Shown here: piece after piece, positions 1 through 64,000 of the stretch
How the letters are laid out: each line of letters begins with the position of its first letter
Position numbering within the stretch: position 1 is the first letter of the stretch
DNA from: Gammaproteobacteria bacterium
GTDB lineage: Bacteria > Pseudomonadota > Gammaproteobacteria > HK1
Direction: 5' to 3'
DNA length: 64,000 nt
NCBI GenBank assembly: GCA_022824305.1
Contig: JAJEAD010000002.1
Span: forward strand, 1 to 64,000
Notes under the pieces: model-generated
Database searches by the model: none
Told to the model about the DNA's origin: nothing
The model's input: the letters and a program-made list of their open reading frames with translations, nothing else
Position numbers and translations under genes: made by a program

Positions 1-919
1 CTCCGCCCCGGGAGGGATCCGCAAGACGCTCGTGTAACCGGTCCTCGATCACGCAGTTGTAGTGCCACTCCCTGTCTTCGTGCGCCGCAACTGACTGATG
101 TGCAATGAGATTATTCGAGGGGTGGTAAAGATGGGCTAGGAGACGGTACTCCAGCCACTCGCCTCCGCCCTCGATGAGCGCCGCCCACATGTGCGCCCAG
201 AGCTCCTGCTCGCTGATGCCGCTGCGAAGCGCCTCCCGCATGCGGCTCATCCCGTCCTCGGCCACCGCCAGGGTCAGGTTCATGGCGAGAATCTCTTCCG
301 GAGACTTGATCTTGCGGGCTTCCGCGAGCACCGGTGCGGCATCGACGACCGGGAACCCTTCCGCCGAGAGCGCGTCCTGGGCGTGGGCGCCGGCCCGCTC
401 CATGGCGATCTTTCCGCCGGCGCCGCAGTGCCGGCGGACGAGGTCCGCCATCTGAGCCGCCCACTTGCGGGCCCACTCCTGCTGGCGATAGCCGGCGAAC
501 ATGTAGGAGAGAGGCAGCAGGTCGTCGCGGATCTCGTCGATGGTCTCGAGCCGGCTTCCGGTCTCCCGCCCGGGCTCGCTGTCGAAGTAGATAGCCGGTC
601 CGTCGGCGGGGAGGAACAGGTATCCCGCCTGGATGTGCATCTGGAAGAGGGCGCAGTTGCGCACGCCGGTGGCGTAGCGAATCGAGAGCGGCTCCACGAG
701 GATGAGGGCATCGAGTCCCTGGACGCGGATCTGCTCTCGCAGTCGGTGCTGCCGGTACGCGCGCATGCGCGGCACGTCGATCATCCCTTCGGTGTCGACC
801 GCCTGCGCCGGAGGCGTGATCCGGGCCGCCTGCTCCAGGGTCAGGGGCTGAGGCTTCGCCGCGAAGCCCGCTGATAGTCGCTGGCCGGGTTCACGGACAA
901 GACACGGCGACTGACGCAC
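1..919 (-). CDS. M24-family (creatinase/Xaa-Pro peptidase-like) protein, cut by window edge
   Basis: An open minus-strand frame runs off the left edge of the window. Its N-terminal part reads as the creatinase-type N-domain of M24 proteins, including a segment like P-L-S-I-R-Y-A-T-G. A linker containing A-R-K-I-K-S-P-E-E-I leads into the pita-bread domain, with G-G-E-W-L-E-Y-R-L-L. This pattern is shared by Xaa-Pro peptidases and by DddP-type DMSP lyases. The GTG at 919 is the first in-frame start after the TGA at 925-923, and an ATG at 784 is an alternative. Codons between the two starts are GC3-rich, so I prefer 919. After Y-R-L-L-A (near position 135) the protein no longer resembles the family, where S-G-P-R-T-N-P-W is expected, so the gene may be chimeric or broken. 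The substrate is unknown. Confidence 0.7.
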   Translation of the reverse strand, partial: MRQSPCLVREPGQRLSAGFAAKPQPLTLEQAARITPPAQAVDTEGMIDVPRMRAYRQHRLREQIRVQGLDALILVEPLSIRYATGVRNCALFQMHIQAGYLFLPADGPAIYFDSEPGRETGSRLETIDEIRDDLLPLSYMFAGYRQQEWARKWAAQMADLVRRHCGAGGKIAMERAGAHAQDALSAEGFPVVDAAPVLAEARKIKSPEEILAMNLTLAVAEDGMSRMREALRSGISEQELWAHMWAALIEGGGEWLEYRLLAHLYHPSNNLIAHQSVAAHEDREWHYNCVIEDRLHERLADPSRGG

Positions 920-1091
920 GCATCACGCGGTGGTGCATCGCCTGAGTCGGCCGGAGATGAAAGCGCAACCCTGCGCTCCCATCACTGAGGCCGATGTCCG
1001 GGCGCACGCCGCGGCTCGCTCGGCTCTCGTCTCCGTCATGTCCATGGCCGGACGGCCGCCACCCCGAGCCGATCCGTCACCACGCAGCGCC

Positions 1092-2117
1092 CTACATCGT
1101 CCGGCGCGCCACGCGCGCGTAGCCGCCTTCCGTGATCATGTGCGGCGCCTGCCGGATGCTCGGCGCCCGGGTGTTGCGGCCGAGCGAGCGCCGCAGCACC
1201 ACGAAGAGCACCTCCCAGTTCGTGCGGAAGAACCCGGGATCCGGGTCGGGAAGCTGGCCGGCGATGGCGCGGCTCAGGTCCGGCAGGGCGTAGAAGGGCA
1301 CCTGCGGGTAGAGGTGGTGCTCGATGTGGTGGTTCATGTTCATGTACAGGAAGCGCCCGAGCCGGTCGGTCCGGAAGGAGCGTGTCGATTCGAGGATCGA
1401 GGGCGAGTCCTCCTGCATTTCCACGTGCTGGATGAGGGTGAAGAGCATCATCACCGGCCCGCCGAGCAGGCGCGGCAGGACGAGGAACCAGAGCGGCCAC
1501 GCCACCCCGGCCACGATCAGCCCTCCGAGCCCCGCGTAGAGCACGAGAAAGATGCGGGCGCTGCGGGTCATCTTCGGCAGCTCGCCCGGGGGAGTGACGC
1601 CTTTCACAATATCCGTGTAGTGGCCGACCGCGAGCTGGATCAACGTTCGCAGGTGGAATCGCAGGAGTGCGAGACCCGAGGCCTCGGCCAGCCAGCCTCC
1701 GAACGCCATCGGGGTGTCGAAGGGCATCTGGCTGTCCTTCCCGACGTGCCAGGTGAAGGTGTGGTGGTTGGTGTGGGTGTAGCGACGGTGCAGGGGCTCC
1801 TCCATGAAGATGAAAGAGCTGAGCCAGAACACCGCTTCGTTGAGCCGGCGGGTGCGGAACGCGGTGCCGTGCGCGGTCTCGTGGCTGAACGCGTAGGCGG
1901 GCAGGGTCAGCAGCACGCCGTGCACGAACATCGCCGGCCAGACCCAGAGGGTGCCGAGCGCCGCCCAGACGCCGGCTCCGGTGATCGCGAGCCCCGCCGC
2001 CCATTGCGCCAAGTAGACGAGTCCCGGCCGATCCGAGCGGCGGGCGATGGTCTTCAGCTCCCTGCGGTCGAGCCTTACGCCGCTGGAGGCGGCATTGGTC
2101 GGGACGGTCTTGCTCAA
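1092..2117 (-). CDS. Membrane fatty-acid desaturase/hydroxylase-like di-iron protein
   Basis: The 341-residue membrane protein has the three histidine boxes of the integral-membrane di-iron desaturase/hydroxylase superfamily: H-E-T-A-H near residue 79, H-T-N-H-H near 115 and N-H-H-I-E-H-H near 260. Hydrophobic segments lie between the boxes, as in acyl-lipid desaturases. The enzyme should activate O2 at a di-iron centre and desaturate or hydroxylate a lipid-like substrate. The start is taken as TTG at 2117: it follows a GAGGAA-like ribosome site and gives a length normal for the family. The in-frame region upstream of it is an out-of-frame shadow of the aldolase gene. The gap to the aldolase stop is only 11 bases, so the two are probably cotranscribed. 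The exact substrate cannot be told from sequence. Confidence 0.85.
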   Translation of the reverse strand: MSKTVPTNAASSGVRLDRRELKTIARRSDRPGLVYLAQWAAGLAITGAGVWAALGTLWVWPAMFVHGVLLTLPAYAFSHETAHGTAFRTRRLNEAVFWLSSFIFMEEPLHRRYTHTNHHTFTWHVGKDSQMPFDTPMAFGGWLAEASGLALLRFHLRTLIQLAVGHYTDIVKGVTPPGELPKMTRSARIFLVLYAGLGGLIVAGVAWPLWFLVLPRLLGGPVMMLFTLIQHVEMQEDSPSILESTRSFRTDRLGRFLYMNMNHHIEHHLYPQVPFYALPDLSRAIAGQLPDPDPGFFRTNWEVLFVVLRRSLGRNTRAPSIRQAPHMITEGGYARVARRTM

Positions 2118-2128
2118 GTACGGATTCC

Positions 2129-2893
2129 TCAGCTCGCGTAGGTGTCGCCTTCCTCGTCGAGAATGGCTTTCAGCTCCCCGAAGTGCCGCTCCGCCTGTCC
2201 GGGGTAGGTCTCGATCTGCCGGGCGGTGCGTTCGGCGACCTCGTGAGAGAGCACCCGCAACGGCCGGCCGGTCTGCAGCGCCCGGATGCAGGTCTCGGCC
2301 GCGCGTTCGAAGAAGTAGAGGCGGTTGAAGGTGTCGGCGACGCTCTCCCCGATCACCAGCACGCCATGATTGCCCAGGATCAGCACCTTGACCCCGGGGT
2401 CCGCGAGCAGCGCGGCGCAACGCTGCCCTTCTTCCTCCAGGGCGAGACCGCCGAAGTGCTCGTCGATCGCGTAGCGGCCGTAGAAAGTGGCGGTGTTGAA
2501 GTCGATCGGAGGGAGGGAGCTGTCGGCAAGGGAAGCGAGCACCGTGGCGTGGATGGAGTGCACGTGCATCGCGCAGCGCGCGTGCGGGCAGAGGCGGTGC
2601 ACGGACGCATGCAGTCCCCAGGCCGTCAGGTCGGGGGCGTGCGGTCCGGAAGGAGGCGCGGAGTCTCCGGCGTCGAGCAGGAGCAGGCCGGAAGCGCGAA
2701 CGCGCGAGAAGTGCACCTGGTTCGGATTGATCAGGAAACGGGGACCCTCGTCCTCGACCACCAGGCTGAAGTGGTTGGACACCGCCTCGTGCAGGTTCAG
2801 ACGCGCGGCCCAGCGAAAGGCCGCCGCGAGATCGAGACGTTCCCGCCAATGGGCGATGTTCCGGCGCGACACCGCGTGCAGGGGCGCACTCAT
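2129..2893 (-). CDS. Class II aldolase/adducin family protein
   Basis: The 254-residue cytosolic protein resembles the class II aldolase/adducin (AraD/FucA) fold. A metal-binding M-H-V-H-S-I-H segment lies near residues 109-115, and a G-N-H-G-V-L-V segment typical of the third zinc histidine region lies near residue 175. Family members are zinc aldolases or epimerases acting on phosphorylated sugars, but many, like this one with its G-R-Y-A-I-D-E segment, are uncharacterised. The ATG at 2893 was chosen because GGGGAGGA precedes it by six bases; an in-frame ATG 30 bases upstream has no such site. It is followed closely by the desaturase-like gene, so the pair may form a small operon. Confidence 0.8.
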   Translation of the reverse strand: MSAPLHAVSRRNIAHWRERLDLAAAFRWAARLNLHEAVSNHFSLVVEDEGPRFLINPNQVHFSRVRASGLLLLDAGDSAPPSGPHAPDLTAWGLHASVHRLCPHARCAMHVHSIHATVLASLADSSLPPIDFNTATFYGRYAIDEHFGGLALEEEGQRCAALLADPGVKVLILGNHGVLVIGESVADTFNRLYFFERAAETCIRALQTGRPLRVLSHEVAERTARQIETYPGQAERHFGELKAILDEEGDTYAS

Positions 2894-3034
2894 TCCGCGA
2901 TCCTCCCCACCAGCGCCAGGCACTGTCCAGCCGACCTGCCCCGCCTTGACCAGCGATGAATTGCGGAGCTATGAATTAGTATTCCTCTCATCCGGAACCT
3001 GCACAAGCGCCCCGAGCATCACGAGGACCCCCGC

Positions 3035-3478
3035 ATGAAGCGACTTCACGTCTCCCTCTCGGTCACCGACCTCGAGCCCTCCGTCGACTTCTACTCCACG
3101 CTGTTCGGCGCCGCGCCCACGGTGCGCAAACCCGGCTATGCGAAGTGGATGCTCGAGGACCCGAGGGTGAACTTCGTGATCGACGCGTGCGGCGGCACCC
3201 CGGGCGTCAATCATCTCGGGATTCAGGTCGAGAGCGAGGCGGAGCTCGCCGGCATCACCGAGCGACTCGCGGAGGCAGAAGCGCCGCTCCTCCAGGAAGA
3301 GGGCGCGGAGTGCTGCTTCGCCCTCTCCGACAAGTCCTGGTCGCTGGATCCGCAGGGCGTGCCGTGGGAGGCCTTCCACACCCACGGCGCGATCGACCAC
3401 TACGGTGACGACACGAAAGGCATGGCCACCCTCAAGGGCGAGTCCTGCTGCGCGACGACGGACGCGGAGTCCGGCTGA
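3035..3478 (+). CDS. arsI: ArsI/CadI-family VOC dioxygenase (C-As lyase-like)
   Basis: The 147-residue protein has the vicinal-oxygen-chelate fold of ArsI, the Fe(II)-dependent C-As lyase that demethylates trivalent organoarsenicals. The predicted iron ligands H5, H60 and E112 are present. The vicinal cysteine pair C93-C94 (E-C-C-F-A), which binds As(III) in ArsI, is also present, followed by the family signature D-P-Q-G-V-P-W-E-A-F-H-T. A second C-C pair sits in the C-terminal tail. The ATG at 3035 follows a GAGGA site. It stands alone, with no arsR, arsM or arsenite pump beside it, so a role in a different thiol-reactive compound such as cadmium (CadI) remains possible. Confidence 0.75.
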   Translation: MKRLHVSLSVTDLEPSVDFYSTLFGAAPTVRKPGYAKWMLEDPRVNFVIDACGGTPGVNHLGIQVESEAELAGITERLAEAEAPLLQEEGAECCFALSDKSWSLDPQGVPWEAFHTHGAIDHYGDDTKGMATLKGESCCATTDAESG

Positions 3479-3538
3479 GGCTTGCGATCGAGGGCTCAAC
3501 CGGACGCGAGAAACTAGTCCACCTCAATCCGTGCCTCT

Positions 3539-3619
3539 TTAGAGGATTGCGCGTAGCGTCCCCTCCGCCAGGTCGCGGGTGTGACGGGGCACGGTGACTT
3601 TCCGGCCAGTGGCGGACAT
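3539..3619 (-). pseudogene. HicA-toxin-like C-terminal remnant
   Basis: A short minus-strand frame ends in G-R-K-V-T-V-P-R-H-T-R-D-L and then E-G-T-L-R-A-I-L before TAA. That is the typical C-terminal strand and helix of HicA mRNA interferases. The upstream part with the catalytic histidine is missing and no HicB is seen nearby, so this looks like a toxin-antitoxin relic. The match is judged by eye over 26 residues only. Confidence 0.35.
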
Positions 3620-3690
3620 GAGCGCCGGCGGTTGACGCCGGGCCGCGCGCGCTTCATGCGAATGGCGGGGAGATTGACGCGGTACAACCT

Positions 3691-4647
3691 CTATAGCCCG
3701 GAAGGAAGCCGATGACCTGCATCAACCAGCTTTCTCCTGAGCCGTCCGAGCAACCCGTCCATCTCGGCGTGATCCCTGGCATCCATTCTCGGCCCCGGGT
3801 CGCGAGCCTTGGCTGAAGCGATCGCCCCCCGCCGGCGCAACGTCTCCTTCCGCAGTGCCAGCCCGAACCCGAACTGCTGCTCGTGCCGCAGAATCGGCAG
3901 GTAGAGGTCGAAGAGATCCTCGGCTTCTTCCGCCTTGCCACTCTGGAACTGGCTGTAGACGTCGACCAGCATCCCTGGAAATGCGAATCCCGTCATGATG
4001 CCGTCCGCGCCTCGCGCAAGTTCCTGCGGCACGTAGAGGCCGTTGTTGCCGGTCAGGATGCTCACACGTCGCGTGCCGTCGGTCTCCGGCGCCTGGCGCA
4101 GACGGGTCAGCTTGCGATGTCCTGGACAGTCCTCGTGCTTGAACATCCTGAGGTGGGGGATTTCCGCAATCAGCCGGTTCACGACCCCGACCGAGATGAA
4201 GACCGTGGTCGTCGGCGGGTAGTCCTGGAGACAGATGGGTATTTCTTCGCCCAACCGGTCGGCCACCGCCTTGAAGTAGGTCTCTACCTGTTCGTCGGTC
4301 TTCAGGCCCGGGATGCCGGCGATCATCACACCACCCGCCCCCTGATCCATCGTGGTCCGCGACAGCGTTTCCAGGTTGTCCATCCCGGGGTTGCTGACCC
4401 CGACGACGACCGGAACCCGCCCGTCAACTCGCTTCAGGACGTGCAGCGTGAACTTGACCTGCTCTTCGAGCGAGAGCTTCGGGGACTCGCCCATGACGCC
4501 CAGGACCGTGAGCCCGTGCACCCCTTCCTCCAGGTAGAACTCGACCAGCCGGTCCGCGCTTTGCAGGTCCAGGGCTCCATCATCGGTGAACGGGGTCGCC
4601 ATGATGACGAAGACACCCTTGCTCTCTTCCGAAATCAGCTTGGTCAT
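3691..4647 (-). CDS. Dihydrodipicolinate synthase/N-acetylneuraminate lyase family protein
   Basis: The 318-residue TIM-barrel aldolase of the DapA/NanA superfamily uses a lysine Schiff base with a keto acid. K170 in R-M-F-K-H-E-D is the expected Schiff-base lysine and Y143 in Q-D-Y-P the expected proton-relay tyrosine. The loop G-E-S-P at 53-56 replaces the G-T-T-G-E loop of true DapA. That loop and the catabolic neighbours (tandem TauD dioxygenases, an importer) argue for a catabolic lyase or dehydratase rather than lysine biosynthesis. It follows the dioxygenase genes on the same strand and probably belongs to that cluster. The C-terminal 40 residues are arginine-rich and poorly typical. 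Confidence 0.8.
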   Translation of the reverse strand: MTKLISEESKGVFVIMATPFTDDGALDLQSADRLVEFYLEEGVHGLTVLGVMGESPKLSLEEQVKFTLHVLKRVDGRVPVVVGVSNPGMDNLETLSRTTMDQGAGGVMIAGIPGLKTDEQVETYFKAVADRLGEEIPICLQDYPPTTTVFISVGVVNRLIAEIPHLRMFKHEDCPGHRKLTRLRQAPETDGTRRVSILTGNNGLYVPQELARGADGIMTGFAFPGMLVDVYSQFQSGKAEEAEDLFDLYLPILRHEQQFGFGLALRKETLRRRGAIASAKARDPGPRMDARDHAEMDGLLGRLRRKLVDAGHRLPSGL

Positions 4648-4704
4648 GGTTCGTTTCCGCCTTCGTACCCCGAAAGGGTCGCAGTGGTAATGGTCGTAGC
4701 GTCC

Positions 4705-4872
4705 TCAGGACGCAATTCCGGGTCTCAGGTCAATCAGTGTCGGTCCCTTCGCGCGCAGGGCCTCGGCAACCGCGGCTTCGAGCTCGTCGAGGGTCTCCGG
4801 GCGTGCGCCGCGAGCGCCGAAGGAGCGCGCCAGGTCCACGAAGTCGGGATTCAGCGGCCTGACCACGACGGG
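4705..4872 (-). pseudogene. 3'-end fragment of a thiamine-pyrophosphate enzyme gene
   Basis: The last 55 codons of this frame read like the C-terminus of acetolactate-synthase-type TPP enzymes: N-P-D-F-V-D-L-A-R-S-F-G-A, then E-A-A-V-A-E-A-L and G-P-T-L-I-D-L-R before the stop. No catalytic or TPP-binding part precedes it. The fragment abuts and slightly overlaps, in a different frame, the 3' end of the upstream TauD gene. It is therefore a leftover 3' end of a lost or moved gene, not a functional coding sequence. Confidence 0.6.
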
Positions 4873-5762
4873 CTCGATCTGGCGCCGGCGGCGCAATCCG
4901 CCGCCTGCGGCCGATCGCCCTCCACCGTGACCCGCAGCAGGCGCCGCCTCAGGCGCGGGTCGAAGGCGGTGCGCATGTGGGCGCAGCAGCGGTTGTCCCA
5001 CATGACGACGTCGCCGTTGCGCCACTCGTGGGTCCAGACGAACTCCGGGCGGGTCATGTGCCGCCACAGGGCGTCGAGCAGGCGGTCGCTCTCGGCGACG
5101 CTGTAGCCCTCGATGTAGCCGTAGCCCCTGCGGCCGAGATAGAGGGCGGTCCGGCCGGTCACCGGATGCCGGCGCAGCACCGGGTGGCGCGCCCCCGGAC
5201 CGCGCGAGCGGTCCTCGACCGGTGCGTAGCCGCCGCGTATCTCTCCCATCGCGGTGTAGGCCGCGTCGTGCAGCGAGCGCCGGCCGCGCACCGCGCGCTC
5301 GAGATCGTCGGGCAGCGTCTCGCAGGCGCGGTAGAGGTTGGTGAAGCGGATCAGGCCGGTGCCGGCGGGGACCTCCACCGCGTGGGCAATCGATGCCGCG
5401 GCCGGTATCTCGTACATCGACATGTCGGTATGCCACGTGGCCTCGTCCGACGGCCTGGCACCCTCCGGCACCGCGTCCTCGGGAAGGTTCGAGAGGATCT
5501 CGATCTCGGGCGGCGTGCCCTCGGGCTTTGCGCCGTAGGCCACCCCGGCGGTCGCGTGCAGCCGGCCGAAGTGACGGCCGAAGGCGATCAGTGCGTCCGC
5601 CGAGAGCCGCTGCCCTCGGAACAGCAGGACGATGTGGCGATGGAACGCCGCGTTGAGTTCGTCGACCACGGGCGCCGGGATGGGGACCGCGAGGTCGAGG
5701 CCGGAAACCTCGGCTCCGAGCGATCCGCCACTCGGCGCGACGGTGACGGCCCGGGCCTTCAC
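4851..5762 (-). CDS. TauD/TfdA-family 2-oxoglutarate dioxygenase (copy 1)
   Basis: The 303-residue protein is an Fe(II)/2-oxoglutarate-dependent dioxygenase of the TauD/TfdA family, which hydroxylates substrates such as sulfonates, carboxylated amines or aryloxyalkanoates. The H-x-D iron motif is in W-H-T-D-M-S and the distal histidine in W-D-N-R-C-C-A-H. The arginine for 2-oxoglutarate lies in the R-R-R-L-L-R-V-T-V segment. It starts with GTG one base after the stop of the paralogous gene at 5764, so translation is probably coupled. Its last ~18 residues do not match the paralogue, which ends at R-V-T-V-M-D-D, and coincide with a foreign TPP-enzyme fragment. The native stop was probably replaced by a junction, but the catalytic core is complete. 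Confidence 0.85.
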   Translation of the reverse strand: MKARAVTVAPSGGSLGAEVSGLDLAVPIPAPVVDELNAAFHRHIVLLFRGQRLSADALIAFGRHFGRLHATAGVAYGAKPEGTPPEIEILSNLPEDAVPEGARPSDEATWHTDMSMYEIPAAASIAHAVEVPAGTGLIRFTNLYRACETLPDDLERAVRGRRSLHDAAYTAMGEIRGGYAPVEDRSRGPGARHPVLRRHPVTGRTALYLGRRGYGYIEGYSVAESDRLLDALWRHMTRPEFVWTHEWRNGDVVMWDNRCCAHMRTAFDPRLRRRLLRVTVEGDRPQAADCAAGARSSPSWSGR

Positions 5763-5763
5763 G

Positions 5764-6621
5764 TCAGTCGTCCATCACCGTCACCCGGCGCATCAGGCGC
5801 CGCGCGGAGGGGTCGAAGGCGCCACGCGCGTGGGCGACGCAGCGGTTGTCCCAGATGATCAGATCCCCGGTCTCCCAGACCTGCTCCCAGACGAACTCCG
5901 GTCGGGTCATGTGAGCCCACAACGCAGCCAGCGCCTCGTCGCTTTCCTCCACGGACAGGCCCTCGATGTAGCCGAAGCCCATTCGTCCCAGGTAGAGCGC
6001 CTTGCGCCCGGTCGAGGAATGGACCTTCACGATCGGATGGCGAGCGCCGGGGCCCTGCGACTTGTCGGCGACGGCCTCGTATCCCCCCCGCACGCCACCG
6101 GTCGCAAGATAGGCCGCGTCGTGGAGGGAACGGCGCTTCTCGACGAGGCGGCGCAGGTCCTCGGGGAGGGTGTCGTGAGCGCGGTAGAGATTGGTGAAGT
6201 ACGTGTTGCCGCCGGTTGCCGGAATCTCCTCGGCGTAGAGCATGGTCGCGCTGGCGGTCACCTCGAACATCGACATGTCGGTGTGCCAGGTGGCCTCGCC
6301 GGCCCCGAGCGCTCCGATCGGCCGCCCCTTCTCGACGATATTGGAGATGAGCTCCACCGCGTCATGGAGGCCCCGCGGCTTGCCGCCGTACTCCTCTCCG
6401 GCCGCACTGTGCAGCCGGCCGAAACGCTGCGCGAAGGCCACCAGCGCATCGTCATCGATGTTCTGCCCGCGGATTCGCAACACCAGGTGGCGGTGCCAGG
6501 CGTCCAGGATCCGGCCGAAGACTTCGCCGTCCATCGCTTCGTTCAGGTCGAGCCCGCGGACGTCGGCGCCGAGCGCCTTGCCCGAAGGCACGATTTCGAG
6601 ACCCTTGTTTCGCATCGCCAT
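5764..6621 (-). CDS. TauD/TfdA-family 2-oxoglutarate dioxygenase (copy 2)
   Basis: This 285-residue paralogue lies immediately upstream of copy 1. It has the same H-T-D iron motif (A-T-W-H-T-D-M-S-M), distal histidine (D-N-R-C-V-A-H) and a complete C-terminus ending just after R-R-V-T-V. The conserved segments G-G-Y-E-A-V-A-D and G-A-R-H-P also occur in copy 1 (as G-G-Y-A-P-V-E-D), so the two arose by tandem duplication and may act on related substrates or as partners. The ATG at 6621 has GGGAGGA ten bases upstream; ATG 6615 is an alternative. The gene follows a polyamine-type ABC permease on the same strand, suggesting that the imported compound is oxidised by this enzyme. Confidence 0.87.
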   Translation of the reverse strand: MAMRNKGLEIVPSGKALGADVRGLDLNEAMDGEVFGRILDAWHRHLVLRIRGQNIDDDALVAFAQRFGRLHSAAGEEYGGKPRGLHDAVELISNIVEKGRPIGALGAGEATWHTDMSMFEVTASATMLYAEEIPATGGNTYFTNLYRAHDTLPEDLRRLVEKRRSLHDAAYLATGGVRGGYEAVADKSQGPGARHPIVKVHSSTGRKALYLGRMGFGYIEGLSVEESDEALAALWAHMTRPEFVWEQVWETGDLIIWDNRCVAHARGAFDPSARRLMRRVTVMDD

Positions 6622-6673
6622 GTCGCCGGCATCCTCCCGGTGTCGCCTGGCCTGTTTGGGGCCTGTCCGGGTC

Positions 6674-8500
6674 CTATTTCACAAACTGGTCATGTCCCGC
6701 CGCGCCGCGCCGGCTCGCCCGGGCCCGCAGCACCTCGGCCAGGATGATGAGGACGACGGTCAGCGTCACCAGCAGGGCCGCGACCGCGGCGGTAGTCGGA
6801 TCGATCTCTTCGCGGATCCCGTCCCACATCCGTTTCGGCAGGGTCTTGATCCGCACCCCGCTGAGGAAGATGGCAATCACCACCTCGTCGAAGGACGCGA
6901 GGAACGCGAAGAGGGCGGCGGTGATCACGGCGGGGCGGATCAGCGGCAGCGTGACCTTGCGGAACGTCGTGAACCTGGTCGCGCCGAGCGTCCCGGCCGC
7001 TTGCTCCAGGGCGGGGTCCACCCGCTCCAGCGCCGAGGCGACGACCACGATGACGAAGGGGACCGCGAGGATGAGGTGCGCGAGCACGAGGCCCGTGCGG
7101 GTCCCCACCAGGCCAAGGGTCGCGAAGACGTAGTAGAGCGCGACGGCGGAGATGATGGTCGGCACGATGATCGGCGAGAGCAGCAGGCCCAGAACCAGCT
7201 TCTTGCCGGCAAACGACCCCCTCGCCAGGGCGACGGCGGCCGCGGTGCCGATCACCGTCCCGAAGATCATCACGATGAAGCCCACCTCGAAGCTGATGAT
7301 GGTGGGCCGGACCCAGTCTCGACGCGCGAAGTAGTTCTCGTACCACCTCGTGGAGTACTCGGCGGGTGGGAACTGCAGGTAGGGGGCGTCGCTGAACGAC
7401 AGCGGATAGAGGATCGCGATCGGGAAGATCATCAGGAGGATGGTCGCCCAGGCCACGATCGCGGCAAACGGGAAGGTGGAGGGTGGCCGCTGCCGCGGGC
7501 CGCCACGTAGCGTTCGCGGAACGGCACTCGCCAGTGTGTCCACGATGCGTTCGACGAGGAAGGAGCCGAACGCCGCGAGCGACATCAGCCGCACCCACAC
7601 CGCGGTGGAGAGCGCCGAGCCGTCCACCCGGGACGACAGGACACGGTTGTAGACGATGACCAGCACCAGCGTCGCGACCAGCAGGATTACCGACATGGCC
7701 GCGGCCAGCGGCCAGTTGCCGAGCCGGTTCACCTGGCGCTCGATCAGCATGACGAAGGTCGTGTCGCCGAGCCCGCCGAGCAGCGCCGGCGTCACGAAGA
7801 ACCCGATCGAGAGGATGAAGACCAGCAGCGATCCGGCCAGGATCCCCGGCATGCTGAGTGGCAGGAAGACGAAGAAGAACGCCATGGGGCGGTTCGCGCC
7901 GAGACTCCAGGCGCCTGACAGCAGGCTGGTGTCGATGCGCCGCATCACCGCGAAGAGCGGCAGCACCATGAACGGCAGCATGATGTGCACCATGCCGATG
8001 TAGACGCTGAAGCGCGTGTAGAGCAGCGTGAGCGGCGCATCGATGGCGCCCAGCGTGATCAGGGTCTCGTTCACCAGACCCTTGCGGCCGAGGATGACCA
8101 TCCAGGCGTAGGTCCGCACCAGGAGGCTGGTCCACAGCGGCAGCACGATCAGCAGGGCGATGAAGCGCTGCATCCAGCCGCTCGAGAGCAGCATGACCCA
8201 GGCGATCGGATAGCCGAGCAGGAGGCAGATCGCGGTCACCACGAGGGAGAGGACAATGGTCCGAACGAGTACCCGCATCAGGACCTCGTTGTCGAAGACC
8301 TCGATGTAGTGGCCCACCGTGAACTCGGCGCGGCCCACGCTCTCGAACAGGACGCCGAGGAGCGGGACGATGAACACGCCCAGCAGGAGAATCAGGGCGG
8401 GCGCCAGCAGCAGGGGCACGGGCGACGGCCCGGGTTTCGCTCCCGCGGTGGCCGGGGATCCCGCCAGTGCGCCGTTGCTCGATGTTCCCGATGCCTGCAA
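6674..8500 (-). CDS. Fused PotB-PotC-type ABC transporter permease
   Basis: The 608-residue protein joins two ABC importer permeases end to end. The N-terminal half has PotB-like helices and an EAA-type coupling segment (G-A-W-S-L-G-A-N-R). After a basic linker near residues 300-340, the C-terminal half is PotC-like with a second EAA segment (A-A-G-T-L-G-A-T-R). About twelve membrane helices are predicted in total. A single chain would supply both membrane subunits for the PotA-like ATPase and PotD-like binding protein encoded upstream on the same strand. The start is TTG at 8500, with an AAGGAAAG-type site upstream and no in-frame ATG nearby. The substrate is probably a small cationic or amino-acid-like compound; its identity is not determined. 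Confidence 0.88.
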   Translation of the reverse strand: MQASGTSSNGALAGSPATAGAKPGPSPVPLLLAPALILLLGVFIVPLLGVLFESVGRAEFTVGHYIEVFDNEVLMRVLVRTIVLSLVVTAICLLLGYPIAWVMLLSSGWMQRFIALLIVLPLWTSLLVRTYAWMVILGRKGLVNETLITLGAIDAPLTLLYTRFSVYIGMVHIMLPFMVLPLFAVMRRIDTSLLSGAWSLGANRPMAFFFVFLPLSMPGILAGSLLVFILSIGFFVTPALLGGLGDTTFVMLIERQVNRLGNWPLAAAMSVILLVATLVLVIVYNRVLSSRVDGSALSTAVWVRLMSLAAFGSFLVERIVDTLASAVPRTLRGGPRQRPPSTFPFAAIVAWATILLMIFPIAILYPLSFSDAPYLQFPPAEYSTRWYENYFARRDWVRPTIISFEVGFIVMIFGTVIGTAAAVALARGSFAGKKLVLGLLLSPIIVPTIISAVALYYVFATLGLVGTRTGLVLAHLILAVPFVIVVVASALERVDPALEQAAGTLGATRFTTFRKVTLPLIRPAVITAALFAFLASFDEVVIAIFLSGVRIKTLPKRMWDGIREEIDPTTAAVAALLVTLTVVLIILAEVLRARASRRGAAGHDQFVK

Positions 8501-8557
8501 TGCGGTTCTTTCCTTCGCCTTCGGTCCTCCGTCCGACCCGTGCCGCCGGCCGCCGGA

Positions 8558-9730
8558 TCAGGCCCCGGTTCCGGCCACGATCAGCTCCCGGGGCCACTTC
8601 GTCAGCCGCTCGCAGCCGGTCTCGGTCACGAGGATCGTCTCGGAGAACCCGAAGTCGCGCGCCAGGACGTAGGTGTGGAAGGTCATGTTCGCGGCGAACG
8701 CCCAGTCGGCGGCGGGATGAGCCTCGGGGCCCTCGCCGCCCGACGGCGGCAGCAGCAGCCCGACGCCGTAGAAGGTCTTGTTGGTGTAGCGCTCCGCCAG
8801 GCCGGCGGAGAGCACTCCGTTGCGGTAGATCGCGTCGGGCACGCTCGCGTGCACCCCCGGGGCCACCGCGGCGATGGCGTCGTCCTGAATTCGGATCAGG
8901 CGCTCGGCCAGCCGGAAGTCCTCGGCGCTCGCGCGGGAGACCTTGATCGTGCGCATGAAGCGGGCGTGGTAGTGACGGACGCAGGCCAGCACCTCGAACT
9001 GGACGGTCTGGCCCGCCGCGAGCTCGCGGTCCGTGTAGCTGCCATGCAGGTGGAACGCGCGCTCGCCGGAAGAGAGGACGCCCGGTCCCGGCGTGTCGCT
9101 TCCCGCGCGGATCAGGGCGTCGGAGATGGCCGCGGCCAGCACGCGCTCCGTGATGCCGGCCCGGGCGGTGTCCGCGGCCGCGGCCATGCCGGCTTCGGCG
9201 GCCCGGGCGGCGCGGCGGACGAGCGCGACCTCGCTCGGCGACTTGATCCTGCGCAGCACCGCCAGCGCGTCGCTGACGTCGTCCACGGCGGCGCCGGCAG
9301 ACGGCGGGAACAGGCGCAGGAAACGCCGGGCGGTCAGGGGCCAGGCATCGAGCTCGACGCCCAGCCGCGGGGTCGAACCGAACAGCCCGTCGATCGCTTC
9401 GCCCGCGACGCGGATCGGATCGTCGGTGTCGGTCCAGTAGACGTGCGGAGCGAACACCCCGGTGCGCTCCAGGTAGTACGCCTCCATGTCGCGGCAGCAG
9501 GTCAGCGGGTCGCCCTCGGGGGGCACCAGCACGCACTGGAAGGAGCTGTAGCCGCGGGTGTAGAAGCCGGTGAGCCAGGTCACCGACTCGGGCTGGAACA
9601 GCACCAGCCCGTCGAGACCGCGCCTGGCGATCTCGTCCTGAACCCTGCCGAGGCGTCCCCGGTACTCATGCGCGGGGCACCACGGCGCGTCCAGCAGGGG
9701 CAGCGGCGCCGAAGCCGCTTCTTCGTGCAT
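8558..9730 (-). CDS. M24-family protein, ectoine-hydrolase (DoeA)-like, lacking canonical metal ligands
   Basis: The ~390-residue protein has a creatinase-type N-domain (L-D-G-L-V-L-F-Q-P-E-S-V-T-W-L-T-G) and a pita-bread C-domain. Canonical M24 metal ligands are not conserved. The D...D segment is replaced by Q-F-E-V-L-A-C-V-R-H-Y-H, the H-G-I-G segment by Y-G-V-G-L, and the E-P-G segment by M-T-F-H-T-Y-V-L. G-F-S-E-T-I-L-V-T-E is kept. This pattern recalls DoeA-like amide hydrolases rather than metallo-aminopeptidases. It sits between the binding-protein and permease genes of an importer, so it probably cleaves an imported amide or betaine-type compound. The ATG at 9730 is chosen because the longer frame overlaps the preceding gene. 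Confidence 0.72.
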   Translation of the reverse strand: MHEEAASAPLPLLDAPWCPAHEYRGRLGRVQDEIARRGLDGLVLFQPESVTWLTGFYTRGYSSFQCVLVPPEGDPLTCCRDMEAYYLERTGVFAPHVYWTDTDDPIRVAGEAIDGLFGSTPRLGVELDAWPLTARRFLRLFPPSAGAAVDDVSDALAVLRRIKSPSEVALVRRAARAAEAGMAAAADTARAGITERVLAAAISDALIRAGSDTPGPGVLSSGERAFHLHGSYTDRELAAGQTVQFEVLACVRHYHARFMRTIKVSRASAEDFRLAERLIRIQDDAIAAVAPGVHASVPDAIYRNGVLSAGLAERYTNKTFYGVGLLLPPSGGEGPEAHPAADWAFAANMTFHTYVLARDFGFSETILVTETGCERLTKWPRELIVAGTGA

Positions 9731-9801
9731 GGTAGGGGTGGTCGGCGTTCCGCGGCCCGGGCCTCGCGAGGCGGGCCCGGGCCGCTGCGCCATCTCGTCG
9801 G

Positions 9802-10878
9802 CTATTCGATCGACCAGCGGTCCCACATCTGCTGGTTCTTCTCGACGTTGCTCACGCCGTCGTCACCGACGGCCGCCCAGAAGTCGGCGCTCAAGAAGAC
9901 CTGCTTCTCCAGGTTGGCCGGGAAGGAGGGAAGCTTCTCCGCCCGTTCCGCCGAGAGGTGGTCGAACGCCTTCAGGTTCACCGGACCGAGAAGCTGCAGC
10001 TCGACCATCGCGGCCTGGATCTCGGGACGCGTGGCGAACTCGATGAACTTCATGGCGTTCTCGTAGTTCGGCGCGTTCTTCGGAATGATCCAGTAGTCGA
10101 ACTGGATGAGCCCCTGGTTCCACGAGAAGTCGATGGGCGCCCCTTCGTTCTTGCGCCGCACCGTGCGTCCCAGGGTGGACGCGCCCACCACCGCCTCGCC
10201 GTCCACCAGCATCTGGGGAGCCATGGCCGAGCTGGTGGTGAACTTGGCGACGTTCGGGCGGATCTTCGCGAGACTCGCGTAGGCGCGCTCCATGTCGAGA
10301 GGATAGAGATCCTCGACCGCCACGCCGTCGGCCAGCAGGGCGTACTCGAGCGGCGGAACCACCCAGTCGCCGGCGTCGATCGCGCGCGGGCCGGGGAACT
10401 TCTCGACGTTCCACACGTCCTGCCAGCTATCGGGACGCTCCGGACCCGGGAACGCCTCGGTGTTGAACGCGATGACCTTGGTGTAGAAGAAGTTGCCGAT
10501 GCCGTAGGGGTGCACGACCTCGGGAACGATGTCTCCGAGCCAGCCCTTGAAGTAGTTCTCGTAGTCGAGCTTCTCGACGAGACCGTCGCGCGCCAGCACG
10601 AGCAGGTCGCCCGGCACCATGCCGGAGACGTCCCACTCGGTGTTGCCGCTCTCCACCATCGCCCGCACCTTCGAGAGCGAGATGCCGGTGGCCTCGATGA
10701 TCTCGATGCCCGTTTCCTCCACGAAGGGGTCGAAGATGGCCTTTCTCTGATCGTCCTGGAACGATCCTCCCCAGGACGCGACCACCACGTGCCCCTCGTC
10801 GGCGCGCGCCAGGTCGGTTCCGGCCGCGAAGACGAGTGCGGCCGCCACGAACGCGGAAGTGATACGCAGACGTTTCAT
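9802..10878 (-). CDS. PotD-like extracellular solute-binding protein
   Basis: The 358-residue periplasmic binding protein starts with a clear signal peptide (basic M-K-R-L-R, hydrophobic core, A-R-A-D cleavage region). The mature part begins V-V-V-A-S-W-G-G-S-F-Q, the first strand signature of the spermidine/putrescine-binding family, and ends with helices typical of PotD. It should deliver its ligand to the fused permease encoded downstream. The ATG at 10878 has AAGGAG eight bases upstream. The ligand may be a polyamine, opine or similar cation; the aromatic-box residues cannot be assigned reliably by eye. Confidence 0.85.
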   Translation of the reverse strand: MKRLRITSAFVAAALVFAAGTDLARADEGHVVVASWGGSFQDDQRKAIFDPFVEETGIEIIEATGISLSKVRAMVESGNTEWDVSGMVPGDLLVLARDGLVEKLDYENYFKGWLGDIVPEVVHPYGIGNFFYTKVIAFNTEAFPGPERPDSWQDVWNVEKFPGPRAIDAGDWVVPPLEYALLADGVAVEDLYPLDMERAYASLAKIRPNVAKFTTSSAMAPQMLVDGEAVVGASTLGRTVRRKNEGAPIDFSWNQGLIQFDYWIIPKNAPNYENAMKFIEFATRPEIQAAMVELQLLGPVNLKAFDHLSAERAEKLPSFPANLEKQVFLSADFWAAVGDDGVSNVEKNQQMWDRWSIE

Positions 10879-10899
10879 TACATGCTCCTTGGTTGCCAG

Positions 10900-11682
10900 C
10901 TATCTCGGGCTGGTGTTGCGGCACCCGGATCCGCGCCCCACGCGCGGGGGTACGGAATGCCGCCTCCCGGGACCGGTCGGTCCCGGAAGGCGGCAGAAGT
11001 CGAGGAAGCGCTCGAGCATCGTCCTCGCGTTGGCCGTGTCTTCGGCCGAGTCGACGAGGCGGTCCACGTCGACCCCGTCGGCCTCGAGGCGTTCCCGGTT
11101 GCGCTCGAACCACCGTGGCGCCTCCGGGACCGTGACCTCCACGTGGCCCTGAATGCCCCAGACGGGAAGGTCGCGATGGCGCCAGACCTGGTTGGCGCAG
11201 GCGTCGCTGGTAGCGGCGATCCGCATGTCGGGGTGATCGGCGCGGACATCGTCGTTGTGCCAGACGAACATGCGCGTGCGGCGCGCGAGGTGCGCGCACA
11301 CGGGGTCGCCAGCGGCATCGGGCGCGACGTCGAGCCACGTGTATCCGACTTCGCAGACGGAGCGGCGGTAGACCTGGCCCCGTCCGAACAGGCTCGAGGC
11401 GAGGATCTGGCTGCCGAAGCAGATCCCCATGACCGGCGTGCCCTGGCGGACGAGCTCGGAGATGACCTCGTGCTCGCGCTCAATCCAGGGCTCCCGGTCG
11501 TAGGACGAATGAGGGCTTCCGGAGACGAACGCGCCGGCGTAGCGGTCTAGGGACGGCGGGAACTCCGAGCGCGCGGCCCACGCGCTCTCCACCTCCAGGT
11601 CGTCGCCCCGGAGTTGTTCGAGAATTGGCGGCACCGCCGTGGGATTCGCGGTGTTGTTGAGGAAGAGTAGCGTCTTGCTCAT
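10900..11682 (-). CDS. Class I glutamine amidotransferase-like protein
   Basis: The 260-residue cytosolic protein has the class I glutamine amidotransferase fold. The nucleophile elbow is G-I-C-F-G-S-Q and the catalytic His-Glu pair is in G-I-Q-G-H-V-E-V. Stand-alone members include GMP-synthase-like amidotransferases and gamma-glutamyl hydrolases such as PuuD. A gene for it between the PotA-like ATPase and PotD-like binding protein suggests a role in processing a glutamylated or amide substrate, which is inference. The start at 11682 is nine bases after the ATPase stop. The last ~25 residues are low in hydrophobics and may be a non-family tail. Confidence 0.8.
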   Translation of the reverse strand: MSKTLLFLNNTANPTAVPPILEQLRGDDLEVESAWAARSEFPPSLDRYAGAFVSGSPHSSYDREPWIEREHEVISELVRQGTPVMGICFGSQILASSLFGRGQVYRRSVCEVGYTWLDVAPDAAGDPVCAHLARRTRMFVWHNDDVRADHPDMRIAATSDACANQVWRHRDLPVWGIQGHVEVTVPEAPRWFERNRERLEADGVDVDRLVDSAEDTANARTMLERFLDFCRLPGPTGPGRRHSVPPRVGRGSGCRNTSPR

Positions 11683-11691
11683 CCGCCGCTG

Positions 11692-12798
11692 CTATTGCGC
11701 CGCCCCGTCGCCGTGGAGCACAACGGTATCATGCACTGACCAGTCGAGCCTCACGCGGTCGCCGGGGCGGTGACCGCGCTCCGATCGCATGGTGAGGCTG
11801 GTCGCGGACACCGTGACCTCGCCCGCGACCTCCACGAAGTACTTCGTGACCCCGCCGGTGAGGATGCGATCGCGCACCACGCCCTCGACGACGTTCCGGC
11901 CGCTCTCGGGCTCGTCGGCGATCACGATCGACTCGGGACGCACCATGAAGGCGACGTCCTGGCCCGCCCGGACATCGAAGCGCAGGGGCGCCTCGACCGT
12001 CGCGCTCCCCTGGAAGTCCAGGACGGCGCGATCGTCGCGCGTCCCCTTGACGCTGGCGTGCAGGATGTTGGATTCGCCGAGAAATGATGCGGCGAACTTC
12101 GACCTCGGGGAGAAGTACATCTCCTCGGGCGTCCCGACCTGCTCAATGGAGCCCTCGTTGAACAGGCAGATCTTGTCGGACATCACCATCGCTTCTTCCT
12201 GGTCGTGGGTGACGTAGAGCACCGTGATGCCCAACTTCTCATGCAAATGCTTGATTTCAAGCTGCATTTCTTCGCGCAGCTTCTTGTCGAGGGCACCGAG
12301 CGGCTCGTCCATCAGGATGATTGATGGTTCGTAGACGATGCAGCGAGCCAGCGCGATGCGTTGCTGCTGGCCGCCCGAGAGCGCCGAGGTCTCGCGCGCC
12401 CCGACATCGGGCAGCCGGACCGTCTCCAGTGCCTGTCCGACCTTCCTCGAGATGTCCTGGTCGGACATCCGGCGCATGCGGAGCGGAAAGGCGATGTTCT
12501 CGTGGACGCTCAGGTGCGGGAAGAGGGCGTAGTTCTGGAAGACCACGCCGATGTCGCGCTTGTGGCTCGGCAGGTAGGTGCAACGGCGTCCGTCGATCCT
12601 GACCTCGCCGCTGTCCGGCCAGGTGAGCCCGGCCACCATCATCAGCAGGGTCGTCTTGCCCGACCCGGAGGGCCCGAGCAGCGTCACGAACTCGCCCTCG
12701 CCGACATCGAGGCTGACACGGGCGACGGCCGTAACCGGGCCGTAGGTCTTGCGCAGCTCCGAGATTTCCAGCTTGTGGTGCGACGCCTGAGCGTTCAT
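11692..12798 (-). CDS. PotA-like ABC transporter ATPase
   Basis: This is the ATP-binding subunit of a polyamine/opine-type importer, about 368 residues. It has Walker A G-P-S-G-S-G-K-T-T, Q-loop V-V-F-Q-N-Y-A-L-F, signature L-S-G-G-Q-Q-Q-R, Walker B I-I-L-M-D-E-P and the switch histidine in Y-V-T-H-D. The C-terminal ~100 residues form the TOBE/MOP-like regulatory domain expected for PotA. The ATG at 12798 (M-N-A-Q-A-S) is preferred. Longer in-frame starts at 12858 and between add about 20 atypical residues and lack a better ribosome site. It is the first gene of the minus-strand transport and catabolism cluster, divergent from the SMP-30 fusion gene. Confidence 0.88.
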   Translation of the reverse strand: MNAQASHHKLEISELRKTYGPVTAVARVSLDVGEGEFVTLLGPSGSGKTTLLMMVAGLTWPDSGEVRIDGRRCTYLPSHKRDIGVVFQNYALFPHLSVHENIAFPLRMRRMSDQDISRKVGQALETVRLPDVGARETSALSGGQQQRIALARCIVYEPSIILMDEPLGALDKKLREEMQLEIKHLHEKLGITVLYVTHDQEEAMVMSDKICLFNEGSIEQVGTPEEMYFSPRSKFAASFLGESNILHASVKGTRDDRAVLDFQGSATVEAPLRFDVRAGQDVAFMVRPESIVIADEPESGRNVVEGVVRDRILTGGVTKYFVEVAGEVTVSATSLTMRSERGHRPGDRVRLDWSVHDTVVLHGDGAAQ

Positions 12799-13081
12799 TC
12801 GTAACTTCGGTAACGCATGGTGCGTACGTCGCATCCTAATCAGCGGTCTGCCCGTCAATCAACGGAGTGACCCGGTACGACACATCACCCTGCGGGGCGC
12901 AGGACCCGGCATTCGTCCGGCCTTTCCAGGGCCGACGCGCCAGTTGACCGACCAAACCAGACTACTTCCGGCGAATGTCCGGCCAGCATCCAAAACCGGT
13001 GATTGATGCGGGCGAGTAGCATAATCCCGTCCTTCACGCACCCGAAGGACGGCCCGAGTGCTCGTCAACGCGGAGGAGACC
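12799..13081. promoter_or_regulatory. Divergent intergenic region between the importer cluster and the SMP-30 fusion gene
   Basis: This 283-base gap separates two divergent genes and must hold the promoter of the importer cluster (minus) and that of the fusion gene (plus). A strong GGAGGAG ribosome site precedes the plus-strand gene at about 13070. I could not pick out a convincing -35/-10 pair or operator by eye. Confidence 0.35.
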
Positions 13082-14737
13082 ATGACCCACGACGTGCGCC
13101 GCAGCGAATTCACCTCCCTGGTGGACGCCGATGCGCCGGTGCGCAGCATCGGATCCGGATTCGAGTTCACGGAAGGGCCGATCTGGCACCCCGTCGAGCA
13201 CCACCTGCTCTTCTCCGACATGCCGGGCGACGTGCGCCGGCGCTGGGACGAGTCGGGAGGCGTGCGCGAGGTCGCACGTCCCTCGAACAAGTGCAACGGC
13301 ATGACCTACGACGCGGAGCTGAACCTCATCATCTGCGAGCACTCCACGTCGAGCCTGGTGCGCCTTCGCCCCTCGGGAGAACGCGAAGTCCTCGCCTCGC
13401 ACTTCGAAGGCAAGGAGCTCAACAGCCCCAACGACGTGTGCGTGCGCTCCGACGGCTCCATCTACTTCAGCGATCCGTGGTTCGGGCGCATGCCCGGTTT
13501 CGGAGTGGAGCGCCCGCGCGAGCTCGGCTGGCAGGGGGTGTTCCGCGTGTCGCCGTCCGGAGCCCTCGATCTCGTCGTCGACCGGCGCCTCTTCGACCAG
13601 CCGAACGGACTCTGCTTCTCGCCCGACGAGAGCAGGCTCTACATCAACGACACCACGCGCGCGCTCATCCGGGTCTTCGACGTCGCCGCCGACGGATCCC
13701 TGTCGCGGGGACGCCTCTTCGCGCAGGGCATACGTTCCTCGCGGGAAGCGGGCGTCCCGGACGGGATGAAGTGCGACGAGAAGGGCAACGTCTGGCTGAC
13801 GGCGCCGGGGGGCATCCGCATCTACTCGCCCGACGGCGCGCAGCTCGGCACCGTTCGCATCCCCGAGATGCCGGCGAACCTGCACTGGGGCGGGCCTTCG
13901 TTTCGCACGCTCTTCGTGTGCGCGACGACCTCGGTGTATGCGGTCGAGACGAAGGTCGGGCCGCACATCGAACCGTTCATGCGCCGGGCGGGAGAGGAGC
14001 GGCGCAGTGCGCTGCGCCGGGCCAGGCCCAGGGCCGATGCCGCGGGGTCGCGCGCGGCCGCTGCGCCCCGCGCCCGTTCCTCCTCGATGGCGGCCACGAG
14101 CGGCTCCGGCGACACGACCCCTCGCAGTGGACTCACCCTCGACCCGGCGCGCACCGCCCTCATCATCCAGGACATGCAGCACGACGTCGTCTCCGAGGGC
14201 GGCGCCTTCGCCGACAGCGGCTCGCCCCTGCACGCGCGCGAGCAGAACGTGGTCGAGAACATCCGCCGCCTCGCCGATCACTGCCGCTCCCGCGGGGTGA
14301 TGGTGGTGCACGTCCACTTCGTGGTCGAGCCGGGCGCTCCGGGCCTCACCCTCAACGCCCCGCTTTTCGAAGGGCTCGCCGACGCCAACGCCCTGGTGCG
14401 AGGGACCTGGGGGGTGGCGCCGGTCGAGGGGCTGGAGCCCCGGCCCGGCGACCACGTGGTCACCAAGATGCGCATGAGCGCGTGGGAGGGTTCCTCGCTC
14501 GAAACCGTCCTCAAGTCCGGGGAGCGCAACATCCTCATCGACACCGGAGCCTGGACCAACATGTCGATCGAGCACACCGCGCGCACCGGCGCCGACAAGG
14601 GCTACTTCATGATCGTGCCCGAGGACGCCTGCTCGACGATGAACGCGGACTGGCACGCCGCGAGCATCGGCTTCGCGCTGCAGAACGTCGCCATCGTGAC
14701 CCGGACCGATGACGTGATCGCGGCGCTCGGCACCTGA
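13082..14737 (+). CDS. SMP-30/gluconolactonase - isochorismatase-like fusion protein
   Basis: The 551-residue protein joins two enzymes. Residues ~1-305 form a six-bladed beta-propeller of the SMP-30/gluconolactonase family, with the metal-site segments F-T-E-G-P-I-W near the start, N-S-P-N-D-V and Q-P-N-G-L-C. A basic, alanine-rich linker follows. The C-terminal ~200 residues resemble isochorismatase-like cysteine hydrolases, with the acid residue in I-I-Q-D-M-Q and the lysine in V-T-K-M-R-M-S-A-W-E. The nucleophile position, normally Cys in T-G-V-x-T-x-x-C, reads T-G-A-W-T-N-M-S-I, so it is serine. The start at 13082 has GGAGGAG upstream. The two activities would suit opening a lactone and hydrolysing an amide, but loss of the Cys makes the second function uncertain. 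Confidence 0.85.
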   Translation: MTHDVRRSEFTSLVDADAPVRSIGSGFEFTEGPIWHPVEHHLLFSDMPGDVRRRWDESGGVREVARPSNKCNGMTYDAELNLIICEHSTSSLVRLRPSGEREVLASHFEGKELNSPNDVCVRSDGSIYFSDPWFGRMPGFGVERPRELGWQGVFRVSPSGALDLVVDRRLFDQPNGLCFSPDESRLYINDTTRALIRVFDVAADGSLSRGRLFAQGIRSSREAGVPDGMKCDEKGNVWLTAPGGIRIYSPDGAQLGTVRIPEMPANLHWGGPSFRTLFVCATTSVYAVETKVGPHIEPFMRRAGEERRSALRRARPRADAAGSRAAAAPRARSSSMAATSGSGDTTPRSGLTLDPARTALIIQDMQHDVVSEGGAFADSGSPLHAREQNVVENIRRLADHCRSRGVMVVHVHFVVEPGAPGLTLNAPLFEGLADANALVRGTWGVAPVEGLEPRPGDHVVTKMRMSAWEGSSLETVLKSGERNILIDTGAWTNMSIEHTARTGADKGYFMIVPEDACSTMNADWHAASIGFALQNVAIVTRTDDVIAALGT

Positions 14738-14765
14738 GCGCGAAGGTCGATCCAGTCCCGGATTC

Positions 14766-15167
14766 TCAGCCGTAGCCGCTCGCGCGCAGGTACGCCGGGC
14801 TCGCGATCCGCAGCCGGGAAAGCACCTGCTCGAGGAGCACGCGGCGCAGGCGCCCGGCCTTGCGGCGATCGAGCGCCCCGGTCCGGATGTCACGGACGAG
14901 ACGTGCGTTCATGCTGCGCAGACATCCCTCGACCTCGGACGGCGCGAGCAGTGGCGGGGGGGCCTCGTCGTACAGCTCCGACAGCAGGCGCAGCTCGCGG
15001 GTCGCAGACTCGGCGGAGTCTCGCATCTCCCGCTCTGCGACCTCCATCGCGTCCGCAATCATCCGGATCTTTCGCTCCTGCCCGGGGGACAGATCGGGGA
15101 GCACGTCCCCGAGCAGGAGGAAGCGCGCGCCCGCGAGAAGCTCGTGGCCCGGCGGAGGACTAAGCAT
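14766..15167 (-). CDS. DUF6285-type protein
   Basis: The 133-residue helical protein (A-M-E-V-A-E-R-E-M-R-D followed by long helices) resembles the DUF6285 family, usually encoded directly after an aminoglycoside-phosphotransferase-like gene, as here. Function is unknown. The ATG at 15167 overlaps the stop of the upstream gene by eight bases, so translation is coupled. A longer in-frame extension upstream is an out-of-frame shadow of that gene. Confidence 0.65.
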   Translation of the reverse strand: MLSPPPGHELLAGARFLLLGDVLPDLSPGQERKIRMIADAMEVAEREMRDSAESATRELRLLSELYDEAPPPLLAPSEVEGCLRSMNARLVRDIRTGALDRRKAGRLRRVLLEQVLSRLRIASPAYLRASGYG

Positions 15168-16260
15168 TCGCGCGCGCCATCGAGAGGCGATCCGTTTCGG
15201 CCAGGAGGTCGATCTCCATTTCCGCCACCCGGCGGCTCTGCAGCGCCAGCTCGATGGAGACCTCCCCGCCCGAGACGAAGCGATGGCCCTGCTCGAGCGC
15301 GGCGACCGCCCGGCGCAGCGTCGCCATGACCTCCCAGAAACGAACGAAGTCCTCGTCGACATCGAGTCGGGAGTGCGCGCGGTACGCTTCCAGGAAGGCG
15401 CGCTTCGCCGCATCGGCTGCACTGTCCGGTTGCGCGCAGAGGCGTCGCCGGCAAGCCGCGAACACCTCCCCGATGTCCTCGTGAGGGTCGCCCCATCGGC
15501 TCCACTGCCAGTCGAGGATTGCCAGCAACTGCCCGTCGTCGACGACACAGCCCGGGTCACCCGCAGCGCCGTGACAGAGCACGTTCTCCACGCCTTCCGG
15601 CGCGTTGCGCTCGAGCTGCCGCATCACCCACTCCAGCACCGGCTGAGGGTCGCCGAGCCCGTCGAGGCGCCTGCGAAAGCGATCGATCCGGGCGCAGTGC
15701 TCTGCTGCCGGAATCTGGTTCATGCCACGAACATGAGTGTGCTGCGGGGTGACTCGGTGCAACTTCGCGATCTCCCGGCCCCATTGTGCGGCGATGTCGG
15801 AACCAGGAAGCTCGCGCCCGAACCTGGGCGCGTCGGGATACCCACCGGGGAATGTTCGCCAGGGAGGGAACATCTCGACCTCAGCGCCCGAGTCGCGGTC
15901 AGCCGGCCCCGCGCTCCCCGTCGCCCGAACGAACTCGGTGACGAAGAAAGGCATACCCATCGGCCGGGCATCGTCGCAGAGAAGGAGTGGGCGGGGGACG
16001 AGCACCCCGGCTTCGTGCGCGGCGCGCAGCACCGCGAACTCCTCGACGGGGGAGAGCCCGCTCTCCGAGCCCGGAGACACCTCGCCCCGCACGAGACGCA
16101 GGAGCCGGCGAGGCTTGCCATCGTTGACATTCGTCACTACGGCCTTCCAGGTCTCGCGCGCCGCCGCGCCACCGAGCCGCTGCGCCGACTCGACGCGGAC
16201 GGGCTCGCCGAGCTCCCCCGACAGCCAACCCTCCAGTCCCTGCACCGCCCTCCGCTTCAC
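15160..16260 (-). CDS. Aminoglycoside-phosphotransferase-family (APH/ACAD10-like) protein with altered catalytic loop
   Basis: The 366-residue protein has the protein-kinase-like fold of the APH family, in the group often paired with DUF6285 and acyl-CoA metabolism. Recognisable segments are the glycine-rich L-G-G-A-A-A-R-E-T near residue 30, F-F-V-T-E-F-V and the metal-site strand A-I-L-D-W-Q-W. The catalytic loop, normally H-G-D-x-x-x-x-N, reads C-H-G-A-A-G-D-P-G-C, so both the general-base Asp and the Asn appear replaced. It may be a pseudo-kinase or use the shifted Asp. The start is the GTG at 16260, which has GGGGAGGGGGCC upstream; a longer frame reading through from upstream is artefactual. 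Confidence 0.72.
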   Translation of the reverse strand: MKRRAVQGLEGWLSGELGEPVRVESAQRLGGAAARETWKAVVTNVNDGKPRRLLRLVRGEVSPGSESGLSPVEEFAVLRAAHEAGVLVPRPLLLCDDARPMGMPFFVTEFVRATGSAGPADRDSGAEVEMFPPWRTFPGGYPDAPRFGRELPGSDIAAQWGREIAKLHRVTPQHTHVRGMNQIPAAEHCARIDRFRRRLDGLGDPQPVLEWVMRQLERNAPEGVENVLCHGAAGDPGCVVDDGQLLAILDWQWSRWGDPHEDIGEVFAACRRRLCAQPDSAADAAKRAFLEAYRAHSRLDVDEDFVRFWEVMATLRRAVAALEQGHRFVSGGEVSIELALQSRRVAEMEIDLLAETDRLSMARANA

Positions 16261-16358
16261 GGCCCCCTCCCCGGCTGTGCCGGCCCGGACTCCACCCCGA
16301 ACCGGGTCCGAGGAACGGGAGAACCTGGAATGCCCACCTTGTCCGCCGGGTTCCCGGT

Positions 16359-17888
16359 TCAGCCGGCGGGAGCCACCGACATGGGGGTCACGTACACCCG
16401 TCTCGCCTGCTCCGGCGAGAGCACGGTCTCGCGCCCGCCGACGCTGACCCGTATCGAGCCCTCCGAGCGGCGGACCACCCGCAACGGTACCTTCGGCAGC
16501 AGCCCCCGCTCCGCAAGATCGAGCAGGATGTCGCTCCGGTCGTCGTCGAGCATCGAAATGCGCCCGGCAACACCCGCCCCGAGCTCCGCCAGGGGAGCGG
16601 CCGAGACCGGTCTCAGGTCTCCGTCTCCGTGCGGGATGCGGTGTCCGTGGGGGTCGAAGGCGGCATCGTCGAGCCTGCCCTGCATGTACTCGATGGTCTC
16701 GGGGTCGATGTCGTGCTCCCGCGCTTCGGCCGCGGCGTGGAGGTCGGCCATCCCGTAGCCTTCGACCTGGTACAGGTAGCTCTCGATGACGCGGTGGCGG
16801 CGCACCAGGGGGGCAGCAGCCTCGACCCCCTTCGGCGTCGAGTGGAGGCGCTCCTTGCCGGGCAGGAGCAGCCCTCGCGCGCGCAGGCGGCGCAGTGCGC
16901 CCCGCACGCTTCGCGGGGAGGTGGCCAGTCGCTCGGAGAGCAGGCGAGCGTCTACCCGTTTGCCGAACTCCCAGTCCAGCGTGACGACTGCGCGCAGCAC
17001 GTCCTCGTCGAGCGAAGCCCGTCGCTGCCCGCGACGCGCCCGGGCACGGGCGAGGACGCCCTGCTGCGGCGCAAACAGGAACGCGGCGGCGAAGAAGACA
17101 CTCACCGCGATGACCATGGCCGGCCCCGAGGCGACATCGAGATGGTACGAGCCGTAGAGGCCTCCAACGCTGCCCAGCAACCCCACCGCCGCCGCGATCG
17201 CCATCATCGAGCCCAGGCGATTCGAGAGGAGATAGGCGGTGGCGCCCGGCGTCACCAGCATCGCGATCACGAGGATGAGCCCCACCGCCTGCAACGACGC
17301 CACGATGGTGGCCGAGAGCAGGGCGGTGAACAGGTAGTGCAGAAGTCCGGTGGGAACGCCCGCGGCCCGCGCCATCTGCTCGTCGAAGCTCCAGAGATGG
17401 AAGCCCCGGTAGAAGACGCCGAGGGTGCCGAGCACGAGGGCGCCGCAGAGCGCGGTCAGCGCCAGCTCCTCGCGTCCGACGCCGAGCACGTTTCCGAACA
17501 GGACGTGGAAGAGATCGATGCCGGTGGGGCGGACCACGCTGATGAACGCGAGCCCGAGCGCGAACGCGAAGGTGAAGAACACGCCCATCGCCGCGTCGAG
17601 CTTCACCCGGCTGTTGCGTTCGACGTAGGTGATCGCGATTCCGCTCAGGATTCCGCTCGCAAGAGCGCCCCAGAAGATGCCCGCGTGCCGGCCGAGCATC
17701 CAGCCGAGCACCACCCCGAGCAGGACGGAGTGAGAGATCGCGTCCCCCATCAGCGCCTGGCGGCGCACCACGAGCAGACAGGAGAGCACCGACGAGGTGA
17801 TCCCCACGACGACGACCACCGCCAAGGCATGCCGCATGAATCCGTAATCCACCAGCGGGGCGGCGAGCAGGGCCCACAGGGCATCCAT
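16359..17888 (-). CDS. Manganese/zinc/iron ABC permease fused to DtxR/MntR-type regulator and FeoA domain
   Basis: The 509-residue protein begins with a ZnuB/MntB-type permease of about 280 residues and at least eight helices (R-R-Q-A-L-M-G-D-A-I-S-H-S and the conserved L-L-V-T-P-G-A-T region). It continues as a winged helix (D-E-D-V-L-R-A-V-V), a metal-binding and dimerisation domain (A-A-A-E-A-R-E-H-D-I-D-P-E and D-P-H-G-H-R-I-P) and a C-terminal FeoA/SH3-like domain. It imports a divalent metal together with the adjacent ATPase and binding protein. The fused regulator could sense cytosolic metal. The ATG at 17888 lies two bases after the ATPase stop. Similar fusions are known in metal transport operons; which metal is carried is not clear. 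Confidence 0.88.
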   Translation of the reverse strand: MDALWALLAAPLVDYGFMRHALAVVVVVGITSSVLSCLLVVRRQALMGDAISHSVLLGVVLGWMLGRHAGIFWGALASGILSGIAITYVERNSRVKLDAAMGVFFTFAFALGLAFISVVRPTGIDLFHVLFGNVLGVGREELALTALCGALVLGTLGVFYRGFHLWSFDEQMARAAGVPTGLLHYLFTALLSATIVASLQAVGLILVIAMLVTPGATAYLLSNRLGSMMAIAAAVGLLGSVGGLYGSYHLDVASGPAMVIAVSVFFAAAFLFAPQQGVLARARARRGQRRASLDEDVLRAVVTLDWEFGKRVDARLLSERLATSPRSVRGALRRLRARGLLLPGKERLHSTPKGVEAAAPLVRRHRVIESYLYQVEGYGMADLHAAAEAREHDIDPETIEYMQGRLDDAAFDPHGHRIPHGDGDLRPVSAAPLAELGAGVAGRISMLDDDRSDILLDLAERGLLPKVPLRVVRRSEGSIRVSVGGRETVLSPEQARRVYVTPMSVAPAG

Positions 17889-17890
17889 GT

Positions 17891-18658
17891 TCAGCGTCCT
17901 CCCTGCCCGGCCCGCCGCGGTGCGCCCTCGTCGGCCTCGCGAGGCGTCCGCCGGTAGGCGATGGCGATGTTGCGCTCGGTGAATGCGGATTCCACGCTGC
18001 CGCACGCGATCATCCGGCCGGAGAGGATCGCGACGTCGTCGAAGCGCTGGCGCAGCGCGGCGAGGTCGTGGTGCACGACGATGACGAGTCTCTCCGACTG
18101 CGCCATCTCCCTGAGGACCTTCCACAGGAGGGACTCGGTCACCGCGTCGACCGCGGCGAAGGGCTCGTCGAGCACCACGACCGCCGCTTCCTGCGCGATG
18201 GCGCGGGCCAGGAAGACGCGCTGCTGCTGCCCTCCCGACAGTGCGCCGATCGCCCGGTCCTCGTATCCGCACAGAGAGACGCTTCGCAGCGCATCCGCAA
18301 CCCGCTCGCGATCCCGGAAGTTCGTCCTCCTCCAGAGACGCCCCAGCGGGTAGCGTCCCATGCCGACCACTTCCGCCACCGTCGCGGGATAGCTCCAGTC
18401 GATGTCGGAGCGCTGGGACACGTAGGCGATGCGGTGACGGTGGCGGCGCACCGGGTGGCCGAACAGGGAAACGACGCCACGGTCGATCGGGATCAGGCCC
18501 AGCATCGCCTTGACCAGCGTGGACTTTCCGGCGCCGTTGGGGCCGACGATGGCGCTCAGTCGTCCGGCCCGGAAGCAGCCGCTGGTGTCGTCGAGCACCC
18601 GCCGCCCCCCGTAGGAGACTCGCAGGCGGTCGAAGCGGAAGCCCTCGTCGAGACGCAT
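17891..18658 (-). CDS. Metal ABC transporter ATPase (ZnuC/MntA-like)
   Basis: The 255-residue ATPase has Walker A G-P-N-G-A-G-K-S-T, the family-typical Q-loop region Y-V-S-Q-R-S-D-I-D-W-S-Y, signature L-S-G-G-Q-Q-Q-R, Walker B V-V-V-L-D-E-P and the switch histidine in V-V-H-H-D-L. The Q-R-x-x-x-D-W-x-Y segment after the Q-loop is typical of the Mn/Zn/Fe importer family. It starts at ATG 18658, five bases after the binding-protein stop, and ends two bases before the permease start, so the three genes form one operon. Confidence 0.9.
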   Translation of the reverse strand: MRLDEGFRFDRLRVSYGGRRVLDDTSGCFRAGRLSAIVGPNGAGKSTLVKAMLGLIPIDRGVVSLFGHPVRRHRHRIAYVSQRSDIDWSYPATVAEVVGMGRYPLGRLWRRTNFRDRERVADALRSVSLCGYEDRAIGALSGGQQQRVFLARAIAQEAAVVVLDEPFAAVDAVTESLLWKVLREMAQSERLVIVVHHDLAALRQRFDDVAILSGRMIACGSVESAFTERNIAIAYRRTPREADEGAPRRAGQGGR

Positions 18659-18663
18659 GAGGT

Positions 18664-19593
18664 TCAGCCCTTGCGCAAGCCTTCCGCGACCGCGCTCGCA
18701 TTGGCGCGCATCATTCCGACGTAGGTGTCCGCCCCGCTGCCCGGGGGGCCGACGGAGTCGCCGTACAGGGGGGCGCCGACGTGAATGCCGGTCTCCTCCG
18801 CGATGCGCAGCATCAGGGCGGGGTTGAGCGTGGTCTCGACGAAGACGGAACGCACCCCGTGCTCCCGGATTCCGTCCACGATCGATCGGATCTCCCGGGC
18901 CGAGGGCTCCCTCTCGGTCGAGATGCCCCAGATCGTGGCGACGACCTCCACCCCGTAGCGGCGGCCGAAATAGCGGAACGCGTCGTGGGTGGTCACGAGC
19001 TTGCGCCGCGCCGCCTCGATGCCGGAGAGCGCCTGCTCGATGTCGCGGTCCAGCGCTTCGAGACGCTCGGCGTAGCGCCGGGCGTTCTCCGCGAACTCCG
19101 TCGAATGCTGCGGATAACGTTCCGCGAGCGCCGACTCGATGTTGCGCACGTAGGCGGCGGCGAGCCGCGGGTCCATCCAGAGGTGGGGATCGGGATGTCC
19201 CTCGTAGTCCCCGTCCCCCTGCACCAGCGGGGCGAGGCCCTCCGTCGCCGTCACCACCCGGGCCTTCGCGTTCGTCTCGATGAGGCGGTCCAGCCAGCGC
19301 TCCAGCCCGAGGCCGTTGCGCACCACGAGGTCGGCATCGGCAATCCGGCGCGCGTCCGAGGGCACCGGCTCGTAAGTGTGGGGATCGCCACCGACGTGGA
19401 CGATGGAGACGACCTCGAGCCGCTCTCCCGCCACCGCCCGTACGAAATCCGCGAGAATGCTGATGGTAGCGACCGCCAGCGGAGGCCCTGTGCCCCCCGC
19501 TGCAGCGGCGGCGGGCAGCCCGAACATCGCAATCGCGCCGGCGGCAAGGAACGCGCGGGCACCGAGGGGCGGTTTCACCACTTCCTGCCTCAA
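18664..19593 (-). CDS. Metal-binding periplasmic protein (ZnuA/PsaA-like)
   Basis: The 309-residue protein has an N-terminal signal region and the cluster A-I solute-binding fold. Metal ligands are visible: His in G-D-P-H-T-Y-E-P, His in D-P-H-L-W-M-D, Glu in F-V-E-T-T and Asp in L-Y-G-D-S-V. The two-His, Glu, Asp set fits manganese or iron binders (PsaA type) better than zinc binders with three His. It is the first gene of the metal importer operon and is followed closely by the ATPase gene. Regulation could be by the DtxR-like domain on the permease, which is inference. Confidence 0.88.
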   Translation of the reverse strand: MRQEVVKPPLGARAFLAAGAIAMFGLPAAAAAGGTGPPLAVATISILADFVRAVAGERLEVVSIVHVGGDPHTYEPVPSDARRIADADLVVRNGLGLERWLDRLIETNAKARVVTATEGLAPLVQGDGDYEGHPDPHLWMDPRLAAAYVRNIESALAERYPQHSTEFAENARRYAERLEALDRDIEQALSGIEAARRKLVTTHDAFRYFGRRYGVEVVATIWGISTEREPSAREIRSIVDGIREHGVRSVFVETTLNPALMLRIAEETGIHVGAPLYGDSVGPPGSGADTYVGMMRANASAVAEGLRKG

Positions 19594-19611
19594 CCGAACA
19601 CCAATGCCCGT

Positions 19612-20463
19612 TCAGGCGGGGAACCAGTTGCGGTTCTCGTTCTTCACCGGCGCCATCGGCCCGGGCACCGTCTCGTGCAGGCGGCCGATCACGCGGCCGC
19701 GATCGATGACGGCCGGAAAGTCGTGCATGGGGAGGAGAAAGGACCCGGAGTTCAGGGCCTTCTTGATGGCGGCCTTCTCGGCGCGCTTGGTCGTCCCGTG
19801 GTTCCCGGTGGTCGCGGGCTCCATCTCGTTCACCTGCAGGAAAGGTTCCACGATCTGGTCGTACACGTCGTAGACGACGTCCCCGCACACGCAGGCGGTT
19901 CCCTGGGCGGTCTCGACGAGGACGTTCATCGAGCCCTCGGTGTGCGCCCCGGCCGCGATGCACACCACCCCGGGAATGATCTCTTCCCCTTCCGACTGCT
20001 CCAGATCCAGGAGCCGGAGCGCATTGCGGGTGTGCAGGCGGTCGATCAGGTGCTTGATGTCCTCGGGCGGATACTGGGCGCCCATGAGGCCGGACACCGC
20101 GTACTCGAGCTCCCGCCGGTTGATGGCAACCGTCGTGGTGTTCGGAAAGAGATCGTCCTTGCCCGCGTGATCGATGTGGAGGTGCGTGTGAAGGATGTAG
20201 CGGATATCGCCCATCTTGACCCCGTGCCGGGCAAGGGCGTTGTCGAGCACCTGTTCCCGGGTCTGGATTCCACGCATGCCGAGGCGTTCCATGATTTCGA
20301 CGTTGCGGTATCCGGTGTCCACCAGGATCAGATCGGAGCCACCGGTAATCAGGTAGGAAAGCGTGGGCACCCGCGCGATCCGCCCGGGGTCGCGGGCCAG
20401 CACGAGAAAGCTCGAGTCGAGCTCGATGTCTCCGATGTCGAGAATCTTGATCTCCAGGCTCAT
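19612..20463 (-). CDS. Metallo-beta-lactamase-fold hydrolase, N-acyl-homoserine-lactonase-like
   Basis: The 283-residue protein has the metal motif H-T-H-L-H-I-D-H-A-G, a second His in G-A-H-T-E-G-S and Asp in V-C-G-D-V-V-Y-D. This is the set used by di-zinc AiiA-type lactonases and related hydrolases. It might open a lactone, but many homologues act on unrelated esters, so quorum quenching is only a possibility. The ATG at 20463 has GAGGAGGAA upstream; the frame extends further but without support. It lies just upstream of the metal importer operon on the same strand and could be cotranscribed. Confidence 0.8.
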   Translation of the reverse strand: MSLEIKILDIGDIELDSSFLVLARDPGRIARVPTLSYLITGGSDLILVDTGYRNVEIMERLGMRGIQTREQVLDNALARHGVKMGDIRYILHTHLHIDHAGKDDLFPNTTTVAINRRELEYAVSGLMGAQYPPEDIKHLIDRLHTRNALRLLDLEQSEGEEIIPGVVCIAAGAHTEGSMNVLVETAQGTACVCGDVVYDVYDQIVEPFLQVNEMEPATTGNHGTTKRAEKAAIKKALNSGSFLLPMHDFPAVIDRGRVIGRLHETVPGPMAPVKNENRNWFPA

Positions 20464-20856
20464 GCGTTCCTCCTCGAGCGTGTCCCTGGACGGGCGCGGT
20501 TGCTCCGCTCGAACAAGACACCGGCCCGCCATTTACCCTGGTCCGGAGAGCGGCGCAGGTTCGATGCGATGTCCGCAGGCTACCGATTCGGAAGCGACGC
20601 TACTTATGAGAGCGTCGCGAATTGAGCGCGTTCGACTTATCCGAGAGTCGGCTGTCGAGCGATCGAGGTCGACTTCTTGTCGCAGGGTCGGCTTTCTTGT
20701 CGGAATGTCGGATCGACTCGAAGGAGGCAACGAGCCTGAAACCACCGATGCTCGACGAGCCCCGAGGACGGCTCGCGTACGGTGTCACCTATAGCCGTGC
20801 GGACACGAGGACTCGCCCGGTGGCGCAGTCACGATGGCCGGCAAGACAGAAAACTC
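20464..20856. other. 393-base gap without a supported gene
   Basis: No frame here shows family similarity. The middle holds a degenerate repeat of C-T-T-G-T-C-G-type words around 20690-20725 (cttcttgtcg, tttcttgtcgg, atgtcgg), which could be an operator or nothing. It should contain the promoter for the lactonase-like gene. Confidence 0.3.
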
Positions 20857-21519
20857 TCAGTTCATCGCGCCCGCGGCGCCGAGCGCGGCCCGATAGTTGT
20901 AGGTGCGGGCGTAGCCGGTCTCGATCCGGGTGAGATAGCGGTTCACCGTCCGGGCGCAATCGAGGGCATCGGACAGGATTTCGTTCTCCAGAAAACGAAA
21001 CACCTTCACTCCCTGCTCCTCGAGAGCCTCCATGTCCGCTTTCCGGCGGGCGCTGTCCTCCGGGCCGGGTCTCGGCACCTCGCGGCCCTGCGGGGTGCAA
21101 AAGACCGCGATCTTCTCGACCACGTCGCGTCGCGCCTTCACGTCGTCGAAGAGGGCGACGACCAGGATGTCGGTAGCCGTCTCACCCAGGGACTGCTTGG
21201 GGATGAGCAGCGCGCCGACTCTATTGTGCGGAGTACGATGGTTCCGCTCGATGCGGTCCGCGACCAACGCATCGAAATCCTCGGCCGGAACGGGTTCGCA
21301 GATGAAGCGGCTGATCACGCCGGCAAGCGCGACCGCGAGGCGGGCCTCGAGAACGTTCGTGAAATGCGGTCGACCGAAACGTATCACGTCGTCGATCGTG
21401 TAGCGCACCTTGGATTCGACTTTCTCGATCTCCGCTTCCACCAGTTGTCGATGCGCCCATTCCCGGAAACCCTCGCCGGGAACCCATTCTCGATGTTGCG
21501 CCGACACAGCGTCTGCCAT
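20857..21519 (-). CDS. Hypothetical protein, conserved-looking
   Basis: The 220-residue soluble protein has a well-composed, GC3-rich frame. The start at ATG 21519 is supported by AAGGAG seven bases upstream; the ATG six bases earlier is too close to that site. Segments such as Y-T-I-D-D-V-I-R-F-G-R-P-H-F and V-K-V-F-R-F-L-E-N-E-I look like a compact alpha/beta fold. I do not recognise the family. The last 25 residues are alanine-rich. It lies 25 bases after the stop of the AraC-type regulator on the same strand, so the two may be one operon. Confidence 0.55.
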   Translation of the reverse strand: MADAVSAQHREWVPGEGFREWAHRQLVEAEIEKVESKVRYTIDDVIRFGRPHFTNVLEARLAVALAGVISRFICEPVPAEDFDALVADRIERNHRTPHNRVGALLIPKQSLGETATDILVVALFDDVKARRDVVEKIAVFCTPQGREVPRPGPEDSARRKADMEALEEQGVKVFRFLENEILSDALDCARTVNRYLTRIETGYARTYNYRAALGAAGAMN

Positions 21520-21544
21520 TTCCATGCTCCTTCGGACCGCCTCG

Positions 21545-22435
21545 TCAGAGATTCGGAGGCGCGACCGGATAGGGAACCCGCCTCGCTTCCGGAGACGGGA
21601 GTTCGTCAACCGTGATGGTCGCGTTGCGATAGGCCCTCGGGCTGACACCCTGGTGGTCCCGGAAGAAGCGCGCAAAGTTGCTCTGGGCGCTGAATCCGAG
21701 ATCCGCCGCAATGTCGTGGATCGGTCGAAGTCCCGTGCCGAGCTCGGCTACCGCCCGTTCCATGCGCAGCATGTTCCAGTAGACACTCGGCGTCAGGGTG
21801 GTGCAGCGGCGGAACAGGTCGAAGAAATGCTGGCGCGAGAGTCCGACCGAGCGTGCGAGGCTCTCGAGTCCGATGTGCTCGCTCAGGCGAGAGTGCATGA
21901 CCTCGATGGAGCGACGGATCCGGCGGTCGATCGGGGCGACCCGGGTGAAGCACTCGGACTTTCGCTGGCTCGTCGCCAGCGGTGTCTGCCGGACCCGATC
22001 CGCGATCGCGACGAGCAGCTCTTCCACGAACGCGCGGTCTTCGCCCTCTCCGTAGATCATCTCCGCGTTCAGGGTGTTGGCCAGGGTTCGCAAACCCGGA
22101 CTCACCCGAACTCCGTGACAGGGAAAGCACCGTGGCCACGCAACGCCATCGAGACGGGCGGCGAGCCAGGAGGGATCGATGTGCAGCGCGAGAATCAGGG
22201 AAGGAGCCGCGCCGGGCGACCTGGGGTAGCAATGCGGCTCCCAGGGATTGACCGCGACCGCCCACTCCGTGCTGAGCGGCAGGCGCCGGTCATGGACCCC
22301 GAATGCGCCGTCGGAGCCCGCCACCTTGAACAGCAGGTGGGTCTGGGGGTGAGCGTGCACCACCAGCCGGCGGTCCATCTCCAGCACTGCGACCCGACCG
22401 AACAACCCATGCCGGATGCGCAGCGCCTTGGTCAT
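21545..22435 (-). CDS. AraC-family transcriptional regulator
   Basis: The 296-residue protein has an N-terminal cupin-like sensor (L-V-V-H-A-H-P-Q-T-H-L-L-F-K) and a C-terminal double helix-turn-helix of the AraC/XylS type: the first in E-S-L-A-R-S-V-G-L-S-R-Q-H-F, the second in I-A-A-D-L-G-F-S-A-Q-S-N-F-A-R-F-F. It ends with the usual G-V-S-P-R-A-Y-R. It should bind DNA in response to a small ligand; targets are unknown. It sits at the left edge of the accessory island and reads away from it. Confidence 0.88.
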   Translation of the reverse strand: MTKALRIRHGLFGRVAVLEMDRRLVVHAHPQTHLLFKVAGSDGAFGVHDRRLPLSTEWAVAVNPWEPHCYPRSPGAAPSLILALHIDPSWLAARLDGVAWPRCFPCHGVRVSPGLRTLANTLNAEMIYGEGEDRAFVEELLVAIADRVRQTPLATSQRKSECFTRVAPIDRRIRRSIEVMHSRLSEHIGLESLARSVGLSRQHFFDLFRRCTTLTPSVYWNMLRMERAVAELGTGLRPIHDIAADLGFSAQSNFARFFRDHQGVSPRAYRNATITVDELPSPEARRVPYPVAPPNL

Positions 22436-22624
22436 GGCCCCTCCGGTCGCTTCGGATTCCTCACCCGCGGACGACTGGAGCCCGTGTCTCCCCCGCTCGA
22501 ACGCGAAAGCCGCGTCCCCACCGTCGAAGAGTGCACGGACCCTCGACTCGCATCGAAGCTATCAACGCCCGGAAACGAGCGTCAAGGAATCACCGCACGA
22601 AACCGACTCTGGGATAAAAGCCCG

Positions 22625-22763
22625 TCAGGCCGGCCCCGCGGCGAGCCTCGCGCGAAGCGCGGACCCGATGTCGGACGGGGTGTCGAGCACTTCCACCCCG
22701 GCCCGCTCGAGCGCGGCGCGCTTGGAGGCGTGGGTTCCGCGATCCCCCATCACGATGGCGCCG
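22625..22763 (-). pseudogene. Displaced 3' end of the CoA-ligase alpha-subunit gene
   Basis: This minus-strand frame encodes the last ~46 residues of the ligase alpha subunit (G-A-I-V-M-G-D-R-G-T-H-A-S-K-R, then D-T-P-S-D-I-G-S-A-L-R-A-R-L) and ends A-A-G-P-A before the stop. The intact gene at 29194-30066 ends V-G instead. The active-site segment G-R-K-M-G-H-A-G is absent here because similarity stops at 22763. It is a truncated copy of the gene's 3' end at the far end of the accessory island. Confidence 0.85.
22642..22763. repeat. Left 122-bp direct repeat (att-like), partner at 29202-29323
   Basis: Positions 22642-22763 and 29202-29323 align without gaps with three mismatches, in the same orientation. 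The repeat is the 3' end of the CoA-ligase alpha gene. The pair brackets about 6.4 kb of accessory genes, like attL and attR of an element integrated into a gene's 3' end. Confidence 0.9.
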
Positions 22764-23051
22764 ACCGGGCTCAGAGCGCACGAGTACCAGGGCTCACCGG
22801 CGACACCCGGGCGAGACGAGAGCGCATGGTCTGGACTTGACGGTAGAACACTCGCAGATCGACAGTGCCGATCACTGCGCGGCAGGCATGCTTTCCGGGG
22901 GCTCCCGCCACCTTGCTGCCCGCAGGGGTACGGGAGCGGGATTGCCGGCTTTCGGGTGTGGTCCGGCTCCGGCGCGCGGTGAGAGCATGTGCTTGACTCG
23001 CCGAGCACGAAGGGCGCCCGCGCGCAAGGACCGAGAATCGAGCAGGACACA

Positions 23052-23771
23052 ATGGTAACGAGGGGTCACCCTACTCTTCGGAACGGCAACGGGCGATTGC
23101 CTGGAGCGCACTCGGGACCGTCGAGCGTGGCCGCGCCGACCAAAGTGACCGCATTCGTGGACTGGACCGCGCAGATGCACAACGCCAGGGCGCTCGCGAT
23201 CGAGGAGCCACACGCCAGAGCCGAACGCACCTTGAAGAATGTGATCAGGATCATCGAGAAGGCTTTGGCGGGCAGGGAACCGTCTACCCGCTTTCTTGTC
23301 GCTCTCCGCCTCTACCACGGCTGGCACAAGGGATTCGAAGCGACCGAAAACCGCAAGGCCGTTGCGGCCCTGATTGTGGAGACAGACTTCTCGGATCTGC
23401 CGAGAAGTCCGAACGTGCGCTTCTCGTCGGAGGTCGGGTATGGGGACGAACTTCTGGCGGCACTTCCGAAAAGAGCGCACGTCCGGCCCCCGATCCATCT
23501 CCCCGATACGTGGCGACAGCGGGATCGAGGCTCGCCGCGCGCTGAGAAGATGGTCGACACCGCATTGGCCACGGACCTTCTGGAACGGGCTCGCAGTGAC
23601 CCACATGAATGGACGCTCGTCCTCTCCGAGGACGACGACGTGGTACCCCCCGTGTTCACGGCGGAAGCCTGGATGAAGCCCTACGGGGGCTGCGTTCTCA
23701 TCGTGAGAACTCGAAGGAGCAGCCGCCCTTTTCTCAAGCTCGGCGGCATCGTGAAGGAGGTAAACCCATGA
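23052..23771 (+). CDS. NYN-domain (PIN-like) nuclease-type protein
   Basis: The ~239-residue protein shows the acidic motifs of NYN/PIN-like RNases: A-F-V-D-W-T-A-Q near residue 37, K-M-V-D-T-A-L-A-T-D-L-L with its two aspartates near residue 165, and L-S-E-D-D-D-V-V-P-P near 190. Together these give a plausible metal-dependent RNase site. It is encoded directly before a STAND/NACHT-like ATPase, with ATGA stop/start overlap, so the two are translationally coupled and likely work together. The start at 23052 follows AGGA; a longer frame begins at 22989. As an effector partner of a sensor ATPase it would cleave RNA, which is inference. Confidence 0.72.
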   Translation: MVTRGHPTLRNGNGRLPGAHSGPSSVAAPTKVTAFVDWTAQMHNARALAIEEPHARAERTLKNVIRIIEKALAGREPSTRFLVALRLYHGWHKGFEATENRKAVAALIVETDFSDLPRSPNVRFSSEVGYGDELLAALPKRAHVRPPIHLPDTWRQRDRGSPRAEKMVDTALATDLLERARSDPHEWTLVLSEDDDVVPPVFTAEAWMKPYGGCVLIVRTRRSSRPFLKLGGIVKEVNP

Positions 23772-26047
23772 TTGCCGGCGTGCAGCAACTGCGCGAGGAA
23801 CTCGCCCGCTTTGCCGACCTGGGTACCTCCCCTCCCAAGGAGGTTGGGGATGACGAGCGATTCGCCTTCAGGCTGACTCGTGAAGGCGAAAGCATAGAAC
23901 TCCGTTTCGACCGCGGCGTCGACGGCAGCGTCGCGGAGAGGTCACTCGACGGTGGAGAGCTGCGGGTGCACGAGTCGTACCGAGCCCTTCTCGCGTCGGA
24001 GAGGTTCGGCGACTTGCGCAGGTGGGCAGGCGCACAGACCGCGAGCCTGGAGAGAAGTCTGCGCGACATCGATCGTCCAATCCCGGTAAGGGGGGCGCTC
24101 TCAGACGGAAATGTGACCATGGATGTCGGAGGAATCGACGACTTCCTGGTATCCCGTAGAGACGCCAACACCCACCAAGGATCGGCGCAGATCCTTCTGA
24201 TCGACGGCCCCGCCGGCATCGGCAAGACGAAGTTCATTGAGTTCCTTGCCCGGGAGCGCGCCAAGCGCTTCACGTCCACTCAACGTCCTCTCGTTCTTCA
24301 CGTCCAGAGCCGTGGCCGAGTGCTGACCTTTCTTCAGGACTTGATTGCCTTCAGCCTCCAGACCTTGCGCTTGCGAGTGACCTACGACCAGCTTCCGGTG
24401 CTGGTGCGACACGGGCTCGTCTCGCTCGCCATCGACGGATTCGACGAACTGGGCGACCCGAACGGCTATGACCTCGCCTGGGGTCAGGTAAACGATCTCG
24501 TCAACGAGGTACGCGGCAAGGGCACCCTCATTCTCGCGGGCCGTGAGACCTTCATCGGCCGGGAACGTCTGATGAACAGCATCAAGACGCTGTCCGCAGA
24601 TCGAGACGTCATCGACGTGCTGTCCCTGAAGCCCCCCGCACCGGAAGTAGCAAAGAAATGGCTCAAGGAAAGCGAGAGGGGGTGGTCGGACGAGGATCTC
24701 GATGCTGTCGAGGAGCTGTTCGAGCCTGACAGCTACACGTTGCGGCCCTTCTTTCTGGCGCAACTCGCGGACCGTGAAGTCGCGGATATCTTCAGAAGAG
24801 AGGCACTGGGACATCCCCTTGCCTTTCTCGTCGATCTGATGATCGAACGGGAGGCAGAGAAGTTCGGGGAAGCGGTCGAGAACGTCCTGGATCTGGAAGG
24901 ACGCAAGCGCTTCGTACGGGACTTTCTCCAGGAGGCGGCCCGTGACATGGCGGACCAGCAGAGCGATGCGCTCGACGAGACAGGAATTCTATGGCTCGTC
25001 GACATGGCCGTACCGGAAGGCATTCCCTCAGACACTCGCAATCTGCTCAGGAACCGTGCCAACGTCATGGCCTTCCTCACCACCGACGATCGGCCGGGAT
25101 ATCGCCGTTTCGCCCATTCCCAGTTGTTCAATCACTTCCTGAGCGAGGTGACGCTGGACGTGCTCGCTCGGCACGAGGTACCGAAGTTCATCCGGCGCAA
25201 CATCCTGGGGGCGGACTTCCTCTCGGCTTACAGCGATCTGGTGCAACATGTGGCCAGCTCGAGCCAGGAGTCGGTCCAACACTTCTTCGACGTGGTGCGA
25301 GGGCTGGTGCACAGCTACATGTGGACAGATCGAGGCGCGCGCAACATGGGCGCCCTGCTCATTGCAACATTGCCGGCGACGAGTGAACCGGAACTACGTC
25401 TCGAGGACCTTTACGTTGACGAGGCGTTGATTCAGGGAAGCGCGGCGCCGGCGGACATGGTCCGGGTGACGGTGAATCAGCTCGACGTCCGGGGAGCCGA
25501 TCTCGGCGGACTGCACTTTGCCGATTCGACAATCGTGACTCTCATCGCGAGCGACGCCACGCGAGTGTCGGATTCCTTTCCCGATCCTTCAGTGATTCGA
25601 TATGAGGGCTTCGGTATGGAGCCAGACGCCGTCATCGGATCTCCGGACCAGATACAAAGCTGGGTGGACAGACACGGGAGAGCGCCGAGCCAAGCGTCTC
25701 AGGACCACGAAGGTGGTGTCCCCGAAGATCTGCGGGAACACCGCCTGGTGAAGTTGCTCGAGAGAGCCTGTCGGGTCAGGTCATACTGGATACGCGACGA
25801 CGCCGAAGATCAATTCAACCGCTTCGTTCGGGACCCTGTGTGGCCTGAACTGCTGGGGTTGTTAAAGGCTCATGATCTGGCCAAAGTGAGGCATCCGGCT
25901 GCGTCCGGTCGCAAAGACGATTTCGTTCACGTCGTGAACGCTCCGGGCATACTCCAGGGATTGAGGGCGGAGTCGAGCGACACGAAGATCAGAGGCTTCC
26001 ATAGGGCGCTCCTCAGTCGAATCCACGAAATGGAGGCCGGTGGGTGA
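23768..26047 (+). CDS. NACHT-like STAND ATPase, candidate defence sensor
   Basis: The 759-residue protein has a STAND/NACHT-type P-loop: Walker A G-P-A-G-I-G-K-T at residues 147-154 and Walker B L-A-I-D-G-F-D-E-L at 220-228, the latter with the D-G-x-D-E-L form typical of NACHT. An arginine-bearing strand L-I-L-A-G-R-E-T follows. The N-terminal ~130 residues do not match a domain I know. After the ATPase comes a long helical region, then a short stretch resembling pentapeptide repeats (D-V-R-G-A-D-L-G-G-L-H-F). The C-terminal ~120 residues are basic and unrecognised. The ATG at 23768 has GGAGGT six bases upstream and overlaps the NYN stop. Such ATPases sense phage or stress signals and switch effectors; no close named family is recognised. 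Confidence 0.78.
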   Translation: MIAGVQQLREELARFADLGTSPPKEVGDDERFAFRLTREGESIELRFDRGVDGSVAERSLDGGELRVHESYRALLASERFGDLRRWAGAQTASLERSLRDIDRPIPVRGALSDGNVTMDVGGIDDFLVSRRDANTHQGSAQILLIDGPAGIGKTKFIEFLARERAKRFTSTQRPLVLHVQSRGRVLTFLQDLIAFSLQTLRLRVTYDQLPVLVRHGLVSLAIDGFDELGDPNGYDLAWGQVNDLVNEVRGKGTLILAGRETFIGRERLMNSIKTLSADRDVIDVLSLKPPAPEVAKKWLKESERGWSDEDLDAVEELFEPDSYTLRPFFLAQLADREVADIFRREALGHPLAFLVDLMIEREAEKFGEAVENVLDLEGRKRFVRDFLQEAARDMADQQSDALDETGILWLVDMAVPEGIPSDTRNLLRNRANVMAFLTTDDRPGYRRFAHSQLFNHFLSEVTLDVLARHEVPKFIRRNILGADFLSAYSDLVQHVASSSQESVQHFFDVVRGLVHSYMWTDRGARNMGALLIATLPATSEPELRLEDLYVDEALIQGSAAPADMVRVTVNQLDVRGADLGGLHFADSTIVTLIASDATRVSDSFPDPSVIRYEGFGMEPDAVIGSPDQIQSWVDRHGRAPSQASQDHEGGVPEDLREHRLVKLLERACRVRSYWIRDDAEDQFNRFVRDPVWPELLGLLKAHDLAKVRHPAASGRKDDFVHVVNAPGILQGLRAESSDTKIRGFHRALLSRIHEMEAGG

Positions 26048-26093
26048 GCACTGCCGTCGGACCATCCGAGGTCTGCGTTGCTTCGGTTGCCAT

Positions 26094-26244
26094 AACTTGC
26101 TACTGCGCTGAGATTTCACGTATGTGAGTGCTCTGATTTTCTTACAATGTGAGAAACTTGTTCTTCCCAACTTGCTACAGTCGGCAGGTTGCACACTGCG
26201 AACGCCGCGCTGCTGCAGAGTGTGACCGCTTCCTGACTTGCTAC
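26094..26244. repeat. Three short direct repeats in an AT-richer stretch
   Basis: The word acttgctac occurs at about 26095-26103, 26170-26178 and 26236-26244, the last two continuing as acttgctacag. Spacings are about 75 and 66 bases. The stretch follows the STAND gene and has lower GC than its surroundings. These could be protein-binding sites or chance; they are too short and few for a CRISPR array. No gene is seen from 26048 to 26392. Confidence 0.35.
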
Positions 26245-26392
26245 AGTTACCCGCGACGTAGGGCATTGAACAAACGGCTTTTTCGTCCGCCTACTGGTCA
26301 GAAAGTCCCCAGTTGGGCGGGCGGATTCGGCGGTGCCTTGCGAGACTTTACGACGTAGGTCTCGATGCGGCTGAACTGCTCGTCGGTTGTCG

Positions 26393-26591
26393 TCAGGAGT
26401 CGGACCTCTCCGGCGGATGGAACTGGGCGATCCTGTTCCTCTTCTCTATACAAGGCCCGCACACGGAACGCCCGTCAGCAAGCGGGCGGTCGCCGCAGCG
26501 AGGTACTTCCCTGGGCGATGCGTTCTGCGGTTCTGCGCTTGAAACGCTCGCGGTTGTGCTGCCTACTGACCTCTGGGTCTCGATGTGCCAC
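26393..26591 (-). pseudogene. Frameshifted small Cys-motif protein gene
   Basis: From GTG 26591, which has AAGGAGA upstream, the frame begins M-A-H-R-D-P-E-V-S-R and then R-F-K-R-R-T-A-E-R-I-A-Q-G. It soon stops. In another frame the expected continuation appears: R-C-G-D-R-P-L-A-D-G-R-S-V-C-G-P-C, then E-K-R-N-R, to a stop at 26393. The start style and the C-x-x-C-like motif resemble small zinc-ribbon proteins seen in mobile DNA. The break is near 26510. It is either a decayed gene or a sequencing indel. Confidence 0.45.
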
Positions 26592-26676
26592 GACGCTCTC
26601 CTTGTCGAATTCGGATGCGGGACGGAGGACACCTGGCCGGGGTGCTGCCGGCGGTGCGCGCTGGGGAGAACGCTCA

Positions 26677-26931
26677 TCAGCCCTTCTGCCGGGGATTGCA
26701 GAACAGGTCCGTCGATAGGCTGCCCCAATACTGGACGTCGGAAGCCTTGAAGTTGAGCGCGGTGCAGATAGTGATGTCGTTGGGGGCGGGCCGCAGCTCC
26801 TTGACTGCCTTCAGGGTGGCGATCACGCGCTTCGCCTTGTGCCGGTTCGCGCTGGTGGTGGCCGGCAGGCCGGTGGCGCAACCGCAGCTGCGTTCGCGCG
26901 GGTTTCTGGGTGATGCGATACTGCCGACGCT
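26677..26931 (-). pseudogene. Unidentified coding remnant
   Basis: A GC3-rich minus-strand frame without a start codon runs from about 26931 to TGA at 26679-26677. It encodes R-H-K-A-K-R-V-I-A-T-L-K-A-V-K-E-L and then W-G-S-L-S-T-D-L-F. Codon choice looks like a real gene, but the frame opens only after a TGA at 26934-26932 and has no ATG or good GTG. It is probably the 3' part of a degraded gene. I do not recognise the family. Confidence 0.35.
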
Positions 26932-26987
26932 TCACGATTGGTGCGCGGGATGGCTGCACTGATCTCATGACGAGTGAGTGCGGAGAC

Positions 26988-28157
26988 ATGTGTGTGCGAT
27001 ACAGCCCGTCGAGTAGAGTGCTCTTCGTGTCGATCTGTTCGCTTACCAAGGCCGCGGGGGGCGATGACGGGTACGACGCACACCATGCAGTCGTCACCGG
27101 CCTCAATCCGCGCCTCGCACGGAGGCTGCTCTGGCACAGGGAGCGAGCGCTCAAGCTGGTGCAAAGCGCGTCGGACGTGAAGTGGCAAGGCGTTGCGTTG
27201 CCGGAGCTCGAATACAACCGCGATCTTTGCCGGGGTTCCGAATTCGGAGGCGATGGCCGGGCGCGTTACCTGCCCGCGGCGGAGCGCTACCAGGGACGGT
27301 TCTTTCTCGGCCTCGGGCCGGACGGCTTGCGCGCGCTACGGGCCTCGCGGCACCACATGCTTCTGTTGTCGGGGCTTTACGGCGTGCTGCGGCCGTTCGA
27401 GCCGATACAGCTGTACAGCTGTCCCCTGGACGCCAGCATCGCGCAGCTGTGGCGCGAGGAGAACGTGCTCACCGACATCGTGAGCGATTACGTGGTGCGG
27501 GAGGGGATCGAGAGGATTGTCGACCTGACGGCGATCGACGCCTATCGCAGGCTCATAGATTGGGACGAAGTATCGGGCTACGGCGTGCAGGTACTGCACT
27601 GCTTTCACGCGATGGGAGCGGGCGACTACGCCCTGATCCCATTCGGCAAGGTGATGGGCAAGCAGCTACTCGGAATGCCGGACGCTGAATTGCTCGCCCT
27701 GGAACCCGAACATCGTATGGAGAGTATCGTGTTCCGTGCCCTGACCGCCCCGGGCAGCGGTTTTCCGGACGAGGCGGCGGCGATCGCGGCATCGCAGCCG
27801 GAAGAAGACATCGTCGAGACTCACGCAATTGAGGCGGTTTCCGAGGTGCTTGGTGGCGGCAACCCGAAGCCCTCGGGGAGCGGCGGGGGCGGGGAGTGGC
27901 GATTCGCGGCGTTGTCGAAGTTTCGCAAGGACGTCTGGCGCCAACCGAACCTGTTCGAGCGGGTGGCGAACGCGATCGTGGAAATATGCAAAGACCCGAT
28001 GACCTCTCGGGGAAACACAGTAAAGCGACTGAAGGGCGGTATGAGTGGATACTGGCGATATCGGCTGGGGGATTTCCGGCTCGTGTACCGCCCGGACAAT
28101 GACCGCCTGACCGTCTTCTGCTATCGGCTGGCGCCCAGAGGTGGCGTCTACGATTGA
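26988..28157 (+). CDS. YaaA-like protein fused to a RelE/ParE-type domain
   Basis: The ~389-residue protein has an N-terminal part related to the YaaA/DUF328 peroxide-stress family, shown by L-L-L-S-G-L-Y-G-V-L-R-P-F and the surrounding K/Y-rich strands. A Gly/Ser linker (G-S-G-G-G-G near residue 300) leads to a RelE/ParE-superfamily domain ending K-R-L-K-G-G-M-S-G-Y-W-R-Y-R-L, then F-R-L-V-Y-R-P. This C-terminal fold belongs to toxins that cleave mRNA or poison gyrase. No separate antitoxin gene is seen beside it. Start choice is uncertain: ATG 26988 or GTG 26994, both near GGAG. The stop overlaps the TTG of the next gene. A stress- or DNA-damage-triggered toxin role is inference. Confidence 0.75.
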   Translation: MCVRYSPSSRVLFVSICSLTKAAGGDDGYDAHHAVVTGLNPRLARRLLWHRERALKLVQSASDVKWQGVALPELEYNRDLCRGSEFGGDGRARYLPAAERYQGRFFLGLGPDGLRALRASRHHMLLLSGLYGVLRPFEPIQLYSCPLDASIAQLWREENVLTDIVSDYVVREGIERIVDLTAIDAYRRLIDWDEVSGYGVQVLHCFHAMGAGDYALIPFGKVMGKQLLGMPDAELLALEPEHRMESIVFRALTAPGSGFPDEAAAIAASQPEEDIVETHAIEAVSEVLGGGNPKPSGSGGGGEWRFAALSKFRKDVWRQPNLFERVANAIVEICKDPMTSRGNTVKRLKGGMSGYWRYRLGDFRLVYRPDNDRLTVFCYRLAPRGGVYD

Positions 28158-28822
28158 GTAGAGAGAGAATCCTAAGAATCACGACCGAGTGCAAGTCGCG
28201 CTTGGTCAGTCGCAGATGTCGAATGTTCCGGGTAGGCCATTTTGAAAGCCGAATCAGGGTGGATGATGTGGTTCGAATTACTGGCAGGAAGAAGAAGCGT
28301 AACCGTTTCCTCCGGAAGAATGCGGATAATGGTTCAAATGCACAGGTAGATGGTTCAGGTATCCGGGCGTATGGGGTCTTGGTGCCGCGCGTCGTTGGCG
28401 ATCCGGGATTCTTCTCGGATTCACCACGACGAAGCAAAATACTGAAGTTTGCGGACCGCCGAAGAAGGAGCCCTACGCGTGCGGAAAGACAACTGGAACA
28501 AATTTTGAATACCCTCAAAGGAGGGGTTTTGCGAGGCAAGTTCAAGCGCGAGCATGCAGTCTCTGGGAAATGGATTGTCGACTTCTTCTTTCCCAAGATA
28601 AGGCTGGCGATAGAAGTTGATGGATCCGCTCATCTCACCGAAGAGCAGGCAATTCGTGACCGAGAAAAGGATGCCGACTGTGCAAGACTTGACATCACGG
28701 TTCTTCGGATTAGCAATCACGAGGTTTTTGGAAACCGGAGGAAATTGATTAACAAACTCCGGGGTGGATGGCGAAGGGCCTTGGATCGCGAGAACCAAAT
28801 TATTGGCAAGACACCTGTCTAG
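28154..28822 (+). CDS. DUF559-type endonuclease-like protein
   Basis: The 222-residue protein carries a C-terminal DUF559/Vsr-like PD-(D/E)XK domain: T-R-A-E-R-Q-L-E near residue 110, then V-D-F-F-F-P-K-I-R-L-A-I-E-V-D-G-S-A-H, whose D...E-x-D triad is the likely metal site. The first ~90 residues are basic and unrecognised. The TTG at 28154 overlaps the stop of the YaaA-RelE-like gene as TTGA, suggesting coupling; an ATG at 28223 is a possible later start. The gene is less GC-rich than the rest of the window, which suggests recent transfer. It may be a nuclease effector of the island. Confidence 0.72.
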   Translation: MSRERILRITTECKSRLVSRRCRMFRVGHFESRIRVDDVVRITGRKKKRNRFLRKNADNGSNAQVDGSGIRAYGVLVPRVVGDPGFFSDSPRRSKILKFADRRRRSPTRAERQLEQILNTLKGGVLRGKFKREHAVSGKWIVDFFFPKIRLAIEVDGSAHLTEEQAIRDREKDADCARLDITVLRISNHEVFGNRRKLINKLRGGWRRALDRENQIIGKTPV

Positions 28823-28954
28823 CCAATGAGCATTGGCATAGTCGTGGCAACACTGGCCTTCGGGTCCCGGATATCGAAGGGCAGGCAGTTCGTTGCGACA
28901 CTGTCGAAGAAACGGCGGCACAGTGAACGGGTGAACTTTGGGGTGCGGGGGTAG

Positions 28955-29112
28955 ACCGGCGCCACTACATCATGCTGATGCTGCTGGTGGTGGTGCGCCT
29001 CATCATCGGACATCGGCGACTGCGAGACCTCGACTACTACCGGGACGATGAGCTGGTCAAGCAGGTGCTCGGCCTGAACCGCCTGCCGGACTTGGCGTTG
29101 GCATTCTCTTGA
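28955..29112 (+). pseudogene. IS1380-like transposase fragment
   Basis: The frame reads M-L-M-L-L-V-V-V-R-L-I-I-G-H-R-R-L, then D-L-D-Y-Y-R-D-D-E-L-V and V-L-G-L-N-R-L-P-D before an early stop. This is the conserved N-terminal segment of IS1380-family transposases (normally L-L-G-Y-R-R-L-x-D-L-D-x-x-R-D-D and L-P-D-x-S-T). Only about 50 codons remain and the catalytic core is absent. It lies next to the right repeat of the island. Confidence 0.6.
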
Positions 29113-29193
29113 GAAGTACGCGTGACGTTCTGTATTCATGTGAAATCTGAGATTTTGCCACCAGATCCGAATTACAAAACCGGGCCACGTCCG

Positions 29194-30066
29194 TCAGCCC
29201 ACGAGCCTCGCGCGAAGCGCGGACCCGATGTCGGAGGGGGTGTCGAGCACTTCCACCCCGGCGCGCTCGAGCGCGGCGCGTTTGGAGGCGTGGGTTCCGC
29301 GATCCCCCATCACGATGGCGCCGGCATGGCCCATCTTCCGGCCGGGAGGGGAGGCGCGGCCGGCGATGAACGCGAAGACCGGCTTCTCCATCGCGGCGGC
29401 GTACTCCGCCGCCTCTTCCTCCATCGAGCCGCCGATCTCGCCGACCATCACCACGGCCCGGGTGCGTTCGTCCCCGTCCAGGGATTCGAGCGCGTCCCGG
29501 GTGCTGGTGCCGGCGACCGGATCGCCGCCGATGCCGACCAGGGCGGACTGGCCGAAGCCCGCCTGCACGACATTGAGGCACATCAGGGTGCCGAGGCTCC
29601 CGCTGCGCGTGATGACCCCGACCTCCCCGGGCTGGAAGATGTCGGGGTCGAAGGCGGGCATGAATCCCACGAAACACTCCCCGGGCGTCACGTGTCCCGC
29701 GGTGTTCGGGCCGGCCACCCTCGTTCCGTTCGCGCGAGCGGCGGCCAGCACGTACATCACGTCCTGCACCGGCACGTGCTCGGTGAGGATCACGAGCTTG
29801 CCGGCGCCCGCTTCGACGGCGTCGACGGCGGCATCCTTTACTCCAAGGGGCGGGATGAAGAGCACCGACACGTCGAAGCCCGCGTCGTCCATCGCATCCT
29901 GCGCGCTCTCGTAGACCGGCACCCCGCAGTGTTCCGTCCCCGCCTTTCGCGGGTTCACGCCCCCCGTCACCCGGGTGCCGTAGGCCTGCATGCGCGCCGT
30001 CCAGAAGGAACCCTGGCGGCCGGTGATCCCCTGCACCAGCACGCGCTCGTGCCCCCGGACGATCAC
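29194..30066 (-). CDS. Succinate/malate-type CoA ligase (ADP-forming), alpha subunit
   Basis: The 290-residue subunit belongs to the SucD/MtkB family, which forms acyl-CoA from a carboxylate, CoA and ATP through a phosphohistidine. The CoA-binding N-domain has V-Q-G-I-T-G-R-Q-G, and the active His is in G-R-K-M-G-H-A-G. It starts with GTG at 30066, overlapping the beta-subunit stop by four bases. The substrate may be succinate, malate or another acid: the adjacent acylating aldehyde dehydrogenase suggests that the pair converts an aldehyde-derived acyl-CoA to free acid with ATP gain. The last two residues (V-G) come from sequence beyond the island repeat and differ from the displaced old end. 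Confidence 0.88.
   Translation of the reverse strand: MIVRGHERVLVQGITGRQGSFWTARMQAYGTRVTGGVNPRKAGTEHCGVPVYESAQDAMDDAGFDVSVLFIPPLGVKDAAVDAVEAGAGKLVILTEHVPVQDVMYVLAAARANGTRVAGPNTAGHVTPGECFVGFMPAFDPDIFQPGEVGVITRSGSLGTLMCLNVVQAGFGQSALVGIGGDPVAGTSTRDALESLDGDERTRAVVMVGEIGGSMEEEAAEYAAAMEKPVFAFIAGRASPPGRKMGHAGAIVMGDRGTHASKRAALERAGVEVLDTPSDIGSALRARLVG
29202..29323. repeat. Right 122-bp direct repeat (att-like), partner at 22642-22763
   Basis: This copy lies inside the intact CoA-ligase alpha gene and restores its reading frame to a stop at 29194. It differs from the left copy at three positions. Similarity ends sharply on both sides. Confidence 0.9.
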
Positions 30067-31214
30067 GCCGCGGACCCCGCCGAAGGCGCGCGCGCCGCCT
30101 CGACCGCGGCCCGGATCGCGTCGTCCATCGTCGCCCGGGGCTCGATGCCGAGGCGAGCCCGCAGCATCGCTACCGCCTCGCGCCAGCCGGTGCCGCGGAT
30201 GCTGAAGAAGACGGGAATCGACGGCGAGAGATCGAGCCAGGCGTCGATGACTCCTTCCGTCATCACGTCGGTACGCGCGAAGGCGCCGCAGAAGTTGACC
30301 ACCAGGCTCCTGACCCGATGGTTTGCGAGCACCAGCTCCAGGGCGGGCCGTGCCATCGTGTAGGCCTCCCCGCCGATCTCGAGAAAATTGGCGGGCCGAC
30401 CGCCGTGGTGGGCGATCACGTCCATGGTGGCCATGGTGAGGCCGGCGCCGTTGGCGAGCACTCCGACTTCCCCGTCGAGCTCGACATACTTGAGGCCCAG
30501 GCCCTCGCCGCGCAACTCGAGTTCGCTGAGCGGATCGGGGCGCCCGAGCGCGGCGAGCTCCGGCTGCCGCTTGATACTCGAATCGTCGAGCACCAGCTTG
30601 CAGTCGAGCGCGGCGAGGGAGCCGTCCCGCAGCAGGGCGAGGGGATTGACCTCGAGCAGCTCGGCATCGTGCCCGCGGTAGATCGCGTAGAGCCGCGCCA
30701 GCAGGTCCGCGACGGCATCCTTCGTCTGGGCGTCGAGGTCGAGTCCCTCGCAGCGCGAGAGCAGGGATCCGCGCTCCGGTCCCCCACGAATGTCGACCGC
30801 GATGCGGCGCAGGCGCTCGGGAAAGCGGCGAGCCGACTCCTCGATGTCCATGCCCCCGGCGGTGGAGAACATCAGGAGCGGAGCGCGGCTCTCCGGGTCG
30901 TTGAGCACCGCGGCATAGAACTCCCGCGCGATGTCCGCGCGCTGCTCCACGAGCACCCGCTCCACCGGGTGCCCCGCAATGTCCATGGCAAGGATCTCGG
31001 CCGCTGCCGCCCGCGCCGCGTGGCGGTCGTCGGCGGCCTTGATGCCGCCCGCCTTCCCGCGCCGTCCCGCCGGCACCTGCGCCTTGACGATGCAGGGCCC
31101 CAGGTCCTCCGCGGCGCGCGCCGCGGCGTCAGGGCTCTCCGCGACCCGGGAGCGCGGTGTCGCGATCCCGCCCGCGGCGAGGAGAGGCTTGCCGGCGTAT
31201 TCCTCGAGGTTCAT
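30063..31214 (-). CDS. Succinate/malate-type CoA ligase (ADP-forming), beta subunit
   Basis: The 383-residue subunit has the ATP-grasp fold of SucC/MtkA. It starts M-N-L-E-E-Y-A-G-K, has the nucleotide-binding A-G-R-R-G-K-A-G-G-I-K and the conserved L-L-E-V-N-P-L-A-L, and has N-G-A-G-L-T-M-A-T-M-D in the CoA-ligase domain. It pairs with the alpha subunit encoded directly downstream, whose GTG overlaps its TGA. The aldehyde dehydrogenase gene ends six bases upstream, so the three form one operon. Confidence 0.9.
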   Translation of the reverse strand: MNLEEYAGKPLLAAGGIATPRSRVAESPDAAARAAEDLGPCIVKAQVPAGRRGKAGGIKAADDRHAARAAAAEILAMDIAGHPVERVLVEQRADIAREFYAAVLNDPESRAPLLMFSTAGGMDIEESARRFPERLRRIAVDIRGGPERGSLLSRCEGLDLDAQTKDAVADLLARLYAIYRGHDAELLEVNPLALLRDGSLAALDCKLVLDDSSIKRQPELAALGRPDPLSELELRGEGLGLKYVELDGEVGVLANGAGLTMATMDVIAHHGGRPANFLEIGGEAYTMARPALELVLANHRVRSLVVNFCGAFARTDVMTEGVIDAWLDLSPSIPVFFSIRGTGWREAVAMLRARLGIEPRATMDDAIRAAVEAARAPSAGSAA

Positions 31215-31220
31215 CCCGTC

Positions 31221-32651
31221 TCACCTGCCCCAGCGCGCCCAGTAGGCGCCGAAGAGCTCCTCTTCCGCCGGCTTGTCTTCCGGGATCACCGTGCACAGGT
31301 GGGTAATGTTGAGGAAGTGCCGGTACCCGAGGTTCTCGCTGATGCTGTTGCCCTGCCAGGTCCCGCAGCCCATGCTCAGGGTGAAGTTGAGGCCGCTGTC
31401 GAAGCCGCCGCCGTTGCCGAAGGTGTGGGCGAAGTTCACCAGCACCCGGACCACGTCGAGCGATTCCGCGACCCGGCGCGCCCGGTCGGCGTCGCGGGTA
31501 TGGATTCCGCAGGAGTGTCCCTTGCCCTTCACCTCGAGGATTCCCGCCACCCGCGCGATCGCGTCTTCGAAGTCCCGCGCCCGGTACACCGTCAGCACGA
31601 GCGAGAGCTTCTCGTCGGCAAAGAGTCCGAGCGCGTCCTCCTCCACCATGAAGAAGCGGGCGCCTGCGGCCGCGTTGGCAAGCCCCATCTCGCTCCTCAG
31701 CACCTCGGCATCCTTGGCGATGACCCTCCGGTTGAGACGCCCGTTCACCCACAGGGTCCGCGCGATGGCTTCCTTTTCTTCCGGCCCGGCGAGGTATCCG
31801 CCCGCGCGCCGCAAGGCGGCCATCGCGTCGTCATAGACGTCGTCGAGAATGACGAGAGCGTTTTCCGAGGAGCACGAGGTCGCGTTGTCGAAGGTCTTGG
31901 AGGCGGCGATCTTGGCCGCCGCGTCGTCGAGATCGGCGCTGCTGTCGATGATCACGGGAACGTTGCCGGCCCCTACGCCCACCGCGGGGGTACCGCTCCG
32001 ATAGGCGCCGCGCACGTTGTTCTGCGATCCGGTCACCACGACCAGGTCGCAGGCCTCCATCAGGGCCGAGGTCGCGGCCCGGTCGACCGGAGAGGGGAGA
32101 ACCTGCACGAGGTCCGCCGGCGCGCCTATCCGGCCGAGCTCGCGGCGCATGTAGTCCACGGTGGTCGTGGTGGTGGCGAGCCCCGCCGGCGAAGGCGCCA
32201 CGATGACCGCGTTGCGGCCCTTGACCGCCATCATCGCCTTGTTGACAGGAGTCGCCGACGGATTGGTGGAGGGGGTGAGCGCCGCCACCACGCCGACCGG
32301 TTTCGCATACTTGACGATGCCTCGGTCGGCATCCTCCTCGATGACCCCCACCGAGCGCACCCTCATCAGATCGCGCAGCGTCCCGAAGGTCTTGCGCTGG
32401 TTCTTGATCACCTTGTCCGCGGCATTGCCGAGGCCAGTGTCCTCGACCGCGAGAGCGGCGAGTTGCGTCGCGCGCTCGGGCTTGTACAGCGACCAGGCGA
32501 GCGCGGTCACCGCTTCGTCCACCCGCGCCTGATCGGAATTGTGGAACTCGGCCATCGCGCGGCGCGCACGCTCCACCAGACCCGCGATTCTCTCGCCGGT
32601 ATCGCCACCCCCGGCCGGGTGGTGCTCGTGCTGCGGCAGCGCCTGGTTCAT
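31221..32651 (-). CDS. CoA-acylating aldehyde dehydrogenase (SauS/EutE-like)
   Basis: The 476-residue protein is of the CoA-acylating aldehyde dehydrogenase group (acetaldehyde, succinate-semialdehyde and sulfoacetaldehyde types). The catalytic cysteine is in A-T-S-C-S-S-E-N-A. P-S-T-N-P-S-A-T-P and the downstream G-K-G-H-S-C-G-I-H and N-G-G-G-F-D-S-G segments are typical. It would oxidise an aldehyde to acyl-CoA with NAD(P)+. The CoA-ligase genes that follow could then make ATP. SauS-type sulfoacetaldehyde dehydrogenase is one candidate but the substrate pocket cannot be judged. ATG 32651 has AGGAGCGA upstream; a longer frame exists from 32693. Confidence 0.85.
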   Translation of the reverse strand: MNQALPQHEHHPAGGGDTGERIAGLVERARRAMAEFHNSDQARVDEAVTALAWSLYKPERATQLAALAVEDTGLGNAADKVIKNQRKTFGTLRDLMRVRSVGVIEEDADRGIVKYAKPVGVVAALTPSTNPSATPVNKAMMAVKGRNAVIVAPSPAGLATTTTTVDYMRRELGRIGAPADLVQVLPSPVDRAATSALMEACDLVVVTGSQNNVRGAYRSGTPAVGVGAGNVPVIIDSSADLDDAAAKIAASKTFDNATSCSSENALVILDDVYDDAMAALRRAGGYLAGPEEKEAIARTLWVNGRLNRRVIAKDAEVLRSEMGLANAAAGARFFMVEEDALGLFADEKLSLVLTVYRARDFEDAIARVAGILEVKGKGHSCGIHTRDADRARRVAESLDVVRVLVNFAHTFGNGGGFDSGLNFTLSMGCGTWQGNSISENLGYRHFLNITHLCTVIPEDKPAEEELFGAYWARWGR

Positions 32652-33301
32652 GGCGACTCGCTCCTGCTCCTTTCGGAACACGACTCTAGCCAATCCTGCG
32701 CCTCCAGCGAAGTCCGGGGCCCGGTCGGACCCGCTGCGCGCCGCGGGAGCTCCGCTTTCGCATGCACGCCGCCGACCGGGATTCCTGCTTCCGGAACCTG
32801 TCTTGCCGCAAAGCTCCGCCGGTCTTGGTGAGCTACGGGCGCGAAGATGTCAGTAAGGGCAAGGCGAACGCGCGGCAGGGCGCGCAGGGCGAGCCGGAAA
32901 CAGACGAATTGCCGGGGGCGCGCCAAGGATGGCGCGCCGCAACGCCGTCCATGCCGGCAGACTCGCGTCCGCAGCAGGATATCGGGGAAACATTGCGGCC
33001 GGGTTCCCGGATTCGGGTATGTCCCTTGCGGGCAATGTCCCCGCCGACTGGGGCCATCCTCCGACGCTCGCCGTGCGCGGATGAGTCTCTCTGCTATGGT
33101 GCGCGCCCGGTGACCCTTCGGCGGGCGACCGGGATGAGCCCTTGCCGATCGAAGTAGCGCCGCCGCTCGCGCTCCGATGCGCGCAAGCGGTCACCCGGGG
33201 GCGCCCCTGCCGCCGTTTACGCTCGAGAATCCCGTCCACGCCCCGAACCCCCGTTTCCTGGTCATTCGTCCTCCTCATTCCACGCCCGGCCCACCACGAC
33301 G
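32652..33301. other. 650-base gap between divergent genes, no gene supported
   Basis: The stretch separates the aldehyde dehydrogenase operon (minus) from the MFS gene (plus). Open frames here have no family resemblance. It contains several GC-rich inverted words around ggcgcgcc at about 32915-32940, but no element I can name. Both promoters should lie here. Confidence 0.35.
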
Positions 33302-34507
33302 ATGCTCCGCGCCGCCTCCTCGCCACCGAGGCTCTCCACGCTGGTCCTGCTCACCGCGCTCTCGGTCCTCTCGCTCAACATGTTCCTGCCCTCCCTTTCG
33401 AACATCGCGGAGGAATTTGAAGCCGACTACGCGCTCGTGAACCTCTCCATCGCGGGATACCTGGGGATCATGGCGGTGCTGCAGTTGATCATGGGACCCC
33501 TGTCGGACCGCTACGGGCGAAGGCCGGTGTTGCTCGCGGGAACCGCGCTGTTCGCTCTCGCCTCGCTCGGCTGCGCGCTGGCGGGCAACATCTGGGTCTT
33601 CCTCGCGTTCCGGATCCTGCAGGGCGCCATAGTCGCCGGAAACGCGCTGTCGCGCGCAGTCATCCGGGACATGGTGCCCGCGAGGGAAGCCGCGAGCCTC
33701 ATGGCGCACGTCGCGATGGCGATGGCGGTGGCGCCGATGCTGGGGCCGATGTTCGGCGGCGCGCTCGACGAGATCTTCGGCTGGCGCGCGAGCTTCGTGG
33801 TCTTCACCGGGTTGGGGGTGCTGGTGCTCGGCCTTTGCTGGATCGACCTGGGCGAGACAAACCGGACTCCGTCGGAGACCTTCCTCAAGCAGTTCCACGA
33901 CTACCCCGAGCTTCTGCAATCGCGCCGCTTCTGGGGCTACGCGCTCTGCCTCATGTTCTCCACCGGCGCCTTCTACGCCTTTCTGGGAGGCGCGCCCCTG
34001 GTCGCGAGGACGGAGTTCGGCCTGTCCCCGGCCATGCTGGGCGTCTGCATGGGAACGATCACCGCCGGCTTCATGTTCGGCAACTTCCTCTCCGGCCGCT
34101 ACGCGAGGCGCTATCCGTTGGCGGTGCTCATGGTGGCGGGAGGCGCTCTCGCCTGCACCGGCCTCTCCGCGGGGCTGCTGCTCCTGCTGTCCGGCTTCGT
34201 GCACGTCGCGGTGCTCTTCGGCGCCACGGTGTTCGTGGGCCTCGGCAACGGACTGATCGTGCCGAGCAGCAACGCCGGCGCGATGTCCGTCAATCCCAGG
34301 CTCGCGGGCAGCGCCGCGGGGCTGTCGGGAGCGCTGATGGTGGGCGGCGGGGCCTTGCTCTCGACGGCCACCGGGGCAGTCCTGAGCGAGGTCGACGGCG
34401 CCCACGTGCTGCTCGCGATGATGCTGCTCACCTCGCTGCTGGGATTCCTCGCCGCCCTCCATACCCTGCGACTGGAGAGGTCACCGGCTACTCCGCATCC
34501 AGCGTGA
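33302..34507 (+). CDS. MFS transporter, Bcr/CflA drug-exporter type
   Basis: The 401-residue protein has twelve predicted helices. The MFS motif A between helices 2 and 3 reads G-P-L-S-D-R-Y-G-R-R-P-V, and motif C-like G-P-M-F-G-G follows helix 5. The length and the N-terminal L-N-M-F-L-P-S-L-S-N-I segment match the Bcr/CflA proton antiporters that export drugs or sulfonamides. The start at 33302 gives a normal N-terminus. It ends convergently with the nuclease gene, overlapping it by 20 bases. The substrate is unknown. Confidence 0.85.
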   Translation: MLRAASSPPRLSTLVLLTALSVLSLNMFLPSLSNIAEEFEADYALVNLSIAGYLGIMAVLQLIMGPLSDRYGRRPVLLAGTALFALASLGCALAGNIWVFLAFRILQGAIVAGNALSRAVIRDMVPAREAASLMAHVAMAMAVAPMLGPMFGGALDEIFGWRASFVVFTGLGVLVLGLCWIDLGETNRTPSETFLKQFHDYPELLQSRRFWGYALCLMFSTGAFYAFLGGAPLVARTEFGLSPAMLGVCMGTITAGFMFGNFLSGRYARRYPLAVLMVAGGALACTGLSAGLLLLLSGFVHVAVLFGATVFVGLGNGLIVPSSNAGAMSVNPRLAGSAAGLSGALMVGGGALLSTATGAVLSEVDGAHVLLAMMLLTSLLGFLAALHTLRLERSPATPHPA

Positions 34508-35345
34508 GGTAGGGAGCGATGGCCTCCAGCCTCTTCGGGCCGATGCCCGGGATCTTCAGCAGGTCTTCCACTCTTCGGTAGGGCCGGCCGGCGATGATCT
34601 TCGCGGCGCTGACCGGACCGATGCCCGGAATGCGCTGAAGCTGCGCGTCGGTTGCGCGATTGAGGTCCAGCGGCGCGTCGTCGCGAGACCGGGTGCCCGC
34701 TACCTGCTCCTTGAATGCATCGAGTTCCGCCGCCGCCTTCCGACTGTTCCTGCGCATCTCGACGAGCAGCTCCGGGTTCGTCGCCTCCCAGATGCCGGTG
34801 CGCTTCAGCATCGCAAGCGTGCGCAGGTCATCCAGCTCCTCCAGCACCTGCCGGCTCGAACGGCCGTCCGGAGCCGGTCGGGTCTTGCCGTGCACTCTCG
34901 CCAGCCCCGCCTCGACGAGCAGGTGGCCGAGGTCGCGGCCGTCGTGCGTTTCCACGAACGCGTAGTAGCGCCCGCCCGCCGATCGGCCCGGGGCCCATGC
35001 GTAGCTCGTGTGGACGGAGAAGGGCTCCGCGAGAACGGTCTTCACGTAGTCCGTCGCCCGCTCACCGTAGCGCACCACGTCGTGCGGGTCCTCCAGGCCG
35101 AAGTGGTGCTGCTGGTCGCGGATGCGCTCGAGCTCCGCGGCGCTGCCGAAGTCGGTCTCCGGACAGTCCACGAAGTAGAGGCGCAGGTGCAGCTCGCGGT
35201 CCCCGGCCTTCACTCGAAAGCTGTCGCCGTCGTTCATGTCCGCCTCGATCAGAACCGCGTCCTCCACCGTCTCGAGCTCGGCGGCGCACGGGATCAGGGG
35301 TACGCAGACGAGAATCGAGAGCAGGAAACCTGCGGGACTCTTCAT
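34488..35345 (-). CDS. Secreted staphylococcal-nuclease-like protein with ComEA-type HhH domain
   Basis: The 285-residue protein has an N-terminal signal peptide ending near C-A-A-E. A thermonuclease (SNase) fold follows, with D-G-D-S-F-R-V and L-Y-F-V-D-C-P-E-T near residues 40-65 and the catalytic-type Y-G-E-R-A-T-D near residue 95. The C-terminal ~60 residues are a helix-hairpin-helix pair of ComEA type (L-D-L-N-R-A-T, I-P-G-I-G-P-V-S-A, I-P-G-I-G-P-K-R-L). It probably binds and cleaves DNA outside the cytoplasm, perhaps during DNA uptake or nutrient scavenging. The 3' end overlaps the MFS gene tail to tail. Confidence 0.83.
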   Translation of the reverse strand: MKSPAGFLLSILVCVPLIPCAAELETVEDAVLIEADMNDGDSFRVKAGDRELHLRLYFVDCPETDFGSAAELERIRDQQHHFGLEDPHDVVRYGERATDYVKTVLAEPFSVHTSYAWAPGRSAGGRYYAFVETHDGRDLGHLLVEAGLARVHGKTRPAPDGRSSRQVLEELDDLRTLAMLKRTGIWEATNPELLVEMRRNSRKAAAELDAFKEQVAGTRSRDDAPLDLNRATDAQLQRIPGIGPVSAAKIIAGRPYRRVEDLLKIPGIGPKRLEAIAPYLTLDAE

Positions 35346-35690
35346 GAGTGCATTCGCCTTCGACGGGTGCGCTTCGCATATCTACATCATCGACGTGCCC
35401 GCTTCGACCACGCGAGCAACGCGATGACCCGCGCGCCTCACAGTGGGGGAAGGTCTCGCGGTGGAGGACGTCGTCACCTGCACGGAGGGTGTCTTCGGAC
35501 AGATTGCCGGTATCCGCTACGCCATCGGCAGCGAGCCCTTCGTCGTTCGCGCTTGCTCGCTGTTTCCGGGCGAGGACGACGCGCGCCGCCATGGGAACGC
35601 CGGCCCGCGCGCCGGCAGGCGCTGCTTCCTGACCGCCCCGACCCCGTTGCCGCGGGGCGGCAGCGGCGATGATCGAAGCGGGAGCCGGGA
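35346..35690. other. 345-base gap, no gene supported
   Basis: Open frames here, including a 70-codon plus-strand one, show no family resemblance. Some GC3-rich stretches near 35450-35640 could be a decayed gene. Nothing else is seen. Confidence 0.3.
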
Positions 35691-36476
35691 TCAGAAAGTC
35701 AGGGATACCCGGCCGAGAAGACCGAAGTCGGCGAGGGCTTCGCCGCCCGGCTCGGCGAAGAAGATGCCGGCCGTGGTCCCGGTATTGACCACCTGGCCCG
35801 CCTCCATGCCCTTGCCCTCGCGACGGCGCCGGTTGGCCAGCCAGACCATGACGTTCAGCGGATCTCCGAGAGCGTTGGCGCCACGCCCCTCCCGCACGAG
35901 CTCGCCGTTCACGCTCAGAGTCACCGGAATTGCGGGCCGGTCGATGTCGCGCCAACCCTCGACGGGAGCGCCCAGCACCAGGGGACCGTCGGTGCCGTTG
36001 TCGGCCATGACCCAGGCGATCGGTTTCTCCAGCCAGTCCCGTACATGGCCGTTCACGACCTCGACCGAGGGGTGCATCGACCTGATTGCGTCCGCCACCT
36101 CGTCCGCGGAATAGGGGGCCGCACGCGCGGGGAGATCCGCTCCGAGAGTGAAGGCGACCTCGCTCTCGAGACCGATCGTCAACAAGGAACGGGGTACGAG
36201 ATCCGCCGGACTCGAACAGAGGTTCGACTCGAGAATGTGGGCGTAGTAGGGCTCGTCGGCGCCGAGGTTGCTCTGCATTTCGGGGCTCGTCGCTCCCACC
36301 AGGAAGCCCACGACCCGTTCCCCCGACAGGGCCACTACCCGCTCGGCGACCCGGGCCGCGTCCTCGAGACTGTCGAGTCCCAGCTCCGCCGGAACCTCGT
36401 CGATCGCGTAGTTGCCCTTGCGCGCCGCGTCGAAGAGGCGGGCGGCTCTCTCGAGCTGTCCGGGTGACATCGGCAT
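35691..36476 (-). CDS. 2-keto-4-pentenoate hydratase / fumarylacetoacetate-hydrolase-family protein
   Basis: The 261-residue protein resembles MhpD/HpaH-type hydratases and oxalocrotonate decarboxylases of the FAH superfamily. Support comes from L-E-S-E-V-A-F-T-L-G with its metal-ligand glutamates, E-V-V-N-G-H-V-R-D, and a C-terminal A-L-G-D-P-L-N, then T-G-T-T-A-G-I-F. Such enzymes hydrate enol-keto acids in aromatic meta-cleavage pathways. No other meta-cleavage gene is beside it. The start at ATG 36476 is tentative; ATG 36470 is equally possible. Confidence 0.72.
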   Translation of the reverse strand: MPMSPGQLERAARLFDAARKGNYAIDEVPAELGLDSLEDAARVAERVVALSGERVVGFLVGATSPEMQSNLGADEPYYAHILESNLCSSPADLVPRSLLTIGLESEVAFTLGADLPARAAPYSADEVADAIRSMHPSVEVVNGHVRDWLEKPIAWVMADNGTDGPLVLGAPVEGWRDIDRPAIPVTLSVNGELVREGRGANALGDPLNVMVWLANRRRREGKGMEAGQVVNTGTTAGIFFAEPGGEALADFGLLGRVSLTF

Positions 36477-36483
36477 TGCCGGA

Positions 36484-36612
36484 TCAGACGAGGGCAGCGC
36501 CTGGCCAGATGCCGTAGTGCATCGCCGCGAGCTGCGCGTCGTTCTCCGCCATCGGCTTGCCGTCCCCGCTCGGGTACTCAATCGCAGCCGGTAGTGGGAG
36601 GGTTCGACTCAC
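36484..36612 (-). pseudogene. Uma2-family nuclease N-terminal remnant
   Basis: A 42-codon frame from GTG 36612 contains I-E-Y-P-S-G-D-G-K-P-M-A-E-N-D, the hallmark start of many Uma2-family (PD-(D/E)XK) proteins. It runs into a stop at 36484 before any catalytic part. It looks like a truncated relic. A complete Uma2-like gene is present at 59062-59628. Confidence 0.4.
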
Positions 36613-36894
36613 TGACAGGTCCCTGCTCAGGCCGGGTCGGGGTCAGGCAATCCGACGTCCCTCGGGACAGTACCACAGCGCTGTCCGCATCCGTAGCTGC
36701 ATTCCGGGCCCACAGGATGTGGCCACCGGAGGCTCGGGCCGTGTAGGCCACCGTCTCCAGCCGAGTGGGAAGTCGACCCGACCTGCCATCATCCGGCGGT
36801 GTGCCGGCTCGGCCGCACGGATGCCGCGCGGCAGGCTCGGGCAGGGCAAGGTAAGCTGTAGCTCGTTGACGCAGGCGTACGGGTACTTAAGCCC

Positions 36895-37704
36895 ATGCTC
36901 ACCGACATTGCAGGCATCGTCGACCTCGACCGGTACCCGATCTCCAGTCTCGAGGCTCCCGACGCGGAGGAGCTGGTGCGCGTGGCGCGGGAGCGCCTGG
37001 CCGAGGACGGGGTGTTCACCCTCCCCGGCTTCATCCGTCCCGCCGCCCTGGCGGCCATGCAGCGGGAGGCGGACAGGCTCTGTCCCCATGCCTTCCGGCG
37101 CCTCGATCACCGCAGCGGCTTTCCGCCCGGCATGGGCGAAGTGACCCGGGTGAGCCTGGGGTGCATCGGCTACGACCAGATGGAGCTCGAGTCGCCGATG
37201 GGACGCCTCTTCCGCTGGGAAGGCCTGACGCGTTTTGTCTCCGAAGTGCTCGAGCGCCGGCCCTTCCACCGCAGCGCCGACCCGATCGCATCGTGCATGG
37301 TGACCGACCTCGCGCCCGGCGACGAGCTCGGCTGGCACTTCGACGCCAACGACGGGATCGTCACCCTCATGTTGCGCTCGCCGGGGGCCGGGGGCGCCTT
37401 CGAGTACGCGCCCAACGTGCGCCGGCGCCACGACCTCCGGTCGCTCATCGATGAGGTGCTGGCGGACACTTGCGAGGAAGTCGTCGAGCTCGGCGCGCGC
37501 CCCGGCACGCTCACGCTGTTCAACGGTTTCCAGTCCCTGCACCGGGTAGCGCCGGTCGAGTCGGCCCCCTCGAGGCTGATGCTGATCTTCAGCTACGACT
37601 CCGCTCCCGGACAGGTATTCAGCGACGAAGTCAGGCTGCGCTTCTTCGGCCGCCGCGAGCCCGTCGCGGTGCCGGACGAGGACCGCCCGCTTCCCGTATC
37701 CTGA
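36895..37704 (+). CDS. Fe(II)/2-oxoglutarate-dependent oxygenase
   Basis: The 269-residue protein shows a double-stranded beta-helix oxygenase pattern. The first iron motif is H-F-D-A-N-D near residue 150, the distal His is in S-L-H-R-V-A-P-V, and an arginine follows a few residues later. It resembles small-molecule (halo)hydroxylases of the HalD-like group, which carry similar W-H-F-D and H-R-V segments. The substrate is unknown. The ATG at 36895 gives a full N-terminus; the 280 bases upstream hold its promoter and no supported gene. Confidence 0.75.
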   Translation: MLTDIAGIVDLDRYPISSLEAPDAEELVRVARERLAEDGVFTLPGFIRPAALAAMQREADRLCPHAFRRLDHRSGFPPGMGEVTRVSLGCIGYDQMELESPMGRLFRWEGLTRFVSEVLERRPFHRSADPIASCMVTDLAPGDELGWHFDANDGIVTLMLRSPGAGGAFEYAPNVRRRHDLRSLIDEVLADTCEEVVELGARPGTLTLFNGFQSLHRVAPVESAPSRLMLIFSYDSAPGQVFSDEVRLRFFGRREPVAVPDEDRPLPVS

Positions 37705-37788
37705 GGCGAGTCTCGCGTTCGGGCCGCCTCTACGCCACCGCGCCGGGCCACAGGCCGCATTGATGCGGATCAACCGGCGAAGATCGCT

Positions 37789-38487
37789 TTACTGCCCTCG
37801 CTCTGCGTGCACGAAGATGTAAGGCACGTTTGCGCCGGTAGTCGGTGATCTGTATCCGATGTCCGTATGCATGGACCGGAGCGTCAATCCGTGTGACGTC
37901 AAGAGCGTCTCGACCTCCTGCGTCGAACGGGCCCGCGCATCCAGGCGCCGGTCGCCCCCGCTTCCCGCCGTGTCATCCGACTCATCCGGCGACTGCCGGT
38001 GCTCGAAGGTAAGCAATGCCGAGCCGCCCGTCTTCAGCACTCGATGCGTTCCTCTGATCACTTCATCGCAGGAATCCAGGAACTCGAGGCATCCGCAGGC
38101 CAGCACCACATCGAAGACCCGGGATTCAACCATGGGGACTCCATGGTTCAGGTCGTGGATCAGCACGAGCTCGTACCCTCCCAGGCTTCTGCACTGTTCC
38201 ACCATCTGGCGGGAGAAGTCGCAGCCGAAGAAGCGGGCTTCCATCACCCCGGCTTCCGTGAGACACCTGCCGAGATAGCCGTTGGCGCAGCCCATGTCCA
38301 GAACTGCCAGAGGCGCCTTCTTCCCGTCGCTCCCGTACTTGCTCCTGATCTCGCCGATCAGCCACGCCGGCACTCTGTATTCGGCGCCTCCGACGAAGTC
38401 ATCGTAGTGGTCCGCGATCTCGTCGTATGTATCCCGCGCGTTCATGTACTCGACCGACGGAGTGCTCTCTCTCCCCGCAGCTTTCAT
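37789..38487 (-). CDS. SAM-dependent methyltransferase
   Basis: The 232-residue class I methyltransferase has motif I V-L-D-M-G-C-A-N-G-Y-L near residue 65 and the acidic post-I residue in F-F-G-C-D-F-S. The motif IV region D-V-V-L-A-C-G-C-L-E-F reads like a Methyltransf_11 domain. The target could be a small molecule. A longer frame begins at 38586, but it overlaps the divergent MmgE/PrpD gene; ATG 38487 (M-K-A-A-G) or 38445 (M-N-A-R-D) is more likely. Confidence 0.75.
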   Translation of the reverse strand: MKAAGRESTPSVEYMNARDTYDEIADHYDDFVGGAEYRVPAWLIGEIRSKYGSDGKKAPLAVLDMGCANGYLGRCLTEAGVMEARFFGCDFSRQMVEQCRSLGGYELVLIHDLNHGVPMVESRVFDVVLACGCLEFLDSCDEVIRGTHRVLKTGGSALLTFEHRQSPDESDDTAGSGGDRRLDARARSTQEVETLLTSHGLTLRSMHTDIGYRSPTTGANVPYIFVHAERGQ

Positions 38488-38572
38488 GAGGGCGCCTGGA
38501 TTATCGCTCGAAAGGTAGCGAGCGAAAGACAGAAAGTGTTGAATGGCGCCTGAGACCTCGAGGGGAGTCGAC

Positions 38573-39979
38573 ATGGGCGAAATCACTCGGCAGCTCGCGG
38601 AGTTCGCGAGCAGAATCGACTACGAAACCCTGTCGGGCGCAGTGAGGGAACGCACCAAGGCGCTCGTCTCGGATCACGTGGCCATCGCGTACCGGGCCCG
38701 CCAGGAAGCGGCCATAAGCCCGAGCATCGTTTCCGCACTGGGGCGCCTGGGGCTCGGCGCCGGCGAGGCGAGCGTCATCGGCGATGCACGAACCTATGCT
38801 CCGCCCGCGGCCGCGTTCTTCAACGGCGCCCTTGCGCACTGCCTCGACTTCGACGACACCCACGCCCGCTCCTCGCTCCATCCGAGTGCGCCCATCGTGC
38901 CGGCGGCGCTCGCGGCGGCGGAAATGGTGTCCGCGAACGGACGTGACTGCATCGCCGCCATCACCGCCGGCTACGAAGTCCAGATCCGGCTGAGCCTCGC
39001 GCTGGGCCCCTCCGCACACTACGCGCGCGGCTACCACCCCACCGCCACCTGCGGGGTATTCGGAGCGGCGGCGGCGGCCGGCCGCATCCTGGGACTGGAG
39101 GTCCAGGAGATGGTGCACGCTTACGGGCTCTGCGGCAGTCAGGCCGCGGGCTCCATGCAGTTTCTCGCCGACGGCGCGTGGAACAAGCCCTTCCATGTCG
39201 GATATGCGGCGATGAGTGGGCTCATTGCCGCCAGCCTCGCAAGCGAAGGGTTTCGCGGCGCGGCGGACGCGATTGAAGGCGATGCCGGTTTCCTCGCGTC
39301 GTACGCGCCGGACCCGAGCCCCGACGAGGCGGTGCGCAATCTCGGAATCGACTGGGAGACCCTCGATATCGCGGTGAAGCCCTACCCGTCCTGCCGCTAC
39401 GGGCACGCCGCGATGGACGCGCTGATCGCGCTTCGTGCCGATCACGGAATCGATGACGATGCGGTCGAGTCGGTGCGCGTCGGCCTGCCGCAGACGGGCT
39501 GGCGGCTCATCGGCAATCCCGAACCCGAGAAGCAGAACCCGCAGAACTACGTCGACGGACAGTTCTCGATGCCCTTCGTCGCCGCCGTGGCCCTGCGCGA
39601 AGGAGGCATGAGCTGGGACAGCTACGCCGCCCATCTCGACGACCCTCGCACGCGGTCGCTGTGCCGGCGGGTCAGCTCGGAGGTGGATCCCGAAGTGGAG
39701 ACTCACTTCCCCGCCCACATGGCGGGATCGGCGCGGGTGCGCACTCGCGACGGGGAGGAGTTCGAGAAGCTGGTGGTGATTGCGAAGGGCGAGCCGGAGA
39801 ACTTCCCCGCGACGGCAGAACTGCGCGCGAAGTTCGACGGACTGTTCGGCGACTACATGCCAGGCGAACATCGCGTTGCGTTGGCCGAAGCACTCGATGG
39901 CTTCGAGGCAGCGGAGCGCGTGGCCGCAATCCTGCACCTCGGGCGAGCGCACGAACACCGGCTCCGCGCCAGCGCCTGA
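38573..39979 (+). CDS. MmgE/PrpD-family protein
   Basis: The 468-residue protein belongs to the MmgE/PrpD family, which includes 2-methylcitrate dehydratase and cis-aconitate decarboxylase. Typical segments are H-C-L-D-F-D-D-T-H near residue 95, G-Y-H-P-T-A-T-C-G-V-F near 150, and K-P-Y-P-S-C-R-Y-G-H-A-A-M-D near 275. It is followed by MaoC and acyl-CoA dehydrogenase genes, so a role in dehydrating or isomerising a branched organic acid is plausible. The ATG at 38573 has GAGGGGAG upstream. Confidence 0.85.
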   Translation: MGEITRQLAEFASRIDYETLSGAVRERTKALVSDHVAIAYRARQEAAISPSIVSALGRLGLGAGEASVIGDARTYAPPAAAFFNGALAHCLDFDDTHARSSLHPSAPIVPAALAAAEMVSANGRDCIAAITAGYEVQIRLSLALGPSAHYARGYHPTATCGVFGAAAAAGRILGLEVQEMVHAYGLCGSQAAGSMQFLADGAWNKPFHVGYAAMSGLIAASLASEGFRGAADAIEGDAGFLASYAPDPSPDEAVRNLGIDWETLDIAVKPYPSCRYGHAAMDALIALRADHGIDDDAVESVRVGLPQTGWRLIGNPEPEKQNPQNYVDGQFSMPFVAAVALREGGMSWDSYAAHLDDPRTRSLCRRVSSEVDPEVETHFPAHMAGSARVRTRDGEEFEKLVVIAKGEPENFPATAELRAKFDGLFGDYMPGEHRVALAEALDGFEAAERVAAILHLGRAHEHRLRASA

Positions 39980-40095
39980 TCGCCCGCGCGCGAATCTGCT
40001 CGACACTAAAGCATGACTGACTCAGTCGCTTTCGCGCTTCCGTGCGGGCGCGAGATTCTGTCCCCGTGCCCCGAACCAATGAGGAGTCGATGCCG

Positions 40096-40614
40096 ATGAG
40101 CGTGATCCCAAAGGAGGTCGGACCGCGGCGCTACCGGGAGTCCTTCGGCCGCTACTTCGAGGACTTCGACGCCGGTGACGTGTACGAGCATCGCCCCGGA
40201 CGCACCATCGGAGAGTCGGACAACACCTGGTTCACGCTGCTCACCATGAACCAGCACCCGCTGCACTTCGACGAAGCCTACGCCGCGCACAGCGAGTTCA
40301 AGCGCCCGCTCGTCAACTCCTGCCTGACGCTTTCTCTCGTGGCCGGCATGAGCGTGAGCGACCTGAGCCAGAAGGTCATCGCCAACCTCGGCTGGGACAA
40401 GATCCGCCTCACCGCGCCGGTCTTCGTCGGCGATACGCTGTACGCGGAGTCCGAAGTCCTTTCCAAGCGGGAATCGAAGTCACGCCCCACCCAGGGCATC
40501 GTTTCCGCCCGCACCGTGGGCAAGAAAGCCGACGGCACCGTCGTCATCACGTACGAGCGCACCTTCCTGGTGCCGAAACGCGGTCACGCGGTGGATGACC
40601 TCGCCGACTACTGA
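40096..40614 (+). CDS. MaoC-family enoyl-CoA hydratase/dehydratase
   Basis: The ~172-residue hot-dog-fold protein of the MaoC group resembles mesaconyl-/itaconyl-CoA hydratases. Segments include the catalytic-type M-N-Q-H-P-L-H-F-D (Asp/His pair) near residue 55 and R-P-L-V-N-S-C-L-T near residue 75. Such enzymes hydrate an enoyl-CoA. With the flanking MmgE/PrpD and acyl-CoA dehydrogenase genes it suggests a pathway for short branched acyl-CoAs. ATG 40096 sits nine bases after GAGGAG; ATG 40090 is too close to that site. Confidence 0.8.
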   Translation: MSVIPKEVGPRRYRESFGRYFEDFDAGDVYEHRPGRTIGESDNTWFTLLTMNQHPLHFDEAYAAHSEFKRPLVNSCLTLSLVAGMSVSDLSQKVIANLGWDKIRLTAPVFVGDTLYAESEVLSKRESKSRPTQGIVSARTVGKKADGTVVITYERTFLVPKRGHAVDDLADY

Positions 40615-40756
40615 GCCGCTGCGCGCGACCGCGAAGTATCGAGCACGCCGAACGAGCGCTTGCGTCGGGAGCTTGTTCAGGTGTTCAGACAACGTGGGGA
40701 GCGGGGAGACGGCACGGAAGGGCCTGATCGCTCGTCCTTTAGCGCCACGATTACAG

Positions 40757-40842
40757 CCGGTGGATCCCGCTCATCAAGGGAATGACGAAAGGTGAGGCCC
40801 GAAGCAGGTCCCCTCATTCCCGCGGAAGCGGGAATCCACCGG
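40757..40842. repeat. Inverted pair of REP-like elements
   Basis: Two copies of a motif like ccggtggattcccgct...cgggaatgacg lie head to head at 40757-40787 and 40811-40842. Each holds a small internal palindrome. Similar palindromic dispersed elements are common in proteobacteria; a related pair occurs at 55851-55926. Confidence 0.7.
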
Positions 40843-40928
40843 CCCACCCGATCGTGGATGCGGGCGCGTGCCAGCGAGGATGCGCCGGCAGCGCTCTCCG
40901 GGCCCTTGCCGGAAGAAGCGTCTATCCC

Positions 40929-42089
40929 GTGACCGACGACCTCCGCCCCAACTACGACGAGGCCCTCGTCCTCGACGCGGTCGATCGCTTCCTCGAGCGC
41001 GAGGTGCGCCCTCACGTGCACGCGCTCGAGGCGAGCGACACCTGGCCGGCGGAGATCGTCGAGAAGATGCGCGAGCTCGGCCTCTTCGGCGCGACCATCG
41101 GCGAAGAGTACGGCGGGCTCGGGCTGCCCGCCTCCACCTACGCAAAGATCGTCGAGCGCGTGTCGGCAGTGTGGATGTCGGTCTCGGGGATCTTCAACTC
41201 CCATCTCATCATGGCCGCCGCGGTGGAGCGCTTCGGCAGCGATGCGCAAAAGGCCCGCTACCTTCCGCGCTTCGCCTCCGGCGAGCTGCGCGGCGGCATC
41301 GCGCTCACCGAGCCCGACTGCGGCACCGATCTTCAGGCCATCCGCACCACCGCCCGCCGCGACGGGGACCGCTACCGGGTGAACGGCACCAAGACCTGGA
41401 TCAGCAACGGGATCCAGGGCCACATCGTCGCGGTGCTGGTCAAGACCGACCCCAAGACGGAGCCGCGCCACCGGGGCATGAGCCTCCTGCTGATCGAGAA
41501 GGGCGAGGGCTTCCGGGTGGGCCGAAAGCTCGAGAAGCTCGGCTACAAGGGCATCGATTCCGGCGAGCTCGTGTTCGACGAGTGCGAGGTGCCCTGCGAG
41601 AACCTCGTCGGCGAGCGCGAGGGCCGCGGCCTGCAGCAGATCCTGGCCGGGCTCGAGCTCGGCCGCATCAACGTGGCCGCGCGCGGGGTGGGCATCGCGC
41701 GCGCGTGCCTCGAAGAATCCATCGCCTACTCCCAGGTGAGGAAGACCTTCGGCAAGCCGATCTGCGAGCACCAGTCCATCCAGATCAAGCTCGCGGAGAT
41801 GGCGACCCGCCTGGAGGCTTCGCGCCTGCTGACCGAGCAAGCCGCCCTCGCCTACGAGCGCGGAGAGCGCTGCGACCTCGAAGCAGGCATGGCCAAGCTC
41901 TTCGCGACCGAGACCGCGCTGTTCAACAGCCTGGAGGCGATGCGCCTGCACGGCGCCTACGGCTACTCGAAGGAGTTCAACATCGAGCGCTACTACCGGG
42001 ACGCCCCGCTGCTCGCGATCGGCGAGGGCACCAACGAGCTCCAGCGCCTCATCATCGCCCGGCAGCTCATCGAGCGTCACCCCGCCTGA
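40929..42089 (+). CDS. Acyl-CoA dehydrogenase
   Basis: The 386-residue FAD enzyme has the signature A-L-T-E-P-D-C-G-T-D near residue 130 and G-T-K-T-W-I-S-N-G near 155. The C-terminal catalytic-region helix ends M-R-L-H-G-A-Y-G-Y-S with E-F-N-I-E-R-Y-Y-R-D, close to short-chain and mesaconyl/2-methylsuccinyl-type dehydrogenases. It should oxidise an acyl-CoA to enoyl-CoA, matching the MaoC hydratase upstream. The start is GTG 40929 (V-T-D-D-L-R-P-N); a longer frame from 40782 translates a REP-like repeat and is rejected. Confidence 0.9.
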   Translation: MTDDLRPNYDEALVLDAVDRFLEREVRPHVHALEASDTWPAEIVEKMRELGLFGATIGEEYGGLGLPASTYAKIVERVSAVWMSVSGIFNSHLIMAAAVERFGSDAQKARYLPRFASGELRGGIALTEPDCGTDLQAIRTTARRDGDRYRVNGTKTWISNGIQGHIVAVLVKTDPKTEPRHRGMSLLLIEKGEGFRVGRKLEKLGYKGIDSGELVFDECEVPCENLVGEREGRGLQQILAGLELGRINVAARGVGIARACLEESIAYSQVRKTFGKPICEHQSIQIKLAEMATRLEASRLLTEQAALAYERGERCDLEAGMAKLFATETALFNSLEAMRLHGAYGYSKEFNIERYYRDAPLLAIGEGTNELQRLIIARQLIERHPA

Positions 42090-42234
42090 GCGAGCCGCCC
42101 ACACCCATGGTGTCTCGTCCCGGCGAGCGGGCAAGCCACGGGTGACTTGCCCCGGACTGCGAGCGCAGAGGGGACTTGCGCCGCGAAGCAGGCAGCCGAC
42201 ACTGCGTCGAAGCGGCTCGAGGGAATTTGGTCAA

Positions 42235-42282
42235 GACAAGTCTTGTCAAGTCATGACTTGACGAAACACGACTTGACGAAAC
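42235..42282. promoter_or_regulatory. Clustered palindromes and direct repeat between convergent genes
   Basis: Within 48 bases lie two overlapping perfect palindromes, gacaagtcttgtc at 42235-42247 (odd centre) and gtcaagtcatgacttgac at 42245-42262. A direct repeat of gacttgacgaaac follows at 42255-42267 and 42270-42282. The site lies between convergent acyl-CoA dehydrogenase and ilvE genes. It could be a terminator or a binding site; without a T tract a terminator role is not obvious. Confidence 0.5.
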
Positions 42283-42327
42283 CGCGCGATCGCGGCACGC
42301 GTCGCTGCTCGAGGGCGGCGACCGGTA

Positions 42328-43440
42328 TCACCCGGAGGCGCGCAGGCGTTGGGCTTGCTCCCCGTCCTCGACCGGGATGAGGCGGTTCCAGCCGTGGCGA
42401 TCCTCGATCTCGCCGAGCTGAATGCCGGTGATGGTGTCGTAGAGCTCCCGGGTCAGCTCGCCGGTCGCGTTGCCGTTGATGACCCATTCCTTTCCGCGGT
42501 AGGCGATCTTGCCCACCGGCGCGATGATCGCCGCGGTGCCGGCGCCGAAGGCCTCGACCAGCTCGCCGTTGCCGATGGCGTCGATGACTTCGTCGATCGC
42601 CACCAGCCCTTCCTCGACCTCGAGACCGCGGTCGCGCAGCAGGGTGATGACGCTGTCGCGGGTCACGCCGCGCAGAATCGTCCCCCGCAGCGCGGGGGTG
42701 ACCACCCGGTCCCGGAAACGGAAGAAGATGTTCATCGCACCGACCTCTTCCACGTAGCGGTGCTCCACCCCGTCGAGCCAGAGCACCTGCGCGTAGCCGG
42801 CGGCGTTGGCGCTCTGCCCGGGGTAGAGGCTGGCGCCGTAGTTCCCCGCCGTCTTGGTCTCGCCGGTGCCGCCCGGCGACGCGCGGGTGAAGCGTTCCTC
42901 CACGCTGAGCGCGACCGCGGCGGAGGCGGTATCGAAGTACGCCCGCACCGGAGCGGTCATCACGAGAAAGCGGTAGCTCCGGGCGGGGCGCACCTCGAGC
43001 TGGGGTTCGGTGGCGACGATGAGGGGCCGGATGTAGAAGGCCTGGCCGCGCTTTCTCGGAATCCAGCCGTGGTCCAGCCTCACCAGCTCGTCGATGGCCC
43101 GGAAGAACACTTCTTCGTCCACCGCGGGTATGCACATTCTCTCGCAGGAGTGGCGCAGCCGCTCGGCGTTGCGGTCGGGCCGGAACACCCGCACCACGCC
43201 GTCGACTCCCATGAAACCCTTGAGGCCCTCGAACACCGACTGGCCGTAGTGCAGGGTCGCGCTCGCGGGCGGCAGCGAGATCGGCCCGAAGGGGAGCACT
43301 TCCGGCGAGTGCCAGCGCCCGTCGTCGTAGCGCATGCTGAACATGTGATCCGAGTACACGTCGCCGAAACCGAGCCTGTCGAAATCGACCGAGCCGAGGC
43401 GGCTCTCCGCGACGCGCTGGATCTTGAGGTTGGACAGCAT
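42328..43440 (-). CDS. ilvE: Branched-chain amino-acid aminotransferase
   Basis: The 370-residue fold-type IV PLP enzyme transaminates Leu, Ile and Val with 2-oxoglutarate. The PLP lysine is in G-E-T-K-T-A-G-N-Y; the H-Y-G-Q-S-V-F-E-G-L-K-G segment near residue 65 and E-E-V-G-A-M-N-I-F-F near 225 are typical of the long (eukaryote-like) BCAT class. The ATG at 43440 has GGGAGAA upstream. It is convergent with the acyl-CoA dehydrogenase. Confidence 0.92.
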   Translation of the reverse strand: MLSNLKIQRVAESRLGSVDFDRLGFGDVYSDHMFSMRYDDGRWHSPEVLPFGPISLPPASATLHYGQSVFEGLKGFMGVDGVVRVFRPDRNAERLRHSCERMCIPAVDEEVFFRAIDELVRLDHGWIPRKRGQAFYIRPLIVATEPQLEVRPARSYRFLVMTAPVRAYFDTASAAVALSVEERFTRASPGGTGETKTAGNYGASLYPGQSANAAGYAQVLWLDGVEHRYVEEVGAMNIFFRFRDRVVTPALRGTILRGVTRDSVITLLRDRGLEVEEGLVAIDEVIDAIGNGELVEAFGAGTAAIIAPVGKIAYRGKEWVINGNATGELTRELYDTITGIQLGEIEDRHGWNRLIPVEDGEQAQRLRASG

Positions 43441-43766
43441 GACGTTCTCCCGGGGCTTTTCGCGATTACGTCAGAAAGCCCCATGGCGGTCAAACCACGG
43501 CCACGAACCGCCATGCTCCGCCGGCCCCGATCCCTTTCGTGACCGGGCCGTCCGGAGCGCCTTCGCGGCTTTCGGCCGCCGCGTTGCGCGCTCCCGTGAA
43601 TCCGGGTTAGCCTGCCGGGCCGCCCGGGACCGGCACAGAAAGCGACTCCGTGCTCACGGACCCGGCCGACAGGAAGTCGCTCCTGCGGTCAGCGCACAGG
43701 GACGGTGCGGGCACTTTCGCGGTTCGGGCACACCCGACCGAACCCATCACACGAGGGAGAAACACG
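43441..43766. promoter_or_regulatory. Intergenic region upstream of the sugar-importer array
   Basis: This 326-base gap between the divergent ilvE and RbsB-like genes must contain the promoter of the long plus-strand array. A GAGGGAG ribosome site precedes 43767. I saw no clear operator or riboswitch. An in-frame extension of the binding-protein gene back to 43650 has no support. Confidence 0.35.
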
Positions 43767-44945
43767 ATGAGATTGTGGACGAAGTGTTCCATCGTTCTGG
43801 CGGCTCTCCTGTGGCTGCCGCTCGCCGGCCAGGCGGAGGGAGTGGACGAGCTGCCGGCGGACATCGCGGAGAAGCTCTACGCCGAGGACATGCTCGATCC
43901 GATGCAGCCGATCGGACCGAGCGCCTACCGTGACTGGAAGGCGCCGAACCCGCCGCCGTGGACGATCGGCTACGCCAGCTCCTACGCGGGGAACACCTGG
44001 CGCGCGGGCGTCATGGACCGCCTGATCCAGGAGCTCATTCCCAAGTGGAAGAAGCTCGGCCTGCTCAAGGAGGTCATCGTCACGCAGTCGAACCTCAAGG
44101 ACGCGCTGCAGATCCAGCAGATGCGCCAGCTCGTGGACCGCGGGGTGGATGCGCTCATCGTGTGCTGCTCCAACCCCACCGCGCTGAACCAGACCGTCCA
44201 GTACGCCTACGAGAAAGGCATTCCCACCTTCTCCTTCGTCGGCTACCTGACCTCGCCCTACTCCATCAACTCTTCCGCCAACTACCAGCTCGCCGGGCAC
44301 CGCATGGGCACCTGGATGGCGGATGAGCTCGGCGGCTCCGGCAAGGTGCTGGTGGTCGAGGGCATTCCCGGCACTTCCGGCTCGGACTCCCAGGACCGAG
44401 GCATCAAGGCGGGCCTCGGAGAGTACTCCGACATCGAGATCGTCGGCTCCATCGCGGGCATGTGGACGGACCAGGTCGCGCAGGCCGAGGTCCAGAAGTG
44501 GCTCGCCACCCACCCCGGCCAGCTCGACGGCATCGTGGTGCAGTCCGCGGCCGAGATGGGCGTGCTCAACGCGCTCAAGCAATCGGGCCGCGACATGATC
44601 CCCGTCACCATCGGGGGCGAGCTCGGCGCCATCTGCTACTGGCGCAAGAACATCGACTACATCAGCGGCGCCTACCACGTGTGGCCGCCCGGTGACGACT
44701 TCGAGCTCATCTGGGACATCATGATGCGCACGCTCCAGGGCCAGGGCCCGAGGCTGCAATCGGTGATGGTCGACATCATCCCCTTCGGCAAGGACGACGT
44801 GATGGCGATGATGGGAGAGGACTGCGATGAGAACAACAAGCTCTGGGCCCACGTCGGACCCCAGGTCTGGGGCAGCAAGGAGTTCCTCGATCACTTCTTC
44901 CTGCGGCCCGCGGACCCGGAGGCCTACAAGGCGTCCGACCACTGA
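43767..44945 (+). CDS. RbsB-like periplasmic sugar-binding protein
   Basis: The ~392-residue protein has a signal peptide (M-R-L-W-T-K-C, hydrophobic core, A-G-Q-A-E) and the type I periplasmic-binding fold used by RbsB/XylF-like proteins. Segments such as T-I-G-Y-A-S-S-Y-A-G-N-T-W-R, I-V-C-C-S-N-P-T-A-L and V-V-E-G-I-P-G-T-S-G-S-D match the ribose-binding cluster. The ligand may be a sugar, sugar alcohol or similar compound. It is the first gene of a plus-strand array that continues with an RbsA-like ATPase, two permeases and a rhodopsin gene. Confidence 0.88.
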   Translation: MRLWTKCSIVLAALLWLPLAGQAEGVDELPADIAEKLYAEDMLDPMQPIGPSAYRDWKAPNPPPWTIGYASSYAGNTWRAGVMDRLIQELIPKWKKLGLLKEVIVTQSNLKDALQIQQMRQLVDRGVDALIVCCSNPTALNQTVQYAYEKGIPTFSFVGYLTSPYSINSSANYQLAGHRMGTWMADELGGSGKVLVVEGIPGTSGSDSQDRGIKAGLGEYSDIEIVGSIAGMWTDQVAQAEVQKWLATHPGQLDGIVVQSAAEMGVLNALKQSGRDMIPVTIGGELGAICYWRKNIDYISGAYHVWPPGDDFELIWDIMMRTLQGQGPRLQSVMVDIIPFGKDDVMAMMGEDCDENNKLWAHVGPQVWGSKEFLDHFFLRPADPEAYKASDH

Positions 44946-45011
44946 CGGCCAAGGCAGAGCCGGATTCTCGAAACTCCAACGGACTCGTCCGGTCCGCCGC
45001 AGGCTGACCGG

Positions 45012-46913
45012 ATGAGTCCCGAGGGCGCCGCGACCGGCCTGTCCCGGCAATCGGGCGCCGCCGCGCATCCATCGGCGGCGCCCTCCACCGCGCGCGATGT
45101 CGTCTCCGTGCTCGGGGTACGGAAGACCTACGGGGTGACGCGGGCGCTGGACGGCTGCTCCTTCAGCGCCCGGCGCGGTGAGATCCACGCCATCGTCGGC
45201 GGGAACGGCTGCGGAAAGTCGACTCTCGCCAAGGTCATGTCGGGAGTGGTGCTGCCCGATGCCGGGCAGTTCTCCATCCTCGCCCACACGCCGCGCACTC
45301 CACTGGAGGCGCGCCGCGCCGGGATCGCGACCGTGTACCAGGAGGTCCTCGTCGCGGACGCCTGCTCGGTGGCCGACAACCTCTTCGTGGGTTCGGACCA
45401 CCTCTTCACCAAGACGCGGCCGAGCGCGGAGAAGCTCCAGACCGCCCGCACGCTGATGAAGGAGCTGACCGGTCTCGCGATCGACCCGGAGATGGACGCC
45501 GGCGGACTGCCGCTCTCCATCAAGCAGTGGATCACCATCGGCCGGGCGCTGCTCATGAAGCCGGAGGTGCTCATCCTGGACGAGTCCTCGGCCGCCCTCG
45601 ATCTCGATTCCACCGAGCGGCTCTTTGCCCGGATGCGCGAGCTGCGCGACCAGGGCGCGACGGTGATCATCGTCACCCACCGCATCGCGGAGCTCATCCG
45701 CATCAGCGACCGCGCCACCGTGATGCGCGACGGGCGCGACGTGGGGGTGCTGGAGAAGCAGGAGATCACCGAGCAGAACCTGCTCGGCCTGATGACCGGC
45801 GACCGGGACCTGGCCCATGACGAAGCCGGCCCGGCGCTGCGCTCGGCGGGCGAAGACCTCGTGATGCAGGCCGACGGCCTTCGCATCTGGCCCGAAGCGG
45901 ACCGGATTCACCTGGAGCTGCGACGGGGCGAGATCGTCGGCGTCGCCGGACTGGACGGGCAGGGGCAGGACGAGCTGGTAAGGGCGCTGGCCGGGGTCCA
46001 GCCCGCGCTCGAGGGCCTGCCCCGGGTGCGCACGGACTCCGGGGACTCGGTCGAGATCACGGGGCTCGAGGCGGCCGAGCGCTGCCGCATCGCCTACGTG
46101 TCGGGGGATCGCCGCCGGGAAGGAATCTTCCCCAACCTGAGCATCTTCGAGAACCTGCTGATCCCGCTCTACCGCAAGCACATCGAGAACGGCCGGCTCG
46201 GAATCATCATGTGGGCCGACGTGTCCGCGATCTTCGACTGGTTCGTGGAGCGTCTCTCGATCAAGGTGGGCGAGAAGACCAACAAGATCACGTCCCTCTC
46301 CGGCGGCAACCAGCAGAAAGTGCTCCTGGGGCGCGCATTCGCGCAGCAGCCGCACATCCTGATCCTGAACGACCCCGCGCGCGGCATCGACGTGGAGACG
46401 AAGCGCGAGCTCTACGACCACCTGCGTGACTTCGCCGCCCAGGGGCACTCGGTGGTGTTCCTGTCGAGCGAGCTCGAGGAGTTCATCGGGCTCTGCAACC
46501 GCGTCGTGGTCGTCCGGCACGGAAGCATCTTCGAGAGCTTCAGCGCCGATGCGATCGACCCCGATCGGATCCTCGAGGCCATGTTCGGGCAGAGAGACGG
46601 CGCGACGGCCGGCGGCGGAAGCGAACGCCCGCACCACGGTCGGGATGCGGGGAGCGCCGAGCCAGGGGAAGACGGGCACGAGCGCCGAGGCCCCGTGCAG
46701 GGCGGCCCCGGCGACGCGGCAGTCATCGACTTCGAGAACGAGAGACGCCGCGCCCGGGAGCGCGCGCGGCGCGTCCGGCGCATCCGCATCGTGGACAGCG
46801 ACGCGGAACGCGCGCGACGCGAGGATGACGCAACTGACGGCGACGACTCGGGCGCCGGGGGCGCCGAGCGCGCGAAAGCGGGCCGGATCCGAATCGTCTA
46901 TTCCGACGAGTGA
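45012..46913 (+). CDS. RbsA-like sugar ABC ATPase with acidic-repeat C-terminal tail
   Basis: The 633-residue protein has the two-domain architecture of RbsA. The first domain has Walker A G-G-N-G-C-G-K-S-T and Walker B V-L-I-L-D-E-S. The second has a degenerate P-loop (L-D-G-Q-G-Q-D-E), as is usual, and an intact signature L-S-G-G-N-Q-Q-K. Normal family length is about 500 residues. The extra ~100 C-terminal residues are acidic and low-complexity, ending in V-I-D-F-E-N-E, R-I-R-I-V-D-S-D-A-E and R-I-R-I-V-Y-S-D-E. These echo the I-K-I-V-E-F-D repeats of the next gene. The tail may dock the ATPase to that protein, which is inference. Confidence 0.87.
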   Translation: MSPEGAATGLSRQSGAAAHPSAAPSTARDVVSVLGVRKTYGVTRALDGCSFSARRGEIHAIVGGNGCGKSTLAKVMSGVVLPDAGQFSILAHTPRTPLEARRAGIATVYQEVLVADACSVADNLFVGSDHLFTKTRPSAEKLQTARTLMKELTGLAIDPEMDAGGLPLSIKQWITIGRALLMKPEVLILDESSAALDLDSTERLFARMRELRDQGATVIIVTHRIAELIRISDRATVMRDGRDVGVLEKQEITEQNLLGLMTGDRDLAHDEAGPALRSAGEDLVMQADGLRIWPEADRIHLELRRGEIVGVAGLDGQGQDELVRALAGVQPALEGLPRVRTDSGDSVEITGLEAAERCRIAYVSGDRRREGIFPNLSIFENLLIPLYRKHIENGRLGIIMWADVSAIFDWFVERLSIKVGEKTNKITSLSGGNQQKVLLGRAFAQQPHILILNDPARGIDVETKRELYDHLRDFAAQGHSVVFLSSELEEFIGLCNRVVVVRHGSIFESFSADAIDPDRILEAMFGQRDGATAGGGSERPHHGRDAGSAEPGEDGHERRGPVQGGPGDAAVIDFENERRRARERARRVRRIRIVDSDAERARREDDATDGDDSGAGGAERAKAGRIRIVYSDE

Positions 46914-46947
46914 GGCCGCGCGAGGGGCAGCCTCCGGAGGAGAACCA

Positions 46948-47307
46948 ATGAACCGCGGGAAGATGAAGATCATCGAGTTCGGGAAGAACGAGGAGCGTGC
47001 GGGCGGGGCCGCGAGCGACTCGCGCGGGGCCGGACGCATGAAGATCGTCGAGTTCGACGACGATGCGCCCACGGGCACGAAGCGCGGCCCGGCCCGGCCC
47101 CCGGTCGGTCCCATCCGGATCGTCGAGTTCGACGACGAGCGGCCCCGGCCGAAGGGGGAGCGCGCGTCGCCTCCGCCCTGGGGACCTTCGGCCTCGCGGG
47201 CGCGGATCGGCGCCATCAAGATCAAGGAGTTCGACGACGATGGCAACGAGCGCCCGCGCGGCGGCGGCGCGGCGGCGGGGCGGATCAAGATCGTCGAGTT
47301 CGACTGA
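46948..47307 (+). CDS. Small repeat protein with five I-[KR]-I-V-E-F-D-D units
   Basis: The 119-residue protein has no family I recognise. It is built from five copies of a short hydrophobic/acidic unit: M-K-I-I-E-F at 6-11, M-K-I-V-E-F-D-D-D at 31-39, I-R-I-V-E-F-D-D-E at 56-64, I-K-I-K-E-F-D-D-D at 90-98 and I-K-I-V-E-F-D at 113-119. Linkers of about 15-25 residues are rich in Gly, Pro and Arg. The units look like single beta-strands with an acidic turn. The ATG at 46948 has GGAGGAG upstream and the gene sits snugly between the ATPase and permease genes, so expression is real. The ATPase tail carries related motifs. It could be an assembly scaffold or a peptide precursor. Confidence 0.8.
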   Translation: MNRGKMKIIEFGKNEERAGGAASDSRGAGRMKIVEFDDDAPTGTKRGPARPPVGPIRIVEFDDERPRPKGERASPPPWGPSASRARIGAIKIKEFDDDGNERPRGGGAAAGRIKIVEFD

Positions 47308-47337
47308 TGGGCGACAGGCGCGAGGAGGGCTGAACCC

Positions 47338-49761
47338 GTGGCGCAGGCGGCAGCAGCGGCGGCACACGCGGTGGGGGGCGCCGACTTCAGCCAGGCGCCG
47401 TCGACCGCGCGCACCAATCTGCTCGTGCCCATCCTGCTGCTCTTCGTGCTGCTCATCATCGCGGTGCTCCGCGCGCCGAACCTCATCTCCAGCGTCGGCA
47501 TCGGCAGCGCGATCATCGTGTCCGCGCCCCTCATCCTCGCCACCTACTCCCTCACCCTCATCGCGATGGCGGGACGCGCGGGCGTCGATCTCTCCATCGG
47601 GCCGCTCATCGGCTTCATCAACGTGAGCCTCATCCAGCTCTACGCCGCGGACGTGATCTCCTCGCCGTTCGCGTTCTTCGCCTACGCGATCGTGGTGGGC
47701 ATCCTCTACCAGGTCCTCATGGGACTCATCATCATCTACGTCCGGGTGCAGCCCATCATCGTCGCGCTCAGCGGCTTCCTCGCCCTGGTCGGCCTCAACC
47801 TCGTCATCCTGCCCCGGCCGGGCGGAGTCGCCCCGGAGTGGATGATGCCCTGGGGTCTCGGCACCTCGATCTGGTCCCCGGTCCTCGCCATCCTGGTGCT
47901 GGCGACCGGCGCCTGGTTCCTGCTGACGCGCACCGCGTTCTTCGACCACCTGCGCCTGATGGGCTCCGACGAACGCACCACCTACACCGCCGGAGTGCGC
48001 ATCAACATCGTCCGCCTCGGCGCGCACGTGATCGCGGGCGTCTACAGCGCGCTCGCGGCGCTCACCTTCACCTCCCTCATCAGCTCCGGCGATCCGACCC
48101 AGGGCACGACCTACACCCTGATGGCGGTCACCGCCCTGGTGCTCGGCGGCACGAGCCTCGCGGGCGGGCGCGGCAGCATCATCGGCTCCCTGCTCGGGGC
48201 CCTCAACATCTACCTCATCACCTACGTGCTCTCGACCTTCAACTTCGGCATGGTGCAGAGCTTCGTCACCGATGCCGCCTACGGGGTGGTGCTGGTGGTA
48301 TCCCTCCTCCTCACCCTCGCCCTGCCCCGCCTTCCCGGGGCGGTGCAGCGCCTCTCGCCCTTCGCCTTCTTCGTGGTGCTCGGCGTCGTCGCCTTCAGCG
48401 TGCTGCTGCACGCGAAGGACGAGATCGTCGCGCCGGCGGCGACGATGGAAGACAGCGGATTCACGGTGCTCGGCGCCGACGATTCCGGGCTCACCGTGCT
48501 GGGAGGCGACGATTCGGGCCTGACCGTCCTGGGCGGGGACGATTCCGGGCTTACGGTGCTCGGGGGCGATGACTCCGGCCTCACGGTCCTGGGGGGTGAC
48601 GACTCCGGCCTGACCGTCCTCGGAGGCGACGATTCGGGCCTCACGATTCTGGGCGGCGAGGAGCCCGCCGCCGCGGCGCCGTCCGCCATGGGCACGCCAC
48701 TCGTCTATGCCGCGCTCACCGTGGCCATCGTGGTCTTCCTCGTCTACCTGCTCTACCGCCACCCCTCGGTATCGCTGGTGGCCTTCGTCGGCGTCCTCCT
48801 GCTTCTCGTCCTCGGCCTGAGCCTCTACGAGGGACGCGCTCCGGGCGCCGGCACGCCGGCCGAAGGATCCGGAACACCGTTTGTCTTCTACCTCGAAGCC
48901 CCCGCGCCCGAGACGCAGGCGACGCGAGACGCTTCCGGAGGCGCGGGAGGCTCCCACCCGGCGCTGCCCGCGGTCCGCGGCCTGCTGCTGCTCACCGGAA
49001 CCGTGATGCTCGCCTCGCTGCTCATCGTCATCGCGCTGCCCAGGGTGCGCACACGCCTCGGCAACACCTACCTCCTCTTCATGCTCGCGCTCGGAGCGGC
49101 CGTGCTCGGCGTCCTCCTCTACGCGAGCGGCGGGGCGGAGCTCCTGCCCGGCGGCCTCTACGTCGAAGCCTGGGGCGCCATCCTCCTCGGCGCGGTCCTC
49201 CTGATCGCGAGCATGCCGCGGGTGCAGTCCCGGGTGAAGGACATCACCTTCGTGCTGCTCGCCATCCTCTGCGGGGCGCTGCTCCTTGCCACCTGGTTCT
49301 CCGCCGGGCCGGAGAGCGGCAGCGCCGCGGCGCCCGCCGGCCCGCCGCCGGGAGCCGCTTCCGCACCCTGGCCGCCTCCGGTCGGGACGGCGGCGCTCTC
49401 CGGGAGCTTCTACGGTGCGGTGTTCTGGGTCCTGCTCGCGGCGGGCGCGGTATTCCTGGTGACCCTGCCGCGCGTCGGCTTGGCGGTTCGCGCCTACATC
49501 GCGCAGAACACCGGGGTGAAAGCCTTCTCCTGGACCGGCGGCTTCATCGTGGTCGCCGCGGTGCTCGCGCTCGGGGCGGTGTTCCTCGCCGCCGATCTGC
49601 CCCTGTGGAAGCTCGGAGTCGCGATCGTGGCGGCGAGCGTGGTCGGGCGCTACGCGTGGCGCTTCCTGCACCGCTACCGGGGCGGGGAGATCCTGCCCGC
49701 CGCCCACCGCGGTCCCCGGCCGCGGCGCCGCGACCCCACCCTCGCGGGAGCGAAAAGATGA
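47338..49761 (+). CDS. RbsC-like permease with long repeat-bearing membrane extension
   Basis: The 807-residue protein begins as a normal RbsC permease of ~350 residues (G-R-A-G-V-D-L-S-I-G-P and G-G-T-S-L-A-G-G-R-G-S are family motifs). The ~450-residue extension is unusual. It holds seven D-S-G-L-T-V-L-G-G units at residues 372-440, then about eight more membrane helices. The hairpins recur around an L-P-R-[VL] motif (A-L-P-R-L, A-L-P-R-V, S-M-P-R-V, T-L-P-R-V), suggesting internal duplication. The start is GTG 47338 with GAGGAGG upstream. With the ATPase and second permease it should form a sugar importer. The extension may be a sensory or assembly platform. Confidence 0.85.
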   Translation: MAQAAAAAAHAVGGADFSQAPSTARTNLLVPILLLFVLLIIAVLRAPNLISSVGIGSAIIVSAPLILATYSLTLIAMAGRAGVDLSIGPLIGFINVSLIQLYAADVISSPFAFFAYAIVVGILYQVLMGLIIIYVRVQPIIVALSGFLALVGLNLVILPRPGGVAPEWMMPWGLGTSIWSPVLAILVLATGAWFLLTRTAFFDHLRLMGSDERTTYTAGVRINIVRLGAHVIAGVYSALAALTFTSLISSGDPTQGTTYTLMAVTALVLGGTSLAGGRGSIIGSLLGALNIYLITYVLSTFNFGMVQSFVTDAAYGVVLVVSLLLTLALPRLPGAVQRLSPFAFFVVLGVVAFSVLLHAKDEIVAPAATMEDSGFTVLGADDSGLTVLGGDDSGLTVLGGDDSGLTVLGGDDSGLTVLGGDDSGLTVLGGDDSGLTILGGEEPAAAAPSAMGTPLVYAALTVAIVVFLVYLLYRHPSVSLVAFVGVLLLLVLGLSLYEGRAPGAGTPAEGSGTPFVFYLEAPAPETQATRDASGGAGGSHPALPAVRGLLLLTGTVMLASLLIVIALPRVRTRLGNTYLLFMLALGAAVLGVLLYASGGAELLPGGLYVEAWGAILLGAVLLIASMPRVQSRVKDITFVLLAILCGALLLATWFSAGPESGSAAAPAGPPPGAASAPWPPPVGTAALSGSFYGAVFWVLLAAGAVFLVTLPRVGLAVRAYIAQNTGVKAFSWTGGFIVVAAVLALGAVFLAADLPLWKLGVAIVAASVVGRYAWRFLHRYRGGEILPAAHRGPRPRRRDPTLAGAKR
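48451..48657 (+). repeat. Seven in-frame tandem repeats encoding D-D-S-G-L-T-V-L-G-G
   Basis: One 27-base and six 30-base units encode D-S-G-F-T-V-L-G-A then five D-D-S-G-L-T-V-L-G-G and one D-D-S-G-L-T-I-L-G-G. Synonymous codons differ between units, so the array is not a recent slippage product; the protein sequence is kept while DNA drifted. It lies in the permease extension between membrane helices. Confidence 0.95.
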
Positions 49762-50011
49762 ACCTTCCACGTGCAGATCACCCGCTCCTCCTGCCGCGGA
49801 GGCAACTGCAGCAACGGCAGCCGCGGATTCCCGCACATCGAGGGACCGCGAGTGCGGGAGCGGGCAGCCAGCCTTGCCTTTCCCGCGTCGCACGGCACCG
49901 CCTCCCTGATTCCCCTGTCGCACGGCTCCGTCCCCGTCGTGCCAGCGAGAGCAATCCACGGAACACCGACGAGCACGGAGAGCTCCGTCCGAGCGTGGAA
50001 GGAGGCCCGAA

Positions 50012-51445
50012 ATGAGTCGCGCCGCCCACCGTTTCTACAAGTGGCTGGGCTTCGCGGTCGCGGTGCTCGTCTCCGGCACCGGCGGCATCCTCGGGCTCGT
50101 CGAGGACGTGCCCCTCCAGCACGTCATCTTCTACACCGCCGCCACCTTCGCGCTCGTGCTCTGGGGCTGGCACCACTTCTCGGTGCGCTGGATCTACGAG
50201 CCCGACGCCATCGCGCTCGGCAACATCCGCGAAGGGCCGGGACAGGAAACGGAGCGGCCCGCCGGCGCGCCGGCCGCGGAAGAGCCGGAAGCGGGGACGA
50301 GCTACGTCCGCCGCCTGCTCGTACGCTACCGGCGCATCCTCGTGGGCAGCGTCATCCTCCTGCTCGCCTACCTCGGGGTCGGGGCGACGGTCGACGGCTT
50401 CTTCACCGTCGCCAACGTCGTCGCCTCCCTGATCCTCGCCGCCCTCCTCGCGCTCGCAGTCACCTTCAACCGCCACATCGCCGAGAACAAGAGCGCATTC
50501 ATCGGGATGACCGCCCTGATCGGACTCTTCATCGTCGGCTCCATCGTGGTCGACGGCTTCTTCTCCGCCATCAACATGAAGTCCATGCTGGTCTTCGCCG
50601 CCTTCCTCGGCCTCGCCTGCCTGGGCCAGACCCTGGTGGTGCTCCTCGGTGGCCTGGACCTCTCGATTCCCTTCATCATCGGCTCGGCCAACATCGGGCT
50701 CATGTACCTCTTCGGCTTCGAGGGCCTGCCGAACTGGATCGCGGTGATCTTCATCCTGATCCTGGGAACCCTCATCGGGCTGGTCACCGGCTTCCTGAGC
50801 TTCCGCCTCCAGGGCCAGGCCCTGATCGTCTCGCTCGGGGTCGGCTTCGCGGTGGCCGGCGGCACCCAGATCGTCACGTCGATCGGCACCCGCTACGCCG
50901 GCAACGTGCACGGCGCGGTGCCGGGCTGGCTCACCAACATCGCGGCCATGAACGGCACCACCTTCGGGCTGAGCTTCCCGCCCATCATCCTGATCTGGGT
51001 CGCGATCGCGGTGCTGCTCGTGGTCGCCATGCGCAACACCGTGTACGGCCGCGCCCTCTACGCGCTGGGCGGCAGCCGCACCGCCGCCCGCCGCCTGCGC
51101 ATCTCCGAGCGCCGCTACTGGATCGGGGTCTATGCGATCAGCGGCTTCTTCGCCGCCCTCACCGGAGAGATGCTGCTCGGCTGGAGCGGCAGCGGCTTCA
51201 TCGGCGTCGGCGACCCCTACCTCTTCACCACCCTCGCCGCGGTGGTCATCGGCGGCACCTCCCTTCTCGGCGGCTGGGGCGGATACGGATACACTGTGAT
51301 CGGCGTGCTCGTGCTGCAGGTGCTGACCTCCTTCCTCGTCGGGCTCGGCCTGGACTACGAAGGCCAGCAGTTCATCTTCGGTCTGCTGATCATCCCGCTG
51401 GTGGCGCTGTACGCGCGCTCCCCCCACATCCGCTCGCAGATCTGA
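50012..51445 (+). CDS. RbsC-like permease, second subunit
   Basis: The 477-residue permease has an N-terminal extension with two helices and a charged linker (residues 1-100). The family body follows, with V-L-L-G-G-L-D-L-S-I-P-F and the C-terminal G-G-T-S-L-L-G-G-W-G-G-Y. It ends R-S-P-H-I-R-S-Q-I. The ATG at 50012 has AAGGAGG upstream. The pair of different permeases suggests a heteromeric importer. The 250 bases between the first permease and this gene contain no supported gene. The rhodopsin gene follows after about 100 bases. Confidence 0.87.
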   Translation: MSRAAHRFYKWLGFAVAVLVSGTGGILGLVEDVPLQHVIFYTAATFALVLWGWHHFSVRWIYEPDAIALGNIREGPGQETERPAGAPAAEEPEAGTSYVRRLLVRYRRILVGSVILLLAYLGVGATVDGFFTVANVVASLILAALLALAVTFNRHIAENKSAFIGMTALIGLFIVGSIVVDGFFSAINMKSMLVFAAFLGLACLGQTLVVLLGGLDLSIPFIIGSANIGLMYLFGFEGLPNWIAVIFILILGTLIGLVTGFLSFRLQGQALIVSLGVGFAVAGGTQIVTSIGTRYAGNVHGAVPGWLTNIAAMNGTTFGLSFPPIILIWVAIAVLLVVAMRNTVYGRALYALGGSRTAARRLRISERRYWIGVYAISGFFAALTGEMLLGWSGSGFIGVGDPYLFTTLAAVVIGGTSLLGGWGGYGYTVIGVLVLQVLTSFLVGLGLDYEGQQFIFGLLIIPLVALYARSPHIRSQI

Positions 51446-51543
51446 GGGGCAGCGATGGGAGGTCGCGCGATGGAATGCGAGAGGCACGCAGGTGAGCACG
51501 GCCACGCTCCGGGGAGCAGCGGCGCGCGCCGGGAGACCGAAGG

Positions 51544-52236
51544 ATGAACGAGATGCTCAATCCGAACGACATCGTGAGCGCGACCTTCTGGCTGATGTCG
51601 CTGGCGATGGCGGGCGCCACCGCGTTCTTCTTCTTCGAGCAGCGGCGGGTGGCGGACCGCTTCAAGCTCTGTCTCGCGGTGATGGGCGCGGTGACGCTGA
51701 TATCCGGCATCCACTACTTCCACCTGCGCGAGGTCTGGGCGGCTACCGGGTCGGTATCGACGGTCTTCCGCTTCGTGGACTGGCAGCTCACCGCGCCGAT
51801 GCAGTGCGTGCTCTTCAGCCTCCTGCTCGGCAGCATCGCCGCCGTGCCCCAGGCCCTCTTCTGGCGCCTGCTGACCGCCTCCGCGGTGATGGTCGCGGCC
51901 GCCTACCTGGGAGCGGCGGGCTACATGAGCCCCACCCTCGGCTTCCTCGTCTCGGTCGCGGGCGGCCTCTACGTCCTCGGCGAAATCTACCTCGGCGAGG
52001 CGAGCAAGATAAACGCCCGGAGCGAGAACGCGGCGGTGCAGTCCGCGTTCAATGCGTTGCGCCTGATCGCGACCATCGGCTGGGCGGTCTATCCGCTCGG
52101 CTACTTCATGGAGTACCTCGGCGGCGGCGTGGACCCCGCCAGCCTGAACGTGATCTACAATCTCGCCGACTTCCTGAACAAGATCACCTTCGGCCTGATC
52201 ATCCATCGGGCAGCGGTGAGAGATTCGGCGCGATGA
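51544..52236 (+). CDS. Proteorhodopsin-like retinal protein without donor carboxylate
   Basis: The ~230-residue seven-helix protein is clearly of the proteorhodopsin type. The Schiff-base lysine is K213 in N-L-A-D-F-L-N-K-I, with second counterion D209. Primary counterion D79 and T83 lie in F-V-D-W-Q-L-T-A-P-M-Q, and H60 matches the conserved His that pairs with the counterion. Q87 at the spectral-tuning position predicts blue absorption. The proton-donor position (D79+11) is L90, where pumps have Glu or Asp, so fast proton pumping is unlikely and a sensory or regulatory role is more plausible. ATG 51553 has better ribosome-site spacing than 51544. It is embedded in the importer array. Confidence 0.9.
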   Translation: MNEMLNPNDIVSATFWLMSLAMAGATAFFFFEQRRVADRFKLCLAVMGAVTLISGIHYFHLREVWAATGSVSTVFRFVDWQLTAPMQCVLFSLLLGSIAAVPQALFWRLLTASAVMVAAAYLGAAGYMSPTLGFLVSVAGGLYVLGEIYLGEASKINARSENAAVQSAFNALRLIATIGWAVYPLGYFMEYLGGGVDPASLNVIYNLADFLNKITFGLIIHRAAVRDSAR

Positions 52237-52288
52237 GCGCGCGTTGCGAGCGCAGCCGTCGGCCGAAGCGGGAGGAGGAGAACGCGCC

Positions 52289-54337
52289 GTGACCGGAGTG
52301 GACATCATTACTGCAATCCTGCTCGCAGGCATATTCATTGCAGTCATCGTCTATCTGCTCTACTGGCTCTACCAGCGATCGTCGAAGGAAGTCGCCTTCG
52401 TGCGCACCGGCTTCGGCGGCGAGAAGGTCATCCTGAACGGGGGCGCCCTGGTCCTCCCGATCATCCACAACATCACCCTCGTCGGAATGAAGACGCTGCG
52501 CCTGGAGGTACGGCGCGGCGGGGGCGCGGCGCTCATCACCAAGGACCGCATGCGGGTGGAGGTGGTCGCCGACTTCTTCCTCCGGGTGCGCCCGGACCGG
52601 GACTCCGTGGCCGCGGCCGCGCAGTCGCTCGGCGGACGGACCATGGACGCCGAGGCGCTCAAGGAGCTGGTCCAGGGCCGCTTCGTGGACGCGCTCAGCA
52701 GCATCGCCGCTCACATGACCATGGACGAGATGCAGGAGGAGCGCGGTCGCTACGTCGACGAGGTCAAACGCCTCGTCGAGAACGTGCTCAGCAGCAACGG
52801 CCTGGAGATGGAGGCGGTCTCGCTGACCGGCCTGGACCAGGCCGACATCGGGGTCTTCAATCCCTCCAACGCCTTCGACGCGGAAGGACTGACGCGCCTG
52901 ACCGAGCAGATCGAGTCGCGCAAGAAGCGCCGCAACGACATCGAGCAGGACACGCTCATCCAGATCCGCAACAAGAACCTCGAGACGGAGAAGCTCTCCC
53001 TCCAGATCGACCAGGAGAGTCACTACGCCCGCCTCGAGCAGGAGCAGCAGGTATCGGTGCGCCGGGCGGAACAGCGCGCCGAGATCACCAAGGACCGGGC
53101 GGCGCGGGACCAGGAGGCCCGGCAGGCCGAGCTGCAGGCGGAAGAGGAGATAGAGAAGGCCCGGATCTTCAAGGAGAAGGCGGTCGAGGCGGAGGAGGCG
53201 CTGCGCGAGGCGCGCCTCACCGAAGAGATCGAGGAGCGGCGCAAGCACCGCAACGAGGTCGAGAAGGAAGTCGCGATCCAGATCTGGGAGAAGGACCTCG
53301 AGGCGGAGAAGCGCTACCTCGACATCCAGAAGGAGACCGAGTTCCTGCGCAGCGAGCAGAAGCGCGAGATCGCGGTGCACCAGGCCGCGCAGCAGTCGGA
53401 GACCGCACGGGAGCGGGCCGAGCGCGAGCGCGAGGCCGAAGAGGCGGAGATCCGCGCCCGCGAGGAAGTCGAGAAGACCCGCATCGCCCAGGACAAGGCG
53501 CTCGAGCTCGAGCGCATCCGGCGGGCGGAGGAGACCGAGCGGCTCGACATCCAGCGCCGCCGCCTGCTCGCCATCGAGGAGAAGGAGCGCGCGATCGCCA
53601 TCGCGGCGAAGGCCCGCGAGGAGCTGGAAACGCTCGCCACGGTGGAAGAGGCGCGCGCCCGCGAGGCGGAGGCGGCGGAGAAGGTCGCCTCGGTCCGGGA
53701 AACCGAGGTCGCGGAGCGCAAGAAGCGGATCGAGATGATCCTCGCCGGGCTCCAGGCCGAGCGCGAGTCCCTGATCATGACCACCGTCGCGGAGGCGGAG
53801 AAGGCGGTGGCGGAGGAACGCGCGGAGGCGGACCGCTTCCAGAGCCTCGCGGCAAGGCTGCGCTACGAGGTCGACGCCGAGGGCAAGCGGGCGCTCAACG
53901 AGGCGGAGAACCTGCGCAACGACGCGAGCCGCCGCAGCGCGCTGCGCATGAAGCTCGTCGAGCACCTCGAAGGGATCATCCGCGAGGCGGTCAAGCCGAT
54001 GGAGCAGATCGACGGGATCAAGATCCTGCAGGTCGAAGGACTGCCGGGCCTGAGCGGCCCTCTCCCCGCGGCCGGCGGGAGCGGCGGGGACGATTCCGGC
54101 GGAGGCTCCGGCGACGACGGGGCGCCGCGGGACGGCACGCCGGGGGCGCGGGGCAGCCTCGCCGACCAGATCGTGAGCTCGGCGTTGCGCTACCGGGCGC
54201 AGGCGCCCTTCGTGGACAACCTGCTCCGCGAGATCGGCATGTCGCCGAACGAGATCACCCGCCTCGGCGGCCTGCTCCGGGACGAGTCCGGCGGCGGCGA
54301 CGCCGCCGGGAAGCCCGCGAGCGACGAGCGGCCGTGA
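52289..54337 (+). CDS. Flotillin-like SPFH protein
   Basis: The 682-residue protein has an N-terminal membrane helix (I-I-T-A-I-L-L-A-G-I-F-I-A-V-I-V), an SPFH/band-7 domain (V-R-T-G-F-G-G-E-K-V near residue 40) and a very long E/K/R/A-rich coiled coil from ~200 to 570, as in flotillin/FloT. A Gly/Asp-rich stretch is followed by a C-terminal helical region. Flotillins scaffold membrane microdomains. The start is GTG 52289 with GGAGGAGGAG upstream. Its place right after the rhodopsin gene suggests a shared membrane platform, which is inference. Confidence 0.85.
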   Translation: MTGVDIITAILLAGIFIAVIVYLLYWLYQRSSKEVAFVRTGFGGEKVILNGGALVLPIIHNITLVGMKTLRLEVRRGGGAALITKDRMRVEVVADFFLRVRPDRDSVAAAAQSLGGRTMDAEALKELVQGRFVDALSSIAAHMTMDEMQEERGRYVDEVKRLVENVLSSNGLEMEAVSLTGLDQADIGVFNPSNAFDAEGLTRLTEQIESRKKRRNDIEQDTLIQIRNKNLETEKLSLQIDQESHYARLEQEQQVSVRRAEQRAEITKDRAARDQEARQAELQAEEEIEKARIFKEKAVEAEEALREARLTEEIEERRKHRNEVEKEVAIQIWEKDLEAEKRYLDIQKETEFLRSEQKREIAVHQAAQQSETARERAEREREAEEAEIRAREEVEKTRIAQDKALELERIRRAEETERLDIQRRRLLAIEEKERAIAIAAKAREELETLATVEEARAREAEAAEKVASVRETEVAERKKRIEMILAGLQAERESLIMTTVAEAEKAVAEERAEADRFQSLAARLRYEVDAEGKRALNEAENLRNDASRRSALRMKLVEHLEGIIREAVKPMEQIDGIKILQVEGLPGLSGPLPAAGGSGGDDSGGGSGDDGAPRDGTPGARGSLADQIVSSALRYRAQAPFVDNLLREIGMSPNEITRLGGLLRDESGGGDAAGKPASDERP

Positions 54338-54429
54338 TCGCGTAGGGGCGGAGCCGTGGCGCCACCGGGACCAAAGGGCGGGCCTCGCCTGCCCCCACTC
54401 ACATCGCACACCCTCGAGAGGATGGGGAC

Positions 54430-54819
54430 ATGGCCGTAGACGTGAAGACTTGGGCGGGCAAGTTCAAGAGCCTTACCGACAACGACGAAACCATCCAGTG
54501 CATGGGCAAGTACTACACGTGCCGCTTCATGTACGACATGCAGGATCGGAAGGTCATCGTCGAGATGCACGACGGAAAGGTGAAGCACATCAACACCGAT
54601 CCGCAGCCGCTCGACCCCTACGACTTCGCGTTGCGCGCGAGCCCGCAGACCTGGCGCGAGTTCGCCAGGCCGGTGCCCAAGCCGATGTTCCACGGCATCT
54701 TTGCCGCGAGCTTCTGCGAGGACCTCAAGCTCGAGGGCGACCTGCTGGTGCTGATGCAGAACCTGAGGAACTTCACGGCCCAGTTCGAGCTGCTGCGCAA
54801 GAGCGGGGTCCCCGTCTGA
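54430..54819 (+). CDS. SCP2-like small protein
   Basis: The 129-residue soluble protein resembles SCP2/sterol-carrier-like domains by its strand pattern (Y-Y-T-C-R-F-M-Y-D-M, R-K-V-I-V-E-M-H-D-G-K-V) and C-terminal helices with L-K-L-E-G-D-L-L-V-L-M-Q. Similar small proteins often neighbour alpha/beta hydrolases, as here. It might bind a hydrophobic ligand. Exact function is unknown. ATG 54430 has a GAGAGGATGGGG stretch upstream. Confidence 0.6.
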   Translation: MAVDVKTWAGKFKSLTDNDETIQCMGKYYTCRFMYDMQDRKVIVEMHDGKVKHINTDPQPLDPYDFALRASPQTWREFARPVPKPMFHGIFAASFCEDLKLEGDLLVLMQNLRNFTAQFELLRKSGVPV

Positions 54820-54871
54820 CCCGCATCGCGAACGAAGAACCACGAAACGCACGAGCTCCGGGAGTCACACC

Positions 54872-55723
54872 ATGGCCCGCCATTCCCCCGTAACCGGCCG
54901 CTACGTCACGATCGAGGTGGACGGCAAGGAGTACAAGGTCTTCTACCTGCACAACGGCAGCGGGCAGCCGCTCATCTGCCAGCACACCGCGGGCGCCCAC
55001 AACCACCAGTGGCGCGGCCTGCTCGAGGACGAGGAGTTCACCAGCCAGTACAACATCATCGCCTACGACCTTCCCCGGCACGGCAAGTCCGACCCGCCGC
55101 ACAACACCGAGTGGTGGAAGGAGGAGTACCGGCTCACCGCCGAGCACTACGTCAACTTCATCGTCACGCTCTGCGACGCGCTCGAGCTCAAGGACCCCAT
55201 CTTCATGGGCTCCTCCTTCGGCGGCAACGTGGCGCTCCAGCTCGCGCTGCGCCGGCCCGACCGCTTCAAGGCGGTGATCCCGGTCGAGGCCGCGGACTAC
55301 GCGCCCGGCTTCTTCCTGGACTGGTGGCGCCACCCGCACGCCAACGCCGCCCAGGTCTGCGCGAGCGGGGTGTGGGACCTGATGGCGCCGCAGTCCCCGG
55401 ACATGGACCGCTGGCTCACCTGGCACTACTACTCGCAGGGCTCGGAGGCGTTCCGGGGCGACCTCTACTTCTACTCCGTCGACCATGATCTCCGCGACGA
55501 GCTGCAGAACATCGACGGGCGCCGCTGCCCGGTGGTGATGATGACCGGGACCTACGACTACCTCACCCCGCCCGAGGCAACCGAGAACACCGCACGGCAG
55601 ATCCGCGGGGGCGTCTACATCGAGATGGAGGACATCGGGCACTTCCCGATGAGCGAGAACCACGAGGTCTTCCGGGTCTACCTCCGGGAGGCGCTGCGCA
55701 TCATCAGGGAACGAACGGGCTGA
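54872..55723 (+). CDS. Alpha/beta hydrolase
   Basis: The 283-residue protein has an alpha/beta-hydrolase fold. The oxyanion region is H-T-A-G-A-H, the nucleophile elbow G-S-S-F-G-G, the acid residue in G-T-Y-D-Y-L-T-P-P and the catalytic His in I-G-H-F-P-M-S-E. The triad Ser-Asp-His is complete. It probably hydrolyses an ester or C-C bond of a small molecule. The ATG at 54872 has GGGAG upstream. It is the last gene of the plus-strand array, about 50 bases after the SCP2-like gene. Confidence 0.85.
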   Translation: MARHSPVTGRYVTIEVDGKEYKVFYLHNGSGQPLICQHTAGAHNHQWRGLLEDEEFTSQYNIIAYDLPRHGKSDPPHNTEWWKEEYRLTAEHYVNFIVTLCDALELKDPIFMGSSFGGNVALQLALRRPDRFKAVIPVEAADYAPGFFLDWWRHPHANAAQVCASGVWDLMAPQSPDMDRWLTWHYYSQGSEAFRGDLYFYSVDHDLRDELQNIDGRRCPVVMMTGTYDYLTPPEATENTARQIRGGVYIEMEDIGHFPMSENHEVFRVYLREALRIIRERTG

Positions 55724-55850
55724 GCGCCGGTTCGGCCCCTTCTTCGAGCGTCCCTTCCATGTGCGGCATTGGTGTTCGAGCCAGGCGGACTCGGAGGAAA
55801 ACTCGAGTATTCTCCTGCTCGTACTTGCTTCACCTGCACCGAGCAGGCAC

Positions 55851-55926
55851 GTGGATTCCCGCTACCGCGGGATGACGGCCCACGGATAACGTGTTCCGAT
55901 CGTCATCCCGGACGGGAAGCGTCAAC
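55851..55926. repeat. Inverted pair of REP-like elements
   Basis: The motif gtggattcccgctaccgcgggatgacgg at 55851-55878 recurs inverted as cgtcatcccggacgggaagcg around 55900-55920. It resembles the pair at 40757-40842 and sits between the hydrolase and lactonase-like genes. Confidence 0.6.
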
Positions 55927-55944
55927 CAGGCATGGTGGGAGGCG

Positions 55945-56754
55945 ATGTCCCGCGGCGCGCGCGGAACCGCGCGGCGGGCTTCCGGCAAGACCACGGGACT
56001 GCGCCTCTACGCCATGACCTGCGGGTGGCTGAGTTCCGATCTCGGCATGATGCTCGCGGGACGCGAAGGCACGATCCGCTTCCCCATTCCCGCCTACCTC
56101 ATCGAGCACCCCAAGGGCCGGGTGCTCTTCGACACCGGACTGCACCCGCAGTCCATGCACGACGCCCACGGCCGCATCGGGCAGCTCGCGGACTTCTTCC
56201 AGGTGCACTTCCGCCCCGGCGAGGACATCCGGTCGCGCCTGGAGCAGCTCGACATCGATGCGGAGCGGATCGACTACGTCATCAACTCCCATCTCCACTT
56301 CGACCACGCGGGCGGCAACGAGCTGGTGCCCAATGCCCGCATCATCATCCAGCGCCGGGAGTGGGAAGCGGGCCGCCTTCCCGAGGCCATCCAGTCGAAC
56401 GGCTACAACCCCGACGACTACGGGCACGGCCACCTCGTGCGACAGGTCGAAGGCGAGTTCGACCTCTTCGGCGACGGCAGCGTGGTGAGCTTCCCCACCT
56501 TCGGCCACACCCCCGGCCACCAGTCCCTGAAGCTGAAGCTCTCCCGGGGCGAGGTCGTGCTCGCCGCCGACGCCTGCTACTTCCGCGAGAGCCTCGAGAA
56601 GCTCCACCTCCCGGGTCTGGTCGCCGACCGCGTGCAGATGGTCAACTCCCTCCTGCTGCTGCGGAAGCTCCAGCGCAACGGCGCCCGCATCTTCTACGGC
56701 CACGATCCCGAATTCTGGCGGCAGGTCCCGCAGGCGCCCCTGGCGGTGGTGTGA
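55945..56754 (+). CDS. Metallo-beta-lactamase-fold hydrolase, AHL-lactonase-like
   Basis: The ~269-residue protein has the di-zinc motif N-S-H-L-H-F-D-H-A-G-G, a later His in F-G-H-T-P-G-H and Asp in L-A-A-D-A-C-Y, as in AiiA-type lactonases. The early segment L-R-L-Y-A-M-T-C-G-W-L is typical of that group. It may open homoserine lactones or other lactones; the function is not proven by sequence. ATG 55945 is preferred, with GGGAGG just upstream; ATG 56014 lies inside the expected domain. Confidence 0.8.
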   Translation: MSRGARGTARRASGKTTGLRLYAMTCGWLSSDLGMMLAGREGTIRFPIPAYLIEHPKGRVLFDTGLHPQSMHDAHGRIGQLADFFQVHFRPGEDIRSRLEQLDIDAERIDYVINSHLHFDHAGGNELVPNARIIIQRREWEAGRLPEAIQSNGYNPDDYGHGHLVRQVEGEFDLFGDGSVVSFPTFGHTPGHQSLKLKLSRGEVVLAADACYFRESLEKLHLPGLVADRVQMVNSLLLLRKLQRNGARIFYGHDPEFWRQVPQAPLAVV

Positions 56755-56983
56755 CGAGTCCCTGTTGCCACCAGCGCGACGCTCTCCGATACATGCCTCT
56801 TGAAGCTCTCAGCAGGGCCACGAACGAAAGCACCTCTCCGCGCAACCGTTGAGAGCAGCCGGTATCCATCTCCCGGCATGGCTTGACAGGGGCACCAGGG
56901 GGTCAGGAGGGCGTCGGGAGGTCCGCCCCGGGGCACTTGCTGCGCTTTCCGCATTGAGCCCGGCCGCTTCGTTGGCTATGGTT

Positions 56984-57000
56984 CCTTACCTATCGTAAGG
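56984..57000. promoter_or_regulatory. Inverted repeat overlapping the vapB ribosome site
   Basis: The sequence ccttacctatcgtaagg forms a 6-base perfect inverted repeat with a 5-base centre. Its right arm provides the AAGG of the ribosome site before GTG 57010. Such sites commonly bind VapBC complexes for autoregulation; the assignment is inference. Confidence 0.5.
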
Positions 57001-57009
57001 AGAGCATCG

Positions 57010-57255
57010 GTGCCAACATCCACCCTGACCAGCAAGGGACAGATTACGCTGCCGCTGGCCGTACGCCGGGCGTTGGTCCTCGAAGCCGGTGACAAAGTCG
57101 ACTTCGTCGAAGTGCCGGGTGGCTACAAGCTCGTTCCACTCCGGACGGACATCCGTGCGCTGAAAGGCCGGTTTGCGGGACGAGTCGAGCAGCCGGTGAG
57201 TCTCGACGAGATGGACGAAGCGATCGCCGACGCCACCGCGGCTCGACAGAAATGA
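57010..57255 (+). CDS. vapB: VapB-type AbrB-fold antitoxin
   Basis: The 81-residue protein has the swapped-hairpin AbrB motif T-S-K-G-Q-I-T-L-P-L-A-V-R-R-A-L at residues 8-23, followed by a flexible C-terminal tail that would cover the toxin's active site. It starts at GTG 57010 just after AAGGAG. The stop overlaps the toxin start by four bases (ATGA). It should bind its own promoter with the toxin. Confidence 0.85.
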   Translation: MPTSTLTSKGQITLPLAVRRALVLEAGDKVDFVEVPGGYKLVPLRTDIRALKGRFAGRVEQPVSLDEMDEAIADATAARQK

Positions 57256-57647
57256 CCGGGCTCGATACCAACGTACTGGTCCGCTACCTGACGCAGGATG
57301 ATCCGGCCCAGTCCGCTCGCGCAACACGATTGATGGAGCAGGAGCTTTCGGAGGACGAGCCGGGATATGTCGGTCTGGTAGCCCTTGCCGAGACGACCTG
57401 GGTGCTGCAGCGTCTGTACCGGGCCAGTGCGGCAGAGATTCATGACACCGTGGCCGATTTTCTTGGTGCGAAGCAGATCGTCGTCGAGAACCGCGACGCT
57501 GTCTCGCGTGCATTGGCCACATCGGCCGAAGGGAAGTGTACCTTTGCCGATGCGCTGATCGCGGCATCCGCGACCGTTGCCGGATGCACCTCGGTCGTGA
57601 GCTTCGACCACGGCGCGGTGCGCGCCGGGACGAAGCTCCTGGCTTGA
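57252..57647 (+). CDS. vapC: VapC-type PIN-domain ribonuclease toxin
   Basis: The 131-residue PIN protein has the conserved acidic set: D5 in G-L-D-T-N-V-L-V-R, E in A-L-A-E-T-T-W-V, and D in T-F-A-D-A-L-I-A with a further D in S-F-D-H. These bind Mg2+ for RNA cleavage. It is coupled to the AbrB-type antitoxin by ATGA overlap and looks complete. Confidence 0.88.
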   Translation: MTGLDTNVLVRYLTQDDPAQSARATRLMEQELSEDEPGYVGLVALAETTWVLQRLYRASAAEIHDTVADFLGAKQIVVENRDAVSRALATSAEGKCTFADALIAASATVAGCTSVVSFDHGAVRAGTKLLA

Positions 57648-57735
57648 TCGGCGGCAACGCAAATGGGAGCGCTCGCGGTCGCCGGAGAGCACACACCACG
57701 AGTTAGGTCGATGTCGGTGCGGCACGCTCACCACC

Positions 57736-58665
57736 ATGCCTCTCTTTCATACCCACATCGTCGTCGACTGGTCGGCCCGATCGCGGCCCAGTCCGGTGCG
57801 GCCCGGCAAGGACGCGATCTGGTGGGCCCTCGCCCGCAGCGACGGAGGCGGGGCACGGGAGCCCGAGTACGCACGCACGCGCCATGAGGCGATCCGCCGT
57901 CTCGCCAGATTGATGGCGGACGAGCTCGATGCCGGCCGGCGCGTACTGGTGGGCTTCGACTTTCCCTTCGGCTATCCCGCGGGCGTGGCCGGGCACTTGA
58001 CGGGTCGCTCCTCAGGTCTCGCCCTCCGGGACTGGCTGGCCGAGCGCATCGAGGATCGGGCGGACAACTCCAACAACCGCTACCAAGTCGCGGCGGAGAT
58101 GAACGCCCGCTATCCCGGTCTCGGACCGTTCTGGGGGCGGCCGCCGTCATGGTCGTTTCCGATGATTCCACCCACGGCATCGGCGCGCACCCGGCGAGAT
58201 GCCCACCCTGCGGAGCGACGCATCGCCGACCGTCACGCCACGGGGGCCAAGACCGTGTGGCAGCTCGCCTATGCCGGCTCCGTCGGCTCCCAGATGCTGC
58301 TGGGCCTGCCGGCGCTCGAGCGACTCATGGCAGACTCGACGCTGCGGGGGCGCTGTACCGTCTGGCCCTTCGACACCGGACTGGACGTGCCTGACGCGCC
58401 GGCGGTGATCGCCGAGCTCTATCCTTCGCTCCTCAGACGAGAGATCGCATTGCGCAAGGGTGATGACGAGATTCTCGACCGCGCTCAGGTGCGGGTGAAC
58501 GCGGACGCTTTCGCCCGGCTGGACGCCCAGGGCGGGCTCGCGCCTCTCTTCGCCGGCACCGAGTCACTCTCCGCCTGCGAACGACGCCTGGTCGAGAGCG
58601 AAGAGGCCTGGATCCTCGGCCTCGGCCACGTGGATGCGCTCAGGCGCGCGCTGGCGCCCGTGTAG
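57736..58665 (+). CDS. Uncharacterised protein with RNase-H-like N-terminus
   Basis: The 309-residue protein begins with a strand/acidic motif T-H-I-V-V-D-W-S-A-R and later has V-L-V-G-F-D-F-P-F-G-Y-P, reminiscent of RNase-H-fold DUF429-type proteins with two aspartates. Homologues are sometimes mislabelled as cobalamin proteins; I do not assign a reaction. The C-terminal ~55 codons are duplicated 1.3 kb downstream. The ATG at 57736 gives a normal N-terminus. It follows VapBC on the same strand but with a 90-base gap. Confidence 0.65.
   Translation: MPLFHTHIVVDWSARSRPSPVRPGKDAIWWALARSDGGGAREPEYARTRHEAIRRLARLMADELDAGRRVLVGFDFPFGYPAGVAGHLTGRSSGLALRDWLAERIEDRADNSNNRYQVAAEMNARYPGLGPFWGRPPSWSFPMIPPTASARTRRDAHPAERRIADRHATGAKTVWQLAYAGSVGSQMLLGLPALERLMADSTLRGRCTVWPFDTGLDVPDAPAVIAELYPSLLRREIALRKGDDEILDRAQVRVNADAFARLDAQGGLAPLFAGTESLSACERRLVESEEAWILGLGHVDALRRALAPV
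58496..58659. repeat. 164-bp direct repeat, copy 1 (partner 59799-59962)
   Basis: Positions 58496-58659 and 59799-59962 match without gaps with three differences, in the same orientation. The repeat is the 3' end of the gene at 57736-58665. The 1.14 kb between copies holds a Uma2-like gene. Confidence 0.9.
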
Positions 58666-59061
58666 CGAGCCGGACCACCAAGACGCCCGCCCTACGGAAG
58701 GAAACGACCTCGTCGCCGACCACTTCGTTCATGAGAGAGACCGGAGTGACGGGCCGCTCGGCCGCCCGTTCAGGCCTGGAGCGGCTCGTGTTCCCTCATT
58801 CGCGTCACGGCCGCGCCTCGCCTCCGGTGCCGGGCATGCGCCCTTCCAGTGCGCACAAGAGGCGGCGCGCTTGCCGGCTCCCGATTCCCGCCGCTTCTGA
58901 AGGCGATCCTTCGACTTGTTGGAATGCCACTGAGCGCCTCCCGCGAACGAGGTGCCTGATGCCCAGCGGAAGGTGGCGGCCGAGGGAGTGCTCTATGCGA
59001 GGACTACTGATACGCGTAGCTGTCGCTGGGGTGAGACAGAACGTGAATCCGTAAAGCGGGC
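58666..59061. other. 396-base gap, no gene supported
   Basis: Open frames here lack family resemblance. One plus-strand frame has a basic stretch (H-K-R-R-R-A-C-R-L-P-I-P-A) that looks like a degraded gene tail. Nothing else is seen. Confidence 0.3.
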
Positions 59062-59628
59062 TCAGGGCCACAGGTCGCCAAGGCTGAAGGTGATCGCGTC
59101 AAAGGGGCGGATGCTCACCGGCTCGTCGTCCTTCGCGGTGGCAATGAGCACCCACTCGCCCTCGCGGAGCTCGAACGCCTCCAAGGTACGGTCCGTCGGG
59201 TCGACGAGCCACAGGTGGCCGACGCCTGCGAGGGCATAGAGGGGGCGTTTCTCGTGAAGGTCAAGCTTTCGGGTGGTCGGGGAGAGCACCTCGCACACCC
59301 AGTCCGGAGCGAGCGTGAAGTACGCAGTGTCGGGATAGTCCGGCATCCGCTCGCGATGCCAGCCCGCAAGGTCCGGCACCAGGACTTCCTCACCGAGGTG
59401 CAGCTCCGGCTCGAAGAGGATCCACCACCCGCCTGGCCCGCCGCGGCCGAACTGAAAGGGATTCAGAAGGTCGCCTCCGAGCGCCGTGCTTGCCAACGCA
59501 TGGGGCGCCGCCGGCCGGGGGTGGGTGTGGAGCGTTCCGTTGATGATTTCGGCGACCAGGTGCGCCGGCGCGTCGAGCACGTCCTGGTACGTCGCCCGGG
59601 CGCTGCGTTGAGCTGTGCTTGCCACCAT
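59062..59628 (-). CDS. Uma2-family (PD-(D/E)XK) nuclease-like protein
   Basis: The 188-residue protein matches the Uma2 family, compact PD-(D/E)XK-fold proteins often carried in accessory DNA. The E-L-H-L-G-E-E-V-L-V-P-D-L-A-G-W segment holds the D of the triad, and the following W-V-C-E-V-L-S-P-T-T-R-K supplies the E-x-x...K part. The remaining segments (Y-A-L-A-G-V-G-H-L-W-L-V-D-P) are typical. Its role is unknown; a nuclease function is inferred from the fold. It lies between two direct repeats of a neighbouring gene's 3' end. Confidence 0.78.
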   Translation of the reverse strand: MVASTAQRSARATYQDVLDAPAHLVAEIINGTLHTHPRPAAPHALASTALGGDLLNPFQFGRGGPGGWWILFEPELHLGEEVLVPDLAGWHRERMPDYPDTAYFTLAPDWVCEVLSPTTRKLDLHEKRPLYALAGVGHLWLVDPTDRTLEAFELREGEWVLIATAKDDEPVSIRPFDAITFSLGDLWP

Positions 59629-59798
59629 GGGATCGGGTTCTCCTCGACGAGGTAGGGATTGTGTCTCATCCGGGCTCGCCGAGCGATGGAGCTGTCGGGA
59701 GATGGGCGGCCGTCCTCACGGTATGTCCGGGTCCGTCGCGTCCGGCCCCACTTCGACCCGCCATGAGCTAACCGAGGCCGGCAGTTCCGGCAGCTTCT

Positions 59799-59962
59799 TG
59801 AACGCGGACGCCTTCGCCCGGCTGGACGCCCAGGGCGGGCTCGCGCCTCTCTTCGCCGGCACCGAGTCACTCTCCGCCTGCGAACGACGCCTGGTCGAGA
59901 GCGAAGAAGCCTGGATCCTCGGCCTCGGCCACGTGGATGCGCTCAGGCGCGCTCTGGCGCCC
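59799..59962. repeat. 164-bp direct repeat, copy 2: displaced 3' gene end
   Basis: This copy encodes N-A-D-A-F-A-R-L-D-A-Q-G-G-L and the following C-terminal helices of the protein at 57736-58665, without its upstream part. Its frame then runs on through H-T-A-G instead of the native V-stop. It is a displaced 3' end, not a gene. Confidence 0.88.
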
Positions 59963-60027
59963 CACACTGCCGGTGACAATTTCCGCTCCGGGGGGCTGGC
60001 CCGCGAACAGGGCGTATATTGCGTGCC

Positions 60028-61488
60028 GTGAATCGTCGAGAGTTCCTGCGCGCCACCGGTAGCGCCGCCACGCTGAGCTTGAGTGGCCGGCCGGGTCTGG
60101 CACGAACGCTTCCCGAGGTTGGCGCCCTGCATCGCCTCATGGAAGAAACACCCCGCGAACGCGTCGCGGCGGAGCTGGCCGCCCTGATCAGGGACGGTCT
60201 CGATCACCGCAGGACCCTGGTCGCGCTCGCCGTCGCGACCTCACGCTCCGTCCAACCCTTCCCCCATGTCGGCTTCAAGTACCACACGGTGCTTGCGCTG
60301 CAGTCCGTCCACCTTACGGCGCTCAACCTGCCGGACGAGGAGCGGTGGCTGCCGGTGTTCTGGGCGCTCGACTACTTCAAGCGTGCTCAGGAGCAGGAGC
60401 GCCGCGCGAGCGGCTGGATCATGGGTCCACAGCCGGAGCTGGTGGCCCGGACGGCGGAGGCGGCCCGAAGAAGTCTGATCGATGCGCTGGATCGCTGGGA
60501 CCTCGAGGCCGTCGATCCCGCCATCCTCGACTACGCCCGACTCGGGACCCCGGCGCAGCTCTCGGAGATCCTGTTCAGGTACGGCACCCGGGATCTGCGC
60601 GAGATCGGTCACAAGGTCATCGCAGTGCAGAACGTGCATCGCCTCCTGCCGATCGTCGGACCCGAGTACGCGCCTCCCGTGCTTCGCTCCCTCGCCGCGG
60701 CACTCCAGAACCACGGGTACGACCCGAATCCCGCCACTCGCGACCTGCCATCCGATCGGACCTGGCGGGAGTTCCAGACGATGCTGGGAGAGATCCCGAG
60801 GGACTGGAAACAGGGCCGTCGGGACGACGCCGCACGCAATGAACTGGTCCGCACGCTGCGCAAAGTCCCGGAGCTCGACGCGGGCCGGGCGGTGATCGAC
60901 CTCCTGAAGCACGGAGTGTCCACCGACTCGATCTGGGAGGCTCTCTTCGCCACGGCCGCCGAGTTGGTGCTGAGACGTCCGTCGGTGGTCCCGGTGCACG
61001 CTCAGACATCCGCCAACGCATTTCACCATGTGTTCCGGCACGCGCAAGCGGAAGACACGCAACTCCTGGCGCTCCTGCAGTCGGCGGCCTTCATGCCGGG
61101 CTTCCGCCGCCGCGTCGGCAATGCGCGACCCGACCTGCGCGTTGACGAACTGGAAGCGCTCCCGGTTCCGGGCAACGGCGCGGAAGCGCTGCGGGACGCA
61201 TTCTCCGAGCTGCCACGCGATCGAGTCTCCGGCGCTCGCAAGGCATTGCACTACCTGCTACACGGCGGCTCCGCGGCCGAGCTCGTCGCCAGCGCGCGCC
61301 GGCAACTCGCTCACCGCGGCCGGCACTCCCACGACTACAAGTTCACCGAGGCCGCCGTGGAGAACTACCGCGAAATGGCGCCCACGGCATGGCGGGACCG
61401 AGTTCTGTCCGCCTCGATGGTGTACTTCATCGGGTCCGAATCGGCGCCGAGCCCCGTATCCCGGGAGGCGTTGCACCTGCTCGGATAG
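60028..61488 (+). CDS. Tat-exported helical protein of unknown function
   Basis: The 486-residue protein starts with a twin-arginine signal, N-R-R-E-F-L-R-A-T-G, followed by a hydrophobic core, so it is probably exported folded. The mature part is helical, with several His-rich spots (V-G-F-K-Y-H-T-V-L-A-L-Q-S-V-H near residue 80 and A-F-H-H-V-F-R-H near 330), which could bind a metal or haem. It faintly recalls questin-oxidase-like proteins, but I am not sure. The start is GTG 60028; no clear ribosome site is seen. It stands alone between the repeat copy and the Rieske gene. Confidence 0.65.
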   Translation: MNRREFLRATGSAATLSLSGRPGLARTLPEVGALHRLMEETPRERVAAELAALIRDGLDHRRTLVALAVATSRSVQPFPHVGFKYHTVLALQSVHLTALNLPDEERWLPVFWALDYFKRAQEQERRASGWIMGPQPELVARTAEAARRSLIDALDRWDLEAVDPAILDYARLGTPAQLSEILFRYGTRDLREIGHKVIAVQNVHRLLPIVGPEYAPPVLRSLAAALQNHGYDPNPATRDLPSDRTWREFQTMLGEIPRDWKQGRRDDAARNELVRTLRKVPELDAGRAVIDLLKHGVSTDSIWEALFATAAELVLRRPSVVPVHAQTSANAFHHVFRHAQAEDTQLLALLQSAAFMPGFRRRVGNARPDLRVDELEALPVPGNGAEALRDAFSELPRDRVSGARKALHYLLHGGSAAELVASARRQLAHRGRHSHDYKFTEAAVENYREMAPTAWRDRVLSASMVYFIGSESAPSPVSREALHLLG

Positions 61489-61694
61489 CGACGATACCGA
61501 CCCGCGCCGATCACGGAACGGCACCGACGACCATTGCGCTTGTCGTCAAACATGAAGAGTGGTCGCCGGCCCTTCGCCGCCACCGACAGTAGCGAACGAC
61601 GGGGTGCATCCCTCGGGACACTCCCGGGCGAACCCTCGCAAATCGCAGGGATCGGCAACGGGAGCCCTCGATGCATCTCCGACCGCAGCGGCGG

Positions 61695-62804
61695 CTATCC
61701 GTCTGCGTGCAGTCTCTCCAGCACCCACTGGTTGAACTTGTAGGGCAGGTGCTCGTGCTCCAGGTACACCCCCTGCCGGTGCGCCCGGGATCTGATCGCC
61801 TTCTGCACCTCTTCGCAGATCGCATAGTCCTGCTTCAGAACCCGGTCCAGGAACCCGACCGTGTCGCGGGGATCGAACCCCGGCGCCTCGACCACCGACT
61901 CCTCGAAGAGCCAGTCAACCGTCAGGCGTGACGTGGCCGGAGAGACGGGCCACTTGTAGAAGACGAACACCTGATCCGGCAGGAGCCCGAGGAAGAGATT
62001 GGGATAGATCGTCAGGCTCCGGAACTTCGCCACATCCTCTTCCGACAGCGTGCTGATCATTGGTCGGGCTCCGAATCCCGTGTCGGAGTACGTGGTCGCG
62101 CCGTCAACCAGCGGCGCTCCGTCGTGCGTCTCCTGCCCGATCACCCCGCTCCTGAAGGTCGGGTGGATTGCGCAAAGCTCCGGATGCACCCTGGGGCAGT
62201 GGTAGCACTCCACGTTGTTCTCCAGCACCAGCTTCCAGTTTGCCTTGACGTCGTACACCTTCCGGTGACCGATCCTCAGGTTTGCCAGGTTGTACTTCGG
62301 CAGCGTGTCCCCGAGGGCGCCCAGGTCGGGCTCGAACGGTTCCGGATCGCGGGACAGGTTCAGAAATATGAACCCTTCCCACAGGCGAACGGCGACCGGA
62401 TACAGGGAGAGGGGATCACCATCGAGCGAAGGCCGACCCTTGTTGTTGGGCGTGGCGACGAGCTCGCCGTCCAGGTTGTAGCTCCATCCGTGATAGAGGC
62501 AGGTAAATGCCCTTCCGCTCACCCGGCCCGACTCTGCGGAGCACAGCCGGTTCCCCCGGTGTCGACACACGTTGTAGAAGGCCTTGACCTCCCCGCCCCC
62601 GGTCCTGACCACCAGGATGCTCTCGTCGACTATCTCACGCAGCAGGTAGTCGCCCGCACGGGGAATCTCCTCGCTCCGGGCCGCGCAAATCCAGGCATCG
62701 TAGAAGATGCGTTCCTTCTCCTGCTCGAAGATGTGGGAGTCGTAGTAGTAGCGGCTCGGGAGGGTGCGATTCACCCCCGACGCTGCACCAGGCTCTGCAA
62801 CCAT
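61695..62804 (-). CDS. Rieske non-haem iron oxygenase, alpha subunit
   Basis: The 369-residue protein has the Rieske cluster motif C80-x-H82 (C-R-H-R-G-N-R) and C102-x-x-H105 (C-L-Y-H-G-W) and the catalytic-domain iron site in E-N-N-V-E-C-Y-H-C-P-R-V-H. The carboxylate bridge and iron ligands are therefore present. Relatives include carnitine and quaternary-ammonium monooxygenases as well as aromatic-ring hydroxylases. The start at ATG 62804 has AGAGGAGCGG upstream. It lies after a sodium:solute symporter on the same strand; together they could import and oxidise a betaine-like compound, which is inference. A reductase partner is not in the window. Confidence 0.88.
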   Translation of the reverse strand: MVAEPGAASGVNRTLPSRYYYDSHIFEQEKERIFYDAWICAARSEEIPRAGDYLLREIVDESILVVRTGGGEVKAFYNVCRHRGNRLCSAESGRVSGRAFTCLYHGWSYNLDGELVATPNNKGRPSLDGDPLSLYPVAVRLWEGFIFLNLSRDPEPFEPDLGALGDTLPKYNLANLRIGHRKVYDVKANWKLVLENNVECYHCPRVHPELCAIHPTFRSGVIGQETHDGAPLVDGATTYSDTGFGARPMISTLSEEDVAKFRSLTIYPNLFLGLLPDQVFVFYKWPVSPATSRLTVDWLFEESVVEAPGFDPRDTVGFLDRVLKQDYAICEEVQKAIRSRAHRQGVYLEHEHLPYKFNQWVLERLHADG

Positions 62805-62836
62805 TGCTCCGCTCCTCTCTCGCTTCGTCGAGGCGC

Positions 62837-64000
62837 TCAGGGGCGGCGCTCGCCCCCGGGTCCCGGGATCGGCTGCGCGGGCGCGGTGGAGAAATCCAGC
62901 TTGTAGGCGAGCAGCCAGATCATGACCACGCCGAGCGCCCACCAGAGGACCTGCCACACCCAGAGCGAGGGCGTGCCGAAGTCCCAGCCCGTCAGGCCCT
63001 CGTTGGGAGCGCCGAAGACATGGTTCCCGATCACGGCGCCGGGGCCGATCGCGAAGAACATCCACACCAGGACCACGACGACGGCGAAAGTCCGCAGGCG
63101 CGGCCGCCCCGCTGCCGGCGTGGCGTGCGCGCGCAGGAACTCGTGGTAGCGCATGCGGTGGGCGCGCTCGCTCTGGTCCTGGGTCATGGCGGAGCCGACG
63201 ATGCACACGAGCAGGTTGGCGGCCATGCCCCAGCCCGCGGAGTGGATGGTCCAGGGCCAGCGTCCCCACGGCAGGGTGTCCCCGCTGAGGTACTGGCCGA
63301 TGCCTTCGGTGAACACCACGGCAATCATCCCCGCCGCGAGTCCGTACACCGCGCCCTGGCGGGTGATCCAGGGGAACCAGGTCGCCGCGAGCAGGGAGGG
63401 CCAGAGCTGGAAGGCCAGCGCGAGGGCGAGCCCGCCGAGAAGCAGCATGTTCTCCGCCGAGAAGGTCGCCAGCAGTAGGGCGAGGAGGGTGCAGATCGCG
63501 ATCGAGAGCCGGCCGAAGAGGAGCTGCCCCGCATCGCTCGCTCCGCGCCGGAGGAAGCGGAGAAACATGTCCCGGCTCAGGACCGTGCCCACCGCGCTCA
63601 TGTGGGCCGCCCCTGTCGACTGCATCGCCGCCACCCCGCAGACGGCGAGGAGTCCGGCCAGCCAGGGCGCCGCGTCGCCGAGGACGTTGATGTAGCTCGG
63701 CACGAGCAGCCCCTGCTGCTCCGGGCCGAGGGCGGGCAGGACGGCGGAGAGGGCGAGTCCGGTATCGTTCACGGCGGCGTCGGCGCCGAGCAGGCGCCCG
63801 CCCATTCCCGCGATCGTGGGGAAGATCACCAGCACGAGCCCGATCAGGGCCGCCGACACCCACACCTGCTGCGGGGCGAAGGGCCGCGGGCTCTCGCTCG
63901 CGAAGGCCCAGGCGGAGAATGCCGGCGTCGCCTGCAGTCCGAGGACCGCGAACATGTAGGTGAGGCACATCACGCCGGTCCACGGTCCGCCGAGCGGGGC
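62837..64000 (-). CDS. Sodium:solute symporter, cut by window edge
   Basis: A hydrophobic frame continues past the right edge. The visible ~388 C-terminal residues show about ten helices with SSS/PutP-type features (A-M-Q-S-T-G-A-A-H-M-S-A-V-G-T with its Na+-site serines and threonines). The soluble tail ends P-G-G-E-R-R-P. It imports a small solute with sodium, perhaps a quaternary amine given the Rieske gene next to it. The start is not in the window. Confidence 0.85.
   Translation of the reverse strand, partial: APLGGPWTGVMCLTYMFAVLGLQATPAFSAWAFASESPRPFAPQQVWVSAALIGLVLVIFPTIAGMGGRLLGADAAVNDTGLALSAVLPALGPEQQGLLVPSYINVLGDAAPWLAGLLAVCGVAAMQSTGAAHMSAVGTVLSRDMFLRFLRRGASDAGQLLFGRLSIAICTLLALLLATFSAENMLLLGGLALALAFQLWPSLLAATWFPWITRQGAVYGLAAGMIAVVFTEGIGQYLSGDTLPWGRWPWTIHSAGWGMAANLLVCIVGSAMTQDQSERAHRMRYHEFLRAHATPAAGRPRLRTFAVVVVLVWMFFAIGPGAVIGNHVFGAPNEGLTGWDFGTPSLWVWQVLWWALGVVMIWLLAYKLDFSTAPAQPIPGPGGERRP

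Follow-up and report, generated by a model that had tools for sequence, protein, structure and literature searches.

A five-unit protein of a flotillin-associated-rhodopsin cluster shares its short motif with importer ATPases and catabolic enzymes of such clusters

What does a small protein do that matches no known family, repeats one short unit five times and is encoded between the ATPase and permease genes of an ABC importer? This question is raised by a 64,000-nucleotide stretch of gammaproteobacterial DNA (hereafter the window), in which a first-pass annotation had described five I-[KR]-I-V-E-F-D-D units in such a protein. The open reading frame, P0001, encodes 119 residues from an ATG start with GGAGGAG 5 bases upstream, and its placement proved accurate, an RbsA-type ATPase gene lying upstream and an RbsC-type permease gene downstream. 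The five units are real as well, with the letters slightly idealised in the annotation: units 1 and 2 start with M, the V is replaced by I in unit 1 and by K in unit 4, unit 1 closes with G and unit 5 stops at D. The pattern of the five is [IM]-[KR]-I-[VIK]-E-F-[DG]:

46948..47307, + strand: P0001, five-tag protein, predicted to be disordered (open reading frame, relatives, AlphaFold, pN/pS)
46963..46983, + strand: tag unit 1 of P0001, MKIIEFG
47038..47058, + strand: tag unit 2 of P0001, MKIVEFD
47113..47133, + strand: tag unit 3 of P0001, IRIVEFD
47215..47235, + strand: tag unit 4 of P0001, IKIKEFD
47284..47304, + strand: tag unit 5, IKIVEFD, the C-terminus of P0001

The class [IVM][KR][IV][VIKRM][DE][FY] fits P0001 five times, against a mean of 0.0009 and a maximum of 1 in 100,000 shuffles of the protein, on which a chance origin of the units was rejected. 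Simple-repeat or slippage origin was rejected too, as Tandem Repeats Finder reported no array, the linkers differ and codons vary between orthologues. Searches of Pfam, NCBIfam, PDB and PHROG gave no match above cut-off, in line with the earlier statement that the protein matches no known family; a YmzC match in Pfam, at 15.4 bits well below the cut-off of 27, was discarded, as were PHROG matches with E of 0.2-0.5. Relatives of P0001 are encoded at seven loci (L037-L042 and L057), again between ATPase and permease, with 37-42% identity and five units in the same order, one unit being degenerate in L041 and likewise one in L042; homologues without conserved units, the finding that the annotation had named as fatal to its reading, were not encountered among these seven. 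Among five close relatives the units have a pN/pS of 0.079 and the linkers one of 0.58, indicating that the units are under strong purifying selection, thus that the frame is translated, as had been supposed, and that it is the units that selection preserves. These data support P0001 as a real, translated, conserved and previously undescribed repeat protein.

The proposal that the units build a repeat-protein fold was not supported. The AlphaFold model of P0001 has a pLDDT of 45.8 and no secondary-structure elements (no strand of at least 3 residues; alignment of 8 sequences), which disfavours a folded tandem-repeat protein, and the linkers are barely conserved. The absence of a predicted fold supports intrinsic disorder and falls short of proof, because an alignment of 8 sequences is shallow. 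Short linear motifs are the better description of the units, since the ATPase and several unrelated enzymes bear single copies on their tails.

The P0001 gene sits in a flotillin-associated-rhodopsin (FAR) cluster, with the gene order binding protein, ATPase, P0001, permease 1, permease 2, rhodopsin, flotillin, 129-aa protein, alpha/beta hydrolase and lactonase:

43650..44945, + strand: periplasmic substrate-binding protein
45012..46913, + strand: RbsA-type sugar ABC ATPase; degenerate tags stand in its tail of ~107 residues
47338..49761, + strand: RbsC-type permease 1, with a long C-terminal extension
50012..51445, + strand: permease 2; its N-terminal extension is lacking in non-FAR homologues
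51544..52236, + strand: rhodopsin (Bac_rhodopsin), TM7 lysine kept (NLADFLNKITFG)
52244..54337, + strand: flotillin (Band_7 plus Flot)
54430..54819, + strand: 129-aa SCP2-fold protein, candidate receptor, whose type tracks tag presence
54872..55723, + strand: alpha/beta hydrolase, the most conserved cluster protein
55891..56754, + strand: metallo-beta-lactamase-fold lactonase of the untagged type

Rhodopsin is followed by flotillin on the same strand, and a sterol-carrier-type gene (SCP2 fold), an inner-membrane permease (BPD_transp_2) and a sodium symporter (SSF) are present, the symporter on the strand opposite to the cluster; rhodopsins of SAR11 clusters match at 54-56%. Pfam gave no match to the 129-aa protein, which is well modelled (pLDDT 88.5) and has SCP2-type sterol carriers as its nearest solved folds (3bn8, E 4e-5), consistent with the sterol-carrier gene reported in the FAR paper (PMC10308929). 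The FAR cluster has been described in SAR11, HIMB59 and Pseudothioglobus, where rhodopsin lies beside flotillin together with genes for a sterol carrier, permease, symporter, alpha/beta hydrolase and, in SAR11, a biotin-dependent carboxylase (PMC10308929). The same kinds of genes make up the clusters found here, which extend its range to rhizobia, Rhodospirillales, Betaproteobacteria and a Desulfobacterales MAG. The window importer resembles RbsABC-type sugar importers in its substrate-binding protein, double ATPase and two BPD_transp_2 permeases, but differs in the tagged ATPase tail, the permease extensions and the five-tag protein. As regards the rhodopsin, the window retains the retinal lysine of TM7, as do its closest relatives, SAR11 (NLADFLNK) and the gammaproteobacterial loci L043 and L044; this lysine is replaced by Arg in rhizobia and by Glu, Gln or Leu in others, so that many cluster rhodopsins may not bind retinal. 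Downstream of the cluster, positions 57252-57647 hold a 131-aa ORF that looks PIN-domain-like (MTGLDTNVLVRYL).

The first-pass annotation had overlooked that degenerate copies of the unit occur in the tail of the neighbouring ATPase:

46722..46736, + strand: VIDFE, tag-like stretch in the ATPase tail
46782..46802, + strand: IRIVDSD, tag in the ATPase tail
46887..46910, + strand: IRIVYSDE, final residues of the ATPase

Across the cluster the tag has the consensus [IMV]-[KR]-I-[VI]-[ED]-F-[DG]. The C-terminal tail of the ABC ATPase is tagged in 47 of 57 loci; these tails have a disordered-looking composition and hold one or more copies, of which the final one typically lies 8-20 residues before the C-terminus, as in IKIVEFDPDTLQ (Hoeflea), IRIIEFDAESGQ (Martelella) and VKVVDFT...IKVKYF (SAR11). 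The motif was found in 37 of 53 ATPase tails against 0.014 expected from shuffled tails, and its density was 49 in 5,441 tail residues versus 0 in 29,178 residues of the ATPase domains; the remaining cluster proteins had a single motif in 181,155 residues, likewise terminal. In 29 of 31 loci the AttM-type lactonase is tagged at its N-terminus (MKIVEFDDKGQR or a close variant), the two exceptions being L051 with MKILEFN and L048, apparently another protein. Hydantoinase B (HyuB) ends in IKIVDFD...IKIRYF or a close variant in L036, L043 and L044, where small proteins are tagged also, and the SAR11 biotin carboxylase ends in IKIVETD...IKVVYFD. A scoring-matrix scan, with a matrix trained on some of these matches, gave 137 matches above 16 bits versus 0 in shuffled sequences. 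In L029 (10911-11846) and L032 (10863-11801) the annotated AttM starts, 11076 and 11031, lie downstream of an in-frame MKIVEFDD/MKIIEFDE start, so that the tag is absent from the annotated proteins.

The cluster was followed through other genomes with the binding protein and permease 1 as queries. The permease 1 scan gave 80 loci, mostly FAR clusters, in Rhodospirillales (including a sponge bin), rhizobia, Burkholderiales, Gammaproteobacteria, a Desulfobacterales MAG and many SAR11 single cells; FAR clusters were found on rhizobial plasmids too. The motif is specific to the cluster. A tagged protein is present in 54 of the 57 loci with ATPase and flotillin and in 0 of 6 homologous ATPases without FAR genes, with a Fisher p of 1e-6 that is only indicative, because the lineages are not independent. 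The ATPases of L031, L117, L118, L120 and L121 (~51-53% identity; without rhodopsin and flotillin) have short untagged tails, and in L066, where FAR genes are absent from the stretch covered, the ATPase tail bears a different repeated motif. A strict back-translated pattern matched 20 times in 16 whole genomes, 19 times in FAR clusters and once antisense to a TonB receptor gene. P0001 had no match in 54 relatives of the window's genome, where the strict pattern gave 4 stray matches in total; since, in addition, the closest ABC proteins in the family of the window's genome are distant, horizontal gain of the window's cluster is likely.

We propose, with a probability of roughly 0.7, that FAR clusters encode a docking-tag system in which P0001 is a multivalent, disordered component. 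This system would gather the importer and the first catabolic enzymes. The docking-tag reading is suggested by a short motif that stands on flexible termini of cytoplasmic proteins, unrelated to one another but encoded in one operon, and that has been moved between enzymes according to lineage. The tag on the loose termini of the importer ATPase and of cluster-dependent first catabolic enzymes (AttM-type lactonase, hydantoinase B, biotin carboxylase) would most likely bind one cluster-encoded hub as a short beta-strand, a mode of binding suggested by the alternation of hydrophobic residues in the tag. The importer and the first enzyme of its substrate would thereby collect in one flotillin-rhodopsin membrane body, inside which the imported substrate would be handed on locally; such channelling is the likely gain, as the tagged proteins are the importer ATPase and catabolic enzymes. 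The rhizobial cluster with the tagged lactonase also holds alcohol and semialdehyde dehydrogenase genes. With its five tags, P0001 would cross-link several hubs and so nucleate or hold the assembly. In a more extended form, to which we give an even chance, the system would be a metabolon built through one transferable tag, such that any tagged cytoplasmic enzyme joins a body of importer, flotillin, rhodopsin and SCP2-fold hub, P0001 serves as a five-valent and possibly condensing linker, and lineages swap enzymes by moving the tag. Several observations count against the docking-tag reading: the window's lactonase and hydrolase are untagged, so that in the window cluster only the ATPase, with its degenerate tags, and P0001 would dock; the ATPases of the full clusters L052, L065 and L067 are untagged, though the lactonase there is tagged; and flotillin and rhodopsin are retained in the type-2 clusters described below, whose tags are degenerate at most.

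Which cluster protein might be the hub? We tentatively favour the pair of SCP2-fold protein and alpha/beta hydrolase, at somewhat under even odds. All 51 loci with a type-1 SCP2-fold protein are tagged, versus 0 of 7 type-2 loci with a strict tag; type-2 clusters have kept flotillin and rhodopsin, and have at most degenerate tags at the hydrolase C-terminus (RVIDL, VRVLDVD), the stretch in L049 being VRIVEF. Type-2 clusters are strongly set apart in the SCP2-fold protein (distance ratio 3.6) and the hydrolase (4.2) and little in flotillin (1.34), and the mean distance within type 1 is 0.34 for the hydrolase (the most conserved of the set) versus 0.93 for flotillin. As type 2 is one clade for the SCP2-fold protein, this correlation may rest on one evolutionary event. 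In the type-2 ATPases (L030, L045, L048 and L049) the frame continues without a stop into what we take to be a PEBP/YbhB-like domain, with no tag. The hub could instead be flotillin, which would scaffold the microdomain and recruit clients through the tags, the SCP2-fold protein and the hydrolase being merely other clients. Every tagged locus with a complete cluster has flotillin, homologous loci without it are untagged, and flotillins are described as membrane-microdomain scaffolds (PMC5718613, PMC10308929). However, type-2 flotillin is only mildly diverged, yet strict tags are absent there, and the window's genome (G000) encodes two more flotillin-like proteins (C6:183005-185659, L158; C25:102831-103994, L159) with no tags and no rhodopsin nearby. 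We place a flotillin hub only a little lower than this pair, and, since it is itself a version of the docking-tag reading, our confidence in it overlaps with that in the latter.

Readings without docking explain less of the data. The tails might be intramolecular and regulatory, the ATPase tail binding the permease extensions and controlling the ATPase-permease complex with P0001 as a free competitor, and it is true that non-FAR permeases are without both extensions and their ATPases without the tail; importer autoregulation nevertheless leaves the tag on the lactonase, hydantoinase B and biotin carboxylase unexplained, and we regard it as unlikely. That the motif is terminal, short and transferable would also suit a degradation or quality-control tag coupling the turnover of cluster proteins. 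Yet it occurs at both N- and C-termini and five times in one small protein, and it is confined to one cluster per genome, where general proteases would act genome-wide, so such a tag seems very improbable. Small size and short repeated units after a ribosome site had led the first-pass annotation to consider a RiPP-type product, P0001 then being a precursor with five core peptides; but no RiPP modification enzyme, maturation protease or exporter was recognised in the cassette and among the nearby proteins examined, and the recurrence of the units on the ATPase and on enzymes argues against a peptide product, which leaves this possibility hardly credible.

The docking-tag system would be a new one within motif-organised metabolic bodies, and it belongs to none of the families tested. 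Cargo-loading peptides of encapsulins and bacterial microcompartments are short and terminal, sit on loose linkers and recruit enzymes into a shared structure. The FAR tag is likewise short, terminal and on loose linkers, but it is strand-like and also found on an ABC ATPase, and no shell protein occurs among the neighbours examined. EPYC1 of the Chlamydomonas pyrenoid is a disordered linker with five Rubisco-binding regions, and the same motif targets other proteins (PMC10473226). P0001 is similarly a chain, predicted to be disordered, with five copies of a short motif that stands on other proteins as well, here those of the same cluster, which by analogy might share a common body, and weak multivalent gathering is proposed for both. 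In contrast to EPYC1, P0001 has another motif, is bacterial and would be centred on a membrane importer; no sequence relation is claimed.

For the FAR rhodopsin and flotillin, action in membrane microdomains is the only role that has been proposed (PMC10308929); the text of that paper makes no mention of tails, repeats or a shared tag. Searches of the full-text literature, with subscription papers and preprints outside their scope, returned nothing relevant on the motif letters or on links between tag and flotillin. The shared tag indicates which proteins meet at the FAR site and makes the microdomain hypothesis directly testable, since a single hub is then expected to have both the importer and the first catabolic enzyme among its clients. 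Our results suggest that bacteria assemble a pump and its enzymes at one membrane spot in a manner not described before. If true, bacteria would have a rule for sorting soluble enzymes to a transporter, with a reach that takes in the abundant marine SAR11 and plant- and sponge-associated bacteria, and the tag would be a ready-made short sequence to try for recruiting enzymes to membranes.

Other short motifs were seen at some of the loci. A second tail motif, [YF][ST]xxDxxxFxxLM, occurs in up to 4 copies, borne either by the ATPase tail or by a small protein, at the following loci:

L036, 10882-11637: bearer of [YF][ST]xxDxxxFxxLM
L043, 5002-5757: bearer of [YF][ST]xxDxxxFxxLM
L044, 5490-5822: bearer of [YF][ST]xxDxxxFxxLM
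L066, 7706-9916: bearer of [YF][ST]xxDxxxFxxLM

The ATPase tails of L046, L072 and L083 and those of L052, L065 and L067 hold two further motifs, WKSxxSxYPxFD (repeated in L046) and LPPWMRxxR. In the window, the extension of permease 1 carries seven copies of a repeat of ~10 residues, SGLTVLGGDD (48461-48659), in a loop that is probably periplasmic. Relatives of permease 1 differ in the repeats that they carry there (SGIQSLGSGSG, SGLTVLGAEPD, GTSLSG), so that a second short motif may act on the outer side.

Follow-up and report, generated by a model that had tools for sequence, protein, structure and literature searches.

A 64,000-nucleotide stretch of a gammaproteobacterial contig (the window) encodes, upstream of a flotillin-associated rhodopsin (FArhodopsin) and a flotillin, an ABC permease in which an RbsC-like core is followed by an extension of about 480 residues and ten further helices. 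Three helical hairpins of this protein, the first of which incorporates the last helix of the core, are homologous repeats by sequence comparison, and a further hairpin probably belongs to the same series. We tentatively favor, with slightly less than even confidence, the reading that this half of an importer carries its hairpin-duplicated extension as a docking and spacing module in a rhodopsin-flotillin assembly.

The permease and its gene cluster

The genes of the cluster follow one another in the order given here.

43650-44945, + strand: periplasmic substrate-binding protein (Pfam Peripla_BP_4, E 5e-37)
45012-46913, + strand: RbsA-like tandem ABC ATPase, with a C-terminal tail bearing a RIRIVDSD tag and a terminal RIRIVYSDE tag
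46948-47307, + strand: small protein of 119 residues, with five tag copies and without a family match
47338-49761, + strand: permease of 807 residues, RbsC/CUT2-type core plus C-terminal extension
50012-51445, + strand: second ABC permease (PF02653 at residues 189-461) with an N-terminal extension of ~190 residues
51544-52236, + strand: flotillin-associated rhodopsin with D-T-L triad and retinal lysine (PF01036; PDB 9r23, E 4.5e-79)
52244-54337, + strand: flotillin (Pfam Flot, E 3e-31; Band_7)
54872-55723, + strand: alpha/beta hydrolase
55891-56754, + strand: metallo-beta-lactamase-fold enzyme (PF00753, E 2e-24)

The permease core matches PF02653 over residues 57-319 (E 8e-14; 51.8 bits against a curated cut-off of 26.8), and the usual operon partners of a CUT2/RbsC permease, a Peripla_BP_4 binding protein and a tandem-domain RbsA-like ATPase, are encoded alongside it. 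With about 20 helices in 807 residues, compared with the ~320 residues and 10 helices typical of the family, the protein is an extended variant. For its substrate subfamily, the best NCBIfam equivalog scored 82.7 bits, below the cut-off of 398. Its parts, with added helices numbered from TM11, are as follows.

47338-48318, + strand: RbsC/BPD_transp_2 permease core, helices 1-10 (PF02653)
48262-48408, + strand: hairpin unit 1, native TM10, turn ALPRL (48319-48333), TM11 (hhalign 96% to units 3 and 4)
48454-48657, + strand: tandem array of linear motifs in the first loop on the periplasmic side, after TM11, SGFTVLGA plus six DDSGLTVLGG/DDSGLTILGG
48694-48825, + strand: hairpin unit 2, TM12, turn YRHPSV without LPR, TM13 (from hydropathy)
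48970-49137, + strand: hairpin unit 3, TM14, turn ALPRV (49033-49047), TM15 (hhalign 96% to units 1 and 4)
49156-49308, + strand: hairpin unit 4, TM16, turn SMPRV (49210-49224), TM17 (hhalign 96% to units 1 and 3)
49402-49602, + strand: hairpin unit 5, TM18, turn TLPRV (49462-49476), TM19 (hhalign 63-86% to unit 4)
49543-49695, + strand: last helix pair, TM19-TM20, with loop DLPLWK and basic C-terminus, resembling a RodA hairpin

The order permease, second permease, rhodopsin and flotillin is kept in L033, L034, L035, L036, L075-L079 and L081-L083, where the binding protein and ATPase lie upstream of the permease, divergently in L075/L076. This arrangement recurs across alpha-, beta- and gamma-proteobacteria, with permeases of long, short and extension-free form. 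Several neighbors have features of their own. The N-terminal extension of the second permease (50012-50575; ~190 residues) has several predicted helices and is conserved in the cluster. The alpha/beta hydrolase (54872-55723) is 83-96% identical in long-form clusters, reaching 96% even between distant genomes, far above its neighbors, which suggests tight constraint or transfer. Between the ATPase and permease genes of one locus (L035:3200-7942) lie hydantoinase/oxoprolinase A and B genes and a gene for a 203-residue protein carrying repeated YT.SD...F.KL motifs.

Homology among the added hairpins

The original prediction suggested that internal duplication had more than doubled the protein. 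To assess this, units of 58-62 residues were cut around the turns and compared pairwise with shuffles in which helix, turn and helix each kept their composition. Within the window permease, the pairs 1-3, 1-4 and 3-4 exceeded these shuffles with Z of 5.7, 6.3 and 7.8, so that the self-alignment proposed as a check came out in favor of a repeat. When alignments of nine orthologs were compared with hhalign, pair 1-3 reached 96.5%, pair 1-4 95.9% and pair 3-4 96.5%, at E values between 6e-9 and 8e-10; units 4 and 5 gave 62.5%, rising to 86% with five orthologs. The best values for unit 2 were 29% with unit 1 (nine orthologs) and 40% with unit 3 (five orthologs). The controls, 150 comparisons with membrane tiles cut from the rhodopsin and the second permease, averaged 10.8 (SD 3.0); pairs 1-3, 1-4 and 3-4 scored 43-46, and the only control matches above 19 (27.3 and 22) involved unit 2, the higher being with one tile of the second permease (75%). 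Because of that score, unit 2 may have a different origin. These comparisons identify hairpins 1, 3 and 4 as homologous and hairpin 5 as a probable member of the series; hairpin 2 shows no clear relation to them.

That the hairpins are unrelated helices, alike through shared composition and carrying L-P-R by chance, is very improbable. The lack of a clear relation between unit 2 and the others and the poor conservation of the L-P-R-[VL] motif in orthologs would fit such an origin; for units 1, 3 and 4 it is contradicted both by the shuffles and by scores more than 10 SD above the control mean. Since TM10 of the core is itself part of unit 1, the repeat began from the C-terminal hairpin of the core. 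We retain duplication, in which this last hairpin (TM10, a short basic turn often with proline, and TM11) was copied repeatedly to give the ten-helix add-on.

The L-P-R-[VL] motif and the topology of the extension

The four pentapeptides first noticed are present at residues 328 (ALPRL), 566 (ALPRV), 625 (SMPRV) and 709 (TLPRV), whereas shuffles of the permease that preserve its composition contain a mean of 0.02 and a maximum of 2 such motifs; because the pattern was picked after the sequence had been viewed, the repeat was also tested by the other means above. All four had been placed after the RbsC core; this holds for three, the first closing native TM10 and thus belonging partly to the core. 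To the four motif-bearing hairpins must be added a motif-free one (unit 2, residues ~453-496). As a defining feature or family signature the motif had to be abandoned, since [AST][LM]PR[VL] is absent or occurs once in orthologs that share the added helices, against four copies in the window permease. The turn proline itself is retained in the nine-ortholog alignments in 9/9 sequences for unit 1, 6/9 for unit 3, 8/9 for unit 4 and 5/9 for unit 5.

What appears to persist is topology. Counted from TM10, the helices predicted by hydropathy number eleven in the window permease, L033, L075, L076, L077 and L078; in L034, L035 and L041 the number varies from ten to twelve. Lysine and arginine fall mostly in the short odd-numbered loops of the extension and at the C-terminus, and the long even-numbered loops are mostly acidic or Gly/Pro-rich (nine proteins), as had been proposed for the segments separating the hairpins. 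Both termini of RbsC are cytoplasmic; if this applies here, the LPR turns are predicted to be cytoplasmic and the long loops periplasmic, in agreement with the positive-inside rule. The extension is predicted to conserve turns that are short, basic and cytoplasmic, and periplasmic loops that are long and either acidic or rich in Gly/Pro. An AlphaFold model built from six orthologs had a pLDDT of 37 and was discarded.

The extension is 20-46% identical to its orthologs compared with 59-82% for the core, which argues that it is not a transport core, and its added helices have few invariant polar residues. These properties bear on the alternative in which the added hairpins serve as a regulatory domain or as a second domain for transport, either forming their own channel or sensing the substrate or rhodopsin state to gate the importer. 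Ten helices of conserved topology beside a rhodopsin would suit such a domain. The rapid divergence of the extension, its scarcity of invariant polar residues and the absence of transporter or sensor relatives from Pfam, NCBIfam and PDB searches speak against this alternative, and we regard it as unlikely.

Searches for relatives of the extension

Scanning the extension against Pfam and NCBIfam returned nothing convincing, a PDB search with its profile gave no match, no relatives were detected in viral contigs, and no stand-alone homologues of a single hairpin unit, for which the original prediction had proposed a search, turned up. A pentapeptide-repeat match (4.5e-4) came from one of the four members, not the window's, and was rejected, its likely source being the GTSLSG linker of L034. 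The description of the extension as an undescribed membrane module agrees with these scans and with the main text of the 2023 FArhodopsin paper (PMC10308929), where neither the extension nor the shared tag described below is mentioned; beyond that paper, our literature search found nothing relevant on the extension or the cluster.

Outside these permeases, only one match to the extension is notable: its last helix pair resembles a stretch of RodA, covering 44 residues (hhalign 96.8%, E 3e-10). In a set of 2,759 ORFs, RodA proteins ranked directly behind the permeases, in part because the set had been supplemented with RodA loci. Compared with the RodA hairpins of L050-L053, the pair (49543-49695) is 51% identical over 41 residues in L050. 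The RodA hairpin lies in the membrane in the orientation opposite to that predicted for the last helix pair; this likeness to RodA (SEDS) would therefore involve a reversed orientation, with the rest of RodA absent, and convergence is possible. On visual inspection the pair also seemed a plausible homologue of the second permease's N-terminal hairpin, an idea dismissed at an hhalign value of 0.6%.

Distribution of long and short forms

Genome searches revealed long-form permeases in L033 (a Kiloniellaceae MAG), L034, L035 (a Chromatiales MAG), L041/L082, L075, L076 and L077-L079, and shorter forms in L036-L038, L081 and L083, with about three added helices in L036, L081 and L083; the L080 permease has no extension. 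These genomes are a sample, so that the counts are not prevalences; the frame of the L079 permease is interrupted by undetermined bases, and that of L037 stops at a contig edge. In a phylogeny built from the core, a single change separates long from short forms, with modest support (74/66), so that growth may have run in either direction.

Non-adaptive growth, with duplicated hairpins kept as inert lipid-facing helices and a slippage-prone linker contributing little, would be in keeping with the poorly conserved extension sequence and with its varying size: the extension is absent in L080, has about three helices in L036 and L081, and has ten in the long forms. Yet the ten-helix form occurs in alpha- and gamma-proteobacteria, including 1.4-Mb genomes (L075, L076) in which dead weight should vanish, and the units of the periplasmic array differ almost solely by synonymous changes. 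We consider this explanation improbable.

Periplasmic array and shared tags

The array after TM11 had escaped the original prediction. Codon differences between its units comprise 84 synonymous and 5 nonsynonymous changes, which indicates purifying selection on the peptide and copies that are not fresh. The core motif recurs between differing spacers in other permeases: L033 has DSSGLTVLGAEP units, L077 and L078 have SGIQSLG with longer Ser/Gly spacers, and L083 has SSGITVLG with long spacers; L034 has GTSLSG instead. Elsewhere in the window's genome, a search for the array gave only a weak match (41%, E 0.1).

A second short motif marks the small protein and the ATPase tail. The small protein (46948-47307) contains five motifs of the type [KR][IM][KR][IVK][IVK]EF and the ATPase C-terminal tail (46779-46913) two, and such KIVEF-type tags occur in both proteins of most long-form clusters. 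Orthologs of the small protein were found in L033, L034 and L077-L079. The form [KR]I[KR]IV[ED]F[DG] was observed in L033, L034, L035, L076-L079, L082 and L083. In L083, two tag copies precede a metallo-beta-lactamase-fold enzyme in the same reading frame, at the enzyme's N-terminus. Judged from these occurrences, the tag may recruit proteins to a shared partner.

A proposed docking and spacing module

In the reading that we favor, the permease would be one half of a heterodimeric CUT2-type (RbsC-like) importer in a FArhodopsin cluster, and the add-on would lie outside the transport path, providing lateral docking and spacing that keep the importer beside the downstream FArhodopsin and flotillin. 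We infer docking because the extension diverges faster than the core, its gene neighborhood is constant and it matches no transport or sensor family. The periplasmic SG[LI][TQ][VS]LG array could be an extra multivalent tether, perhaps for the binding protein, and the tags on the ATPase tail and small protein could effect the same tethering on the cytoplasmic side. Two observations count against docking: the short forms in L036, L081 and L083 also adjoin a rhodopsin and flotillin, so that the full module is unneeded for association, and the permeases of L035, L041, L075 and L076 lack the motif array. A broader proposal, that the cluster encodes one rhodopsin-flotillin-ABC importer complex joined by the helix module, the periplasmic array and a short cytoplasmic tag that the ATPase tail has in common with a multivalent linker protein and with one genome's metabolic enzyme, is conceivable and in our view rather doubtful.

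Comparison with known systems

Ordinary RbsC/CUT2 permeases (PF02653) share the core fold and the partners of the window permease, namely binding protein, tandem ATPase and second permease, but stop after TM10, where the window permease adds ten helices and a motif array.

The best two PDB matches of the window rhodopsin are both named flotillin-associated rhodopsin, and on these matches we assign it to the FArhodopsin clade. The flotillin ORF begins at 52244 on the same strand, immediately downstream of the rhodopsin end at 52236, and key-position triads read from helix-C segments are D-T-L in the window and D-N-I in L075/L076. Haro-Moreno et al. described the FArhodopsin cluster in 2023 (PMC10308929), with flotillin adjoining the rhodopsin, an "inner membrane translocator", uncharacterised alpha/beta hydrolases and D-T-L and D-N-I triads. 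These features recur here, the D-T-L triad in the window and the D-N-I triad in L075/L076. The ABC operon, permease extension and shared tags, all three present in the window, do not appear in its main text. The same paper reports a classical proteorhodopsin alongside FArhodopsin in every such genome, whereas our search of the window's 5-Mb genome (95% complete) found one rhodopsin only and no second, classical proteorhodopsin. Among thirteen rhodopsin-bearing genomes searched, the window's and twelve others with the cluster, two rhodopsins occur only in G280, G741 and G818; the other ten have one, with the caveat that several of the thirteen are incomplete MAGs.

FArhodopsins are widespread and flotillin-adjacent proteins without known function, for which the published idea is help to a proteorhodopsin in the same cell. 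With mostly a single rhodopsin per genome and an unusual ABC importer encoded alongside, the importer would be a natural partner of FArhodopsin, and the extension, motif array and tags offer concrete parts with which to probe that partnership.
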